Assembly: GCA_016214125.1 (NCBI GenBank)
Contig: JACRPC010000027.1
Location: 1 to 64,000, forward strand
DNA: 64,000 nt
Origin: Rhodospirillales bacterium
GTDB taxonomy: Bacteria > Pseudomonadota > Alphaproteobacteria > Rhodospirillales > WMHbin7
Direction of reading: 5' to 3'
Within the stretch, counting starts at the first letter, position 1. Each line of letters starts with the position of its first letter. Below are positions 1 through 64,000 of the stretch, in pieces. Both the position numbers and the translations under genes were made by a program. The notes beneath the pieces are model-generated. The model had not been told where the DNA came from. It ran no database searches and saw nothing but the letters and a program-made list of their open reading frames with translations.

Positions 1-140
1 AGATGATCATGCCGGGCGACAACGTGACGATGGAGGTCGATCTGATCGCCCCCATCGCCATGGACGAGGGCCTGCGCTTCGCCATCCGCGAGGGCGGCCG
101 AACCGTCGGCGCCGGCGTCGTCGCCAAGATCATCGAATAG
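1..140 (+). CDS. tuf: Elongation factor Tu, C-terminal end (partial)
   Basis: Only the last 46 codons are in the window; the gene starts upstream. The visible peptide carries the EF-Tu domain III ending, MPGDN...[15 protein letters not shown], then [13 protein letters not shown] and TAG. EF-Tu delivers aminoacyl-tRNA to the ribosome as a GTPase. The next gene is tRNA-Trp, 24 bases on, then secE and nusG, which is the usual bacterial tuf-trnW-secE-nusG order. The identity is clear from this motif alone. Nothing can be said about the rest of the protein. Confidence 0.97.
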
Positions 141-164
141 CAAAGGACGCGTTCCGCCGGACTT

Positions 165-240
165 AGGAGTGTAGCTCAACTGGTAGAGCACCGGTCTCCA
201 AAACCGGGGGTTGGGGGTTCGAGCCCCTCCACTCCTGCCA
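165..240 (+). tRNA. tRNA-Trp (anticodon CCA)
   Basis: A 76-base cloverleaf. The acceptor stem AGGAGTG pairs with CACTCCT, followed by G and an encoded CCA end. The D-arm is GCTCAACTGGTAGAGC. The anticodon stem CCGGT/ACCGG holds loop CTCCAAA with anticodon CCA at 198-200. The T-arm is GGGGTTCGAGCCCC. It lies between tuf and secE, the standard place for tRNA-Trp in proteobacteria, and is probably co-transcribed with them and processed out. Confidence 0.98.
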
Positions 241-321
241 CCGGGCCGAACGGACGAGCTTTCTTCCCGGCACGACGCACGCAACGACAGGCATTGAAGA
301 AGAGCGGTTAGACAGAACGGC

Positions 322-519
322 ATGGCGAAAATCAATCCCGGCCTTTTCGTGCGTCAGGTGCGGCAGGAAGCTGCCAAAGTCACCTGGCCGACGCGCAAGG
401 AAACCACGGTCTCGACCATCATGGTGTTCGCCATGGTGTTCCTGGCCGCGCTGTTCTTCTTTTTGGCCGACGTGGTGATCGCGCGGGCGGTGAAGCTGAT
501 CTTCGGTTTGGGAGGCTAG
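322..519 (+). CDS. secE: Preprotein translocase subunit SecE
   Basis: A 65-residue protein of the short single-span SecE type. The N-terminal amphipathic region carries the conserved stretch [20 protein letters not shown], in which VTWPTRKE is the SecE signature. One membrane span follows (about residues 32-58). SecE clamps SecY in the inner-membrane SecYEG channel. It lies 81 bases after tRNA-Trp and 5 bases before nusG, the universal secE-nusG pairing. The length is normal for alphaproteobacteria, which lack the two extra N-terminal spans of the E. coli protein. Confidence 0.97.
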
Positions 520-524
520 GGCCG

Positions 525-1055
525 ATGGCGGCGCACTGGTACGTCATTCACGTCTATTCGGGCTTCGAGAAGAAGGTCGCCCAATCGATCAAGGAGCAGG
601 CCCAGCAGAAGGGCATGGCCGATTTGTTCGAGCAGGTGATGGTGCCGGTCGAGGAAGTGGTCGAGGTGCGCCGGGGCGCCAAGGTGAGCGCCGAGCGCAA
701 ATTCTTCCCCGGCTACGTCTTGATCAAGATGGAGCTGACCGACGAGACCTGGCATCTGGTCAAGAACACCCCCAAGGTCACCGGCTTCTTGGGCGGGCGC
801 GGCCGGCCCTCGCCGATCACCGAGGCGGAAGCCCAGCGCATCTTGAAGCAGGTGCAGGAAGGAATCGAGCGGCCCAAGCCCTCGATCATGTTCGAGGTGG
901 GCGAGCAGGTGCGCGTTTGCGACGGCCCCTTCACCTCGTTCAACGGCCTGGTCGAGGAAGTCGACGAGGAGAAGGCCCGCATCAAGGTGGCGGTGTCGAT
1001 CTTCGGCCGCTCCACCCCGGTCGAGCTGGAGTATTCGCAGGTCGAGAAGATTTGA
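525..1055 (+). CDS. nusG: Transcription termination/antitermination protein NusG
   Basis: A 176-residue NusG of normal length. The N-terminal NGN domain begins [18 protein letters not shown] and includes [21 protein letters not shown] linker leads to the C-terminal KOW domain, about residues 122-176 ([20 protein letters not shown], ending in VEKI). NusG binds RNA polymerase, suppresses pausing and links to Rho or to ribosomal protein S10. It starts 5 bases after secE. The stop is followed by an 83-base spacer with a short hairpin before rplK. Confidence 0.98.
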
Positions 1056-1104
1056 ACCGCTTTCAACCCCGCGGGAGGCGCGCCACGCCGCACCGCGGAC
1101 ACCC

Positions 1105-1120
1105 CGGACCCCAGGGTCCG
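1105..1120 (+). promoter_or_regulatory. Short hairpin in the nusG-rplK spacer (possible L1 target)
   Basis: CGGACC at 1105-1110 and GGTCCG at 1115-1120 pair around loop CCAG, 18 bases before the rplK start codon. In many bacteria L1 represses the L11-L1 genes by binding a structure at the start of this mRNA. Only the stem is seen here; the L1 link is an inference, and no conserved L1-site bases were verified. Confidence 0.35.
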
Positions 1121-1138
1121 CATGCATGAGGTGATGAC

Positions 1139-1570
1139 ATGGCAAAAAAGGTCGTCGGCTACATCAAGCTGCAAATCCCGGCGGGGAAGGCCAATCCCTC
1201 GCCGCCGGTCGGTCCCGCGCTCGGTCAGCGCGGCCTGAACATCATGGAGTTCTGCAAGGCCTTCAACGCCGCCACCCAGCAGCTCGAGCCGGGGATGCCG
1301 ATTCCGGTGGTGATCACCGCCTTTTCGGACCGCACCTTCAGCTTCATCACCAAGACGCCCCCGATCACCTACTTCCTCAAGAAGGCGGCGGGGATCGAGA
1401 AGGGCTCGCAGACCACCGGCCGCGGTGCCAAGGTGGGCAAGGTGACGATGACGCAGGTGCGCGACATCGCCGCCAAGAAGATGGCCGATCTCAACGCCCA
1501 CGATATCGAGGCGGCGAGCAAGATGATCGTGGGGTCGGCCCGTTCGATGGGCCTTGAGGTGGTGGAGTAG
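1139..1570 (+). CDS. rplK: 50S ribosomal protein L11
   Basis: A 143-residue L11 with its standard ends. The N-terminal domain has the proline-rich stretch [20 protein letters not shown], which contacts the GTPase centre. The C-terminal 23S rRNA-binding domain holds [20 protein letters not shown] and ends in [14 protein letters not shown]11 forms the ribosomal stalk base with L10-L12 and binds the thiostrepton region of 23S rRNA. It is followed 4 bases later by rplA, the usual L11-L1 pair. Confidence 0.98.
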
Positions 1571-1574
1571 GGCC

Positions 1575-2276
1575 ATGGCAAACGGAAAACGACTGAAGAC
1601 GGCCTATCAGGCCATCAACCGCGAGAGCTTCTACAAGGTCGACGAGGCGGTGAAGCTGATCAAGCAAAGCGCCGTGGCCAAGTTCGACGAGACGATCGAG
1701 ATCGCCATCAATCTCGGCATCGATCCCCGTCACGCCGACCAGATGGTGCGCGGCGTCGTCGATCTGCCCAGCGGCACCGGCAAGAAGGTGCGGGTCGCCG
1801 TCTTCGCCAAGGGCGACAAGGCGGCCGAGGCCCAGAAGGCCGGCGCCGATCTGGTGGGCGCCGACGATCTGGCCGAGAAGGTCAACGCCGGCCAGATCGA
1901 TTTCGACCGCTGCATCGCCACTCCCGACATGATGGGTCTGGTGGGCAAGCTGGGCAAGGTGCTGGGGCCGCGCGGCCTGATGCCCAACCCCAAGCTGGGC
2001 ACCGTCACCCCCAACGTGGTCGAGGCGATCAAGGCGGCCAAGGGCGGCCAGGTGCAGTTCCGCGCCGAGAAGGCGGGGCTGGTTCATGCCGGCATCGGCA
2101 AGGCCAGCTTCACCCACGACGCCCTGGTGGCCAACGTCAAGGCCTTCGTCGACGCCATCAACAAGGCCAAGCCCTCGGGCGCCAAGGGCACCTATTTGAA
2201 AAAGGTGAGCCTCAGCTCGACCATGGGGCCGGGCCTGAAGCTCGACGTCGCCAGCCTCAGTCAGGCCGGCGGCTGA
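1575..2276 (+). CDS. rplA: 50S ribosomal protein L1
   Basis: A 233-residue L1 beginning [16 protein letters not shown]. The frame stays open for seven codons further back (to 1554, inside rplK), but 1575 matches the family start and follows the rplK stop by 4 bases. The L1 signature is visible around [20 protein letters not shown], with [20 protein letters not shown] after it. L1 forms the mobile L1 stalk and can repress its own operon by binding the mRNA. Confidence 0.98.
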
Positions 2277-2575
2277 CACCGGTTTCCGGCCGGCGGGATT
2301 TCGGTTCCGCAGGCCGGCGCGAGGAAGGGCGCTTAAACCCGCCCTTCAACCTGTCCGAGACCGTGGGTATCCCAAGGGCCGATGGCCCGAAGGGTTCAAA
2401 GGGAAACCGCCCGCGATAGACAGAGGACGAGAAGGTTGCCCGCCCTTCGGGGCGAAGCGGCTTTTGAACTTCTGGGACAGGCGAACCGGGCCTTTCATCG
2501 GCTCAGGCGAGCCGACGATGGGCCCATGTGGAACGGGACGGCCAAAAGCCGTTCCAGCTTTGCGGAGACGAAACC
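2277..2575 (+). promoter_or_regulatory. Structured leader of rplJ (candidate L10-type autoregulatory leader)
   Basis: The 299 bases between rplA and rplJ hold no credible gene but contain three stems. (1) AAGGGCG 2325-2331 pairs with CGCCCTT 2340-2346. (2) CGCCC 2441-2445 pairs with GGGCG 2450-2454 around a TTCG tetraloop. (3) A two-part hairpin pairs GGGCC 2488-2492 with GGCCC 2521-2525, and above an internal loop TCGGCTC 2498-2504 with GAGCCGA 2509-2515. The leader is where L10(L12)4 is known to repress rplJL in other bacteria. A promoter could also lie here, but I saw no convincing one. Confidence 0.6.
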
Positions 2576-3094
2576 GTGGACCGGAACCAAAAGAAGCAAC
2601 TGGTCGACACGCTGCACGGAATCTTCGCCGGCGCCGGTCTGGTGGTCGTGACCCATTACGCGGGTCTCACGGTCGCCGAGATGACCGAGCTACGGCGCAA
2701 GATGAAGGCGGCGGGGGCCAACTTCAAAGTGACGAAAAACCGGCTCACGCGTCTCGCCCTCAAGGACACGGCGTACGATTCGCTGGCCTCGCTGTTCACC
2801 GGTCCGACGGCGGTTGCCGTCTCCAACGACCCGGTGGCGGCGGCCAAGGTGGCGGTCGACTACGCCAAGGCCAACGAGAAGCTGGTGATCGTGGGCGGCG
2901 CCTTGGGCGCCAAGGTTCTGGGCGCCGATGGCGTCAAGGCTTTGGCCACCCTGCCGTCGCTCGACGAGTTGCGCGCCAAGCTGTTGGGCATGGTCAACAC
3001 CCCGGCGACCCGTATCGCCGGCGTGCTCCAGGCTCCGGCGGGGCAGATCGCCCGCGTTCTCAAGGCCAAGGCCGAACAGGGCCAAGCCGCGTGA
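2576..3094 (+). CDS. rplJ: 50S ribosomal protein L10
   Basis: A 172-residue L10 read from GTG at 2576 (MDRNQKKQLVDTLHGIFAGA), which matches the alphaproteobacterial family start. GGAG lies about 10 bases upstream. An in-frame ATG at 2528 would add 16 unconserved residues inside the leader hairpin, so it was rejected. The RNA-binding domain contains LRRKMKAAGANFKVTKNRLT. The C-terminal helix (about residues 135-172) binds L7/L12 dimers. It stands 46 bases before rplL and is translated together with it. Confidence 0.96.
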   Translation: MDRNQKKQLVDTLHGIFAGAGLVVVTHYAGLTVAEMTELRRKMKAAGANFKVTKNRLTRLALKDTAYDSLASLFTGPTAVAVSNDPVAAAKVAVDYAKANEKLVIVGGALGAKVLGADGVKALATLPSLDELRAKLLGMVNTPATRIAGVLQAPAGQIARVLKAKAEQGQAA

Positions 3095-3140
3095 TCCATC
3101 CTTACATTCCCGAAGTTCAAGCCGATAGGAGCAAAGACCA

Positions 3141-3518
3141 ATGGCCGATCTAGCGAAACTGGTTGACGAGCTTTCCAGCCTGACCGTTCTCGAGGCTGCC
3201 GAGCTGTCGAAGATGTTGGAAGAGAAGTGGGGCGTCTCGGCGGCGGCCCCGGTGGCCGTGGCCGCGGTGGCCGCCGCCGGCGCCGGCGCCGCGCCGGCCG
3301 AAGAGAAGACCGAGTTCACGGTGGTGCTGGCCGATGCCGGCGAGAAGAAGATCAACGTGATCAAGGAAGTGCGCGCCATCACGGGCCTGGGCCTCAAGGA
3401 GGCCAAGGACCTGGTCGAAGGCGCGCCGAAGCCGGTCAAGGAAGGCGTGTCGAAAGACGAGGCCGCCAAGATCAAGAAGCAGCTCGAAGACGCCGGCGCC
3501 AAAGTCGACGTCAAGTAA
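3141..3518 (+). CDS. rplL: 50S ribosomal protein L7/L12
   Basis: A 125-residue L7/L12. The N-terminal dimerisation domain is [20 protein letters not shown]. An Ala-rich hinge (about residues 35-52) follows, then the factor-binding C-terminal domain with [20 protein letters not shown] and [15 protein letters not shown]. It recruits translation factors to the stalk. Like L10 it is expected to be made in excess over the polymerase genes downstream; the hairpin after this gene may set that ratio. Confidence 0.98.
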
Positions 3519-3556
3519 GGTTGCTTCGAACGGGACGTGCGTGTTGGTTTCCGGCG

Positions 3557-3590
3557 CCGGCGGGGTATCCCGCCGGTGGCCGGGCGTTTT
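3557..3590 (+). terminator. Candidate attenuator hairpin between rplL and rpoB
   Basis: A perfect 8-bp stem, CCGGCGGG 3557-3564 with CCCGCCGG 3569-3576, closes a GTAT loop. A short T run (TTTT, 3587-3590) comes 10 bases later instead of directly after the stem. In E. coli a partial terminator between rplL and rpoB lowers polymerase expression. This hairpin sits in the same place, but the displaced T run makes it weak or Rho-assisted at most. Confidence 0.5.
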
Positions 3591-3662
3591 CCGTTGGCGC
3601 CCAGCGGACGACGAAACGGTTTCGACCTGGGCGCGTTGGATCGAGTTGACGAGGAAAAGGCC

Positions 3663-7835
<4,173 letters not shown>

Positions 7836-7882
7836 TCGATCCCGGCGACGGTCTGCGGCCTTTCGGTTTGCGAATGGAGTGA

Positions 7883-12040
<4,158 letters not shown>

Positions 12041-12063
12041 CGGCTGGGCGGAACGGACGGCGC

Positions 12064-13851
12064 ATGCACGCCTACCGCACGCACACCTGCGGCGCGCTTC
12101 GGGCCGAGCAGGTGGGCCAACCGGCCCGCCTGTCCGGCTGGGTGCACAAGAAGCGCGACCACGGCAATCTGCTGTTCGTCGATCTGCGCGACCATTACGG
12201 CATCACCCAGTGCGTGGCCGACGTCTCGTCGCCCATCTTCGCCCAGTTGGAGGCGCTGAAGCCGGAAAGCGTGGTGACGGTGACCGGCCGCGTGGTACGC
12301 CGCTCGCCCGAAACCGTCAATCCCAAGCTGCCGACCGGCGAGATCGAGCTGGTGGCCGACACGGTGGCGCTGCAATCGTCGGCCGAGGCCCTGCCCTTTC
12401 CGATCGCCGGCGAGCAGGACTATCCGGAAGACATGCGGCTGGCCTACCGCTTCCTCGATCTCAGGCGCGAAGGCGTACACGCCAACATGATGCTGCGCTC
12501 ACGGGTGATCGCCAGCCTGCGCCGGCGGATGATCGAGCAGGGCTTCACCGAATTCCAAACCCCGATCCTGACCGCCTCGAGCCCCGAGGGCGCCAGGGAC
12601 TATCTGGTGCCGTCGCGCATCCATCCCGGCAAGTTCTACGCCCTTCCGCAAGCGCCGCAGCAGTTCAAGCAGCTTCTGATGGTGGCCGGCTTCGACCGCT
12701 ATTTTCAGATCGCGCCTTGCTTCCGCGACGAGGACGGCCGGGCCGATCGCAGCCCGGGCGAGTTCTACCAGCTCGATTTCGAGATGAGCTTCGTCACCCA
12801 GGACGACGTCTTCGCCGCCATCGAGCCGGTGCTGGCCGGCGTCTTTGAGGAGTTCGGCCAAGGCCTCACCGTCACCAAGCCGCCTTTCCAGCGCATCGCT
12901 TATGACGAGGCGATGCTGAAATACGGTTCCGACAAGCCCGATCTGCGCAACCCGCTGCTGATTGCCGAGGCCACCGAAGCCTTCCGGGGCTCGGGCTTCG
13001 GCATCTTCGCCAAGGCGATCGAGCAGGGGCAGGTGGTGCGCGCCATCCCGGCGCCCAAGGCGGCCGCCCGCCCGCGCAGCTTCTTCGACAAGCTGAACGA
13101 CTGGGCGCGCGAGCAGGGCATGGCCGGGCTGGGCTACATCGTGTTCGAGGCCGAAGGCGCCAAGGGGCCGATCGCCAAGAATCTCGACGCCCCGCGCCAC
13201 GAGCAAATCCGCGCCCAAGCCGGCGTCGGTGCCGGTGACGCCGTCTTCTTCGTTTGCGCCAAGCCGGGCGAGGTGGAAAAATTCGCCGGCTTGGTGCGCA
13301 GCAAGCTTTGCGCCGATCTCGATCTGCTCGAGAAGGACAGCTTCCGCTTCTGCTGGATCGTCGATTTCCCGATGTACGAGTGGAACGAGGACACCAAGAA
13401 GATCGAATTCAGCCACAACCCCTTCTCGATGCCCCAGGGCGGCATGGAGGCGCTGGAGACCCAGGACCCTCTCACCATCAAGGCCTATCAATACGACATC
13501 GTCTGCAACGGGGTCGAGCTGTCGTCGGGCGCCATCCGCAACCATCGCCCCGACATCATGCTGAAGGCCTTTTCGATCGCCGGTTATCCGGCCGAGGAGG
13601 TCGAGCGCCGCTTCGGCGGCATGCTCAACGCCTTCCGCTTCGGCGCGCCGCCGCATGGCGGCTCGGCGCCCGGCATCGACCGCATCGTCATGCTGCTGGC
13701 CGACGAGCCCAACATCCGCGAGGTGATCCTGTTCCCGATGAATCAGCAGGCCCAGGATTTGCTGATGCAGGCGCCGGCCGAGATCGATCCGGCCCGCCTC
13801 AAGGAGTTGCATTTGCGGATCGAACAGCCTAAGAAGATTGTGAAGGGCTGA
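12064..13851 (+). CDS. aspS: Aspartyl-tRNA synthetase
   Basis: A 595-residue bacterial-type AspRS. The N-terminal OB fold begins [20 protein letters not shown]. The class II catalytic core has motif 2 around [20 protein letters not shown], and the GAD insertion lies in the middle (about residues 290-410). Motif 3 is [20 protein letters not shown]. It charges tRNA-Asp. Whether it also charges tRNA-Asn cannot be told by eye. It lies 23 bases after rpoC on the same strand, so it may be the last gene of the polymerase operon; the receiver protein begins 23 bases further on. Confidence 0.97.
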
Positions 13852-13874
13852 ACGAACCATAAGGGCGTCTTGGC

Positions 13875-14588
13875 ATGCCCAGAGAAACGCGACGCGTCGT
13901 CTTCTCCCACGCCGAACTCCATCTGGCGATGAGCGAATACGCCCATCATCTGGGCAAGGCCTTGCCGTCGGGTTGGATGGAGAGCCTGGCCTTCGATCCC
14001 AAGCGCGATCCGGCTTTGGTCATCATGCGCCGGCTGGAATCGGGTTCGATGCAGCCCGCCACCTTCCGCCTGCCCGAAGTGGGGGCGGCGCTGCTTCTTT
14101 TCTGCACCAACCACAAGATCCCGCTGCCCAAGCGCGGCCGCAAGGGTCTGGAGAAGCACGAGGACACCGCGGCCTTCACCATCGTCCACCAGATCCGCTA
14201 CGCCACCTGCACGCGCGTGCTGATCCTCGATACCCAGGAAAGCGGGCGTCACCACCTGCGCAAGCTCTTGCGCCAAGGCCAGATCGCCGACGCCGTCGAG
14301 GCCGGCAGCGCCGAGGAGGCGTTGGCGATTCTGGGCAAGCCGGAAAAGCGGCCCGATCTGGTGTTGTGCGAATCCGAATTGGGCGATCAGAGCGGATTCG
14401 ATTTCGCCCGGGCGCTGCGGGCGAAAGAGGGCCATCCGGCCCGCCAGATTCCCATCTTGCTGTTCAGTTCCGATCCGAAGCTGCCCTCGTCCGATCGGTG
14501 GCGCAAAGCCGGCGTCTCGGCGGTGTTGCCCAAGCCGATCGGTCCCCAGGCGCTGATCGACGCCGTCATCAACACGGTGCATGTGTAG
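13875..14588 (+). CDS. Pseudo-receiver protein with uncharacterised N-terminal domain
   Basis: 237 residues. Residues 113-237 form a CheY-like receiver (TRVLILDTQESGRHHLRKLL, then VLPKPIGPQALIDAVI). The phospho-acceptor Asp is replaced by Glu166 in DLVLCESELG, while Asp119 and Lys220 remain. The second N-terminal acidic residue is missing. Residues 1-112 have no recognised fold and start VVFSHAELHLAMSEYAHHL. A Glu at the acceptor can mimic the phosphorylated state, so this may be a permanently active adaptor. No output domain or kinase lies beside it. It begins 23 bases after aspS and faces the next gene. Confidence 0.75.
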   Translation: MPRETRRVVFSHAELHLAMSEYAHHLGKALPSGWMESLAFDPKRDPALVIMRRLESGSMQPATFRLPEVGAALLLFCTNHKIPLPKRGRKGLEKHEDTAAFTIVHQIRYATCTRVLILDTQESGRHHLRKLLRQGQIADAVEAGSAEEALAILGKPEKRPDLVLCESELGDQSGFDFARALRAKEGHPARQIPILLFSSDPKLPSSDRWRKAGVSAVLPKPIGPQALIDAVINTVHV

Positions 14589-14600
14589 GGTGGAGGAGGG

Positions 14601-15098
14601 TCAGACGACCAGACGCACCGGCGGCAATTCGTGCCATTTCAGCACGCCCAGAATGCGCTCAGCTCGGCTGACATGGTCGGGATCGTCGCCGTGATGGCGC
14701 TTGGCATAATCGACCCGGTCCTCCCATTCGGCGATCATGTCGCGCCGCCGGTCGGGTTGGGCGCGCTCCTCGACCAGGGCGCCGATGGTGCTATCGTAGG
14801 CGGGATTGAGTTCGGAGGGAAAGCCGACCAGCCGGTATTCCTCCCAGCTTAGGGTGCCGCTCAAATAGAACTCGTAGGTGAGATCGGCCAGTTCGCGCGG
14901 CGACATGTCGCGCAAATTGGCGCGCTCGACCGGCGCCGGCAATTGCGCCGGCGGCGGGGCCGGCTGGGCAACGATCTCGACGCGGCCCTTGGGGGGCGCG
15001 GGGAGGGGAGGGCGTTTGGTCTCGGGCGCCAGAGCGGCGTCGCGCCGTTCGGTCGAGACCGGACGGCCCAGCGTCGGTTCAAGGCGTGTGGTAACCAC
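14601..15098 (-). CDS. Hypothetical proline-rich protein
   Basis: 165 residues read from GTG 15098, which follows GCGGGG by a few bases and lies 13 bases after the upstream diguanylate cyclase stop. A longer reading (to 15215) would overlap that gene by 104 bases. Residues 25-65 are Pro/Ala-rich. The conserved-looking part is MSPRELADLTYEFYLSGTLS, then WEEYRLVGFPSELNP. There is no signal peptide or membrane span. I do not recognise the family. Its place directly behind a diguanylate cyclase suggests co-transcription. Confidence 0.6.
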   Translation of the reverse strand: MVTTRLEPTLGRPVSTERRDAALAPETKRPPLPAPPKGRVEIVAQPAPPPAQLPAPVERANLRDMSPRELADLTYEFYLSGTLSWEEYRLVGFPSELNPAYDSTIGALVEERAQPDRRRDMIAEWEDRVDYAKRHHGDDPDHVSRAERILGVLKWHELPPVRLVV

Positions 15099-15111
15099 TC
15101 GAACCCCGCAA

Positions 15112-15825
15112 TCAGGCGGCGACGCCATCCCGGTTGGACTGGCGGGCGCGCTTGGTTTCATACATGGCGGTGTCGGCGCGGGCCAGGAGATCGCTCTCGC
15201 TGTCCTTGGCGCCATAGGCCTGGATGCCGACGCTGGCGCGCACGGCGATCAGGCTGTCGCCGATCATCGCCATGGTGGTGTTCAGCGCACGCTCGATGGT
15301 CTTGGCGCGCCGCCAGCCATTGTGCCAGGCGGTTTCGGTGAACAGGACGGCGAACTCGTCGCCGCCCAGACGGCCGACCGCGTCGGTTTCGCGCACCGTG
15401 GCCAACAGCCGGCTGGCGACCTGACGCAGAACCTCATCGCCGGCGGCGTGACCGAAACTGTCGTTGATCGGCTTGAAGCCGTCGAGATCGATATAGACCA
15501 GCACACCGCCCCCTTCCTCGTGGCGCTTGGCTTCGGCCAAGGCCAGATGCAGGCGCTCGGCAAAGCCGCGCCGGTTGAGAAGCCCGGTGAGCGGGTCTTG
15601 GGTGCAAAGCTGCTCCAATTCGGCGATCCGCGCCTTTTGGGCGTGCAGGCGGTTCTTGGCCTCGGTGGCGATGGCCAGCGCCAGATCGATCAGCCGCTCG
15701 CCTTCGCGCTCGTAAAGCCCGCCATGCGGGCGGCCGAAGCGTTTGAGGTAGCGGGCGATGCGCTCGATGTCGCGAACGAGAGCCCGGTCGGGGTCCGGGG
15801 CTTGGGTGTTGAGGATCATGTTCAC
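15112..15825 (-). CDS. Soluble diguanylate cyclase (GGDEF)
   Basis: 237 residues. A helical N-terminal stretch (1-75) with a coiled-coil-like part (about 50-73) is followed by a complete GGDEF domain from about residue 76. It has DPLTGLLNRRGF, the metal site YIDLDGFKPINDSFGH, and GGDEF at 154-158. The product-inhibition I-site RETD is at 145-148, five residues before GGDEF. It should make c-di-GMP from two GTP with feedback inhibition. There is no sensor domain; the N-terminal helices may bind a partner. It is divergent from eipB and leads the hypothetical gene downstream. Confidence 0.9.
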   Translation of the reverse strand: MNMILNTQAPDPDRALVRDIERIARYLKRFGRPHGGLYEREGERLIDLALAIATEAKNRLHAQKARIAELEQLCTQDPLTGLLNRRGFAERLHLALAEAKRHEEGGGVLVYIDLDGFKPINDSFGHAAGDEVLRQVASRLLATVRETDAVGRLGGDEFAVLFTETAWHNGWRRAKTIERALNTTMAMIGDSLIAVRASVGIQAYGAKDSESDLLARADTAMYETKRARQSNRDGVAA

Positions 15826-15988
15826 GGCTTGCCCTCCTGGCTTACCAACGCAGGGAACCCACCCCTTTTTCCTTGCAAGCCCTATGCTAAGAGAAAATCC
15901 TTGAAAATCAGTTAAATACCCGGCGGAAGGTGGGCAAAATCTGCCGGGTTGGTGGGATGGAGAGCGATCGGGCGGTCGATTTTTCCCC

Positions 15989-16016
15989 TTGGACCCGGTT
16001 GGCGGCGCACCATATT
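15989..16016 (+). promoter_or_regulatory. Candidate sigma-70 promoter of eipB
   Basis: TTGGAC at 15989-15994 and CATATT at 16011-16016, spacer 16 bases, about 64 bases before the eipB ATG. It lies in the 254-base divergent region between the diguanylate cyclase and eipB; the rest of that region is unremarkable apart from an AT-rich part at 15880-15925 that may hold the opposite promoter. Confidence 0.4.
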
Positions 16017-16079
16017 TCCCTGGTACCCTTCTGGCTAAATCCCCTATTCTTGAACCTTCAGAAAAAGACGAGGTTGCGG

Positions 16080-16898
16080 ATGAAAGCGGCGTATGGGATC
16101 GGATTGGCTCTCGCCCTGGGGGCGGGCAGCACCGTCATCGCCCATGCCGCATCAGCCGCCGATTTGGTGCCGCATCGCGCCGGCTATGTCATGTCGCTCA
16201 AATCGGCCAATCAGGGCAGCGGCGTGGTGGCGGTGAAGGGGGTGATGACCTATGCCTTCGCCGACAGTTGCGACGGCTGGACGGTCGAGAACCGCACCGT
16301 CATGACGCTCACCCAGGCCGAAGGGGCCGAGATCGAAACCGTCTGGAGCTTCGTCACCTGGGAATCGCGCGACGGGCTGCGCTACCGCTTTCGGGTATCC
16401 AGCACCCGCGATGGCGAGGTGATCGAGGAAATCCAGGGCACCGCGCGGCTGGAGGGCAAGGGCAAGGGCGGCAAGGTCCAACTCGTCAAGCCCGAAAAGG
16501 CGACGCTCGCCTTGCCCAAGGGCACCCTCTTTCCCACCGAGCACACGGCGGTGCTGATCGATCGCGCCCGGGCCGGCGACAAGATCGTGTCGCGCACCGT
16601 CTATGACGGCGCTTCGCTCGATTCGCCGCATCTGGTGAACGCCCTGGTCGGCGCCGCCTTCAAGGCGGGCGAAAACGGCTTGGGGCCCTTGGCCGACAAC
16701 GCCCTTCTGAAACGCGCGTCCTGGCGTTCGCAGATGGCGTTCTTTCCCTCGGGCAGCAAGGAAAGCGTGCCCACCTACGAGGTGGCGCTTCGGCTGTTCG
16801 ACAACGGTATCGCCCAGGATGTCGAGCAGGATTTCGGCGGCTTTTCGGTGCGGGCCAAACTCGACAAGATCGAGCGCCTGCCCAAGCCCGACTGCTGA
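16080..16898 (+). CDS. eipB: EipB family cell-envelope integrity protein (DUF1849)
   Basis: 272 residues read from ATG 16080; an upstream in-frame start (15930) would remove the signal peptide from the N-terminus. Residues 1-27 form a Sec signal peptide (MKAAYGIGLALALGAGSTVI, then AHAASA). The mature protein has the DUF1849 pattern LVPHRAGYVMSLKSANQGSG and FADSCDGWTVENRTVMTLTQ. The Cys in SCDGW and the Cys at the very C-terminus (PKPDC) match the disulfide pair known for Brucella EipB. The family is periplasmic and needed for envelope integrity in Brucella. The MBL gene follows 27 bases later. Confidence 0.88.
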   Translation: MKAAYGIGLALALGAGSTVIAHAASAADLVPHRAGYVMSLKSANQGSGVVAVKGVMTYAFADSCDGWTVENRTVMTLTQAEGAEIETVWSFVTWESRDGLRYRFRVSSTRDGEVIEEIQGTARLEGKGKGGKVQLVKPEKATLALPKGTLFPTEHTAVLIDRARAGDKIVSRTVYDGASLDSPHLVNALVGAAFKAGENGLGPLADNALLKRASWRSQMAFFPSGSKESVPTYEVALRLFDNGIAQDVEQDFGGFSVRAKLDKIERLPKPDC

Positions 16899-16925
16899 TT
16901 TTCTCCAATCTTACGGATCGCGCTG

Positions 16926-17951
16926 ATGAACGTTTCGCTCGGCTATCCCGTGCCCAAGCCGCCCGCCCAGGCCGAACCCCTGCGGGTGGCGCCCGGGATA
17001 TTCTGGCTTCGGATGCCGTTGCCCTTCCGGCTCGATCACATCAATCTGTGGCTGATCGACGAGGGCGACGGCTACACGCTGGTCGATACCGGGATCGCCA
17101 ACGACGCCACCCGCGCGGTCTGGGAATGCGTGTTCGCCGGTCCGCTCAAGACGAAGCCCCTACAGCGCATCGTCTGCACCCATTGCCATCCCGACCATAT
17201 GGGCCTGGCCGGCTGGCTGGGGCCGCGCTTCGGCATCCCCTTGCATGCCTCGCAATCCGATTGGGCTTTCTGCCGCATGCTGGCCCGCGAGGGCGGCGCC
17301 GATTTCCTCGATTGCCAGGAACAGTTCTATTGCCGCGCCGGTTTCGGGCCCGAGGATCTGGCCCTGGTGCGCGGACGCGGCAACACCTATGGCACGCGGG
17401 TGGTGCCGCCGCCGCCTTCCTTCAGCCGTCTGCTCGACGGCCAGACGGTGCGGATGGGCGGCTCGGATTGGCGGCCGATCTCCGGCCGCGGCCATTCGCC
17501 CGAGCATATGTGCCTCTATTCGGCGGACCGGAAGGTTCTGATTTCCGGTGATCAGATCCTGCCCAAGATCAGCCCGGTGGTCGGCGTCTGGCCGCAGGAA
17601 CCCGACGCCAATCCGCTCGATCTGTTCATCTCCTCGCTCGAGCGTTATCGCGGCCTGCCCGAGGACACGTTGGTCTTGCCGTCGCACGGCCTGCCCTTCA
17701 CCGGCCTTGAGCGCCGGCTCGACCAGTTGGCGCACCATCATGACGCGCGGCTGGACGACACCAGGCGGGGCTGCGTCGAATGGGCGCCGGCGCGCCAGAT
17801 TCTCGACACGCTCTTTCCCCGGCCGCTCGACAACATCGAAGTCTTCTTCGCCGCCGGCGAAACGGTGGCGCATCTGCATTATCTGATGGGGCTGGGTCAG
17901 GTCGAACGCCGGTTCGACGCCGACGGCGTCTATCGGTTCCGGGCGCGTTAA
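16926..17951 (+). CDS. MBL-fold metallohydrolase
   Basis: 341 residues, no signal peptide. The metal motif is THCHPDHMG (HxHxDH), with GRGHSPEHM and the later Asp in VLISGDQILPKISP; a C-terminal helical region with a late His (LPSHGLPF) completes the site. This resembles the LACTB2/RNase-like MBL group rather than ETHE1 persulfide dioxygenases, which are shorter. The substrate is unknown. It shares the last 4 bases (TTAA) with the convergent ArsR-type gene. In other alphaproteobacteria BigR-type repressors control an MBL enzyme, so a functional link is possible but unproven. Confidence 0.85.
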   Translation: MNVSLGYPVPKPPAQAEPLRVAPGIFWLRMPLPFRLDHINLWLIDEGDGYTLVDTGIANDATRAVWECVFAGPLKTKPLQRIVCTHCHPDHMGLAGWLGPRFGIPLHASQSDWAFCRMLAREGGADFLDCQEQFYCRAGFGPEDLALVRGRGNTYGTRVVPPPPSFSRLLDGQTVRMGGSDWRPISGRGHSPEHMCLYSADRKVLISGDQILPKISPVVGVWPQEPDANPLDLFISSLERYRGLPEDTLVLPSHGLPFTGLERRLDQLAHHHDARLDDTRRGCVEWAPARQILDTLFPRPLDNIEVFFAAGETVAHLHYLMGLGQVERRFDADGVYRFRAR

Positions 17952-18277
17952 TTCGTCGCCGGAGCGGCGCCGCAATAAAGCCCGTAGAGGGTGGCGATCA
18001 CCGCGCTCGCCTCCTCGCCGGCCAGGGAATAATAGATGGTCTGGGCAACGCGGCGCGTTTGGACGAGATTGTCGCGGCGCAGTCGCGCCAAATGCTGGGA
18101 TAGGGCCGATTGGCTGAGCCCGATCAGGCGCTCGAGCTGGCCCACCGATTTCTCGCCATGCAGAAGCTGACAAAGCACCAGAAGGCGGTGTTCGTTGCTC
18201 ATCGCCTTCAAAAGCGCGCTGGCGCGCCGGGCGCTGGTTTGCAATTGCTCGAGATTGATCAGCAATTCGTCACTCAT
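17948..18277 (-). CDS. ArsR-family regulator, SqrR/BigR-like (persulfide-sensing type)
   Basis: 109 residues with a winged helix: LLKAMSNEHRLLVLCQLLHG, recognition helix around GLSQSALSQHLARLRRDN, and wing TRRVAQTIYYSL. It has only two Cys, at 36 and 102. Their spacing of 66 equals that of Cys41 and Cys107 in Rhodobacter SqrR, which form a polysulfide bridge when sulfide is oxidised. It probably represses its own promoter; a near-perfect palindrome lies about 20 bases upstream of the start codon. Other targets are not visible. A metal-sensing role is less likely because no ArsR or SmtB metal ligands are seen. Confidence 0.82.
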   Translation of the reverse strand: MSDELLINLEQLQTSARRASALLKAMSNEHRLLVLCQLLHGEKSVGQLERLIGLSQSALSQHLARLRRDNLVQTRRVAQTIYYSLAGEEASAVIATLYGLYCGAAPATN

Positions 18278-18296
18278 GGAAAACCCCTATAGGCGA

Positions 18297-18311
18297 GGTT
18301 TATAATATACC
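18297..18311. promoter_or_regulatory. Palindromic operator candidate for the SqrR/BigR-like regulator
   Basis: GGTTTATAATATACC is a 15-base palindrome with a single mismatched pair around its centre. It lies 20 bases upstream of the ArsR-type start codon in an AT-rich island within a GC-rich genome. BigR/SqrR operators are AT-rich palindromes over the core promoter, so self-repression is likely. The region 18312-18473 up to the pilus-domain gene shows no other clear site. Confidence 0.5.
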
Positions 18312-18473
18312 ACTAATTTTTGATACTTCAATTCTCTCAACGGACTGAAGGGCGTTATAACATCTACCCAAGAATAGCCGGGCCCAAGCCTTAGCGACAA
18401 ACCGCCCCGGGGTGGATTGCCAGGCAGGGCAGGCTACGATAGGTTTGAACCTCTTGTGTCACGGAGTGCGTCG

Positions 18474-18998
18474 ATGCGTCGTCTTGCGGTTCTGGCTCTT
18501 GGTTTGGCAATGGGCGCCTTGGCCGGCTCGGCCTGGGCGGACGAGGTCATCACCGTGACGCTGGGCAAACACCATCCGCTGAAGCTCGATCGCCGCGCGG
18601 CGGCGGTCTTCATCGGCAAGCCGGAAATCGTCGATTACGTCGGCTTTCGCTCCGATCATTTTTTCCTTCTCGGTCAAGCCCTGGGCGAAACCTCGCTCCT
18701 GATCCTCGATTCGCGGGACAAGGAGATCCTCAAGGCCCATGTGGTGGTCGTTCCCGAAACGGATCGCCACGTCACCATCAACCGGGGCGGCAAGAACATG
18801 AAGGACGGCATTGCCGAGGAGACCTTGAGCTGCGGGGAGCGCTGCTCGAGCGTTTCGGTCTCGGGAACAAGCGCCGCCAAACCGGGTGCCGGCGATTCCG
18901 GCAGCGGCAACGGCGACATGGGCGGCCCGGCCACGACCGAGTCCGGTTCGCCGGCCGGCAACGCCGCCAAGGAACTTTCGGGTTCCAAATCCCGGTAG
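18474..18998 (+). CDS. Exported pilus-assembly N-terminal domain protein
   Basis: 174 residues read from ATG 18474, with GGAG eight bases upstream. Signal peptide residues 1-22 (MRRLAVLALGLAMGALAGSA, then WA). Residues 23-105 match the T2SS/T3SS pilus N-domain found at the front of CpaC/RhcC2-type secretins: LDRRAAAVFIGKPEIVDYVG, then LLGQALGETSLLILDSRDKE. No secretin domain follows; instead there is a Gly/Ser/Ala-rich tail with two Cys (CGERC). No other pilus gene is near. It may be an accessory periplasmic domain protein. Its stop abuts the stop of the convergent receiver gene. Confidence 0.78.
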   Translation: MRRLAVLALGLAMGALAGSAWADEVITVTLGKHHPLKLDRRAAAVFIGKPEIVDYVGFRSDHFFLLGQALGETSLLILDSRDKEILKAHVVVVPETDRHVTINRGGKNMKDGIAEETLSCGERCSSVSVSGTSAAKPGAGDSGSGNGDMGGPATTESGSPAGNAAKELSGSKSR

Positions 18999-19919
18999 TT
19001 AGCCCGCCTTCGCGGCCGCCGTTCCGCCGGCCGGATAACTGTGGCGCGGCGCGGTATCCAGAATGGCCTTGGCCTCAAGATCGTCGACCGGATAGGTCAG
19101 GCTTTCGATGACGAATTGCGGCCGAACGACGTTGTCGTCGGCGGGGATCACCAGCGGCTTCAGCGATTCGAGAATCCGTTCCGCCACCGGCTGGCACTTG
19201 TCCCAATTGGTGTTTTGCAGCATCAGGCAGAATTCGTTGTCCTGGGTCTTGGCGATCAGGTCGCTGGTGCGGTGGACCTGGCGCAGGACGGCGGCCACCG
19301 CCACCACCACCTGATGGGTGATCTCGTAGCCGTAGCGCTGGAAGATTTCGCGCAGATTGGCGACGCGCACGAACATGAGGGCGCCCAGGAACTGGCCGCG
19401 CTTGGCTTGGGCCAGGACCACCGGAAAGAACTGTTCGAAGGCATGACGGTTGATGACGCCGGTGGTCTTGTCGGTGCCGCCGCCGTGATAAAGCTCGTCG
19501 TCCATGTCCAAGAGCCGTTGGGCGATGTCGAGCCTGAGGCGAAACTCGGCGGCGTTGTAGGGCTTCATCATGAAATCGTCGGCGCCGACCGCCAGGGCCT
19601 CGATCAGCGCGTCCTTGTCGGAGCGCGAGCTGTGGAAGATCACATAGGTGTAGCGGGGACGGGGAAGCGCCCGCAGGCGCTTGACGAATTCGACGCCGTC
19701 GATCGAGCCCTCGAGCGCGAAATCGACGATGACGATGCGGATGTCGTCGGCCTTGAACCATTCGAGCCCCGCCACGCCCGAGGTCTCGCAATGGACCCGA
19801 TAGCCGGACCGCTCCATCTTGGATTTGATGATGCGCGAGACCAAGGGGTCCTGGTCGACGATCAGAACCTTGAGCGCCGTCGCGCCGGATTTTCGTTCGG
19901 ATTCGGTCGGGTCCGCCAT
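18999..19919 (-). CDS. Receiver protein with degenerate GGDEF, probable c-di-GMP receptor
   Basis: 306 residues read from ATG 19919. Residues 17-138 form an intact receiver (VLIVDQDPLVSRIIKSKMER, Asp66 in IVDFALEG, Lys119). Residues 145-290 form a GGDEF-like domain, but the catalytic motif reads QDNEF (226-230) and the metal Asp region is FVRVANLREI. The I-site RTSD is kept at 217-220, five residues before the degenerate motif. It should not make c-di-GMP but may bind it, as in PelD-type receptors. Phosphorylation would then modulate the response. No kinase or output partner lies beside it. Confidence 0.85.
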   Translation of the reverse strand: MADPTESERKSGATALKVLIVDQDPLVSRIIKSKMERSGYRVHCETSGVAGLEWFKADDIRIVIVDFALEGSIDGVEFVKRLRALPRPRYTYVIFHSSRSDKDALIEALAVGADDFMMKPYNAAEFRLRLDIAQRLLDMDDELYHGGGTDKTTGVINRHAFEQFFPVVLAQAKRGQFLGALMFVRVANLREIFQRYGYEITHQVVVAVAAVLRQVHRTSDLIAKTQDNEFCLMLQNTNWDKCQPVAERILESLKPLVIPADDNVVRPQFVIESLTYPVDDLEAKAILDTAPRHSYPAGGTAAAKAG

Positions 19920-20075
19920 GTCGGTTGGCCCCTTTGGGTTTTCCCCCAAGAGATACCCCCCGAAAGCCCTCCCTGGCAACCCCTCTCGGTTCGCCAAGCC
20001 CCCTCATAACCCTTTCCAAGGTGGTCGAATTTACCCAGAATGGGCCGATTGAGGGTTTTGGCGAGGATCGGCAGC

Positions 20076-22091
20076 GTGCGCTTGGTTCGGCTTGGTCTTG
20101 TCCTTCTTCTGGCGACCCTGTGGGGATTCGGCGCCGCCCGGGCGGCCGAACTCGATCGGGCGCTCGAAGCCTATGGCAAAGGCGATTTCCACGCCGTCCT
20201 CGATGAAATCCGGCCCCTGGCCGAGCGCAACAACGCCAAGGCGCAACGGATGTTGGCCGAGATGTACGAGCAGGGCCAAGGCGTGATCGCCAACGATTCC
20301 CTGGCTTGGAGCTGGTTCCGTCGCGCCGCCAATCTGGGCGATGCCGAAGCGCAGTTCCGGCTTGGCCAGTATCACGAGCAGGGCAAGGGCGTGCCGATCA
20401 GCAACGCCGAGGCCATCAAATGGTACCAGCGCGCCGCCAAGCTGGGCCACGCGACGGCCAAGGCTCGCCTGGGCGCGATGTTTCTCAAGGCCCGCGGCAC
20501 CAAGCCCAGTCAGGCGCGCGGTCTGGCGCTTGTGCAGGAGGCCGCCCAGGCGGGTGAGCCCGAGGCCGAGGCCCTGCTCGACGAGTTGGGACGCAAGGGT
20601 CTGGCGGTCGCGCCGTTGGCGCCGGCGCAAGCGGCCGCCCCGCCCGACCCCGAGGCCCGGCGTTTCCTGGCGCTCGTCCGGTCCTGGATCGATCCCCTGA
20701 CCCGGGCGCCTTTCGGCGGCGACCGCCTGGTGCTGGCGGGCGGACCTCCCAGCGTTGCCGCGCAGCCCGAGGGCGGCTGGGTGGTGCAATACCCCCGCCT
20801 CGAATATCACGCCGCTGCCGGCGACCGGCTGATCATCGGGACCGTTCGCATCAAAGGCGTGCGCACCGGACCGGCGCTGCTGGCGGTTCGCCTCGGCTTG
20901 CCCACCCGCCTGCGCAGCCTGGATGCCAAGGGCAAGGAAAACGGCACCTTCACGCTGGGCGGCCAGGCGATCGATGGTGTTTGGTCGGAGGAGTTGGAGA
21001 CCTTTCTCAGGCTCGACGGGCTTCTTTCCGACCTCGTGATCGAGAGCAAGAAGCCGGCGGGCCGGACGACCATCGCCCAGGTCGGCGTCCGCATGGCGAT
21101 GGTGCAGGCCGCCGGCGAGCGCTACGACATTACCCAGACTTTCGACGTGAAGGGCCTGGCCAGTCTGGTTGGCGGCAAGCCCGACCTGGCGCTGGCCCGC
21201 TTGTCGGTGTCCAGCACCGCCAGACGCGTCGATCTTGCCGCCACCAAGGCGTTCGGCAAGAGCGTCGACGGCGCCGAGGCGCCACCCAGCACCGCCGATC
21301 GCATTCCCACGCTGGTCGGCGCCATCGCTTTCCAGGCCGATCTCGAAGGGCTGCGCGGCGGGAGCAATCCGGGCGGCTTCCGGGGCGGGCTCGACCGGTT
21401 TGAGTTCCGCTTCGCCGGCGAGGATCTCGACCAACCCTTGAGCGGCGCCTCGCTGCGGGTGGCCTGGCAGGGCATGACGGCCGAGGACCTTCAGGGCCTA
21501 CCCGTCGATCTTGCGCTGGCCCTGGTGGCCGAGCGTCTGCCGTTGCGCGATCTGGTGAACCAGATGCTGGCCACCTTGATCGATGTGGCGACGATCGGAA
21601 CCGGCAGGGCGCTGCCGCCCGGCGAGCGGCCGACCATGGAGGGCGCGGCCCAGGATCTGCTCGCCACCTCGATCGACGCCTTCGCCGACGCCCAGTCCGT
21701 TCTTCGGCTTGACGAGTTCATGGCGCGCGGTCCCGATTTCCAGATCGAGGCCAAGGGCCGCTTCAAGGCCGAGATGGCCGGCAAGGCGGGCTTTTCGGGA
21801 ACGCTGGAGATCGCCGGTGCCGGCCTGGACCAGGTTGGCGTCGGCACGGCGCCGGGTCTGATGTCGCTCTGGTCGGAATCGGTGCGCCAAAATCTGCCGC
21901 CGGCGATCAAGGACAGCCAGGGCCGTGACCTCTATCGCCTGGAGTTCCGCCCCGAGGGCGGGCTGTCGGTGAACGGCGTCGATTGGCAGCCGGGAACGGC
22001 GGCCAAGCGCGACAAGAAAGAGAAGAAGGATAAGGGGCCGGTCCGACTGACGCCGACGCCCAAGGGCAAATCTCAACCCCCGAAGCCGTAA
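20076..22091 (+). CDS. Exported Sel1-repeat protein with large C-terminal domain
   Basis: 671 residues read from GTG 20076, which has GAGGATCGG upstream and gives a clean signal peptide (VRLVRLGLVLLLATLWGFGA, cut after ARA). An ATG at 20040 would add 12 residues and lacks a well-placed ribosome site. Residues about 25-175 hold three to four Sel1 repeats (AQRMLAEMYEQGQGVIANDS and AQFRLGQYHEQGKGVPISNA). A linker leads to about 480 residues of beta-rich, Leu/Ala-rich sequence of no recognised family, vaguely like YdgA/AsmA-type envelope domains. The tail is Lys/Pro-rich. Probably periplasmic. The 3' end overlaps the MarR gene by 19 bases. Confidence 0.72.
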   Translation: MRLVRLGLVLLLATLWGFGAARAAELDRALEAYGKGDFHAVLDEIRPLAERNNAKAQRMLAEMYEQGQGVIANDSLAWSWFRRAANLGDAEAQFRLGQYHEQGKGVPISNAEAIKWYQRAAKLGHATAKARLGAMFLKARGTKPSQARGLALVQEAAQAGEPEAEALLDELGRKGLAVAPLAPAQAAAPPDPEARRFLALVRSWIDPLTRAPFGGDRLVLAGGPPSVAAQPEGGWVVQYPRLEYHAAAGDRLIIGTVRIKGVRTGPALLAVRLGLPTRLRSLDAKGKENGTFTLGGQAIDGVWSEELETFLRLDGLLSDLVIESKKPAGRTTIAQVGVRMAMVQAAGERYDITQTFDVKGLASLVGGKPDLALARLSVSSTARRVDLAATKAFGKSVDGAEAPPSTADRIPTLVGAIAFQADLEGLRGGSNPGGFRGGLDRFEFRFAGEDLDQPLSGASLRVAWQGMTAEDLQGLPVDLALALVAERLPLRDLVNQMLATLIDVATIGTGRALPPGERPTMEGAAQDLLATSIDAFADAQSVLRLDEFMARGPDFQIEAKGRFKAEMAGKAGFSGTLEIAGAGLDQVGVGTAPGLMSLWSESVRQNLPPAIKDSQGRDLYRLEFRPEGGLSVNGVDWQPGTAAKRDKKEKKDKGPVRLTPTPKGKSQPPKP

Positions 22092-22531
22092 CGGATGATA
22101 TCGGTCCAGGCGCGCTCGAGACGCTGCAGCGTCGTGCCGGATTTTGTCAATTCCTCGCCGAAATCGCCCGTCTTCGCCAACTTGTCGGCGATATCGTTCT
22201 GCTGGGCGCGGATGACGGTGCACAGCTTCATGCCCTTGTCGGTGAGCTTGAGGCGGACCGAGCGGCGGTCGTGGCTTGAGCGCTCCTGGGCGAGATAGCC
22301 GAATTCGGTGAGTTTCTTGATGTTGTAGGAGACGTTGGAGCCGTGATAGTAGCCGCGGTCCTTGAGATCGCGGATTACCATTTCCTCGTCGCCGATGTTG
22401 GACAGAAGAAGGGCCTGGACCGGGTTGATGTCCTCGATCCCCTGGCGGCGCAGCTCGACGCGCAGCACATCGAGGAAGTGGCGGTGCAGCCGCTCGATCA
22501 GCCGCACGATGGACAGATAGGATTCGCGCAC
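22073..22531 (-). CDS. MarR-family transcriptional regulator
   Basis: 152 residues read from GTG 22531 with GAGG five bases upstream. Winged-helix region: NPVQALLLSNIGDEEMVIRD, GSNVSYNIKKLTEFGYLAQE and wing SSHDRRSVRLKLTDKGMKL, typical of MarR dimers. It resembles the LdtR-type alphaproteobacterial MarR proteins, but this is only an impression. It is divergent from natA across 123 bases and so may control the ABC exporter. GACCTCA occurs twice in that spacer (22574-22580 and 22593-22599), a possible operator. Confidence 0.85.
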   Translation of the reverse strand: MRESYLSIVRLIERLHRHFLDVLRVELRRQGIEDINPVQALLLSNIGDEEMVIRDLKDRGYYHGSNVSYNIKKLTEFGYLAQERSSHDRRSVRLKLTDKGMKLCTVIRAQQNDIADKLAKTGDFGEELTKSGTTLQRLERAWTDIIRYGFGG

Positions 22532-22654
22532 CGGAACCTCGCCCTTTGCCGTTTGACGGAAGGCCGCCCCCAGGACCTCAGAGTAGCGTCAAGACCTCAC
22601 ACCTGCATCATTTTTCTTCTTGCCCCGGCGCGCGGCAACCGTTCCACTTGGGAT

Positions 22655-23395
22655 ATGATCGAGCTTGAGAATCTTGGCAAGCGCTTCCAAAGCCTGGTCG
22701 CCCTCGACCGGGTGAGCTTCCTGGCTAGGGACGGCAGCGTCACCGGCCTCATCGGGCCCAATGGAGCGGGCAAGACCACCTGCCTGCGGCTCATCACCAC
22801 CGTGATGCGGCCCGATCAGGGCCGTATCGTCGTCGATGGGCTCGACGCCGCCCTGGACCCGATCGGCGTGCGGCGCCGGCTGGGTGTGTTGGCCGATGCG
22901 CGTGGGCTTTATCCCCGGCTCACGGCCCGCGAGCACATCCGCTATTTCGGGCAGTTGCACGGCTTGTCCGGCCGCGCGTTGGAATCCCGCATCGAGACCT
23001 TGATCGCCCGCCTCGACATGGCCGAGTTCATCGATCGGCGCGCCAAGGGCTTTTCCAAGGGCCAGGCGATGAAGGTGGCCTTGGCCCGCGCCCTGGTGCA
23101 CGAGCCGCACAATCTGCTGCTCGACGAGCCGACCAACGGACTCGATCTTCAAGCCGCGCGCGCCATGCGGGCTTTGATCGGCGAATTGAAGGCCCAGGGG
23201 CGCTGCATCCTGTTTTCCAGCCACATCATGAGCGAGGTGGCGGCGCTGTCGGATCGCTTGGTGATCCTGGCCAAGGGCCGGGTGGCCGCCCAGGGCACGC
23301 TGGCCGAGCTGGCCGCCCAGACCGGCCAGGAATCGATCGAGGAAATATTTTTGGCCCTCACCGGCGAACGCCAGGAGCAGGAGGCAAACCGATGA
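22655..23395 (+). CDS. ABC exporter ATP-binding protein, NatA-like
   Basis: 246 residues read from ATG 22655. Walker A GPNGAGKTT (about residues 37-45), Q-loop region, signature FSKGQAMKVALARALVHEP and Walker B LLLDEPTNGLD with the H-loop in LFSSHIMSE. It lacks a membrane domain. Its stop overlaps the start of the permease gene as ATGA, so the two are translated together as NatAB. NatAB in Bacillus exports sodium; here the substrate is unknown. The MarR gene is divergent. Confidence 0.9.
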   Translation: MIELENLGKRFQSLVALDRVSFLARDGSVTGLIGPNGAGKTTCLRLITTVMRPDQGRIVVDGLDAALDPIGVRRRLGVLADARGLYPRLTAREHIRYFGQLHGLSGRALESRIETLIARLDMAEFIDRRAKGFSKGQAMKVALARALVHEPHNLLLDEPTNGLDLQAARAMRALIGELKAQGRCILFSSHIMSEVAALSDRLVILAKGRVAAQGTLAELAAQTGQESIEEIFLALTGERQEQEANR

Positions 23396-24567
23396 TCGGG
23401 CGCGGCATCGCCATCGTCTTTCAAAAGGAGGTGAAGGACAATCTGCGCGACCGGCGTTCGCTGGCCTTGGCCTTTCTCTATCCGCTCTTGGGGCCGATCC
23501 TGCTTGGCATTCTGATCAACCTGGTGGGGGGCGTCACCCGACTCGACCCCAATCAGAGTTTTGGGTTGGCGATCATCGGGGCCGAACAGGCGCCGGCCCT
23601 GGTCGATCATCTCAAGGAGCTGGGCGTCACCCTTCGCCCGCCGCCTGCCGATCCGCAAGCGGCGGTGCGGCGCGGCCAAGAAGGGGTGGTGCTGGTCATT
23701 CCCACGAATTTCCAGGCGCGGCTGGCGGCGGGCCAGACGGCCGATCTCGAGGTCTTGGTCGATTCCTCGCGTTTGGCCGGCCTGCTGGCCGCCACCCGGA
23801 TCATCGAGGCGGTGAACGCTTTCGGCCGCCAGGAGGGGGCCAAGCGCCTATCCCGCCACGGGCTGGAGCCGGACGCCGCCCAACCCCTGAAGGTGAAGAC
23901 CGTCAATCTGGCGACCCGGGCCAACTTCGCCGATTTCTTCCTCTTCATGGTGCCGCCCTTCTTGATTTTCACCGTGTTCATCGGCGGCGTGTATCTGGCG
24001 ATCGATAGCACGGCCGGCGAGCGCGAGCGCGGCTCGCTTGAGCCCCTGTTCGCCAATCCCCTGCCGCGCGCCGGCTTCATGCTGGGCAAATATCTGGCGG
24101 CCTTGTTCTTCACCCTGATGGCGGTGGTGGTGCAATTGGCGGCCTTCAAGCTGATGTTCGTCTCGGTCGGCGCCGGATCGGGCTTCGCCCGCGTCCTGGG
24201 CGCGGGTGACGCCCTTGCCATCCTGGCGGTGGCGGCGCCCCTGGCGGCGCTGGCGGTGGCGGTGCAGGTGATCATCGCCACGGCGAGCCGCAGCTTCAAG
24301 GAAGCCCAGACCTATCTGGGCCTGTTGCCGCTGGTCCCGGCGATGCCGGGTCTGGCGCTGGTCTTCCTGCCCCTGGTGCCCCAGGGCTGGATGATGGCGG
24401 TGCCCACCTTCGGCCAGACTCTTCTGTTCGGCCAGTTGGTGCGGGGCGAGCCGATCCAGGCCGCCCATGCGCTGATCGCCGGCGCCGTCACCCTGGTTCT
24501 GGCGCTGCTGCTTCTGGCCCTGGCGGCCCGCCTTTACGAGCGGGAAGAGTTGATCTTCGGCGGATAA
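23392..24567 (+). CDS. ABC exporter permease, NatB-like
   Basis: 391 residues. One membrane span near residues 21-42 (LALAFLYPLLGPILLGILIN), a periplasmic loop of about 150 residues, then five or six spans from about residue 178. ABC-2/NatB features include ERERGSLEPLFANPLPRAGF and IDSTAGERERG. It would form the export path for the NatA-like ATPase, with which it overlaps by 4 bases. The last 34 bases overlap the convergent antiporter gene. The substrate is unknown; Na+ or a drug-like compound are the usual options for the family. Confidence 0.88.
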   Translation: MIGRGIAIVFQKEVKDNLRDRRSLALAFLYPLLGPILLGILINLVGGVTRLDPNQSFGLAIIGAEQAPALVDHLKELGVTLRPPPADPQAAVRRGQEGVVLVIPTNFQARLAAGQTADLEVLVDSSRLAGLLAATRIIEAVNAFGRQEGAKRLSRHGLEPDAAQPLKVKTVNLATRANFADFFLFMVPPFLIFTVFIGGVYLAIDSTAGERERGSLEPLFANPLPRAGFMLGKYLAALFFTLMAVVVQLAAFKLMFVSVGAGSGFARVLGAGDALAILAVAAPLAALAVAVQVIIATASRSFKEAQTYLGLLPLVPAMPGLALVFLPLVPQGWMMAVPTFGQTLLFGQLVRGEPIQAAHALIAGAVTLVLALLLLALAARLYEREELIFGG

Positions 24568-26222
24568 AGCTGGGCCCGCGCCGCATTCAAGCGCTCCTCG
24601 ATCGCCTGATCCGACTTGCCGAACAGCGCCATCAACTGCTTGGCCATGCGCAGGCTGCCCTCGAAGGCCTCGGTCACCACATGGTCGGCGCCGCCCTTGC
24701 GGAAGGCCGGCACCTCGTCGATCGAGCGGGCGCGGACGATGATCGGCAGATGGGGATGATCGCGGCGCACCGCCTCGAGGACGCGGGCGTTGGCGCGGCG
24801 CGAATTCATCGTCAGCACCACGGCGCGCGCCTTCTCGGGCGCCAGGCGGGACAGCAGGCGCGGCCGACCGCCGTCGCCATAGAGCACCGGCAGGCCCTTC
24901 TGGCGGCCCTCGAGCACCAGGCGGGGATCGCGGTCGATCGCCAGCACCGGCACGCCCTCCTGCTGCAGCACGGCGACCAGGGTCTGACCGACCCGGCCGA
25001 AACCAAAGACGATGACGTGATCGCCGTGGCCGCTTTCCGGCGCTTCCAGATCGGCCTTGGCGCGGGCCCGGTGCAGCACGTAGCGTTCGCCCAAGGCCGC
25101 CAAAGGCGGGGTGAGCGCCATGCCGAGCGCAATGATCGGCACCAGAACGTCATAAAGCGCCGGCTCGATCAGGCGGCCTTCCAGCATGGAATCGATGACC
25201 ACGAAGGCGAACTCGCCCACTTGGCCCAGCAAAAGGCCGAGCTGAAGGGCGGTCGATCCGGACAGGCCGAAGCGCCGACCCAAGAGAACGATGATGCCGG
25301 CCTTGACGATCAGGATCACCAGCAGGCCGATCAGGATGAACTCGAAATTGCGCAGCACCGAAAAGGGATCGATGCGCATGCCGACCAGCAGGAAAAATAG
25401 GCCCAGAAGCAGGCCGCGATAGGGTTCGATTTCCGCCTCGATCTGGTGACGAAACTCGGTTTCCGCCAGCATCATGCCGGCCAGGAAAGCGCCCAGACTG
25501 GCCGACAGTCCCACCGACTCGGTGATCAGACTGGTGCCCACCACCACCAGAAGGGTTGCCGCCAGGAACAGCTCGGCGGCGCCATGCTGGGCGACCAGCC
25601 GAAAAAGAGGGCGGAGCGCGTAGCGCCCAACCGCCAGGATCACCGCCACCGCCACGACCGCCATCCCAGCGGTACGGCCGATCGAGGCCGCCAGATCGAC
25701 CATCTCGCCCGAGGCGATCGGGATCGCCACCAGAAGCGGCACCACCGCCAGATCCTGCAAGATCAGGATGGCGATGGCCCGCCTTCCCAGTCGTGAAAGG
25801 GCGAGGCCCTGCTCGTTCAGGATCTGGAGGACGAAGGCGGTCGAGGAGAAGGCCAGCGCCACGGCCAGAATCGCCGCCGCAACCGGCTTGAGCCCGATCG
25901 CCAGCCCCAATGCGACGAAGACGGCGGAGCTGATCGCCACCTGGAGCATGCCCAACCCGAAGACGTAGCGGGTCATGGTCGCCAGGCGCTCGACCGACAA
26001 TTCCAGGCCGATCATGAAAAGGAGGAAAACGACGCCCAATTCGCCCAAACCGCTGGTGGTGGCGTTCAAGGCCAAGCCGCCCAACCCTTGTGGCCCCACC
26101 ACGGCGCCGACCAGCAAAAAGCCCAGGATCGGGCTTAGGCGCAGCAGCCGGCAAGCCGGCAACACCACGACGGCGATGCCGAGAAACATCAGGAAATCGG
26201 CGTAAGCGTGGGTTGTTTCCAT
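24534..26222 (-). CDS. CPA2 monovalent cation:proton antiporter with RCK domain (KefB/C-like)
   Basis: 562 residues from ATG 26222 (METTHAYADFLMFLGIAVVV); an in-frame ATG at 26261 adds 13 residues and is possible. About 12 membrane spans are visible to about residue 380, with the CPA2 motifs GFLLVGAVVGPQGLGG, FMIGLELS and ALAFSSTAFVLQIL. Residues 405-525 form a TrkA-N domain with the NAD-binding pattern VIVFGFGRVGQTLVAVLQ. It would exchange K+ for H+ across the inner membrane under nucleotide or thiol control. No KefF/G partner is nearby. Confidence 0.9.
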   Translation of the reverse strand: METTHAYADFLMFLGIAVVVLPACRLLRLSPILGFLLVGAVVGPQGLGGLALNATTSGLGELGVVFLLFMIGLELSVERLATMTRYVFGLGMLQVAISSAVFVALGLAIGLKPVAAAILAVALAFSSTAFVLQILNEQGLALSRLGRRAIAILILQDLAVVPLLVAIPIASGEMVDLAASIGRTAGMAVVAVAVILAVGRYALRPLFRLVAQHGAAELFLAATLLVVVGTSLITESVGLSASLGAFLAGMMLAETEFRHQIEAEIEPYRGLLLGLFFLLVGMRIDPFSVLRNFEFILIGLLVILIVKAGIIVLLGRRFGLSGSTALQLGLLLGQVGEFAFVVIDSMLEGRLIEPALYDVLVPIIALGMALTPPLAALGERYVLHRARAKADLEAPESGHGDHVIVFGFGRVGQTLVAVLQQEGVPVLAIDRDPRLVLEGRQKGLPVLYGDGGRPRLLSRLAPEKARAVVLTMNSRRANARVLEAVRRDHPHLPIIVRARSIDEVPAFRKGGADHVVTEAFEGSLRMAKQLMALFGKSDQAIEERLNAARAQLYPPKINSSRS

Positions 26223-26262
26223 GGCTTGTTGGTTGTCGCGCTCCCGGTGCCCGGGTAGCATT

Positions 26263-26286
26263 CTATCCGGATTGCGCCTATCCGGA
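26263..26286. repeat. Direct repeat CTATCCGGA x2 between divergent genes
   Basis: CTATCCGGA occurs at 26263-26271 and 26278-26286, a 15-base period, in the divergent spacer between the Kef-type antiporter and the DUF3124 gene. It may be a tandem operator for a regulator. No other element was seen in the 129 bases. Confidence 0.45.
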
Positions 26287-26351
26287 ACACTGCTTATGGT
26301 CGCCGCCGCCCGATCGAACTACCCTTCATCCTTCCGTCGAGGACGACATCG

Positions 26352-26852
26352 ATGACCGAGCCGATCCGCCGCATTTTCTTGCTCATTTTTCTTGGCCTGT
26401 TCGGGCTGATGGGTTCCGCCCGCGCGGTCGAGGAGCCGGCCTTGTCGGCGGGCCAGACGGTGTATGTGTCGGTCTATTCGCACATTCCGCATGGCAATCT
26501 CGACGCCCGCGGCCAGCCCGAGCAGGTGCTGCTTTCGACGCTGCTCAGCATCCGCAACATCGATCCCCGCCAATCCTTAAGCGTGGGCGCCGTCGATTAC
26601 TACGATACGCATGGCAAGCGCATTCGCGCCTATCTCGACAAGCCCCGCGCCGTGCCGCCCCTGGGCACGATTGAATTCTTCGTCGAGAACAAGGACAGCG
26701 CCGGCGGCTCGGGCGCCAATTTCCTGGTTGTCTGGCAGGCGGAAAAGCCGATCAATCCCCCCTTGATCGAGGGGTTGCACACCTATTTCTGGGGCACGAA
26801 ATCGATCGCCTTCGTCACCCAGGGCCAGCCGCTACGGGTGGACGGACGCTGA
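26352..26852 (+). CDS. DUF3124 exported protein
   Basis: 166 residues. A signal peptide (1-25: MTEPIRRIFLLIFLGLFGLM, then GSARA) precedes a DUF3124 domain: GQTVYVSVYSHIPHGN, LSTLLSIRNIDPRQSLSVGA, VDYYDTHGKRIRAYL and GGSGANFLVVWQAE. The family is periplasmic and of unknown function. It is divergent from the Kef-type antiporter and its stop abuts the stop of the convergent pentapeptide gene. Confidence 0.85.
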   Translation: MTEPIRRIFLLIFLGLFGLMGSARAVEEPALSAGQTVYVSVYSHIPHGNLDARGQPEQVLLSTLLSIRNIDPRQSLSVGAVDYYDTHGKRIRAYLDKPRAVPPLGTIEFFVENKDSAGGSGANFLVVWQAEKPINPPLIEGLHTYFWGTKSIAFVTQGQPLRVDGR

Positions 26853-27806
26853 TCAGGCGTTGAAATCGAAGGTCGGGCGTTTGGTGCCGCCATCGGTGAT
26901 GGCGGTGGCGAAATCGTTGTAGCGCACGCCCTTGGCGCCGGCGAGGTTGGCGCCCTTGAGATTGGCGCCGGCAATCGACGCGCCGGTCAGATCGGCCTCG
27001 CGCAGGTCGGCGCTTTGCAGATCGGCGCCGGCGAGATTCGATTGGCGCAGATCGGCTTGGCGGAAGGTTCCCTTGAAGAGCTGCCCGCCCGAAAGGTCCT
27101 GGCCAGCCTGATTGGTGCCGAACAGCGGCGGCCCCTGCTTGGCGGGCTCAAGCCCGGCCTTCAGCAGATTGGCTTTCTGCTCGGCGATGCGGTCCTGGCG
27201 GTAGGTGTCTTGGCTTTCGTCCAAGGCGTCGTTGATGCCCTTCTTCTCGATCGCGAAGCGGCCCTTCTCGTCGGCGGCCGCATTGACGCGCCCGCCCTGA
27301 TCCTGGGCGTTGGCGAACAGCTTTTTCGGCTCGTTGTCGCGCTCGCTCCGGTTCGGTTGGGCCCCCTTCTCGGAAAGCTTGGCCGCCGTCTCACCATCCT
27401 TGCCGAACAGTTTTTTCGGCTGGGCATCTTCGGGCGCGAACAGCTTATTTGGTTCGGCGATGGGCGGCTTGTCCTGGGTGCGCTCGGCGCGTTCGGCCTC
27501 GTTGCGCTGATTGAGAAGCTGGCGCTCGGTGTCCGCCGACAGGCGCCTGGCCTGCGTGGCCAGATCGGGACGCTGGCGCTCGGCTTGACGCTCGCGGCTT
27601 TTCATTTCGTCAAGGGTTTGGTCTTCCCGACGGTCGGCCTTCTTGCGCAAGGCCGTATCGGCCTCCGTTTGGCGGACGTCCTGGGGGGCGTTCGGGGATT
27701 TGCGCCGCTCGGTCTCGGCCGCCTGATCGCGCGCCGCCCCGCCCTTGGCCTCTTCGGCCAAGCGGGACGTCACCAACGATGACGATCCGGCAACGATTTC
27801 GACCAT
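26853..27806 (-). CDS. Pentapeptide-repeat protein with KLF repeats
   Basis: 317 residues from ATG 27806, GGGAG upstream. The N-terminal part (20-115) is highly charged and probably coiled or disordered. Three copies of a PxKLF-type motif follow at 121-123, 132-134 and 162-164 (EPNKLF, QPKKLF, EPKKLF). The C-terminus (about 248-292) carries eight A(D/N)LxG-type pentapeptides (ADLRQ, SNLAG, ADLQS, ADLRE, ADLTG, ASIAG, ANLKG, ANLAG), one short beta-helix. There is no signal peptide. A good sigma-70 promoter lies upstream. Function unknown; the KLF motifs look like short binding peptides. Confidence 0.8.
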   Translation of the reverse strand: MVEIVAGSSSLVTSRLAEEAKGGAARDQAAETERRKSPNAPQDVRQTEADTALRKKADRREDQTLDEMKSRERQAERQRPDLATQARRLSADTERQLLNQRNEAERAERTQDKPPIAEPNKLFAPEDAQPKKLFGKDGETAAKLSEKGAQPNRSERDNEPKKLFANAQDQGGRVNAAADEKGRFAIEKKGINDALDESQDTYRQDRIAEQKANLLKAGLEPAKQGPPLFGTNQAGQDLSGGQLFKGTFRQADLRQSNLAGADLQSADLREADLTGASIAGANLKGANLAGAKGVRYNDFATAITDGGTKRPTFDFNA

Positions 27807-27859
27807 AGCCCACGCTCCCTTCCGAAAGCCCAATCCCCCGATCAGACTTCCTCAACTGT

Positions 27860-28861
27860 TCACAATAGCAAAAATACTAAAAAAGTCAAGGATTCTTCGC
27901 CCGTTGCGGCCGCGAAGGCCAAGGTGACACAGCCGATAGCATGGTGGGCCAACGTGGCCCGAATGGCTGGGCGTAGCGCCGCCCCATCGCGGGTGGCGAT
28001 GGCCCTTCCCGACCGCGCCACCAGGGGCAAGAGCAGGAGCGGCGCCAGCGGCGCCCAGGGCGCAAGCCCGCCGGCCAGGGCCTGGGCCAGAACCGCCAGC
28101 GCCGCCGCAACGATCAGCCCCCGATACAGTCGGGCGGTTCGAACCGGTCCCAACCTAACCGCTAAGGTAAGGCGCCCAGCCAGGGCGTCGGCCTCGACGT
28201 CGGGCACCGAATTGATCAGAAGAATTGCGGCGGCCCACAGGGCCGGCGGCAAGGCGAACAGAACTAGCCGGCCGTCGAGGGGCGCGCCTTGCAACCAAGC
28301 GCCGCCGAGGACCGGCAGGACGCCAAAGGCCAGCGCCACCGCCACTTCACCAAGACCGCGCCCCGACAGCCAAAGCGGCGGCAGGGAATAGGCCAAGCCG
28401 AGCGCCAAGCCGATGGCGCCCAAGCCCAGCACCATCCAGCCCTTGAGCGCCACCAGCGTCAGCCCGGGCACCAGGGAAAGCGCGAGCAAGGTCCAGCCCA
28501 ACCGGGCCATCGCCTCTTCGCTCATCACCCGGTTCTGGATGAAACGCGAGCCGCCGGTATAGGGATAAAGGCGCTGGCGATTGGCCGGATCGGTTCCCGA
28601 GCGCGCATCGGCGACGTCGTTCAACACATTGGCGCCCGAATGAACCAGCCCCGCCGCCAACAGGGCCAGGAGCAGGATCGACGGGTCGAGCGGCAAACCC
28701 CTGGACAAGGCCCAGGCGGTACCGACCAGCAACGGCAACAGTGAGGCCCCAAGAAATCTTGGCCGGGTGGCCAGGAACGCACGCCAAGCCTGGGCCCGAA
28801 GCGAGGTGCCGCCCAGGCGTTCGGGCGTCGGCTCGAAAGGGTGTGGCTTGACCTGGATCAT
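27860..28861 (-). CDS. UbiA-family prenyltransferase (MenA-like)
   Basis: 333 residues with eight to nine membrane spans. The first Asp-rich motif is NVLNDVADARSGTD (about residues 80-93) and the second is SVPDVEADALAGR (about 218-230). The loop YPYTGGSRFIQNRVMSEEAM resembles DHNA-octaprenyltransferase (MenA) rather than UbiA. It would join a prenyl chain to an aromatic or naphthoate ring in the inner membrane. No men or ubi genes are near, so the acceptor is uncertain. The N-terminal 27 residues are hydrophilic. Confidence 0.82.
   Translation of the reverse strand: MIQVKPHPFEPTPERLGGTSLRAQAWRAFLATRPRFLGASLLPLLVGTAWALSRGLPLDPSILLLALLAAGLVHSGANVLNDVADARSGTDPANRQRLYPYTGGSRFIQNRVMSEEAMARLGWTLLALSLVPGLTLVALKGWMVLGLGAIGLALGLAYSLPPLWLSGRGLGEVAVALAFGVLPVLGGAWLQGAPLDGRLVLFALPPALWAAAILLINSVPDVEADALAGRLTLAVRLGPVRTARLYRGLIVAAALAVLAQALAGGLAPWAPLAPLLLLPLVARSGRAIATRDGAALRPAIRATLAHHAIGCVTLAFAAATGEESLTFLVFLLL
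27862..27889 (-). promoter_or_regulatory. Sigma-70 promoter for the pentapeptide-repeat gene
   Basis: On the minus strand TTGACT (27889-27884) and TATTGT (27867-27862) are 16 bases apart, in a T-rich island. They lie within the last codons of the upstream prenyltransferase gene and give a leader of about 50 bases to the ATG at 27806. This is the best promoter-like sequence seen in the window. Confidence 0.6.
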
Positions 28862-28926
28862 AGCCGGCCAAGCCTAACGGGGTCAGGATCGCCCCAACAA
28901 GCCGATTCGTTCTTCGGAGCCAAGCC

Positions 28927-29229
28927 ATGCGACGGCTGGTCGTAATTCTGTCGGCGATGATGATCGGAACGATCGGCCCCGCTGGGGCCGATCTGGACAG
29001 CGCCGAGCGCCAGTTGCGGGCCGGGCTCCACGAGATGGCGGCGCGCGAGTTTCTGTCCGAGGCGACCAAGGGCAGCGCCCAGGCGATGTATCGGCTTGGC
29101 GAATTGTGCGAGCAAGGGATCGGCGTCGAACAAAACCTGCTTGACGCCAAGCGTTGGTACGGTCGCGCCGCCGAACGCGGCCACAAGCCGGCCCGCGAGC
29201 GGTTGAAGGCCTTGGGCGAGCGGCGTTAG
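28927..29229 (+). CDS. Small exported Sel1-repeat protein
   Basis: 100 residues: signal peptide (1-21: MRRLVVILSAMMIGTIGPAG), one full Sel1 repeat (SAQAMYRLGELCEQGIGVEQ then NLLDAKRWYGRAAERG) and a part repeat before it. It is a minimal Sel1 module. It may bind a partner in the periplasm. It lies 57 bases before the membrane diguanylate cyclase on the same strand, which makes co-expression plausible. Another Sel1 protein, much larger, lies at 20-22 kb. Confidence 0.75.
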   Translation: MRRLVVILSAMMIGTIGPAGADLDSAERQLRAGLHEMAAREFLSEATKGSAQAMYRLGELCEQGIGVEQNLLDAKRWYGRAAERGHKPARERLKALGERR

Positions 29230-29286
29230 ACGCTGCCGATTGGACCTTTCCTTTTCATTCCTAAGCGCCAATATGGGTGAGGTGCC

Positions 29287-31002
29287 GTGCTGAAAGGGCA
29301 AACGAATATGCCTGCCGACGATTCGCCCGATGCCGTTTTGCCCGCACTCCGCCCCGCGCTCAAGCCGAAATCCCTGGTTTTTCTGCTCGCCATTGTCCTG
29401 ACTTTGTCGATGTTGGCGCCGGTCCTGGTGCTGGGATGGATGAGTTATGGCTTTGCCCGCGACCAAATCCGTGACGAGAAGATCCGCAAGGTCGGCTGGG
29501 TTTCGGAAACAAGGCGCGAGCAGTTGCTCACCGTTCTCGTTCGAACCAACGCCCGGGTGCGGGCCGTTCTCGACGATACGGAGCGTCGTTGCGGAAAGGG
29601 TTCGGGGGCGGCCGGTTGCCTTCGTGAGGCGTTGCAGATCTTCATGATCGGCGAGCGCGCCGATGGCGCGGTCTGGCGGGGCGATGGCGTTGTCCCGGTC
29701 GTCGTTGGGTCCTTCGATTGGAGCGGCGCCGACGAGCGGCCTTTGAAGGCGGGGCAATTGGCCCGCCTCTTGCCAAGCGAACCCGGCAAGGAGCGCCATT
29801 ACGCGATCCGGGCCTCGACCGAGGCGGGTTCGCGGCTTGAGGTCGCCTTTCCGGCGTCGGTGTTGCAGGAAATCTTCGTCAATCATCCCGATCTTGGCCA
29901 ATCGGGAGAAACCTTTCTGGCCGACGAGGAGGGCTATTTCGTCACCAAGGCTCGGTACGAATCGACCCAAGGCAATTCCCATCCGATCGACGCAAGGCCG
30001 ATGCGCACCTGCCTGTCCAGGGTCGACAGCGAGACGCTCGACCTTGACTACCGCGACGTTCACATCATTCACGGCTTTCGGTTCGTCCCGGAGATGGGCG
30101 GCGGCTGCATCATGGCCCATATCGACCAGCGCGAAGCCTTCGCCGAATTGGGCGCCGTGAAATGGCGGGTGATTCTGGCGGCCCTGGCGTTCCTGATGCT
30201 GGCAGTGGCGGCCGCGCGGGTCATCGCCGGTCGCATCGCCCGGCCGATCCTAAGCTTGACGGCGGCCACCCGCGCCATCATCGCCGGCAATTATGGCGTT
30301 CGGACCGAGGAAGGCGGGCCGGCCGAGATCGGCGAGTTGGCGCGCTCGTTCAATCAAATGTTGGAACGCCTGAAATTCACGCTGGGCGAATTGCAAGAAA
30401 ACGAGCATACGCTCGAGGCGCGCATCCGCCTGCGCACCGCCGAACTGGCCGAGGCCAACCGCAAGCTCGAAGCGCTGAGCTTCGCCGACGGGCTGACCGG
30501 GCTTGGCAACCGCCGTCAGCTCGATCAGGCGCTGGCCGCGGAATGGCGGCGCGCCATTCGCCAGGGCCAGCCGCTCGCCTTCCTGTTCCTCGATGTCGAC
30601 GAGTTCAAGGCCTACAACGATCGCTACGGCCATCCGATGGGCGATGCCTGCCTGCGCCAGATCGGCGAGGTGCTGGCGCGATTCGGCCAGCGGGCGGGCG
30701 AAGTGGCGGGGCGGTATGGCGGCGAGGAATTCGCCCTTCTCCTGCCGGCAACCGGCCAGGCCGAGGCCCACGCCCTGGGGGAATCGATCCGACGCGCGGT
30801 GGCCGATCTGGTCATGCCGCATGATCGATCGGCGGCGGGCATTGTCACCGTCAGCGTCGGCGTGGCGGCCCTTCGGCCTACCGATGCGCTGGACATGGCC
30901 GAGCTGGTCCATCAGGCCGATCAGGCCCTTTATCAGGCGAAGGCTCTGGGACGGAACCGCGTGGTGGCCGCCGGGGCCGACGAGCTATCGTCCATCCCGT
31001 GA
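29287..31002 (+). CDS. Membrane diguanylate cyclase (periplasmic sensor, HAMP, GGEEF)
   Basis: 571 residues from GTG 29287 (GAGG upstream); ATG 29308 with AAAGGG upstream is an equal alternative. Two membrane spans (about 37-60 and 292-312) enclose a periplasmic domain of about 230 residues, probably a dCache-type sensor. A HAMP-like part and a coiled coil (about 313-390) follow, then a GGDEF domain with DGLTGLGNRRQL, FLDVDEFKAYNDRYGH and GGEEF at 478-482. The I-site position reads RAGE, not RxxD, so feedback inhibition may be lost. Catalysis should be intact. The stop overlaps the convergent lipoprotein gene by 18 bases. Confidence 0.9.
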   Translation: MLKGQTNMPADDSPDAVLPALRPALKPKSLVFLLAIVLTLSMLAPVLVLGWMSYGFARDQIRDEKIRKVGWVSETRREQLLTVLVRTNARVRAVLDDTERRCGKGSGAAGCLREALQIFMIGERADGAVWRGDGVVPVVVGSFDWSGADERPLKAGQLARLLPSEPGKERHYAIRASTEAGSRLEVAFPASVLQEIFVNHPDLGQSGETFLADEEGYFVTKARYESTQGNSHPIDARPMRTCLSRVDSETLDLDYRDVHIIHGFRFVPEMGGGCIMAHIDQREAFAELGAVKWRVILAALAFLMLAVAAARVIAGRIARPILSLTAATRAIIAGNYGVRTEEGGPAEIGELARSFNQMLERLKFTLGELQENEHTLEARIRLRTAELAEANRKLEALSFADGLTGLGNRRQLDQALAAEWRRAIRQGQPLAFLFLDVDEFKAYNDRYGHPMGDACLRQIGEVLARFGQRAGEVAGRYGGEEFALLLPATGQAEAHALGESIRRAVADLVMPHDRSAAGIVTVSVGVAALRPTDALDMAELVHQADQALYQAKALGRNRVVAAGADELSSIP

Positions 31003-31518
31003 AAACAAGGCCCGGGTGACTTGGCCGATCAGCTCGGCCAACCGGGGCGCTTGGGGGCCATCGACCTTGCGCGTCCAGCCGCGCACTTCCGACAGCATCT
31101 GCTCGCGGGCGCAAAAAACCATTGCCAGAACGAACTTGTCGGCCTCGGGCGGGGCGGGGCGATAGGGCTCGCCGGCGCACAGCTCGCGCCCCGATAGGGT
31201 CTTGGGCGGCTGGAAAGCCACCACCACCCGGTAATTGGGGTGGGGGGCGGCCTTGGCGTCGGTGGTGAAGGCGGTCTTGCGTTCGGCGATGGCTTGGCCC
31301 ATGGCCCGGGTTACGGCCTCGGCCAGCTCGTCGCGTCCGCCCTGAAAGGGCTCGCCCAGGATCTCGACATAGAGAGGGCCGTCGGTGGTGGCGTAGACCA
31401 ACTCGTTCCAATTGCCGACCGAGCGCATGAACAGGGTCTGGACGACGGGGCCGTCGCAGCCGGCCAGGCCCAAGGCCCCCAACAAACCGAGTATCCGTCG
31501 TCCGATGCCGTCCGCCAT
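30985..31518 (-). CDS. Hypothetical lipoprotein
   Basis: 177 residues with a lipobox: [21 protein letters not shown], lipidation at Cys21. The mature part begins [20 protein letters not shown] and includes [35 protein letters not shown] and [14 protein letters not shown]; two more Cys may pair. I do not recognise the family. RBS AAGGAG lies before ATG 31518, and a TTCG hairpin (31528-31541) partly covers it. The gene is divergent from ahcY. Confidence 0.78.
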
Positions 31519-31643
31519 GGCAAGCTCCTTGCTTCGGCAAGCCTAGAGAATTGGGCGGTTTCCGTCCACCGGCCATTGCGCGGAACGGCCCTTGCTGCTA
31601 TACCGCGCGCCAACCGCCAACCGAACCCCGAGGGGAGCCATTC

Positions 31644-33044
<1,401 letters not shown>

Positions 33045-33054
33045 AGGGGATCTC

Positions 33055-33459
33055 ATGCCCATCGAATGGCGCAGCACGCTGGCGATCGGCCATGAGGAGA
33101 TCGACGCCGATCATCAAAAGCTGATCCGGCTGGTCAATCTCTACGAGGACGCGGTCGCCAAGAAGGACGCCTTCGAGCTGAAGGTGGCCTTTCTGGGTCT
33201 GTGCGAATACGCCGAGGTCCATTTCGCGCGCGAGGAAAAGCTGATGGACGCCGTGGCTTATCCCGAGCGGTTCCGCCACCGCGAGGCGCACGCCCAGCTC
33301 AAGAGCGAATTGCTGAAGTTCCATGACGGGCTGGCCGATCCGCAAGGGCCGCGCCTGGCGATCGACAAGGCCTCGGTCTTCCTGCGCGACTGGATCGTCG
33401 AGCATGTGGTGCGGATGGATCTGCCCCTGAAGCCCTATCTGACGGGCGGCCGGCGCTAG
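33055..33459 (+). CDS. Bacteriohemerythrin
   Basis: 134 residues with the di-iron ligands of the family: His in IDADHQKLIRLVNLYE, His and Glu in EVHFAREEKLMDAV, His pair in RHREAHAQL, and His and Asp in VEHVVRMD. It binds O2 reversibly and may deliver or sense oxygen in the cytoplasm. Some membrane enzymes carry fused hemerythrins; this one stands alone. It follows ahcY by 10 bases. Its TAG shares bases with the stop of the convergent GT61 gene. Confidence 0.93.
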   Translation: MPIEWRSTLAIGHEEIDADHQKLIRLVNLYEDAVAKKDAFELKVAFLGLCEYAEVHFAREEKLMDAVAYPERFRHREAHAQLKSELLKFHDGLADPQGPRLAIDKASVFLRDWIVEHVVRMDLPLKPYLTGGRR

Positions 33460-34706
33460 CGCCGGCGAACCCGAAGCGCCTTCTCGGCGTTCAGCACCGC
33501 CTGGGTCAGCGCCCGGATATCGTAGGCAAACGGATAATCGAACGTCTTGACGTTGAAGACGATGTTGCCGGTCGCGTCGGTGGCCAGCGGCGGCTGGTCG
33601 GGCGGAACGGTGCCGGACACGAACTGCAGGCGATCGAAAAAGGGGATCAGATAATGGCGGAAGAAGCGCAGGACCGGATGGTCGTAGCGGTTTTCCACCA
33701 GGAAATTGGGCCCCAAGAGGATGATCTGGCATTGCGGCCCGGTCATCGGCAGATTGCCCATGCCGGCGCCATAGGGCAGAACCACGATCTCCGCCTCGAC
33801 CATGCGCCGCATGTCGTCGATCTGGTCGAAATCGTCCGACACCAGGGTTTCGAAGCCAAAGGTCTCGAGGCAAGCCCCGATCTCGGCGTCGTTGTCGATA
33901 CGGTGGCGAGGGAAGAAACGGCGCCGCGACAGGAAATAGCGCTTGCTTCCCGAGGAGACCGCGGAACCGGGTGCCGTTTCCACCGCGCGGCGGACGCGAT
34001 CCTGGACCAGCGGATAGGTGAGCGTGCAGGGCGGCTGCGAGGTGACGAACAGGCGCTGGAACCGATAGACGGCGACCGGCTCGCCCGGCCGATGCAACAC
34101 CTTGAGCGGGTTGTCGAAGCCGATGCGGGAAAGAAAGTCGCGCTGGGGATCGAGAATCTTGTCGAGCACGAGGGGCAGGCGGGCGATCTCGGGCTGGAAA
34201 AGCTCGGCCGCCAGAAGGCGGGGGATGATCTCCTGGACCCAGTGGCCGAAATTCTCGTTGCCGATGAGATGGAAATGAGGCTCGGCGATGTCGATGATCT
34301 CGCGCGGCTGGGTGAGATCGAAAAAGGTCTTGCCGGTCTCGGCATCGAGCACCTGATAGATCGGCCCCTGGCCGTTCATCATCGGCAGCCAGTGCTGATC
34401 CTCGAAATAGAGATCGCCCTTGGTCGAGAACAGGAAGGACGAGCTGTTGAGGCCGCGACCGCCGGTCCAGTCGTGCATGACGAGATAACAAGGCCCGGCC
34501 TCGACGATCCGGTAGCCCGATCGGTAGGCCTTGAGAAGATCGCCGCGCACGCTTTGCCAAACGCGACCGACGGCACCTTCGGTCAGAGCGGGCGGAATGC
34601 GATCGGACAAAGGGACGAGGCGAACTGGATAGCCGGCGCACTCGGCCCAGTCGCCGATTCGTAGCGCGTGGGCGGCGAAAGCCTTGCCGATCGGGCCTTC
34701 CGTCAT
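33456..34706 (-). CDS. Glycosyltransferase family 61 (DUF563), copy 2
   Basis: 416 residues. GT61 features: HLIGNENFGHWVQEIIPRLL, GEPVAVYRFQRLFV, RRFFPRHRIDNDAEIGACLE and EIVVLPYGAGMGNLPMTGPQ. No membrane span. It would transfer a sugar to a polysaccharide or glycan in the cytoplasm. It is a paralogue of the upstream gene, which it overlaps by 4 bases (ATGA), so the two came from a tandem duplication and are translated together. The last gene of the four-gene operon. Confidence 0.83.
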   Translation of the reverse strand: MTEGPIGKAFAAHALRIGDWAECAGYPVRLVPLSDRIPPALTEGAVGRVWQSVRGDLLKAYRSGYRIVEAGPCYLVMHDWTGGRGLNSSSFLFSTKGDLYFEDQHWLPMMNGQGPIYQVLDAETGKTFFDLTQPREIIDIAEPHFHLIGNENFGHWVQEIIPRLLAAELFQPEIARLPLVLDKILDPQRDFLSRIGFDNPLKVLHRPGEPVAVYRFQRLFVTSQPPCTLTYPLVQDRVRRAVETAPGSAVSSGSKRYFLSRRRFFPRHRIDNDAEIGACLETFGFETLVSDDFDQIDDMRRMVEAEIVVLPYGAGMGNLPMTGPQCQIILLGPNFLVENRYDHPVLRFFRHYLIPFFDRLQFVSGTVPPDQPPLATDATGNIVFNVKTFDYPFAYDIRALTQAVLNAEKALRVRRR

Positions 34707-35983
34707 CGCCCAGCCTCGCCCGCCTTCTCCCCGAAGGCCAGAGACCCCGAACGATGCACCCGCCCCAGACGCTTCTCGGCATTCAGGACCGCCATCGCCA
34801 AGGCCTCAACGCGATACACATAGGGCACATCGAATTGAAGCAGATTGATATGCAAGTCCCCGCGATCGTCGATTGGCGATGGCTGGTTGGGCGGCAGGGT
34901 TCCCGGAATCAACTGGAGACGATCGAGGAAGGGGAACAGGTATCGGCGAGAATAGTGCAGCACCGGATGTTCGAATCGGTCGGTAAGCAGGAAATCCGGC
35001 CCCAGCACGATGATTTGGCATTCTGGCCCGGTCATCGGCAAATTGCCCAGCGCCGCCCCATAGGGCAGCACCAGCATCTCGGCCTGACCGATGCGCCGCA
35101 TGTCGGCAATCGGATCGAAGACGTCGGAAAGGTGGGTTTCGAAACCGAACGCCTTGAGGCAGGTTTCGATCGCCGCCTCGTTGGCAATCCGGTGACGCGG
35201 AACAAGCTGGCGGCGCGACAGGAAATAGCGCCCGCCCGTGCCGTCTTTCGCGTCATTCGTGGTCCGGCGGATGCGTTCATGCATCAGCGGAAAGCTGAAG
35301 GTGCAAGGCGGCAGCGCGGCGATGAACAGATGGCGGAATCGATAGGCGTAGGTCCGCGCGCCGGGCGCTTGCAAAATCCGTATCGGGTTCTCGAAGCCCA
35401 GATGGCGGAGAAAGGCGCGTTGCGGCTCGGTCAATTTGTCGAACAGGAAAGGCAGGTCAAGAAGATCGGACGCTTGGCGGCACACGCCCATCAGCCGCGC
35501 CACGATTTCGCACATCCAGTGACCGAAATTGTCGTGCCCGCCGAGATAAAGATAGGGCTCGTCGACCTCGACGACCGTCGCGCAGGCGCTGAGATCGAAG
35601 AAGACTTTGCTGGTTGCGGCGTCGAGGACCTGGAAGATCGGCCCTTGCCCGTTGAGGATCGTCAGCCAGTGCGGGTCCTCGATATAGAGATCGCCCTTGG
35701 TCGAGAAGAGATAGGCCGTGGCGTTGGTGCCGCGTTCGTCGGTCCAATCGTGAAGAACGATGTCGACCGGGCCGGCCTCGACGACCAAATAGCCCTCGTT
35801 GTGCTTTGCCAGAAGTTCGGTCTGCACGCGGGACCAAGGGCGCCGGACGGTCGGGTCCAGGAGCGAATCGGGAACGCGGCCCTCCAGCGGCTGGTGGCGG
35901 ATCGGGTAGCCGGCGCGCTCGGCCCAAGGGCCAAGCGGCACCGCATGGGCCGCAAAGCGCTTGCCGATCGGGCTGGCGGTCAT
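34703..35983 (-). CDS. Glycosyltransferase family 61 (DUF563), copy 1
   Basis: 426 residues, the same pattern as copy 2: LYLGGHDNFGHWMCEIVARL, RTYAYRFRHLFIAALPPCTF, EMLVLPYGAALGNLPMTGPE. Both copies share segments such as FSTKGDLYIEDPHWLTILNG, so they are paralogues. There is no signal or membrane span. It lies 8 bases after the transketolase C-terminal gene and overlaps copy 2 by 4 bases. It probably acts on a surface glycan whose acceptor is not in the window. Confidence 0.83.
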   Translation of the reverse strand: MTASPIGKRFAAHAVPLGPWAERAGYPIRHQPLEGRVPDSLLDPTVRRPWSRVQTELLAKHNEGYLVVEAGPVDIVLHDWTDERGTNATAYLFSTKGDLYIEDPHWLTILNGQGPIFQVLDAATSKVFFDLSACATVVEVDEPYLYLGGHDNFGHWMCEIVARLMGVCRQASDLLDLPFLFDKLTEPQRAFLRHLGFENPIRILQAPGARTYAYRFRHLFIAALPPCTFSFPLMHERIRRTTNDAKDGTGGRYFLSRRQLVPRHRIANEAAIETCLKAFGFETHLSDVFDPIADMRRIGQAEMLVLPYGAALGNLPMTGPECQIIVLGPDFLLTDRFEHPVLHYSRRYLFPFLDRLQLIPGTLPPNQPSPIDDRGDLHINLLQFDVPYVYRVEALAMAVLNAEKRLGRVHRSGSLAFGEKAGEAGR

Positions 35984-35991
35984 CGGCGGGC

Positions 35992-36927
35992 CTAGAGCAG
36001 GCGACGCACGCCTTCAACGAGTTGCGGCAGCGAAACGCCGTACCAGCCGCGCAGCGCTTCCCGCCCGCCATACTGATAGCAATAGCCCTTCTCGGCCGGC
36101 AAGCCGAACCGGCTGACCGCCACGCCGGCGTTGCGATCGGACAGCGCCTCGACAACGGCGCTGCCCAGCCCGCCGGGCAGGAAATGCTCCTCGATCGTCG
36201 CCACCCGCTTCAGGCCCTTGACCGCCTGAACCAGGGCCTGGCCGTTCACCGGCAGGCGGTAGAGATCGATGACCCCCAGCTTCGGCCCGCCCTTCTTGGC
36301 GATTTCGTCGGCCACCGCCAGGGCCTGATGGGTCATGACGCCGGTGCCGATCAAGGCGACGCCGCATTCCGACGGCCTGAGCACCGCCAGCCCGTCGTCG
36401 AAGTCCTGGCCGGGCTGGTAAAGATCGGGAAGCGTTTGGCGGTCGAGCCGGACATAGTTGATGCGCCGCTCCTTGATCGAGCGTTCCGCCACCGCGCGGG
36501 CCATGACGCCATCGGAAATGCTGTCGATTTCGATCGCCGGGAAGGCCCTTAGCACCGCCAGATCTTCGAGCATGTGATGGGTGGGGCCGGAATCGGCGTA
36601 GCCGAAGCCGGCGCCGACGCCCACCAGGGTAAGCGGAATCTTCATCATGGCGTTCTGGACGCGAATTTGCTCGAGGCAGCGAAGCGTGACGAAAGGCGCG
36701 ATGGCGTAGATGAAGACGGTTTTGCCTTCGAGCGCCAGACCGGAGCCCACCACGACGGCGTTCTGCTCGGCGATGCCGAGATTGAGGAATTGGGCCGACA
36801 GGTCGCGCCGGATGGCGTCAAGCGCCGGCGCGCCCATGTCGGCGGAAATGACGATGACGTCGCGATTCTCGCGGGCCATTTCGTAAACGCGGGTCCAGAA
36901 GGCGTCGCGCTGGGAAAGATTGCTCAT
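35992..36927 (-). CDS. Transketolase, C-terminal subunit
   Basis: 311 residues from ATG 36927, GGAG nine bases upstream. The pyrimidine-binding half is QFLNLGIAEQNAVVVGSGLA and PTHHMLEDLAVLRAFPAIEI; the C-terminal transketolase domain holds VATIEEHFLPGGLGSAVVEA. With the next gene up it forms a split transketolase, moving a two-carbon unit with ThDP. It overlaps the N-terminal subunit by ATGA. It precedes two GT61 genes, so the product is likely to be a special sugar or its precursor, not general pentose phosphate. Confidence 0.9.
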   Translation of the reverse strand: MSNLSQRDAFWTRVYEMARENRDVIVISADMGAPALDAIRRDLSAQFLNLGIAEQNAVVVGSGLALEGKTVFIYAIAPFVTLRCLEQIRVQNAMMKIPLTLVGVGAGFGYADSGPTHHMLEDLAVLRAFPAIEIDSISDGVMARAVAERSIKERRINYVRLDRQTLPDLYQPGQDFDDGLAVLRPSECGVALIGTGVMTHQALAVADEIAKKGGPKLGVIDLYRLPVNGQALVQAVKGLKRVATIEEHFLPGGLGSAVVEALSDRNAGVAVSRFGLPAEKGYCYQYGGREALRGWYGVSLPQLVEGVRRLL

Positions 36928-37781
36928 CGCTTGAAGCTCCGCGCAAGATCGGTGCGGGCGGTATCGATCATGGCGCCCGTCGGCGCGGCGCCGTGCCAGA
37001 TCGGCTCGTCGGCCATCGAATCGATACCGGCTCCCTTCGTGGTCTCGGCAAGAATCGCCAAAGGCCTGGCCGAACGGCGCGAGCGCACATACTTTAGGGC
37101 CGCCATCACCTGGCCGATGTCGTTGCCGTCGATGGTGGCGACCTCGAAGCCAAAAGAGCGCCATTTGTCGGCCAAGGGCTCAAGCCGCATCAAATTCTCG
37201 GTCCAATCGGTGGTGCAGAGGAAATTGCGATCAATGATGGTCACCAGATTGTTCAGCCGATGATGCGCGGCGAACATCGCCGTTTCCCAGATCGAGCCCT
37301 CGTAAAGCTCGCCATCGCCCAAGAGGGCGAAGACCAGATGGTTCTTGCGGTCCTTCAAGGCGGCCAGCGCCATGCCGGCCGCCAGCCCGAAGCCCATGCC
37401 GAGCGATCCGGCGGTGGTCTCGACGCCCGGCACCGAATGCTGGAGATGGACGCCGAAGATGCCCTCGGCCTGGGCGAAGCGGTCAAGCTCGGCCTTGGGA
37501 AAGAAGCCGGCATCGGCCAGGGTGACGTAAAGGGCGGGGCTGGCCTGGCCCTTGGAGAGCACGAAACGGTCGCGCCCATTCCATTGGGGGTTGCCGGGAT
37601 CGTAGCGCATCACCCCGCCGCGATAGAGCGCGACCAGGACCTCGACGCAGGACATCGACGAGGTGACGTGGCCGGTGCCCGCCTTGATGCAGGTTTCCAG
37701 GATCGTCGTGCGGATTTCCTGGCAATGGCGCTCAAGATCGGGAAGGGCGGAAAGGGCGAGGGCGCTGTTGTGGCCGCGCAT
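36924..37781 (-). CDS. Transketolase, N-terminal subunit
   Basis: 285 residues from ATG 37781 with GGAG close upstream; a start at 37850 would add 23 unlikely residues. The ThDP half of transketolase: GTGHVTSSMSCVEVLVALYR, VPGVETTAGSLGMGFGLAAG, the GDG motif in ALLGDGELYEGSIWETAMFA and the Asn in NLVTIIDRN. It works with the C-terminal subunit. It is the first gene of the operon. It differs from the usual tkt, which is one chain of about 660 residues. Confidence 0.9.
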   Translation of the reverse strand: MRGHNSALALSALPDLERHCQEIRTTILETCIKAGTGHVTSSMSCVEVLVALYRGGVMRYDPGNPQWNGRDRFVLSKGQASPALYVTLADAGFFPKAELDRFAQAEGIFGVHLQHSVPGVETTAGSLGMGFGLAAGMALAALKDRKNHLVFALLGDGELYEGSIWETAMFAAHHRLNNLVTIIDRNFLCTTDWTENLMRLEPLADKWRSFGFEVATIDGNDIGQVMAALKYVRSRRSARPLAILAETTKGAGIDSMADEPIWHGAAPTGAMIDTARTDLARSFKR

Positions 37782-37929
37782 GGTTTCTCCATGGCTGAAA
37801 GGAAGGAATTCGACAAACGCCAGAATGAACGCGATTTTCCCCAAGGGCAAGGACAGGTCGATCGGGAAGATTCGAAAAGAATCAGGTGAATTCCGGTATG
37901 GCTGCGCAGTAATTAAGGCTTTTTGTTGT

Positions 37930-37989
37930 GACGGCCATCACTAGGCGTGATTTTTTTTAACTGCTATAGAATGGTCATCGATGGCCGTC
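37930..37989. promoter_or_regulatory. Promoter region with 10-bp inverted repeat before the OmpA-like lipoprotein
   Basis: GACGGCCATC (37930-37939) and GATGGCCGTC (37980-37989) are perfect inverted copies 40 bases apart. Between them lie a small ATCAC/GTGAT stem (37937-37951) with a T8 run and an AT-rich core with TATAGAAT (about 37965-37972). A third half-site GGTCATC (37973-37979) forms a near palindrome with GATGGCC. A dimeric regulator could grip the promoter here. The rest of the 254-base divergent spacer shows nothing clear. Confidence 0.5.
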
Positions 37990-38035
37990 CGGCCTCGGGG
38001 AAATTTTCCGGACATCTCTCAAGAAAGGACATCCC

Positions 38036-38911
38036 ATGATCCGCCGTTCGCTTATTGCGGTCGCCGCGACCGTTCTCTTGCTTGGCGCCTGTGCTTTACC
38101 GGACCCTGATGAAGTTGGTCAGGTTAATGCCGTGCGCACGCTGGTGCCCAGCGGCGGCACGCCCTTCACCCAGGCTTTGACCTCCGAATACAAGGCCTAT
38201 GCGATCCATGAGGCCGACAAGGAATATGAATGGGACCATGCGGCCATTTTCGCCCGCAAGGCCTTAGAGGCTGCGAAGGGGACGGTGATTCCGGTGACCG
38301 AGCCCAACAAGGAATGGATGGTGCCGGCCGACCGACTGGGTGAGCTCAACGCGGCCCGTGCCAAGCTGGTCGGCCATTTCAACACCGGTGCGCGCGAGCG
38401 GGCGCCGGCCGATGCCGCCCACGCCCAGGTGATGTATGAATGCTGGATCGAGGAAGAGGCCGAAGGTGACACCAACAGCAACTGCCGGGCCGAATTCCTG
38501 AAGACCGAGCCCAAGCTGGCCGCCCGTCCGGTTGCCGCCCCGGCGCCCGCTCCGGCTCCGGCCCCGGCGCCCAAGATCGTCAAGACCTTCATCGTCTATT
38601 TCGACTTCAACAAGGCCGACATCACCGCACAGGCCATGAAGACCCTGAAGGACGTGACCGACGCCCAGGCGCAGCTCAAGCCGGCCAACATCTATCTGTC
38701 GGGCCACACCGACACGGTCGGCAATTCGAGCTTCAACCAGAAGCTCTCGGAGCGGCGCGTCCAGGCGGTGGCCACCCAGTTGGCCAAGATGGGCGTGGCG
38801 GCGAAGGCGCTGGACACCAAGGCTTACGGCAAAAACAAGCTGCAGGTGCAGACGCCCGACAACACCAAGGAAGGCAAGAACCGCCGGGTCGAGATCTATT
38901 TCGAGAAGTGA
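38036..38911 (+). CDS. OmpA-family lipoprotein
   Basis: 291 residues from ATG 38036, AAAGGA upstream. Lipoprotein signal MIRRSLIAVAATVLLLGAC, lipidation at Cys19. Middle domain of about 140 residues of no known family (LVPSGGTPFTQALTSEYKAY, CWIEEEAEGDTNSNC). An (Ala-Pro) linker (about 165-180) precedes an OmpA C-terminal domain: VYFDFNKADITAQAMKTL, GHTDTVGNSSFNQKLSERRV. It should anchor the outer membrane to peptidoglycan. A strong terminator follows, so it is a single-gene unit, probably highly expressed. Confidence 0.88.
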   Translation: MIRRSLIAVAATVLLLGACALPDPDEVGQVNAVRTLVPSGGTPFTQALTSEYKAYAIHEADKEYEWDHAAIFARKALEAAKGTVIPVTEPNKEWMVPADRLGELNAARAKLVGHFNTGARERAPADAAHAQVMYECWIEEEAEGDTNSNCRAEFLKTEPKLAARPVAAPAPAPAPAPAPKIVKTFIVYFDFNKADITAQAMKTLKDVTDAQAQLKPANIYLSGHTDTVGNSSFNQKLSERRVQAVATQLAKMGVAAKALDTKAYGKNKLQVQTPDNTKEGKNRRVEIYFEK

Positions 38912-38946
38912 TCGACCGGCGCGGTTTCGCGTACGCGTGAAACGGC

Positions 38947-38978
38947 AAGGGGGAGGCGAAAGCCTCCCCCTTCTTATT
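38947..38978 (+). terminator. Rho-independent terminator after the OmpA-like gene
   Basis: An 11-bp stem, AAGGGGGAGGC 38947-38957 with GCCTCCCCCTT 38962-38972, and a GAAA tetraloop. It ends in CTTATT, a short U-rich tail. It is clearly the end of the lipoprotein transcript. Confidence 0.85.
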
Positions 38979-38996
38979 GTCCGCCCGCCAAGCCTG

Positions 38997-39032
38997 CAAC
39001 AAAACACAAAAGGCGGGGAACGCCCCCGCCTT
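38997..39032 (-). terminator. Rho-independent terminator of rpsU
   Basis: On the minus strand AAGGCGGGG and CCCCGCCTT (39032-39024 and 39018-39010) pair around GCGTT, and TTGTGTTTTGTT follows. It stands 27 bases after the rpsU stop and faces the lipoprotein terminator. Confidence 0.8.
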
Positions 39033-39058
39033 GATGCCCGAACGACCCGGACGATGCG

Positions 39059-39262
39059 TTAGAAGCCCTCGCGCTCCAGCCGCTTGCGCTCGAGCTTGCG
39101 GGCCCGGCGCACCGCCTCGGCCTTTTCGCGGGCCCGGCGCTCGGACGGCTTCTCGTAATTGCGGCGCAGCTTCATCTCGCGGAAGATCCCCTCGCGCTGC
39201 ATCTTCTTCTTGAGCACCTTGAGGGCTTGATCGACATTGTTGTCACGGACGAGAACCTGCAC
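39059..39262 (-). CDS. rpsU: 30S ribosomal protein S21
   Basis: 67 residues from GTG 39262 ([20 protein letters not shown]). AGGAG lies nine bases upstream. A longer frame to 39337 is open but adds unconserved residues. The body holds [20 protein letters not shown] and a basic tail, all typical of alphaproteobacterial S21. S21 helps 30S subunits start translation. The 102-base region upstream carries a hairpin and presumably its promoter. Confidence 0.96.
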
Positions 39263-39287
39263 GCGCGCCGCTCCTTCCGATGGGCCG

Positions 39288-39317
39288 GAAAACATTCGGA
39301 CGGCCCAATGCCGTCCG
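39288..39317 (-). terminator. Hairpin upstream of rpsU (end of tsaB-rimI or rpsU leader)
   Basis: On the minus strand CGGACGGC (39317-39310) pairs with GCCGTCCG (39304-39297) around ATTGG, then AATGTTTTCC. It is either a weak terminator of tsaB-rimI or a leader element of rpsU; the T run is short. Confidence 0.45.
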
Positions 39318-39364
39318 GAAGGTGCGCTAAGTATCACACCCCCAAGGCTTTGTGAAGAGGCGTA

Positions 39365-39817
39365 TTAAAGTCTTTTTTCGAGAACAAGCGCGTTGGCGGC
39401 CCCTTGGCCCGCCCGCCGGTAATAATCCGGGCGCCGCCCAACCTGGGAAAAGCCCGCCTGACGATAAAGGGCTAGGGCGGCGGCGTTGTCGTCGGCAACT
39501 TCCAGAAACAGGCGTTGCACGCCAAGGCCAGACAAACGGCTAATCGCTTCGGATAAAAGGATTTTTCCTATACCGCAGCGGCGCTTGGCCGGGCCGACCG
39601 CCAAGGTCAGGATCTCGGCCTCGTCGGCGGCTTGGCGAAGCAGAATAAAGCCCGCCGGGCCGCCATCGCCTCGGGCCAAAAGGCCCAAGACGCCGGGTTG
39701 GCCGAGCAGCGAGGCGAAAGCCTCCCGATTCCAGGGCGGATCGATGCTGCCGGCATGCAAATCGGCCAAGATTTGGGCTTGGTCGGGGGTGACAACTTCG
39801 ATGGTTGGCGGCGTCAT
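39365..39817 (-). CDS. rimI: Ribosomal protein S18-alanine N-acetyltransferase RimI
   Basis: 150 residues of a GNAT fold: DPPWNREAFASLLGQPGVLG, ILTLAVGPAKRRCGIGKILL (acetyl-CoA loop RRCGIG, R/Q-x-x-G-x-G/A type), FLEVADDNAAALALYRQAGF. RimI acetylates the N-terminus of S18. It overlaps tsaB by 4 bases, the common tsaB-rimI pair. The fold and partner make the call firm, though GNAT substrates cannot be proven from sequence. Confidence 0.9.
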   Translation of the reverse strand: MTPPTIEVVTPDQAQILADLHAGSIDPPWNREAFASLLGQPGVLGLLARGDGGPAGFILLRQAADEAEILTLAVGPAKRRCGIGKILLSEAISRLSGLGVQRLFLEVADDNAAALALYRQAGFSQVGRRPDYYRRAGQGAANALVLEKRL

Positions 39818-40476
39818 TTCGGCAAGGTGACGTCGGGCGCGCGCAGATAGAGCGGCCGGGGCGGCAGCGGGGCATGGCCCTGGTCGGCCCTTTCGGCCAC
39901 GCCCAGCGCCACCTGGACGGCATCGGGGTGGCCGGGCGCCCGCGACCAGCTCACATTCGGGCCCCTAAGAACATCCTTGAGCCGGATCGATCCATCACCC
40001 ACCAGCATCAGGGGGGTATTGGGTAAATGAGCCACAAAATCTTGGGGGGCGGCGGCGAATATCTCGCCCAACGGCTCGAGATCGGGGGAAAAAAGCTGGC
40101 CGAACAATTCGGCCCGCTTGGCCTCGACCACCGTCACAAGGGTCATTCCCGGCCGCTCGTCGGCAAAAACACCGCCCGCCACCGCCCGCGTGGTGGTGAG
40201 ACCGAAAAAGGGCTTGCCGCTGGCTAGGCAAAGTCCGCGCGCCGCCGCCAAGCCGATGCGGATGCCGGTAAAGGCGCCTGGCCCCACCGTGGCGGCGATC
40301 CGATCGAAATCGGCCACCGCCAGGCCGGTTTCGTCCAGGGCGTCGGCCAGCATCGGCATCAGGGCTTCCGCCTGGCCGCGCTCCATCACCTTCAGGCGAT
40401 GGGCCAGCACCCGCCCATCCTCGACGAGGGCGACCGAACAGGCCGAGGTGGCGGCATCGAGCGCAAGGATTCTCAT
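39814..40476 (-). CDS. tsaB: tRNA t6A synthesis protein TsaB
   Basis: 220 residues from ATG 40476 (MRILALDAATSACSVALVED); a longer frame to 40572 overlaps the divergent ddpX. The ASKHA fold of TsaB is seen: IAATVGPGAFTGIRIGLAAA, RGLCLASGKPFFGLTTTRAV. With TsaD and TsaE it makes N6-threonylcarbamoyladenosine at position 37 of ANN-reading tRNAs. It is translated with rimI. Confidence 0.94.
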   Translation of the reverse strand: MRILALDAATSACSVALVEDGRVLAHRLKVMERGQAEALMPMLADALDETGLAVADFDRIAATVGPGAFTGIRIGLAAARGLCLASGKPFFGLTTTRAVAGGVFADERPGMTLVTVVEAKRAELFGQLFSPDLEPLGEIFAAAPQDFVAHLPNTPLMLVGDGSIRLKDVLRGPNVSWSRAPGHPDAVQVALGVAERADQGHAPLPPRPLYLRAPDVTLPK

Positions 40477-40522
40477 GGCGATCCCGCTTATACTACGGCC
40501 TTCGCCCAAGAAGGAATTGCCG

Positions 40523-41095
40523 ATGATGCTGGTCGAGATCGCGCCGCCCCATTTCGATGTCGAGCACGACATTGCCTACGCCACGCCCAACAATTTCACC
40601 GGCCAATCGGTCTATACAAGGTCCGGCTGCTATTTGCATCCCGAGGCGGCCGAGAAGCTGGCCCGCGCCATCGAACTGGCCCGTCCGCTTGGCTATCGGA
40701 TCAAGATTTTCGATGCCTTCCGCCCCACCGAGGCCCAATGGGTGCTGTGGAATCACACGCCCGATCCCGATTTCCTGGCCGATCCAAGGCGCGGCTCGGC
40801 CCATTCGCGCGGCGCGGCCGTCGATCTCACCTTGATCGACGCCGCCGCCGGCGAGGAATTGGACATGGGCACCGAATTCGATGCCTTCACGCCGCTCTCC
40901 CACCACGGCCGCGCCGAAGTTTCCCCCGCCGCGCAGCGCAACCGGATGATCTTGCTGGGTCTGATGAGCGCCGCCGGCTGGGACTTCTATCAGAAGGAAT
41001 GGTGGCATTATCAGCTTTTCCAGCCGCGCCGCTTGCCGCTGTTGTCGGATTCGGTGCTGCGGGTACCAATGATGCCGTTGCGGCTCAGTAATTGA
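40523..41095 (+). CDS. D-alanyl-D-alanine dipeptidase (DdpX/VanX family)
   Basis: 190 residues from ATG 40523, AAGGA seven bases upstream. Zn ligands of the family appear: His and Asp in SAHSRGAAVDLTLID, and Glu/His in KEWWHYQLF. The catalytic Arg is in FDAFRPTEAQWVLW. It splits D-Ala-D-Ala, in this family in the cytoplasm for wall turnover or periplasm in some. No signal peptide is seen. No vanA/H genes are near, so it is not a glycopeptide-resistance cluster. Divergent from tsaB, overlapping gph by 11 bases. Confidence 0.88.
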   Translation: MMLVEIAPPHFDVEHDIAYATPNNFTGQSVYTRSGCYLHPEAAEKLARAIELARPLGYRIKIFDAFRPTEAQWVLWNHTPDPDFLADPRRGSAHSRGAAVDLTLIDAAAGEELDMGTEFDAFTPLSHHGRAEVSPAAQRNRMILLGLMSAAGWDFYQKEWWHYQLFQPRRLPLLSDSVLRVPMMPLRLSN

Positions 41096-41750
41096 GCAGC
41101 GCCGCCGGCAGATCGGCGAAGCGCTCGATCAAGTGATCGGCCCCCAATTCCTCGGGCTTGAGCCGCGTATAGCCCCAGGTGACGGCGATCGCCGGCAGGC
41201 CGGTGCGCCGTGCGCCTTCGATATCGGCCGGGCTGTCGCCGATCATGATACCGCGCTCAAGGGGTGCGCCCAGCGCCGCCAGGGCGGCCAGGAAGGGCTG
41301 CGGATCGGGCTTCAAGGCGGGCGTGCTGCCGCCGCCGATCACCGCGTCCAAAAGCGGCGCCAGACCGAGCGCCCTTAGCACATGGTTGGCGGCGTCGACC
41401 GGCTTGTTGGTGCAGACCGCCAATCGGTAGCCCTGGACGCGCAGTGCTTCCAGCACCTCGGGCACATCGGGATAGATGGTGGTGTGGGCGGCCGGGCCGC
41501 CCTCGTAGAGGTCGAGGAAGTGGGCGACGGCGCGCTCCAGAAGCGCTTCGACCGGCAGGCCGGCGGCGGTCAGGCCGCGCGCCACCAGCTTGGGCACGCC
41601 GTCGCCGACCATCAGGCGCACCTCGGCCAGGGCCAGCGGCGCCCGCCCTTCCTCGGCCAGGACCTGGTTCATCGCCAGCGCCAGATCGGGCAGGCTGTCG
41701 ACCAAGGTGCCGTCGAGATCGAACAACAAGGCGTCGCGCTTGAAGGCCAT
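41085..41750 (-). CDS. gph: Phosphoglycolate phosphatase
   Basis: 221 residues from ATG 41750, GGTGGG directly upstream; an ATG at 41765 is possible. HAD motifs: LLFDLDGTLVDSLPDLALAM (I), CTNKP (II), Lys in GGGSTPALKPDPQPF (III), MIGDSPADIEGARRTGLPAI (IV). The helical cap fits Gph/PGP. It removes phosphate from 2-phosphoglycolate made by DNA repair or Rubisco oxygenation. It is convergent with ddpX. Confidence 0.9.
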   Translation of the reverse strand: MAFKRDALLFDLDGTLVDSLPDLALAMNQVLAEEGRAPLALAEVRLMVGDGVPKLVARGLTAAGLPVEALLERAVAHFLDLYEGGPAAHTTIYPDVPEVLEALRVQGYRLAVCTNKPVDAANHVLRALGLAPLLDAVIGGGSTPALKPDPQPFLAALAALGAPLERGIMIGDSPADIEGARRTGLPAIAVTWGYTRLKPEELGADHLIERFADLPAALLNY

Positions 41751-41849
41751 CCCACCGATCCACATGTTAAGGGCAGGCGAGCGTAGAGCCCGGCCCGGGC
41801 GCGATCAAGCGTTGAACCGAAGCAAGCGATGGTCTAGGAAAGACACGTC

Positions 41850-43199
41850 ATGCGCCTTGATCTGACCCAGAAATACGATCTGAGACTGCCGCGCTACACC
41901 TCGTACCCGACGGCGCCGCATTTCTCGCCGGCCGTGGGGGCCGAGACCTACGCCGCGTGGTTGGCGGCGATGGCGCCCGACACTCCCTTGTCGCTATACC
42001 TGCACATCGCCTATTGCGCCGAAATGTGCTGGTTCTGCGGCTGCCATACCAAGATCACCCAGCGCTACGCCCCGGTGGCCGATTATCTCGACGCGCTGTT
42101 GAAGGAAATCGCCCTGGTCGCCGAGCGGCTGCCTTCCCGCATGAAGGCCCGCCACGTTCATTTCGGCGGCGGCAGTCCCACCATCCTCAGCCCCGAGGAT
42201 TTCCTGAAGACGATGGATTTCCTGCGCGCCCGCTTCGTCATCGCGCCTGGAGCCGAAGTGGCGGTGGAGCTCGATCCCCGCACCGCCGACCAGGCCTATG
42301 TGGCGGCGATGGCCAAGGGCGGCGTGACCCGGGCCAGCATCGGCGTCCAGGATTTCAACCCCAAGGTCCAGCAGGCGATCAACCGCATTCAGCCCTACGA
42401 GGTGAGCAAGCGGGTGATCGATTGGCTGCGCAAGGCCGGCATTGCCGGCATCAACATGGATCTCGTCTATGGCCTGCCCTTCCAGACGGCGGAAAGCGTG
42501 GTCGAGACCATCGAGCAGGCGGTGGGGCTGGGGCCGCAGCGCATCGCGCTGTTCGGCTATGCCCATGTGCCCTGGATGAAGAAGCACCAGCGCCTGATCC
42601 CCGAGGAGACCCTGCCCGACGTGCCCGAGCGCTGGCGGCAATATGAATGGGCGTCGCGCCGGCTGGTCGAGCTGGGCTATGTAGCGGTCGGGCTCGACCA
42701 TTTCGCCAAGCCCGACGACGAACTGGCCCTGGCGCTCAAGGAAGGTCGGCTGCACCGCAACTTCCAGGGCTACACCACCGACAGCGCCGGCTCGCTCTTG
42801 GGTTTCGGCGCGTCGGGCATCGGCGCGCTCGATCAGGGCTATGTCGGCAACGAGGGCGGCATCGACGCCTACAAGCGGATCGTGCGCGAGGGCAAGCTTG
42901 CCACCACGCGCGGCATCGCCATCACCGACGCCGACCGGCTGCGCCGGGCGATCATCGAACGGCTGATGTGCGATCTGGCGGTCGATCTCGACCGGGTCTG
43001 CGCCGCCCACAAGGCCGATGCCGGCCAATTCGCGCCGGCTCTGGCGTCGCTGGCGCCCCTGGCCGGCGATGGGGTGGTGACCATCGAGGGCCGGCGCATC
43101 CGCGTCACCGACGACGGCCGGCCCCTGGTGCGCGCCGTCTGCGCCGCCTTCGATCAGTATCTGAAGGCCGGCGAACAGCGCCATTCCAAAGCGGTATAG
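41850..43199 (+). CDS. hemN: Oxygen-independent coproporphyrinogen III oxidase
   Basis: 449 residues from ATG 41850, AGGAAAG upstream. The radical SAM site is IAYCAEMCWFCGCHTKI (CxxxCxxC, plus the fourth Cys of HemN). HemN features follow: RHVHFGGGSPTILSPEDF, VYGLPFQTAESVVETI, FGYAHVPWMKKHQRLIP, and the C-terminal HemN domain ending with RAVCAAFDQYL. It makes protoporphyrinogen IX when oxygen is low. Its presence fits a microaerobic lifestyle. No FNR-type box was confirmed upstream. Confidence 0.95.
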   Translation: MRLDLTQKYDLRLPRYTSYPTAPHFSPAVGAETYAAWLAAMAPDTPLSLYLHIAYCAEMCWFCGCHTKITQRYAPVADYLDALLKEIALVAERLPSRMKARHVHFGGGSPTILSPEDFLKTMDFLRARFVIAPGAEVAVELDPRTADQAYVAAMAKGGVTRASIGVQDFNPKVQQAINRIQPYEVSKRVIDWLRKAGIAGINMDLVYGLPFQTAESVVETIEQAVGLGPQRIALFGYAHVPWMKKHQRLIPEETLPDVPERWRQYEWASRRLVELGYVAVGLDHFAKPDDELALALKEGRLHRNFQGYTTDSAGSLLGFGASGIGALDQGYVGNEGGIDAYKRIVREGKLATTRGIAITDADRLRRAIIERLMCDLAVDLDRVCAAHKADAGQFAPALASLAPLAGDGVVTIEGRRIRVTDDGRPLVRAVCAAFDQYLKAGEQRHSKAV

Positions 43200-43201
43200 G
43201 G

Positions 43202-43684
43202 TTACCCGAGAAGGATGTCGCGCGCCTGATTGAGCCTTGCGGCCAGCGCGTCCGAACCGCCCTTGTCGGGATGGACCTTCTGCATCAGCCGTTTGTAGGC
43301 GACTTGAATCTCCTCGCGGCTGGCGCCCTGCTTGAGGCCCAGCGTGGCGTAGGCTTCCTCGCGCGTCATCGGCCCCGAACCGCGTGGCGGCGCCGACGAT
43401 CCGCTCGGCCCTTGCGGTCCCCAACCGAATTGGCTGCGCATCGCCCGCCAGACGGCGTGGATGCGCAAGAGACGGATCACCCAGGGCGCCAAGGCCGACA
43501 TCGCCGCCACCGCCCAGCCCAGCCGGCCGGTGAAGGCCAGAAACAACGCCGAAAGCAGGACCAATCCGCCCGCCCCCCAGACCAGCGATTGGCGGATGCG
43601 TTTGGGCGGCGCGTTGGCCAGCCCGTAGAGAAGGAGTGCCAAGCCGATCAAGGCGCCCAGCGCGGCGAGCAGAATGGGCGGCAT
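43202..43684 (-). CDS. Membrane J-domain protein, Tim14/Pam18-like
   Basis: 160 residues from ATG 43684, GAGGGG upstream. Two or three membrane spans occupy residues 1-75. A Gly/Ser/Pro linker (83-105) follows, and a J domain forms the C-terminus (107-160) with HPD at 138-140 in QKVHPDKGGSDALAARLNQA and ending ARDILLG. This order (membrane anchor, then a C-terminal J domain) is that of mitochondrial Tim14/Pam18, not DnaJ. It should stimulate a DnaK-type ATPase at the inner membrane. The start is fused to the mipZ stop (TGATG). Confidence 0.85.
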   Translation of the reverse strand: MPPILLAALGALIGLALLLYGLANAPPKRIRQSLVWGAGGLVLLSALFLAFTGRLGWAVAAMSALAPWVIRLLRIHAVWRAMRSQFGWGPQGPSGSSAPPRGSGPMTREEAYATLGLKQGASREEIQVAYKRLMQKVHPDKGGSDALAARLNQARDILLG

Positions 43685-44433
43685 CAGAGACCGATCCCCT
43701 CGAACAGAGTGCGCAATTCCTGGCGGGCGGCGACGTGGGAAAGATTCATCGCCACCCCCGAACCCTCGGCCCGGATGTCGAGCAGGGTAAGCCCCTTGAG
43801 GAACAGTTCGCGGTAGATCACCCGTTCGGCCAGGCCGGGCAGGATGCGGCAGCGGATGCGCCGTTCCAATTCCTTGAGCAGACCATCCATCGCCCGGCTG
43901 TTGCGCGATTCCAGGGGCGACAGGCGGTTGCGCAGCACCACCCAATCGAGCGAGCCGCCGCTTTGCAGCGCCCGGCGCTTCTTGGCCTCCCACACCCGCT
44001 CGGCGTAAATCCCCGGCCGCTCGATGCGCAGGCTTTCCGGATCGACCCGCGCCAGAAGGTCGAAATCGACCAGGCTGTCGTTCAAGGGCGTCACCAGAAT
44101 GTCGGCCGCCGCATGGCCCAGCCGCGCCATCGGGGTGTCGGCGCCCGGCGTGTCGATCACCAGAAGATCGTGGTCGGCGGCCAATTCGGCCAGAAGCGAC
44201 GCCAGGACCGCCTCTTCGGTTCCCATCGCCGGTCGGCGGTGGGTGGTTTGCGGAAGATTGGGGTGCAGCCGCCCCCGATTCTCAACATAGCGGGTAAGCG
44301 TGCCCTGGTCGGGGTCGAGATCGAGCGTCGCCACCCGAAGGCCGCGCACCATCGCCGCTACGGCGGCATGCAGGGCCAGGGTCGATTTGCCGGTGCCGCC
44401 CTTGCTGTTGCCGAAGACGACAACGCGACTCAT
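43684..44433 (-). CDS. mipZ: Division-plane positioning ATPase MipZ
   Basis: 249 residues from ATG 44433. ParA/MinD-type ATPase with deviant Walker A GNSKGGTGKST (about residues 8-18), DLDPDQGTLTRYVENR, LLVIDTPGADTPMARLGHAA, VTPLNDSLVDFDLLARVDPE and GLAERVIYRELFLKGLTLLD, all close to Caulobacter MipZ. It forms a gradient from the chromosome origin and blocks FtsZ at the poles. It overlaps the Mo-enzyme gene upstream (ATGA) and the J-protein gene downstream by one base, so all three are translated together. Confidence 0.94.
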   Translation of the reverse strand: MSRVVVFGNSKGGTGKSTLALHAAVAAMVRGLRVATLDLDPDQGTLTRYVENRGRLHPNLPQTTHRRPAMGTEEAVLASLLAELAADHDLLVIDTPGADTPMARLGHAAADILVTPLNDSLVDFDLLARVDPESLRIERPGIYAERVWEAKKRRALQSGGSLDWVVLRNRLSPLESRNSRAMDGLLKELERRIRCRILPGLAERVIYRELFLKGLTLLDIRAEGSGVAMNLSHVAARQELRTLFEGIGL

Positions 44434-46481
44434 GCCGGACGAATCCAGACTTTGGTGTCGTGGAAGGCGGCGCCGCCATTGGGCGGCACCGGATCGGCGC
44501 GGGTCAAGAGATTGATGCCTTCGCCCTCGGCGAAGGCGGCGTTGGGCCAGATGCTTTCCACCACCACCACACCTTCTTGCAAGCCGTCGAAGGGGCGGAC
44601 CGGCAGCTTGAGCGACCCTCGCGCGTTGCCGATCCGCGCCCAGCCATCGCGCGCCAGGCCCAGCTTGGCGCAATCGGCGGGGTGGACGAGCGCCGTCGGC
44701 CGCTTCTCGGCGGCGATCGACGAGGGGGTCTCGGTGAAGCTCGAATTGAGGAAGTTGCGCGCCGGGGCGGTGACCAGCCGGAAGGGATGTTCGGCGTCGG
44801 CGGCGTCGAGATTGGCCAGATGATCGGGCAGGGCGGGCATCGCCGCATGGTCGGGCCCCAGGCTTTTCCAATCCGGCTTGAAGCGGAAGCGGCCGTCCGG
44901 ATGGGCGAAGCCGTTCTCGAAATGCATCGCCGCGAAACCGGGCGAAAGATCGAGCCAGCGCGCCTGGGCCAACACCCCGGCATCGGGCAGGCCGGAACGG
45001 CGCAGGCTGGTGTCGATCAGCTCCCAGGCGGTGAGATCGAAGCCGGCATGGACGGCGCCCAGGCGACGGGCCAGGGCGCCGATCACTTCCTGGTTCGAGC
45101 GCGATTCCGCGTAAGGCGCGATCACCGCCCGGCCGATCTGCAAGAAGGTCTGGCCGTAGGCACTGTAGAGATCGTCATGCTCCAGGAAGGTGGTGGCGGG
45201 CAGGACGATGTCGGCCATGCGCGCGGTTTCGGTCAGGAACTGTTCGTGGACGGCGACGAACAGATCGTCGCGGGCGAAGCCCTGACGCACCTTGGTGTAG
45301 TCGGGCGCCACCATCATCGGGTTGGTGTTCTGGATCAGCATTGCCGCCACCGGCGGCCCATCGCCCAAATCGCGCTTGTCGCCCAAGAGCACGGGCCCGA
45401 TGCGGCTCATGTCCAGATTGCGGGTCGTGGGATCGAGCGCGTCCTTGCCGGTGAACAGGGTCTGGTCGAGGCCGTTGAAGACGTCGCTGGTGTTGCAGAT
45501 CGCGCCGCCGCCTTCCTCGCGCCAGGCGCCGGTCAGGGCGGGCAGGCAGGACAGCGCGTGCATGGTGGCGGCGCCGTTCATCGCCCGGGTGAGTCCGAAG
45601 CCAAATCGGATGATGCTTTTTTTCGTCCGCCCATACAGGCGGGCGAACGCGCGGATGGAATCGGCCGCCAGGCCGGTGATTGGCGCCGCCCATTCCGGCG
45701 TACGGGTGGCGATGTGAACTTCGATCTCGGGCGAGAAATCGGTCAGGCGCGCCAGATAGGCGCGGTCGGCCAATCCTTCGGCCAACAGGACATTCATCAC
45801 CGCCAAACCCAGCGCCGCATCGGTGCCGGGCCGGACCATCAGGAAGAGATCGGCCTTTTCGGCGGTGGCGTTGCGGTAGGGGTCGATCACCACCAGCTTG
45901 GCGTTGCGGTCCTTCTTGGCGTCGGCGACCTGGGTCATGACATTGACCTGGGTGTGGACCGCGTTGGTGCCCCAGATGACGATCAGATCGGCCTTCGACA
46001 GTTCGCGCGGATCGCTGCCCCGTTTGGCGCCCACCCCGGCCAGCCAGCCTGCGCCGGCGATCGACGAGCAGATGGTGAAGTGCTGGCGGGCGTAGCGCTT
46101 GACATGGCGCAGCCGCTCGATCGAATTGCGCTGCACCAGCCCCATGGTGCCGGCATATTGGTAGGGCCAAACCGCGCCGCCGCCATAGCGCGCTTCGGCC
46201 TCCAGGAATTTGTGCGCGATCTCGTCCAGCGCCTCGTCCCAAGAGATGCGGGCAAATTGGCCCGCGCCCTTGGCGCCCACCCGCTTCAAGGGATGGCGCA
46301 GCCGATCGGGATGATGAACCCGCTCGGCGTAGCGGGCGACCTTGGCGCAGATGACCCCTTGGGTGTAGGGGTGATCGGCGGCGCCGCGCACCCGGCCGAT
46401 ACGGTCCGGCCCCAGGCGCTCGACGTCGAGCGCGCAGGTGCTGGGGCAATCGTGCGGGCAGACGGACGATACGGTTTCCAT
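44430..46481 (-). CDS. Molybdopterin oxidoreductase (DMSO reductase family)
   Basis: 683 residues without a Tat signal, so cytoplasmic. The N-terminal [4Fe-4S] site is CPHDCPSTC (Cys 8, 12, 16) with the fourth in GVICAKVARY. The MGD-binding core includes IVIWGTNAVHTQVNVMTQVA, and the TICSSIAGAG region may carry the Mo ligand (Cys). The C-terminal domain is PVRPFDGLQEGVVVVESIWP. No subunit or maturation gene is adjacent; mipZ overlaps it by ATGA. The substrate is unknown; the group is often annotated as a formate- or BisC-like enzyme. Confidence 0.88.
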   Translation of the reverse strand: METVSSVCPHDCPSTCALDVERLGPDRIGRVRGAADHPYTQGVICAKVARYAERVHHPDRLRHPLKRVGAKGAGQFARISWDEALDEIAHKFLEAEARYGGGAVWPYQYAGTMGLVQRNSIERLRHVKRYARQHFTICSSIAGAGWLAGVGAKRGSDPRELSKADLIVIWGTNAVHTQVNVMTQVADAKKDRNAKLVVIDPYRNATAEKADLFLMVRPGTDAALGLAVMNVLLAEGLADRAYLARLTDFSPEIEVHIATRTPEWAAPITGLAADSIRAFARLYGRTKKSIIRFGFGLTRAMNGAATMHALSCLPALTGAWREEGGGAICNTSDVFNGLDQTLFTGKDALDPTTRNLDMSRIGPVLLGDKRDLGDGPPVAAMLIQNTNPMMVAPDYTKVRQGFARDDLFVAVHEQFLTETARMADIVLPATTFLEHDDLYSAYGQTFLQIGRAVIAPYAESRSNQEVIGALARRLGAVHAGFDLTAWELIDTSLRRSGLPDAGVLAQARWLDLSPGFAAMHFENGFAHPDGRFRFKPDWKSLGPDHAAMPALPDHLANLDAADAEHPFRLVTAPARNFLNSSFTETPSSIAAEKRPTALVHPADCAKLGLARDGWARIGNARGSLKLPVRPFDGLQEGVVVVESIWPNAAFAEGEGINLLTRADPVPPNGGAAFHDTKVWIRPA

Positions 46482-46550
46482 GGTCGGTCACTCTAACCGC
46501 CGTTCGGCCTCTTGACCACCCCCGGGGCGAATCGCACACTCCGCCCCAGC

Positions 46551-47657
46551 ATGACGGATGACATCGACGTGGCGGTGATCGGGGCGGGCGTGGTCGGGCT
46601 GGCGGTGGCCCGCCAATTGGCGCGCCAAGGCCGCGCCGTGGCGATTCTGGAAGCCGAAGGCGCGGTCGGCACCGGCATCAGTTCGCGCTCGAGCGAAGTG
46701 ATCCATGCCGGGCTCTATTATCCCAGGGATAGCCTGAAGGCCAAGCTATGCGTGGCCGGTCGGCGTTTGCTTTATGCCTACGCCGCCGAACGGGGCGTCG
46801 CGCACCGCAAGATCGGCAAGCTGGTGGTGGCGAACGGCGAAGGCGATCTTCGGCTCCTGGCCGAGGTCGAGGCCAAGGCCCGCGCCAACGGGGTCGAGGG
46901 GTTGGAGCGAATCGATGCCCAGACGGCGCGGGCGATGGAGCCCAAATTGCGCTGCGATGGTGCCCTTCTGTCGCCCGAAACCGGCATCCTCGACAGCCAT
47001 GGCCTGATGCTGGCCCTTTTGGCCGATGCCGAGGCGGCGGGCGCGCTGCTGGCCTTGAAAAGCCCGGTGCAACGCGGTCGGGTCGCCGAGACGGGAATCG
47101 AACTTGACATCGGCGGCGCCGATCCCTCGACCCTACGGGCCAAATGGGTGATCAACGCCGCCGGATTGAGCGCCTGGTCGGTGGCCCGCGCCATCGCTGG
47201 CGTTCCCACCGCCAGCCTCCCGCCCCGCTATCTGTGCAAAGGCAATTACTTTCAGCTCTCGGGCAAGATGCCGTTCTCCCGCCTGGTCTATCCGGTGCCC
47301 GGTCATGCCGGGCTGGGGGTGCATTTCACCCTCGATCTGGCCGGTCAAGGCCGCTTCGGCCCCGACACCGAATGGATCGAGCGCGTCGACTACGCGGTCG
47401 ACGAAAGGCGGGGCGAGTCCTTCTACGGCGCCATCCGCGATTATTGGCCGGATCTGCCCGATGGCGCGCTTCGGCCGGGCCATGCCGGCATCCGTCCCAA
47501 GATCAGCGGGCCCGACGACCCGGCCGCCGATTTTCGCATCGACGGCCCCAAGGATCACGGCGTTCCCGGCTGGGTGGCGCTGTACGGAATCGAATCGCCC
47601 GGGCTAACATCGTGCCTGGCGATCGCCGACCACGTTGCCGGCCTGGCGGGGGAATAG
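46551..47657 (+). CDS. FAD-dependent oxidoreductase, L-2-hydroxyglutarate oxidase-like
   Basis: 368 residues from ATG 46551; the ribosome site is poor. N-terminal FAD Rossmann motif DVAVIGAGVVGLAVARQLAR. SSRSSEVIHAGLYYPRDSLK and the C-terminal GIRPKISGP, GIESPGLTSCLAIADHV are typical of the LhgO/L2HGDH branch of the DAO family. It oxidises a hydroxy acid or amine. It is shorter than LhgO (about 420). The Mo-enzyme is divergent across 69 bases. The GT4 gene follows two bases later. Confidence 0.85.
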   Translation: MTDDIDVAVIGAGVVGLAVARQLARQGRAVAILEAEGAVGTGISSRSSEVIHAGLYYPRDSLKAKLCVAGRRLLYAYAAERGVAHRKIGKLVVANGEGDLRLLAEVEAKARANGVEGLERIDAQTARAMEPKLRCDGALLSPETGILDSHGLMLALLADAEAAGALLALKSPVQRGRVAETGIELDIGGADPSTLRAKWVINAAGLSAWSVARAIAGVPTASLPPRYLCKGNYFQLSGKMPFSRLVYPVPGHAGLGVHFTLDLAGQGRFGPDTEWIERVDYAVDERRGESFYGAIRDYWPDLPDGALRPGHAGIRPKISGPDDPAADFRIDGPKDHGVPGWVALYGIESPGLTSCLAIADHVAGLAGE

Positions 47658-47659
47658 GG

Positions 47660-48769
47660 ATGCGCATCTGCTTTTTCGATCCGATCGAGTGGGACTATAC
47701 GGTGGAAACGCCGCACCAGCGGGCGCTTGGCGGTTCGCAATCGGCGTTGTGCTATCTGGCCGAGGCCTTGGCGAAGGCCGGCCATGGCGTTGCGCTTGCC
47801 AACAAGACCCGCGATCCCGGCGTGAAGCGGGGCGTAAACTGCGTTGGCCCCGACCCGGGTCAAACCGTCGATTTTCTCACGAGCTTTGACGCCATCGTCG
47901 TGCTCAACGCGGCGCTCGGCGCCAATCTACGCCGCGTGTTGGGCCCAAAGGCACGGCTCGTTCTGTGGACGCAGCACGCCTTCGACCAGAAGCCGATGAG
48001 CTACCTCAAGGAAGAGGCCGAGCGCAACGCCTGGGATCGCTTCGTCCTCATCAGCGATTGGCAGGCGAAAACCTATGTCGAGACGTTCGGCATCCCGGAG
48101 GAGAAAATCGTCATCCGAAGGAATGCGGTGGCGCCGGTCTTCGAGACGCTTTCGCCCGGCAAGGCTTGGTTCCAACACAAGGGCGCCGAACCGGTGTTGG
48201 CCTACACCAGCACGCCCTTCCGTGGACTCGATGTGTTGCTGACCGCCTTTCCGGCCATCCGCGCCGCCCGGCCGGGCGCACGGCTTCGGATCTACTCCAG
48301 CATGCAGGTCTATAATGAGGGCGAGGGCCCTTATCCGGTGCTGTATGAACTGGCCAAGGCGCTGACCGGCGTCGAATATATCGGTTCGCGTCCCCAGCCG
48401 GAGCTGGCCAAGGCCATGGCGGCGACCGGCTTGCTTGCCTATCCCAACACCTTCGCCGAAACCTCCTGCATCGCGGTGATGGAGGCGATGATCGCCGGCG
48501 CCCTGGTGATCACCACCGATCTGGGCGCGCTGCCCGAGACCACCGGCGGTTTCGGGTTCCTGATCCCGCCGATATCGGATCGGGTGGTGCATGCCGCCGT
48601 TTTTGCCCAGCGCTGCGTCCAGCTCATTCAGCAGGCCGAGGCCGATCCTCAGGCCTTCGCCGACCATCGCGCCCGTCAGATGGCGCACGCCCGGGCCAAT
48701 CTGGTCTGGAGCCGCCGCGCCCGGGAATGGAGCGAAACCCTGGCGGCGCTGGTGGCGGAGCGGCCCTAA
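47660..48769 (+). CDS. Glycosyltransferase (GT4-like)
   Basis: 369 residues from ATG 47660, GGGG upstream and 2 bases after the FAD gene stop. N-terminal donor-side fold MRICFFDPIEWDYTVETPHQ, GGSQSALCYLAEALAKAGH; the C-terminal half has YTSTPFRGLDVLLTAFPAIR and the GT-B motif FAETSCIAVMEAMIAGALVI. Probably adds a sugar to a glycan or lipid. Coupled translation with an oxidoreductase is odd. No membrane span. The substrate is unknown. Confidence 0.85.
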   Translation: MRICFFDPIEWDYTVETPHQRALGGSQSALCYLAEALAKAGHGVALANKTRDPGVKRGVNCVGPDPGQTVDFLTSFDAIVVLNAALGANLRRVLGPKARLVLWTQHAFDQKPMSYLKEEAERNAWDRFVLISDWQAKTYVETFGIPEEKIVIRRNAVAPVFETLSPGKAWFQHKGAEPVLAYTSTPFRGLDVLLTAFPAIRAARPGARLRIYSSMQVYNEGEGPYPVLYELAKALTGVEYIGSRPQPELAKAMAATGLLAYPNTFAETSCIAVMEAMIAGALVITTDLGALPETTGGFGFLIPPISDRVVHAAVFAQRCVQLIQQAEADPQAFADHRARQMAHARANLVWSRRAREWSETLAALVAERP

Positions 48770-50196
48770 ACCGCCGTGCCGCCGACGGTGAGGCCGGCGA
48801 GTTTCAAGGTGGGCAGACCGACGCCCACCGGCACGCCCTGGCCTTCCTTGCCGCAGGTGCCGATGCCGGGATCGAGCGCCAGATCGTTGCCGATCATCGT
48901 CACCCGCTTCAGCGCATCGGGACCGTTGCCGATCAGGCTGGCGCCCTTGACCGGCGCGCCCACTTTGCCATTCTCGATCACATAGGCCTCGGCGGCGGAG
49001 AAGACGAACTTGCCCGAGGTGATGTCGACCTGGCCGCCGCCGAAATTGACGGCGTAGAGCCCGCGCTTGACCGAGGCCAGAATCTCGGCCGGATCGCGCT
49101 CGCCGGCCAGCATGAAGGTGTTGGTCATGCGCGGCAGCGGCGGATGGGCATGGCTTTGCCGCCGGCCGTTGCCGGTGGGGGCAACGCCCATCAGACGGGC
49201 GTTGAGGCGATCCTGGAGGAAGCCCTTCAGGATACCGTCCTCGATCAGCACCGTGCGGCCGGAGGGCGTGCCTTCATCGTCGATGGTGATCGAGCCGCGC
49301 CGATCGACCAAGGTGCCGTCATCGACCACGGTGACGCCCTTGGCCGCCACCCGCTCGCCCAAAAGCCCGGCGAAGGCCGACACCTTCTTGCGATTGAAAT
49401 CGCCCTCGAGCCCATGCCCCACCGCCTCGTGCAACAGGATGCCCGGCCAACCCGGCCCCAGCACTACATCCATCTCGCCCGCCGGGGCGTCGATGGAGTC
49501 GAGATTGACGGTGGCTTGGCGCATCGCCTCGTCGGCGGCGGCCCGCCAGGCTTGGGGCGTGATCAGGTCGGCAAGCGCCACCCGACCGCCAAAGCCGTGG
49601 CTGCCAGTTTCCATCCGTTCGCCCTTCTTCATCACCACCGAGACGTTGAGACGGATGAGCGGGCGGATGTCGGCCGATTGCGAGCCGTCGGCGCGCAGGA
49701 TGCGCACCGCCTGCCACGAGCCCAGCAGCGACGCCATCACTTGGGTCACCCGAGAATCCTTGCGCGCGTAGGCGTCGATCTCGGTCAACAGCTTCACCTT
49801 CGCTTCGAAGCTCATCGAAGCCAGGGGATTGGCGTCGGAATAGAGATGGCGGTTGGTGCCCTTGGGCGGCGCCGCCTTCTTGCCCTTGCGGCCCTGGCGG
49901 ATCGCCTTCACGGCCTCGGCCGCCCGCTTCAAGGCCGGGTCGGAGAGTTCGGTGGCGTGGGCGAAGCCCACCGCCTCGCCGGCAACCGCACGCAGCCCGA
50001 ACCCCGCCGCCTGATCGAAACTGGCACTCTTGATGCGGCCGTCATCGAGTGTCAGACTCTCCGACTGACGTGCTTCCAGGAACAATTCGCCGTCCTCGCA
50101 GCCGGTAAGCGCCTGCTTCAGGGTTTTCTGGGTGGCAACGGGGTCAAGCCCCTCGGGGCCGAAGAACAGGGCGTCGGTGGCGGCAAGGAAGGTCAT
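48766..50196 (-). CDS. tldD: Metalloprotease TldD
   Basis: 476 residues. TldD features: zinc motif LLHEAVGHGLEGDFNRKKVS (HExxxH), the N-terminal DGRIKSASFDQAAGFGLRAV, and the C-terminal GGQVDITSGKFVFSAAEAYV. With TldE (PmbA), not in this window, it forms a protease that trims unfolded peptides and matures some peptide natural products. The gene is single and is convergent with GT4 (4-base overlap) and divergent from DUF3422. Confidence 0.94.
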   Translation of the reverse strand: MTFLAATDALFFGPEGLDPVATQKTLKQALTGCEDGELFLEARQSESLTLDDGRIKSASFDQAAGFGLRAVAGEAVGFAHATELSDPALKRAAEAVKAIRQGRKGKKAAPPKGTNRHLYSDANPLASMSFEAKVKLLTEIDAYARKDSRVTQVMASLLGSWQAVRILRADGSQSADIRPLIRLNVSVVMKKGERMETGSHGFGGRVALADLITPQAWRAAADEAMRQATVNLDSIDAPAGEMDVVLGPGWPGILLHEAVGHGLEGDFNRKKVSAFAGLLGERVAAKGVTVVDDGTLVDRRGSITIDDEGTPSGRTVLIEDGILKGFLQDRLNARLMGVAPTGNGRRQSHAHPPLPRMTNTFMLAGERDPAEILASVKRGLYAVNFGGGQVDITSGKFVFSAAEAYVIENGKVGAPVKGASLIGNGPDALKRVTMIGNDLALDPGIGTCGKEGQGVPVGVGLPTLKLAGLTVGGTAV

Positions 50197-50235
50197 GGGC
50201 GACGGGCTCCGCTAGAGGATATGGAATACATATAG

Positions 50236-51540
50236 ATGATCGCGCCGTCGATTACAGGGGAACTTGCCGGATTGGATGGCGAACATCCAAAGCGGCGGGA
50301 TTTGGCCGACGAGATCCACGCCCGCCCCTACGATCCGGTGCGTCCGCCCTTTTGCGCCACCCATCTGGCCCGACTGACCGGCGAAGCCCCTCCGGACGCC
50401 GAGCGCGTCCACCTCCAGGCCCTGGCGACCCAACTGGGTCTGCCTGCCCCGCAAGGCTCCAACAGCCATCGCGTTGTCGCGGGGCCGGATTTCCGTTTGC
50501 GCTGGGAGCGCCACACCGAATTCTCCACCTACACAATCTATCGCTTCGGTCCTTTCGCCGACCCATTTGCCCGGACCGCGCTGGCGGCCGTGCCGACGGA
50601 ATGGTTGAGGGGCCTTTCGGGAACGCTGTTGGTCGCCTTGCATCTGGCGCTGGACGATGTCGAACGTGCGGGTGAGACGATCAACGCCCTGTTCGCCGAC
50701 AATACGGTGATCGGCAGCGAGGTTCAAGGCGGGGTGGCGGCGATCTGGACCGATCTTCGCCGGCATGCCGATGGGGCCGGCCGCATCCTGATCCGCGACC
50801 GGGGACTGACGCCAGGCCAGGCCGGCCGGCTTTGCCAACGCCTGTTCGAGATCGAGACCTACCGTATGATGGCGCTTCTGGCCTTGCCCGCGGCGCGTGC
50901 CGTCGGTCCCCAGGTGAGTGCCGCCGACCGCGATTTGAAGGCGATCATCGCCGAGTTGGCCGGCTCCGGCGATGATCGCAGCCTGCTTGAGCGCCTCACC
51001 CGCCTGGCCGGAGAAGGCGAGCGGCTGTCGGCGGCCACCGCCTATCGCTTTTCCGCCGCCCGGGCCTATCACGAACTGGTGCGCCGCCGCCTGGGCGAGT
51101 TGCGCGAAACCCGGCTGCCCGGCCTGCAGACCCTGGGCGAATTCCTGGAACGACGCCTCGCTCCAGCGATGGCGACGTGCGATTCAGTGGCCGGCCGTCT
51201 GGACGATCTGGCGCGCCGGATCGGCCGTGCCGGAGATTTGTTGCGCACCCGGGTCGACATCACGCTGGAAGAGAAGAACCGCGAGCTTCTGGAATCGATG
51301 AATCGACGGGCGCGTTTGCAACTGCGCCTTCAGCAGACCGTCGAGGGATTGTCGGTGGCGGCGATCAGCTATTATCTGGTCGGTTTGGTCGGCTATCTGG
51401 CCAAGGGGGCCAAGGAGCTGGGATTGGCGCTCGATCCCGATCTGACGATGGCGGTTTCGGTTCCCTTGGCGGTCGGCTTGGTTTGGCTGGGTCTTCGCCG
51501 CCTCCGCCGCCGGCTGCATGCCGAGGATCGGTCGGGCTGA
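50236..51540 (+). CDS. DUF3422 membrane protein
   Basis: 434 residues. The DUF3422 start is RRDLADEIHARPYDPVRPPF, followed by RWERHTEFSTYTIYRFGPFA and FEIETYRMMALLALPAARAV. A coiled-coil-like part (about 290-365) precedes two membrane spans at about 372-392 and 402-422. The family is found in alpha- and betaproteobacteria and is of unknown function, like a CorA-type topology in outline. The N-terminal part should be cytoplasmic. It shares a 39-base divergent spacer with tldD. Confidence 0.85.
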   Translation: MIAPSITGELAGLDGEHPKRRDLADEIHARPYDPVRPPFCATHLARLTGEAPPDAERVHLQALATQLGLPAPQGSNSHRVVAGPDFRLRWERHTEFSTYTIYRFGPFADPFARTALAAVPTEWLRGLSGTLLVALHLALDDVERAGETINALFADNTVIGSEVQGGVAAIWTDLRRHADGAGRILIRDRGLTPGQAGRLCQRLFEIETYRMMALLALPAARAVGPQVSAADRDLKAIIAELAGSGDDRSLLERLTRLAGEGERLSAATAYRFSAARAYHELVRRRLGELRETRLPGLQTLGEFLERRLAPAMATCDSVAGRLDDLARRIGRAGDLLRTRVDITLEEKNRELLESMNRRARLQLRLQQTVEGLSVAAISYYLVGLVGYLAKGAKELGLALDPDLTMAVSVPLAVGLVWLGLRRLRRRLHAEDRSG

Positions 51541-51618
51541 CGGAGGGCCTCCATGGGCTCGGGGCAGGGGCTGGACAGCCCGTCAATTTTCTCCTATATC
51601 GGGGCTCCCGACCCGGGC

Positions 51619-51694
51619 GCCCAGGTAGCTCAGTTGGTAGAGCATGCGACTGAAAATCGCAGTGTCGGTGGTTCAATTCCGCCCCTGGGCACCA
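51619..51694 (+). tRNA. tRNA-Phe (anticodon GAA)
   Basis: A 76-base cloverleaf. The acceptor stem GCCCAGG pairs with CCTGGGC and the CCA end is encoded (ACCA). D-arm GCTCAGTTGGTAGAGC; anticodon stem TGCGA/TCGCA with loop CTGAAAA and anticodon GAA at 51652-51654; T-arm GGTGGTTCAATTCCGCC. It is followed by a terminator, so it is a single-gene unit. Confidence 0.98.
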
Positions 51695-51699
51695 TTTTG

Positions 51700-51729
51700 A
51701 CCCCAAGAAGCGCCTCATCTTGGGGTTTT
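51700..51729 (+). terminator. Rho-independent terminator after tRNA-Phe
   Basis: ACCCCAAGA (51700-51708) pairs with TCTTGGGGT (51718-51726) around a nine-base loop, followed by TTT. It stands six bases after the tRNA. Confidence 0.8.
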
Positions 51730-51813
51730 CCATGGCCGCTTGGCACCCCTGGCCCTCCGAGTCATGATCGACCGAAATCGGTATCGCAATTCGTTCGGGA
51801 TTAGGAGAGTTGT

Positions 51814-52521
51814 ATGGTGGCGCCGGCCGAGATCCGGGCAATCGACTATTCCGCCGATGCCTTCTCGCGCATGGCGCCCGGGCCGGCCGAGCTGTTGCGC
51901 CGGATCGTCGAGACCGGCCAGGGCGAAGGCGAACCCACGCCGGACGCGGGCGGCGAGATCGGCAAGGCCGAAATCGACGCGCTTTACAACTTGGTCCGCC
52001 ACCTCAAGCCGCAAGCCACCTTGGAGGTTGGCTTGGCCAAAGGCACTTCCGCCATCACCATTCTGGCGGCACTTGTGGACGCGGGCATCGCCGTCCCGGT
52101 CCACCGGGCGATCGATCCCTTTCAGTCGGTGGTCTACAAGAGGAATGGGTTGAGGAATGCCGCCCATTGTGGCTTCGGCGAAAATCTGGTGCTGATCGAG
52201 GACAGCTCGCATCGGGCCTTGCCCTATCTTCTGATGTCGGAAAAGCGGCGCTTCGATTTCGTGTTCCTGGACGGCAATCACCTTTTCGACTTCACCTTCC
52301 TTGAATGGTTCTATTGCGACAAGATGCTGCCGGTGGGCGGGACGATATTGTTTGATGACGCCGATATGCCGGCGGTGGCGGCGGTAATCAATTTTCTGGC
52401 GACCAATCTGCCTTATGAGGTGGTGACGATCAGCGCCCGCTTGCGCCTGGCGATCAAGACCGGAGAGGATGGCCGCCTGTGGTCGGATTTCACCCCCTTT
52501 GCCACCACCACTGATCGGTAG
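51814..52521 (+). CDS. SAM-dependent methyltransferase (Methyltransf_24 type)
   Basis: 235 residues from ATG 51814 with TAGGAG upstream. Motif I ATLEVGLAKGTSAITILAAL; the acidic loop AIDPFQSVV; FVFLDGNHLFDFTFLEWFY and PVGGTILFDDADMPAVAAVI fit the Methyltransf_24 group, often acting in glycan or polysaccharide clusters. The acceptor is unknown. It stands 119 bases before the transglutaminase gene, so whether it belongs to that operon is uncertain. Confidence 0.84.
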   Translation: MVAPAEIRAIDYSADAFSRMAPGPAELLRRIVETGQGEGEPTPDAGGEIGKAEIDALYNLVRHLKPQATLEVGLAKGTSAITILAALVDAGIAVPVHRAIDPFQSVVYKRNGLRNAAHCGFGENLVLIEDSSHRALPYLLMSEKRRFDFVFLDGNHLFDFTFLEWFYCDKMLPVGGTILFDDADMPAVAAVINFLATNLPYEVVTISARLRLAIKTGEDGRLWSDFTPFATTTDR

Positions 52522-52640
52522 GCCCGGCTTGGCCTTCATTTCCACGATCCGAACTTGGGACGGTCGGTGCGACTCGCCTTGATCGGTCATTCGTGCTATA
52601 GCGAACTCTATCAATCGTTCGACAGAATTCAGGAATCGCC

Positions 52641-53330
52641 ATGACCGACAGCCCCGACGCCTATACCAAGCCCACGCACTACATCGACAGCGATCATCCG
52701 GACGTGATCGCCTTTGCCAAGCGCCTGGTGGGCGATGCCACCGATCCGGCCGAGAAGGCCAAGCGCTTGTATTACGGCGTGCGCGATGAAGTGGCCTACG
52801 ACCCCTACCGCGACTTCGAGCGCGAGGATTCCTATTCGGCCAGCGGGGCGCTCCATTTGCGCAAGGCCTTCTGCGTGGGCAAGGCGGCGCTGATGGCGGC
52901 GGCCGCCCGTGCGGTGGGCGTTCCGGCAAGGCTCGGCCTGGCCGATGTGCGCAATCATCTGGCGACGCCGCAGTTCCTCGACATGGCCGGCACCGACATG
53001 TTCATCTATCACGGCTTCACCGAGGTCTGGGTCGAGGGCAAGTGGGTCAAGGCGACGCCCACCTTCAATCTCACGCTGTGCGAGAAGTTTGGCGTCAAGC
53101 CGCTCGATTTCGACGGCCGCAACGACGCGCTGTTCCATCCCTTCGACATCAACAACCGCAAGCACATGGAATACACCGCCTATCGCGGCCAATATGCCGA
53201 CGTGCCGGCCCAGGAAATCCGCGACGCTTTCAAGAGCTACTATCCCAAGCTCTACGCCCACAACCAAAGCCGCCACCAAGACGATTTCGGCAACGAAGCC
53301 CTGGCCAGCCGCCAGAAGGCCGGCGTCTGA
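52641..53330 (+). CDS. Transglutaminase-like protein
   Basis: 229 residues from ATG 52641, AGGA upstream. Transglutaminase core: Cys78 in LRKAFCVGKAALMAAAARAV, His124 in FIYHGFTEVWVEGKW, but the usual Asp of the triad is Thr139 (VKATPTFN). Either the triad uses another residue or the protein binds without cutting. No signal peptide. It lies 21 bases before the double Fe-S protein and is the first gene of that operon. In other bacteria such folds act as cysteine proteases or peptide ligases. Confidence 0.82.
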   Translation: MTDSPDAYTKPTHYIDSDHPDVIAFAKRLVGDATDPAEKAKRLYYGVRDEVAYDPYRDFEREDSYSASGALHLRKAFCVGKAALMAAAARAVGVPARLGLADVRNHLATPQFLDMAGTDMFIYHGFTEVWVEGKWVKATPTFNLTLCEKFGVKPLDFDGRNDALFHPFDINNRKHMEYTAYRGQYADVPAQEIRDAFKSYYPKLYAHNQSRHQDDFGNEALASRQKAGV

Positions 53331-53351
53331 ATTCCAAGGGAGGATTGTGCC

Positions 53352-55379
53352 GTGGCCCTTGATGCCGCCGCCGTCAAAAAGAAGGCCCGCGATCTGGGCG
53401 CCGATCTGGTGGGCGTTGCCTCGGCGGCGACGCTCAACGCCCATCCGCCCGATCCGCGTTTCCCCCAAACGCCCGACCGCATATCGCCTTATTGCAAGAG
53501 CGTGATCGTCATTGTCACGCGCGTGCCGTCGGCCGCCTTCCGCTGTTCCAACCTGCCGGCCGTTCAGTATCAGACTAGCATCGTCATGCGCCGTATGGAC
53601 CGCATCGCCTTCAAGCTGGCCGATTGGATGGAGCGCCAGGGCCATCCCAGCTTCACCACCGCCGCCCAGGAAACCAATTGGAACTACAAGAACGGCACTT
53701 ACGGCTATCTCTCCACCCGCCATCTCGGCATCGAGGCGGGGCTGGGCACCTTTGGGCTCGGCGTCAACATCCTCACGCCGGAACTCGGGCCGCGCCTTTA
53801 TCTCACCGGCGTGCTGACCGAGCTTGAACTTGAGCCCGACCCGATGATCACCGAGCAGGTTTGCATCGGCGAAGGCTGCTCGCGCTGCCTTTACGCCTGC
53901 CCGACCGACGCCGTCGGCCATTTCGGTTTGAACAAAGCGCAATGCTCGACCAAGGCGCAGGAATTCGGCTTCGCCGCCATGACTCGCTTGTTCGCCGATT
54001 TCGCCCGCGCCGACGCCGAGGGCAAGCGGACGTTGCTGAAGTCGCCCGACGCCTACGGCATGTGGCAAGGCATGACGCGCGTGGTCGGGCTGTTCGGCGC
54101 CTGCCCGCGCTGCCACGGCACCTGCCCGATCGGTCACGACTACCACGCCTTTCTGGCCGAGCCGCAAAAGGTGATTCCGGAAAAGACGCCGGAGAAGGTC
54201 GCCAAGGGCAAGGACATGCGCCAAGCCCGGGCGGAAGGCCAGCCGATCCCCGGTCTCAACGACTACAACATCCGCTGGGTGGGGCCGGACGGTTATTCCG
54301 GCGCCGCCGCGCTTGATCATCTCAAGGAATTCAAGCGGACCCAGGAAGAATTGGCCCGCTCCGACAACCGCCCCCTCGCTCCCGAGGGCAGCACAGGGAA
54401 AGCCGCCATGGTTAGCGCCTACAAGAAGCCTTTGACCGCCCAACAGATCAAGGACATGGCCCGCGAATTGGGGGCCGATCTGGTCGGCATCGCCGACGGC
54501 GCCGTGATGAACGCCAACCCGCCCGATCCCAAGGACCCGCGCCGGCCCCAGGACATCACGCCGCTCGACGGCAAGCGCGCCATCGTGTTGGCCAGGCGCA
54601 TCAACAGCGGCACCACGCGCATCGCCGCCTGGGACGAGCGGCACAAATACTACAATGACGAGATCGCCCTCACGCTCTTGGAAGAAACGGCGCTCAAGCT
54701 GTCCTTGTGGCTCGAGGACCAGGGCTATCCGTCGCTGGTGATTCCGCCCACCCATGTCGATCCCTGGCGCTTCAAGGGCGATCCCGATCAGCCGATGAAG
54801 CCGCTCTTGTCGGCCACCCACGCCGCCGTCGAGGCCGGTTTGGGCACGTTGGGGCTCAATCTGCAACTGATCACGCCCGAATTCGGTCCGCGCGTGATGC
54901 TGGTGGCGCTGCTCTCCTCGGTCGAGGTCGAGCCCGACAAGAAGATGGAAAAGGCGTTGTGCGGCGGCCCGTCTTGCGGCCGTTGTCTCAAGGCCTGCCC
55001 GGGCGACGTGGTCAAGCATTGGGATCGCGATTTCGCTGGCTGCGACCGCTACCGCTCGCCCAACGGCTACCACAAGCTGGTCGATTACCTCGGCCGGGTG
55101 GTTGATGCCGGCGATCCCGACAAGCAGAAGGCGATGCTGCGCTCGAAGGACAGCTTCGACGTTTTCCAAAGCATCCTGCGTGGCGTCGGCATCATCACCG
55201 GCTGCCGGCGTTGCCAGGACGTCTGCCCGATCGGTGCCGATTACGAGGCCATGTTGAAGGATGCGCTCGATCCGATCGCCGAGACGACGCCGGCCAAGGA
55301 AGCGCGTCTCGCCGACATGGTCAAGGCGCTCAAACCGCCGGCCTATGGTGCGCAGGAGCGCTGGATCGGCAAGCTTTGA
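53352..55379 (+). CDS. Tandem QueG/reductive-dehalogenase-like corrinoid Fe-S protein
   Basis: 675 residues from GTG 53352, made of two homologous halves (about 1-345 and 355-675). Each half has a QueG/RdhA-type catalytic part (ARDLGADLVGVA and ARELGADLVGIA near the starts; EAGLGTFGLGVNILTPELGP and EAGLGTLGLNLQLITPEFGP) and eight Cys for two [4Fe-4S] clusters: 171, 176, 179, 183, 198, 251, 254, 258 and 537, 542, 545, 549, 564, 618, 621, 625. The family binds cobalamin. The halves have diverged, so one may be catalytic. No signal peptide. It is followed 56 bases later by an aryl-CoA ligase. Confidence 0.85.
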   Translation: MALDAAAVKKKARDLGADLVGVASAATLNAHPPDPRFPQTPDRISPYCKSVIVIVTRVPSAAFRCSNLPAVQYQTSIVMRRMDRIAFKLADWMERQGHPSFTTAAQETNWNYKNGTYGYLSTRHLGIEAGLGTFGLGVNILTPELGPRLYLTGVLTELELEPDPMITEQVCIGEGCSRCLYACPTDAVGHFGLNKAQCSTKAQEFGFAAMTRLFADFARADAEGKRTLLKSPDAYGMWQGMTRVVGLFGACPRCHGTCPIGHDYHAFLAEPQKVIPEKTPEKVAKGKDMRQARAEGQPIPGLNDYNIRWVGPDGYSGAAALDHLKEFKRTQEELARSDNRPLAPEGSTGKAAMVSAYKKPLTAQQIKDMARELGADLVGIADGAVMNANPPDPKDPRRPQDITPLDGKRAIVLARRINSGTTRIAAWDERHKYYNDEIALTLLEETALKLSLWLEDQGYPSLVIPPTHVDPWRFKGDPDQPMKPLLSATHAAVEAGLGTLGLNLQLITPEFGPRVMLVALLSSVEVEPDKKMEKALCGGPSCGRCLKACPGDVVKHWDRDFAGCDRYRSPNGYHKLVDYLGRVVDAGDPDKQKAMLRSKDSFDVFQSILRGVGIITGCRRCQDVCPIGADYEAMLKDALDPIAETTPAKEARLADMVKALKPPAYGAQERWIGKL

Positions 55380-55435
55380 ACGCAAGAACGTCGGTCGCTT
55401 AGCGCCGAAGCCCATTAGGAGCGAGGGAGAAACGC

Positions 55436-56995
55436 ATGTCGGGTGCCGCCAATCAGCTTGACTTTCCCACCCCCTACAACGCGGCCGAGCGCTTCATCGA
55501 CCGCAACCTCAAGGAAGGGCGGGGCGCCAAGCCGGTCATCTTCACCTTCGAGGAGACGGTGACCTACACCCAACTGGCCGAGCGCGCCAGTCGCGCCGGC
55601 AACGCTTTGTTGGCGCTGGGCATCGGCAAGGGCGACCGGGTGCTGATGATGATCAAGGACTGCCCAACCTTCTATTACATCTTCTGGGGCGCCATTCGCG
55701 CCGGCATCGTCCCGGTGCCCTTGAACACGCTTCTGCGCGCCAAGGACTACGCCTTCATCATCGAGGATTCCGGCGGCGCGGCGGTGCTCTATTCGCCCGA
55801 ATTCGCCTCCGAGGTCGAGCCGGCGCTGGCGCAATCCAAACATAAGCCAAAGGTGGCGATGGCCGCCACCGGGCCCGGCAACGGGTTCGATGCGCTGCTC
55901 GCCAAGGCCTCGGCCGAATTGGCCGCCCAGCCTTCGACCGCCGAGGGCGATTGCTTCTGGCTCTATTCCTCGGGCACCACCGGTAGCCCCAAGGGCGCCG
56001 TGCATGCCCAGCGCGACATGGAAGTGACCTGCCGCCAATACGCCCTCGCCACCTTGGGCGCCATCGAGGGCGACATCTTCTTCTCGATTCCGCGCCTGTT
56101 CTTTGCCTACGGGCTGGGCTGCGCCATGACCTTCCCGATATGGGTGGGCGGCGCCGCCGTGCTCGATCCGCGCCGGCCGACGCCCGATACGGTGATGGAG
56201 GTGTTGACGCGCTTCCGGCCCACCGTTTTTGCCGCCGTGCCCACCTTCTACACGGCGATGATCCACCATCTGGAAGGCGCCGGGGCCAAGGGCCACGATT
56301 TTTCCCATCTGCGCCGCTGCGTCACCGGCGGCGAGGCGCTGCCGCCCGAGATGTTCAAGAAGTGGAAGGAACTGACCGGCGGCATCGCCCAGGACGGCAT
56401 CGGTTCGACCGAGGCGCTCCACATCTACATCTCCAACCGTTTCGACGACATCAAGCCGGGCGCTTCGGGCAAGCCGGTGCCGGGCTATGATTGCCGCATC
56501 CTCGATCCCGAAGGCAAGGAAGTGCCGGTGGGCGAAAGCGGGCGGCTGTTCATTCGCGGCCAGTCGATCGCCAAATACTATTGGAACAACCCGAAGAAGA
56601 CCGCCGAGACCATGGTCGAGGGCTGGCTCAACACCGGCGACACCTATCTCAAGGATGCCGACGGCTATTACTTCTATTGCGGCCGCTCCGACGACATGCT
56701 GAAGGTGGGCGGCATCTGGGTTTCGCCCTTCGAGATCGAATCGGCCCTGGTCGAGCATTCCAAGGTGCTGGAAGCGGCCGTGGTCGGCCGCGCCGACGAC
56801 GAGGGGCTCACCAAACCCGAGGCCTACATCGTGCTCAAGGATGCGCGCGACGCCGGCGATGGGCTGGTCAAGGAATTGCAGGATCACTGCAAGAAGACCC
56901 GCGCCCCCTACAAATATCCGCGCTGGGTGAATTTCGTGGCCGAGCTGCCGAAGACCGCCACCGGCAAGATCCAGCGCTTCAAGCTGCGGCACTGA
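55436..56995 (+). CDS. Benzoate-CoA ligase family enzyme
   Basis: 519 residues from ATG 55436. ANL enzyme: the P-loop YSSGTTGSPKGAVH (about 177-190), motif GSTEALHIYIS, STGDTY-type loop at NTGDTYLKDADGYYFYCGRS and the catalytic Lys (about 511) in TATGKIQRFKL. FPTPYNAAERFIDRNLKEGR at the N-terminus and WGAIRAGIVPVPLNTLL are typical of benzoate- and hydroxybenzoate-CoA ligases. It activates an aromatic acid with ATP and CoA. It closes the operon. The exact acid cannot be predicted by eye. Confidence 0.88.
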   Translation: MSGAANQLDFPTPYNAAERFIDRNLKEGRGAKPVIFTFEETVTYTQLAERASRAGNALLALGIGKGDRVLMMIKDCPTFYYIFWGAIRAGIVPVPLNTLLRAKDYAFIIEDSGGAAVLYSPEFASEVEPALAQSKHKPKVAMAATGPGNGFDALLAKASAELAAQPSTAEGDCFWLYSSGTTGSPKGAVHAQRDMEVTCRQYALATLGAIEGDIFFSIPRLFFAYGLGCAMTFPIWVGGAAVLDPRRPTPDTVMEVLTRFRPTVFAAVPTFYTAMIHHLEGAGAKGHDFSHLRRCVTGGEALPPEMFKKWKELTGGIAQDGIGSTEALHIYISNRFDDIKPGASGKPVPGYDCRILDPEGKEVPVGESGRLFIRGQSIAKYYWNNPKKTAETMVEGWLNTGDTYLKDADGYYFYCGRSDDMLKVGGIWVSPFEIESALVEHSKVLEAAVVGRADDEGLTKPEAYIVLKDARDAGDGLVKELQDHCKKTRAPYKYPRWVNFVAELPKTATGKIQRFKLRH

Positions 56996-56996
56996 T

Positions 56997-57665
56997 TCAG
57001 CGCCACGCCGCCAGCATCGGTTCCGGAAGAGGCGCCCAAAGAGGCGCCGGTATCTCCGCTTGGCGAAGCGCGCGGGCGATCCATTCGTTGCAGGTGAGTC
57101 GTAGGCCCCAGGCTCCCTTTGCTTCATAGAACAGGTCGGCTGGTCCGTAGCCCGAACCGGGGACGGCGATCAGCCGCCCATCGGCGCGGCGGCGGAAGGC
57201 GTCGGCCAGATGGGCGACCAGTCGGCGGTGCTGATCGCGCCCAATGACCCACCGGGCGATGGTCGGGCCGGGGGCGGGTCTTCGCGCGTAGGTGACGTGG
57301 AGGACCGCCGGCCCCAATCCCAGCATCGCCTTGGCCGCAGTAAGGGGGCGCATATCCTCGAAACGGGCGGTTTCCAGATAGAAGGCGCGATCGCCCCAGC
57401 CAATGGCGATCCAGGCGGCTTGCGGATCGGCCGCCTGAAAATCGTGGGGGGGGAGATCGGCTTGCCAATCCTGGTCGTCTTGGCGCATCGGCAGCACCAG
57501 ATCGACATGCCAGCCGTTGGAGACCAGAAAGATTTCCACGCCATCGAAAGCGGTGCGGCCCGCCGGGGCTGCCGGCGCCAGGCCAAGCAAAAAGGCCGCC
57601 GCCAGATAGACCAGGGGCAGAGACAGCAAAGCCGCCAAAGTCATTGCTACTCGATCGATCAACAT
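56997..57665 (-). CDS. DUF2459 membrane protein
   Basis: 222 residues. One N-terminal membrane span (about 10-32) or uncleaved signal, then a DUF2459/TIGR02117 domain: VEIFLVSNGWHVDLVLPM, WIAIGWGDRAFYLETARFED, GPAVLHVTYARRP, and LTCNEWIARALRQAEIPAPL with a conserved Cys. The domain looks like a cysteine-type hydrolase, function unknown. It is convergent with the CoA ligase and divergent from the MetX-like gene across 68 bases. Confidence 0.82.
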   Translation of the reverse strand: MLIDRVAMTLAALLSLPLVYLAAAFLLGLAPAAPAGRTAFDGVEIFLVSNGWHVDLVLPMRQDDQDWQADLPPHDFQAADPQAAWIAIGWGDRAFYLETARFEDMRPLTAAKAMLGLGPAVLHVTYARRPAPGPTIARWVIGRDQHRRLVAHLADAFRRRADGRLIAVPGSGYGPADLFYEAKGAWGLRLTCNEWIARALRQAEIPAPLWAPLPEPMLAAWR

Positions 57666-57733
57666 GATCCTTGCCGTTGCGCTCCGCTCCAGCCTATCGT
57701 GGACACAACTATATCAAGAAGGGAGAGGTTCGG

Positions 57734-58915
57734 ATGCGCATCCATCGCCTGGCCGCCTTGGCGGTCGTGACGCTTGCTTTCGCCGCTCCGGCCTTGGCGC
57801 TTGACGCCATCGTCGAGAAGAAGGTGTTCACCCTGCCCAGCTTCACCACCATGAACGGCGAGACCATCAAATACGTCCGGGTCGGATACGAGACCTATGG
57901 CACGCTCAACGCCGCCAAAGACAACGCCATTCTCATCCCCCATTTCTTTTCCGGTTCTTCGCACGCGGCGGGCAAATACGCCGCCAGCGATGCCGCGCCT
58001 GGCTATTGGGATGCGATCATCGGTCCGGGCAAACCAATCGACACCAACAAATATTTCGTCCTCAGCTCGGACACGCTGGTCAATCTCAGCACCAAGGACC
58101 CCAACGTCATCACCACCGGCCCGGCGACAATCAATCCCGATACCGGCAAGCCCTATGGCATGAGCTTTCCGATCGTCACCATCCGCGACTTCGTCAACGT
58201 GCAAAAGGCGCTGGTCGATTCGATGGGCATCACCAAGCTGCATGCGGTGATCGGCGCCTCGATGGGCGCGCTGCAAACCTTCGAATGGGGTGCCGCTTAT
58301 CCCGACGCCGTGGCACGCATCGTACCGGTGATCGGCGGGCCCGAGCTTGATGCCTTCGCGGTCGGCTGGCTCGATCTATGGGCCGAACCGATCCGGCTCG
58401 ACGCCAATTGGAACAAGGGCGATTATTACGGCAAGGCCGAGCCGATTGCCGGCTTGACCGCCGCCCTCAAGGTGGTGACCTGGCACGCCCGCTATTGGCA
58501 ATGGGCGGAGACGGCGCTGGGGCGCAAATGGGCGTCGCCCGACAAGGACCCGGCCAAGAGCTGGGACAACAAATACGCCGCCCAGACCTGGCTTGAGACC
58601 GCCGCCGCCGGCCGGGCCAAGGTTTCCGACGCCAACCATTTCCTTTATCTCGTCAAGGCCAACCAGCTCTATTCGCTGGGTTCCAAGGGCAATTGGGAAG
58701 AGGGCTTGAAGGCCATCAAGGCCAAGGTGCTCCTGATGCCGGCCAAGACCGATCTGATTTTCTTCCCCGATTTCTCCAAGCGCGCGGCGGCGAAGCTCAA
58801 AGAGCTGGGGAAAACCGTCGATCTGGTCGAGATCGAGGGCACGCTTGGCCATCTTGATGGGCTGGTCGCCATTCCCAAGGTGGGCGATCGCTTGGCGACG
58901 TTCTTAAGCGACTAG
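57734..58915 (+). CDS. Exported MetX-like alpha/beta hydrolase
   Basis: 393 residues from ATG 57734, GGGAGAGG upstream. Signal peptide residues 1-22 (MRIHRLAALAVVTLAFAAPA). The mature part follows homoserine O-acetyltransferase: KYFVLSSDTLVNLSTKDPNV, GPATINPDTGKPYGMSFPIV and the nucleophile Ser176 in VIGASMGALQTF. The probable Asp340 and His373 complete the triad (AKTDLIFF, GTLGHLDGL). MetX is cytoplasmic, so a periplasmic copy is unlikely to make methionine; an esterase or acyltransferase role is more probable. A terminator follows. Confidence 0.84.
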   Translation: MRIHRLAALAVVTLAFAAPALALDAIVEKKVFTLPSFTTMNGETIKYVRVGYETYGTLNAAKDNAILIPHFFSGSSHAAGKYAASDAAPGYWDAIIGPGKPIDTNKYFVLSSDTLVNLSTKDPNVITTGPATINPDTGKPYGMSFPIVTIRDFVNVQKALVDSMGITKLHAVIGASMGALQTFEWGAAYPDAVARIVPVIGGPELDAFAVGWLDLWAEPIRLDANWNKGDYYGKAEPIAGLTAALKVVTWHARYWQWAETALGRKWASPDKDPAKSWDNKYAAQTWLETAAAGRAKVSDANHFLYLVKANQLYSLGSKGNWEEGLKAIKAKVLLMPAKTDLIFFPDFSKRAAAKLKELGKTVDLVEIEGTLGHLDGLVAIPKVGDRLATFLSD

Positions 58916-58940
58916 GCGGAAGGCCACGACACTAACGAAC

Positions 58941-58975
58941 AAGGCCGGGGAGCGATCCCCGGCCTTGCGTTTTTT
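58941..58975 (+). terminator. Rho-independent terminator after the MetX-like gene
   Basis: AAGGCCGGGG (58941-58950) pairs with CCCCGGCCTT (58957-58966) around AGCGAT, followed by GCGTTTTTT. A strong bidirectional-looking stem between the MetX-like gene and the convergent irr gene. Confidence 0.88.
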
Positions 58976-58993
58976 GGAAGGCGCGATGCTCGG

Positions 58994-59407
58994 CTATTCG
59001 GCCAGACGGACCACCACCTCGATGCGGGCGATGCGGGTGCCCGCCGGCGGGTTGGGCAACCCGTTCACCACCATTTCGTGGTTAGGGATGTCCATCAGCA
59101 TACCGTTCTTCTCGAAGTAGAAGTGGTGATGGTCGGAGGTGTTGGTGTCGAAATAGGATCGACCGGAATCCGCCACGATCTCGCGCAGCAGCCCGGCCTC
59201 GGTGAATTGGTGCAGCGTGTTGTAGACGGTGGCCAGCGAAACCCGGATGTTGGCTTGCAAGGCCTCGCTGTGCAGTTGCTCGGCGGTGATGTGGCGATCG
59301 CCGGCCTCGAACAGAAGCTTGGCGAGCGCCAAACGCTGGCGGGTCGGTCGAAGTCCCGCGTTGCGCAGGCGGTCCATGGCAAGGCTGAAGTGACGGGTGC
59401 TGGTCAT
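58994..59407 (-). CDS. irr: Iron response regulator Irr (Fur family)
   Basis: 137 residues from ATG 59407. DNA-binding part: RNAGLRPTRQRLALAKLLFE, SLATVYNTLHQFTEAGLLRE. The His triplet at 93-95 (TNTSDHHHFYFE) is the Irr heme-related HxH motif and distinguishes it from Fur, Zur and PerR. The N-terminal heme regulatory Cys-Pro motif of Bradyrhizobium Irr is missing, as in many relatives. Irr represses heme synthesis and iron storage when iron is low. The 121-base upstream region is AT-rich and likely to hold its own promoter. Confidence 0.92.
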   Translation of the reverse strand: MTSTRHFSLAMDRLRNAGLRPTRQRLALAKLLFEAGDRHITAEQLHSEALQANIRVSLATVYNTLHQFTEAGLLREIVADSGRSYFDTNTSDHHHFYFEKNGMLMDIPNHEMVVNGLPNPPAGTRIARIEVVVRLAE

Positions 59408-59528
59408 GGCGGTTATCCTGTTCTGCCCTCAAGATGTCGTCGCGGGCATTTTGCCCATTAGGTTTCTAATTCTGTCACAAACTAGACAAGCTGTCACCAC
59501 TCTAAAAACATTATAATTTATAACAAAC
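59408..59528 (-). promoter_or_regulatory. irr upstream region with ICE-like and CTGTCAC repeats
   Basis: Contains the inverted repeat ATTAG-GTTT-CTAAT (59457-59470), two CTGTCAC copies 19 bases apart (59472-59478 and 59491-59497), and an AT-rich part with TTATAATTTATAA. Irr boxes (ICE) resemble TTTAGAA-N-TTCTAAA, so the ATTAG repeat is only a weak match. No -35/-10 pair was settled. Confidence 0.4.
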
Positions 59529-60926
59529 CTATTCTCCAATCAAAATACGGGAAATAAGTTCGGAGACCGAAGGAACATAGCCGTTGCTGTAAAGCGGGTC
59601 GCTGGCAAAGCGATAGACGTTATGGCCGGCGAACATCAGTTCCTGCTCGACATCGCGGCCATGGGCGATGTTTTGAAGGGTTTTTTGAATGCAGAAGGAG
59701 CGCGGATCGGGGCGGCGGTTGGTGTTGCCGTCCTCGTTCTGGGCCCAATTGGAAAATAGGCAGGAGGATAGACAGCCCATGCAGGCGTTCTGGTCGTCAC
59801 GGATTTCCTCGGCCTTCTCGGGTTTGACGAAGATCAGGGTGGTGTCGGGGGTGCGCAGGGTCTCGGTAAAGCCCTTGGCCAACCAGCCCTCGACCCGGGC
59901 CTTGTCGGTGGGGGTGAGAAAGACCTGTCGCCCGCGGGCGCCGACGGCAAAGGGCTCGGTGTGCTCGCCGATCGAATCGGCGGTGAAGGTGACCTGGCGG
60001 TCGGAGCGTTCGACCAGCTCCAATAGAAACGCGTTCTTCACCGCCGATGAGTAGAAGCCGGTGGGGCTGAAGCGGTGCAAGAGCACGTCGCCGGGCTTGA
60101 GCGTGGTCAGACGCCGTTTCCAGGCCTCGGGGATCGGGCTTTCCTTGGTCAGAAGCGGCCGGGTGCCGAATTGGAAGGCGACCGGGCCGATCTCGGGATT
60201 GTCGAGCCAATCCTCCCATTCCTTGAGGCACCAGACGCCGCCGGCCATGATCACCGGCACCCGGTCGAGCCCGACCTCGTTCATGGCGGAACGGATTTCG
60301 GCAACGCGCGGGAAAGGCGGCTGCGGCACCAGCGGATCTTCGCTGTTGGAAAGGCCGTTGTGCCCGCCGGCGAGCCAGGGATCTTCGTAGACCACGCCGC
60401 CCAACAGTTCGGGCAGCTTGTGGTAGGCGCGCTTCCACAAAGCCTTGAAGGCGCGGGCGGAGGAGACGATCGGATAGTAATAAACCCGATAATGGGCGGC
60501 GATCTCGGCCACCTTGTAGGGCATGCCGGCGCCGCAGGTGACGCCGTGAATGAGGCCCTTGGCGCCTTCCAAGATGCCGTTCAGCACCCGCTCGGCGCCG
60601 CCCATTTCCCAAAGCACATTGACATGGATGCGGCCCTTGCCGCCGGCGATTTCATGGGCAATTCGGGCCTGATGGATGCCGCCGCGAATGCCAAACGCGA
60701 TCAATTCCTCATGACGTTCGCGCCGGGTGCGGCCGGTATAGATCTGAGGGACAACCTGACCGTTGTCGTCATAGCTGTCGGCGTTGACGCCGGAAAAGGT
60801 GCCAACCCCGCCCGCGGCGGCCCAGGCGCCCGACGAGGAGCCGGTGGTGACCGCCACGCCCTTGCCGCCCTCGATCAAGGGCAGCACTTCCCGCCCGGAA
60901 AGCATGACGCCGTTCAAGGATTTCAC
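59529..60926 (-). CDS. Nitronate monooxygenase-like protein with C-terminal Cys cluster
   Basis: 465 residues from GTG 60926 (MKSLNGVMLSGREVLPLIEG), GGAG eight bases upstream. TIM-barrel FMN oxidoreductase of the NMO/PfaD type: GGVGTFSGVNAD, VTCGAGMPYKVAEIAAHYRV, VPVIMAGGVWCLKEWEDWLD and VAFQFGTRPLLTKESPI. Unusual is the C-terminal cluster Cys382, 385, 389 and 412 (CMGCLSSC), the spacing of a [4Fe-4S] site, and a later tail. It would couple FMN to an Fe-S cluster. It lies 26 bases after GDPD in the pnp operon. Confidence 0.82.
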   Translation of the reverse strand: MKSLNGVMLSGREVLPLIEGGKGVAVTTGSSSGAWAAAGGVGTFSGVNADSYDDNGQVVPQIYTGRTRRERHEELIAFGIRGGIHQARIAHEIAGGKGRIHVNVLWEMGGAERVLNGILEGAKGLIHGVTCGAGMPYKVAEIAAHYRVYYYPIVSSARAFKALWKRAYHKLPELLGGVVYEDPWLAGGHNGLSNSEDPLVPQPPFPRVAEIRSAMNEVGLDRVPVIMAGGVWCLKEWEDWLDNPEIGPVAFQFGTRPLLTKESPIPEAWKRRLTTLKPGDVLLHRFSPTGFYSSAVKNAFLLELVERSDRQVTFTADSIGEHTEPFAVGARGRQVFLTPTDKARVEGWLAKGFTETLRTPDTTLIFVKPEKAEEIRDDQNACMGCLSSCLFSNWAQNEDGNTNRRPDPRSFCIQKTLQNIAHGRDVEQELMFAGHNVYRFASDPLYSNGYVPSVSELISRILIGE

Positions 60927-60952
60927 GAATCCGCTCCCGCTTTGACAACACC

Positions 60953-61678
60953 CTATATAAGCACTTCGGGGTCGTCGGTGAACACTCCATCGACGCCCCA
61001 ACGAAAAAAACGTTCGGCGGTCGGCCGATCATTGACCGTATAGACCAAGACGCCGAATCCCGCATCTTTCGCCGTGGCGACCGCCTTTTGGGTCAAATCG
61101 GCGGCGCCCAAATTGAGAGCGGCGCACTCCAGCGCCTTGGCGTCGACAAGCGCCGCCAGATCGAGATTTCGCGCCAGACGGGCCAGGGGCCAATCGCCCC
61201 GCAACGGCTGGGCGGCCACCAGGGCGGCTTGGGAAAAGCTGGAGATCAGGGGGGCCGTGGCCCCATCGAGCCAAATCTGGCGGGCGGTCGCCATCACCAC
61301 CCGGGCGGTCTCCGCCTCGTCGCCCGGATCGGGTTTGATCTCGATGTTGACGCCCAGGCGCAGCGACGCGATCAAAGCCAGCGCTTCGCTCAGGCTGGGC
61401 ACCGCCTCGCCTTGGAAGGAGGGTGCGAACCAGCCGCCGGCATCGAGTTTGGCGATCTCGGCCCATCGCCGCTCGCGCACCCGTCCCTTCTGGCCGGTGG
61501 TTCGCTCCAGCGTCGAATCGTGAAAGACGATGGGGACGCCATCGGCGGTGAGCCGGGCGTCAAGCTCGACCCAGCTTGTCCCCAATTCGGCGGCGCGCCG
61601 AAACGAGGCCAAAGTGTTCTCGGGCGCGTGCCGAGCCGCCCCGCGATGACCGATCACCTTCGGCCATCGCGGAGCCAT
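60953..61678 (-). CDS. Glycerophosphodiester phosphodiesterase
   Basis: 241 residues. GDPD signature: IGHRGAARHAPENTLASFRR, WVELDARLTADGVPIVFHDS, LGVNIEIKPDPGDEAETARV, VLVYTVNDRPTAERFFRWGV and GVFTDDPEVLI. It hydrolyses glycerophosphodiesters to glycerol-3-phosphate. No signal peptide, so cytoplasmic UgpQ-like. Its start is 3 bases after the pnp stop, so it is translated after pnp. Confidence 0.92.
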   Translation of the reverse strand: MAPRWPKVIGHRGAARHAPENTLASFRRAAELGTSWVELDARLTADGVPIVFHDSTLERTTGQKGRVRERRWAEIAKLDAGGWFAPSFQGEAVPSLSEALALIASLRLGVNIEIKPDPGDEAETARVVMATARQIWLDGATAPLISSFSQAALVAAQPLRGDWPLARLARNLDLAALVDAKALECAALNLGAADLTQKAVATAKDAGFGVLVYTVNDRPTAERFFRWGVDGVFTDDPEVLI

Positions 61679-61681
61679 CGG

Positions 61682-63796
61682 TTACTCGGCCTTCTTGGTC
61701 AGGTCTTCGCCGGTCTGCTGATCGACCTGCTTCATCGACAGCTTGACCTTGCCGCGATCGTCGAAGCCCAGGACCTTCACCTTGACGGTGTCGCCCATCT
61801 TGACGATGTCGGTGGTCTTTTCCACCCGCTTGGGCGCCAGCTCCGAGATATGGACCAGACCGTCGCGCGAGCCCAGGAAGTTGACGAAGGCGCCGAAATC
61901 GACGGTCTTCACCACCTTGCCGGTGTAGATGACGCCAATCTCGGGCTCGGCCACGATGTTGCGGATCCAGCCGATCGCCGCATCCGAGGCGGCGCTGTCG
62001 ACCGCCGAGACTCGGATGGTGCCGTCGTCGTCGATGTCGATCTTGGCGCCGGTGACTTCGCAGATCTCGCGGATCACCTTGCCGCCCGAGCCGATCACCT
62101 CGCGGATCTTGTCCTTGGGGATGTGGATGGTGGTGATGCGCGGCGCGTTGCGGCTGACCTGGTCGCGCGAGTGGTCGATGGCCTTCGCCATCTCGCCCAG
62201 GATGTGCAGGCGGCCGTCGCGCGCCTGACCCAAGGCGATCTTCATGATCTCCTCGGTGATCGAGGTGATCTTGATGTCCATCTGAAGCGCGGTGACGCCG
62301 GTTTCCGAACCGGCAACCTTGAAGTCCATGTCGCCCAGATGGTCCTCGTCGCCCAGGATGTCGGACAGCACGGCGAAGCCGTTGTCCTCCTTGATCAGCC
62401 CCATGGCGATGCCGGCCACCGGCCGCGCCAAAGGCACGCCGGCGTCCATCATCGATAAGGACGAGCCGCAAACGGTGGCCATCGAGGAGGACCCGTTCGA
62501 TTCGGTGATCTCCGAGACGACGCGGATGGTGTAGGGGAATTTGTCGCGTTCGGGCAGCAGCGGATGGACCGAGCGCCAGGCCAGTTTGCCATGCCCGACC
62601 TCGCGCCGACCCGGGCTGCCCATGCGGCCCACTTCGCCCACCGAGTAGGGGGGGAAGTTGTAATGCAGCATGAAGTTTTCCCGGTATTCGCCTTCCAGCG
62701 CGTCGATGATCTGCTCGTCCTGGCCGGTGCCCAGCGTGGTGACCACCATCGCCTGGGTTTCGCCGCGAGTGAAGAGCGCCGAACCGTGGGCGCGCGGCAG
62801 GAAGCCCACCGTGCAATCGATGGGCCGCACCGTCTTGGTGTCGCGGCCGTCGATGCGCTTGCCGGTGGCCAGAATGGCGCCGCGCACGATGTCCTTCTCG
62901 AGGTCCTTGAACAGGCCGCCGATCAGTCCGGAATCGATCTCTTCGGCCGTCAGGGTCTCGATCGCCTGCTTCTTCACCGCCTCGATCTTCTCATGGCGGG
63001 CTTGCTTGGCGGTCTCGCCATAGGCGGCGCGCAGATTGGCCTCGGCCACCGCCTTCAGGCGCTGGCGCGCCTTCTGGGCCTCGGGAGCCTCCTCGGGCAC
63101 TTTCCAAGGTTCCTTGGCGCACTTTTCGGCCAGGCTGATGATGGCGTCGATCACCGGCTGATAGCTCTTGTGGCCGAACATCACGGCGCCCAGCATGATC
63201 TCTTCCGACAGCTCCTTGGCTTCGGATTCGACCATCAGCACGCCCTCGACGGTGCCGGCGACCACCAGATCGAGGCTGGAGCGCGGCTGGTCGGGCTGGA
63301 TGGGGTTGAGCACGTACTGGCCGTCGATGTAGCCGACGCGCGCCGCGCCGATCGGCCCCATGAAGGGAACGCCCGACAAGGTGAGCGCGGCCGAGGCGCC
63401 GACCATGGCGGCGATGTCGGCGTCGTTTTCCAGATCGTGCGACAGCACGGTGAGGATCACCTGGGTTTCGTTGCGGAAGCCGTCGGCGAACAGGGGGCGG
63501 ATCGGGCGGTCGATGAGCCGCGAGGTCAGCGTCTCGCGCTCGCTGGGCCGGCCTTCGCGCTTGAAGAAGCCGCCCGGAATCTTGCCGGCGGCAAACGCCT
63601 TTTCCTGATAATTGACGGTAAGCGGGAAGAAATCGATGCCGGGGCGCACGCTGCGCTGCGCCACCACGGTCGCCAGCACGGTGGTCTCCCCGTAAGTAAC
63701 CAGGACCGCGCCGTCGGCCTGACGGGCGACCTTGCCGGTCTCGATGACGAGCTTGCGCCCGCCCCAAACGAGTTCCTTGCGATAAATATCGAACAT
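61682..63796 (-). CDS. pnp: Polynucleotide phosphorylase
   Basis: 704 residues from ATG 63796 ([20 protein letters not shown]), AAGGA upstream; a frame to 63874 is open but unconserved. Two RNase PH domains ([40 protein letters not shown]), a KH domain ([18 protein letters not shown]) and an S1 domain ([20 protein letters not shown]) follow. It degrades RNA from 3' to 5' and belongs to the degradosome. The rpsO-pnp order is standard. Confidence 0.97.
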
Positions 63797-63831
63797 GAGT
63801 CTTATCCTTTCAGGAGCCGGCGCCGGATTGC

Positions 63832-63859
63832 GCGGATCGGCTCCAAACGTACGATCCGC
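63832..63859 (-). promoter_or_regulatory. Stem-loop in the rpsO-pnp leader (possible RNase III/PNPase control site)
   Basis: GCGGATCG (63832-63839) and CGATCCGC (63852-63859) form an 8-bp stem with a 12-base loop, 36 bases upstream of the pnp start. A longer stem CCCGCCAAC/GTTGGGCGGG (63891-63899 and 63926-63935, one bulge) lies further up. In E. coli RNase III cuts such a leader hairpin and PNPase represses itself there. The role here is inferred. Confidence 0.5.
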
Positions 63860-63947
63860 TCCCTTCGCCCCCATGGGCGGAATCGGAGCGGTTGGCGGGC
63901 CGGAGCGCCCGATGCGCCCCCTTCACCCGCCCAACTGGGAATGGCTG

Positions 63948-64000
63948 TTACTTGCGCAGGCCCAGGCGTTGGATCAGGGCCTCGTAGCGCGCCGAATTCT
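63948..64000 (-). CDS. rpsO: 30S ribosomal protein S15, C-terminal end (partial)
   Basis: Only the last 17 codons are visible, reading ...NSARYEALIQRLGLRK and TAA, the conserved S15 end (RYEALI.RLGLRK). The gene continues beyond the window. S15 binds 16S rRNA early in 30S assembly. It comes directly before pnp. Confidence 0.95.
   Translation of the reverse strand, partial: NSARYEALIQRLGLRK

Follow-up and report, generated by a model that had tools for sequence, protein, structure and literature searches.

A fused pair of QueG/RdhA-related iron-sulfur proteins encoded beside a benzoate-CoA-ligase-family gene in a Rhodospirillales bacterium

The open reading frame at positions 53352-55379 of the window, as the whole stretch of 64,000 nucleotides that was analysed is called here, encodes two related proteins, A and B, joined in one chain, which judged by sequence form a third family next to QueG and RdhA and belong to neither of them. 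A and B are two old families, and the single chain is a later fusion brought about by loss of the stop codon of A. The reading we favor, and to which we give about an even chance, is that the two make up a heterodimer fused into one chain, a reductase of class-III type whose substrate is an acid activated with CoA and probably aromatic; the reaction and the corrinoid are what we infer.

The fused gene has an open frame and a strong coding score, and the sequence AGGGAGG is located at 53337-53343, 8 nt 5′ of its GTG start codon. The gene, the parts of its product and its immediate neighbors are as follows:

52641..53330, + strand: transglutaminase-like protein, 229 aa, ending 21 bp 5′ of the fused gene (PF01841, 72 bits)
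53352..55379, + strand: fused A-B gene, 675 aa, GTG start (half A, residues 1-352; half B, residues 353-675)
53352..53849, + strand: N-terminal domain of half A, residues 1-166, nitroreductase-like, class III corrinoid-type (AlphaFold2, Foldseek, HHalign)
53850..54161, + strand: ferredoxin domain of half A, residues 167-270, two predicted [4Fe-4S] clusters (Cys invariant in 29 orthologs)
54303..54431, + strand: linker, about residues 318-360, poorly conserved, site of the former A/B gene junction (dS/dN; stop and start codons of the relatives fall here)
54408..54410, + strand: ATG that once served as the start codon of gene B, retained in the window copy and preceded by AGGG
54432..54947, + strand: N-terminal domain of half B, residues 361-532 (HHalign to A and to RdhA; conservation)
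54948..55262, + strand: ferredoxin domain of half B, residues 533-637, two predicted [4Fe-4S] clusters (Cys invariant in 29 orthologs)
55436..56995, + strand: benzoate-CoA-ligase-family enzyme, 519 aa, 56 bp 3′ of the fused gene (TIGR02262, 591 bits; cut-off 375)

Both halves contain a set of eight cluster cysteines, namely residues 171, 176, 179, 183, 198, 251, 254, and 258 in half A and 537, 542, 545, 549, 564, 618, 621, and 625 in half B. These 16 residues are exactly the ones listed by the initial annotation, with an offset of 366 for the first five and 367 for the last three; the remaining two of the 18 cysteines of the ORF, Cys48 and Cys65, are both found in half A. Since all eight positions are invariant in both ortholog families (29/29 for A and 29/29 for B), one chain is predicted to hold four [4Fe-4S] clusters.

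When the two halves were aligned with each other, as the initial annotation had proposed, homology was found to run from end to end and to persist outside the Cys loops. The local alignment score was 508 (best of 300 shuffles: 54), masking of both Cys regions left a score of 343 (47 in shuffles), and the N-terminal parts alone scored 187 (62 in 1000 shuffles). A profile-profile comparison of the A and B ortholog families yielded E=1e-74 across 315 columns. By region of half A, the identity between A and B amounts to 50% for residues 1-60, 25% for 61-117, 47% for 118-166, 41% for cluster loop 1, 20% for 201-245, and 50% for cluster loop 2. These values do not uphold the earlier impression of greater divergence in the N-terminal parts than in the cluster loops, as residues 1-60 and 118-166 are as alike as the loops; divergence is concentrated in residues 61-117, the active-site helix/loop region, and in residues 201-245.

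In the relatives from the same order and class, A and B are two adjacent genes, with identities of about 63% from A to A, about 63% from B to B, and about 35% from A to B. Separate neighboring genes in the order A then B are present in 76 of the 80 named loci, an A frame alone in three, and a fusion in one (L074, from a marine alphaproteobacterial MAG). The intergenic gap is mostly -4 to +13 nt, and A and B are neighbors in every relative in which both were seen. Apart from L074, fusion was found only in the window copy and in a second copy on another contig of the same genome (C47), which is 81% identical over its full length. The stop codon of A and the start codon of B in the relatives fall in the linker region, the fastest-changing part between the window copy and the C47 copy (dS 1.2, dN 0.30). 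In a quick tree with weak deep branches, the A sequences group apart from the B sequences, and L074 is placed away from the window copies, which implies at least two fusion events. The initial annotation had described an internal tandem duplication: the duplication is real and the chain does contain two sets of 2x[4Fe-4S], but it did not originate within this gene, as the relatives have separate A and B genes that were fused later; a fresh tandem duplication is rejected in view of these split orthologs.

The start codon of B is kept as ATG in the window copy (54408), reads GTC in the C47 copy, and has no counterpart at this place in L074, so that in the latter two B would be made only within the fusion. 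The stretch at window positions 54395-54410, AGGGAAAGCCGCCATG, which lies within the fused gene, comprises what is left of a ribosome site together with a start codon and might still give free B. Repeated fusion together with constant pairing argues for A and B working as a 1:1 complex.

Matches to A-B were obtained in 19 of 317 genomes at the order level and in 12 of 385 at the class level, each count including the own genome; A-B was absent from the four other genomes listed for the own family and from a phylum-wide sample of 397 further genomes. The distribution is patchy, with carriers mainly in Alphaproteobacteria (60 loci) and Betaproteobacteria (15), and many of them are marine or sponge-associated MAGs.

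The kinship to QueG and RdhA, each of which contains one such cluster set, had been suggested by the initial annotation and is borne out, as both halves match the models of the two families weakly but significantly. The scores of half A, half B and the whole chain were 42, 46, and 76 bits for QueG (TIGR00276, curated cut-off 200 bits) and 30, 34, and 54 bits for RdhA (TIGR02486, curated cut-off 160 bits), respectively. The closest PDB sequences to the halves are QueG and PceA, and for B also NpRdhA. The genome encodes a QueG of its own on contig C36 (349 bits) and an RdhA of its own on C6 (186 bits). These scores below the cut-offs, the absence of the RdhA Arg/Lys described below and the presence of the two proper enzymes elsewhere in the genome suggest that A-B is a third family. 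Identity as QueG was rejected because of the cut-off and the separate QueG, identity as RdhA proper because of the cut-off and the missing catalytic Arg/Lys. Searches directed at a phage or plasmid origin gave merely weak QueG-like matches, and a search for defence systems with PADLOC yielded no match.

For half A, an AlphaFold2 model (119 alignment rows, pLDDT 89.4, pTM 0.89) was compared with known structures using Foldseek. The best 46 matches were exclusively QueG or RdhA (prob 1.00, E 1e-9 to 3e-6), followed by the B12 protein CblC (E 0.02-0.04). The TM-scores to QueG and RdhA were modest (0.42-0.48, with large rmsd), and the domain arrangement in A may therefore differ from that of both. 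The nitroreductase-like corrinoid fold of the superfamily is thus found in A by Foldseek and in B through its homology to A, and the two-cluster ferredoxin domain with eight Cys is present in both halves; for corrinoid binding, the class III superfamily has no diagnostic sequence motif (PMC4646009). A full-length AlphaFold2 model from 19 paired rows was poor, and its top Foldseek matches, catabolic RdhA, are given little weight because of its pLDDT of 59.8. Solely to align both halves for this model, the stop codon at the junction was ignored in some of the split loci, and these read-through sequences support none of the conclusions.

With regard to the active site, profile alignment with HHalign matches Tyr73 of A to the Tyr in the D-Y-H motif of QueG and to a Tyr at the corresponding site of an RdhA, and the B equivalent of this catalytic residue is Tyr433 or Tyr434 (HHalign to A and RdhA). 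Residues 72-74 of A read Q-Y-Q, so that of the motif only the Tyr is present, and the position of the acidic active-site Asp of QueG is not clearly conserved. At the position of Arg305 of PceA, A has Tyr150 and B a variable Met516; of the RdhA combination of catalytic Tyr and Arg/Lys, the Tyr is aligned and the Arg/Lys is absent from both halves.

A-B thus shares with QueG (5d08, 5d6s) the succession of a nitroreductase-like and a 2x[4Fe-4S] ferredoxin domain, the aligned Tyr, and in A also the Tyr at the RdhA Arg position (VYL in QueG), but it differs in scoring far below the QueG cut-off, in the replaced D and H, in being paired or fused, and in its location beside CoA ligases. Respiratory RdhA (PceA, 4uqu; 8q4h) has in common with A-B the core AVEAGLG...TPEFGPR...D and the two cluster motifs, and its homodimer could serve as a template for the packing of A and B; in contrast to it, A-B contains neither the catalytic Arg/Lys nor an N-terminal twin-arginine signal and stays below the RDH cut-off. 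Catabolic RdhA (NpRdhA, 4ras/6zxu; JtRdhA) resembles A-B in having about 700 residues and an internally duplicated corrinoid domain forming a one-chain pseudo-dimer (PMC10463259). In NpRdhA, however, one half is vestigial and there is a single cluster set, whereas both halves of A-B keep the eight Cys and a PDOR domain is absent. CblC (MMACHC), the distant fold match to the corrinoid-type domain, has neither a ferredoxin domain nor a duplication.

The genome carries a CobT gene and two cobalamin riboswitches, and no cobalamin riboswitch was found anywhere in the 64-kb window. About ten QueG/RdhA-like proteins are encoded in the genome (contigs C6, C12, C14, C28, C33, C34, C36, and C37), one of them a true QueG and one a true RdhA, while most fall in no named family. 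Additionally, a short QueG-like Fe-S family of about 305 aa without NCBIfam match occurs in gene clusters for acyl-CoA catabolism, accompanied by a small partner gene (L142:4916-5836, which is C33 of the own genome; L108:13302-14219, L114:14076-15002, and L124:13317-14246) and is close to A-B in five loci.

Direct searches of the gene neighborhoods revealed a PaaK-like CoA ligase in 59 of 80 loci, directly adjacent to A-B in 54 of them (about two thirds of all loci), and benzoate-CoA-ligase-like enzymes in 22 of 80. Counting both types, 66 of 82 loci have such an enzyme no more than 1.5 kb from A-B; about one fifth of the loci have no CoA ligase within this distance, several of these being on short contigs. 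As the C47 copy adjoins an acyl-CoA-ligase-family gene, both copies in the genome lie beside a CoA ligase. Other genes near A-B encode Liv-type ABC transporters (about 20 loci), enoyl-CoA hydratase (18), an FAD-monooxygenase/OYE protein resembling salicylyl-/2-aminobenzoyl-CoA monooxygenase (7), true RdhA (7, adjacent in three), Rieske oxygenases (4), and kynureninase-like proteins (5; this name, like other neighbor names such as tryptophan dioxygenase, comes from Pfam tallies and N-termini and not from curated equivalog matches). These neighbors fit ring catabolism through CoA thioesters, with no one pathway common to all loci, and since they vary, the substrate may vary as well.

Several further neighbors were observed. 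The transglutaminase-like protein is possibly an operon partner of A-B, and homologs of it are found near A-B in 12 other loci, including L060, L064, L072, L113, L114, L115, L116, and L122. PaaA/PaaC-type diiron proteins (aryl-CoA epoxidase family) occur in up to 10 loci (L083, L076, L065, L078, L104, L113, L071, L132, L136, and L137), which would suit epoxide reduction by a QueG-like enzyme. RdhA genes lie directly 3′ of B at L090:12161-13519 (Aestuariivita) and L091:12054-13412 (Tateyamaria), the former followed by a salicylyl/2-aminobenzoyl-CoA-monooxygenase-like gene in what might be a haloaromatic cluster. At L092:12272-14425, an adenosylcobalamin-dependent ribonucleotide reductase (NrdJ-like) is encoded directly 3′ of A-B.

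The position of a CoA ligase beside A-B makes the reduction of a CoA-activated acid probable. In the reading we favor, A and B, ancient paralogs each consisting of a nitroreductase-like domain and a 2x[4Fe-4S] ferredoxin domain and joined as one chain, would most likely form a pseudo-dimer through contacts between the nitroreductase-like domains, in the manner of RdhA dimers and of the halves within catabolic RdhA. By analogy with QueG and RdhA (PMC4646009), a cellular donor would feed electrons into the clusters, and the two clusters in a half would hand them on to a base-off corrinoid, which at least one half and probably both would bind; its Co(I) state would attack or reduce the substrate, with the Tyr as putative proton donor, likewise by analogy with QueG and RdhA (PMC4646009). 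The substrate would most likely be an aromatic or cyclic carboxylic acid in the form of its CoA thioester, supplied by the adjacent CoA ligase, and the reaction probably a reductive elimination, in which a halide, a hydroxyl or the oxygen of an epoxide leaves, or some other reduction at low potential. A bolder version, which we advance only tentatively, envisages a two-headed enzyme, a single chain with four [4Fe-4S] clusters and two class-III active sites that differ from each other, which would catalyze an undescribed aryl-CoA reduction (e.g., ring-epoxide deoxygenation, dehydroxylation or dehalogenation) in apparently aerobic catabolism of Alpha- and Betaproteobacteria.

Alternatively, one half might be catalytic and the other an electron relay or structural partner. 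This is conceivable, if on the doubtful side: the duplicated corrinoid domain of catabolic RdhA is vestigial and does not bind B12 (PMC10463259), the active-site stretch 61-117 is where the halves differ most, and B offers a Tyr at 433 or 434 with no single fixed one. Against it, both halves retain a full ferredoxin domain, unlike the vestigial RdhA halves, and the N-terminal domains are equally conserved, with 39 invariant residues in A and 33 in B. Mean pairwise identity among orthologs is 0.70 for the N-terminal and 0.68 for the ferredoxin domain of A and 0.65 and 0.64 for those of B, and the corresponding dN/dS values between the window copy and the C47 copy are 0.17, 0.18, 0.22, and 0.20, respectively. 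There is no decay in either half, and purifying selection acts on all four domains. The notion put forward by the initial annotation that one half now only moves electrons finds no support here, as the N-terminal domains (dN/dS 0.17-0.22) are conserved as well as the ferredoxin domains.

It seems unlikely that A-B is a reductive dehalogenase specifically for halogenated aryl-CoA (or aryl) substrates. The true RdhA (TIGR02486 above cut-off) directly 3′ of B in L091 with its homolog in L090, the seven RdhA-containing loci overall, and the many marine or sponge-associated carriers would agree with such a role, yet neither half scores anywhere near the RdhA cut-off, both are missing the Arg/Lys of RdhA, and most loci are without RdhA. 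Less probable still is a helper role, in which A-B would reduce or reactivate the corrinoid held by a different B12 enzyme, or would serve a cluster partner as general low-potential electron carrier. The four predicted clusters, the distant fold match to the B12-processing CblC, the RdhA neighbors in a few loci and the B12-dependent ribonucleotide reductase in one are compatible with it, but no single B12 enzyme accompanies A-B and the constant partner is the CoA ligase. An unusual tRNA epoxyqueuosine reductase is very improbable: although QueG is among the best PDB sequence relatives, the halves remain far from its cut-off, the D-Y-H motif has not kept its D and H, and a proper QueG is encoded elsewhere in the genome. 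That the fusion arose from an error in assembly or sequencing, as the two genes and the junction stop codon of the relatives might suggest, is refuted by the fused C47 copy on another contig, in which 19% of the residues differ under purifying selection and the internal start is lost, and by the independent fusion in L074.

The superfamily and internal duplication within it (catabolic RdhA) are already known. The novelty lies in a family that occurs as a pair, in which each half is complete, fusion has taken place twice, and there is a link to CoA ligases; no description of the A-B pair was found in the open-access literature searched. Two class III B12 chemistries are established, dehalogenation and epoxyqueuosine reduction, and more families have been suggested to await discovery, as no sequence motif marks them (PMC4646009). 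A-B is a candidate for a third class III B12 family, and the fused forms, in which A and B are already joined 1:1, can be taken as they are for expression, for counting cofactors and for structure determination, which makes the question directly testable.
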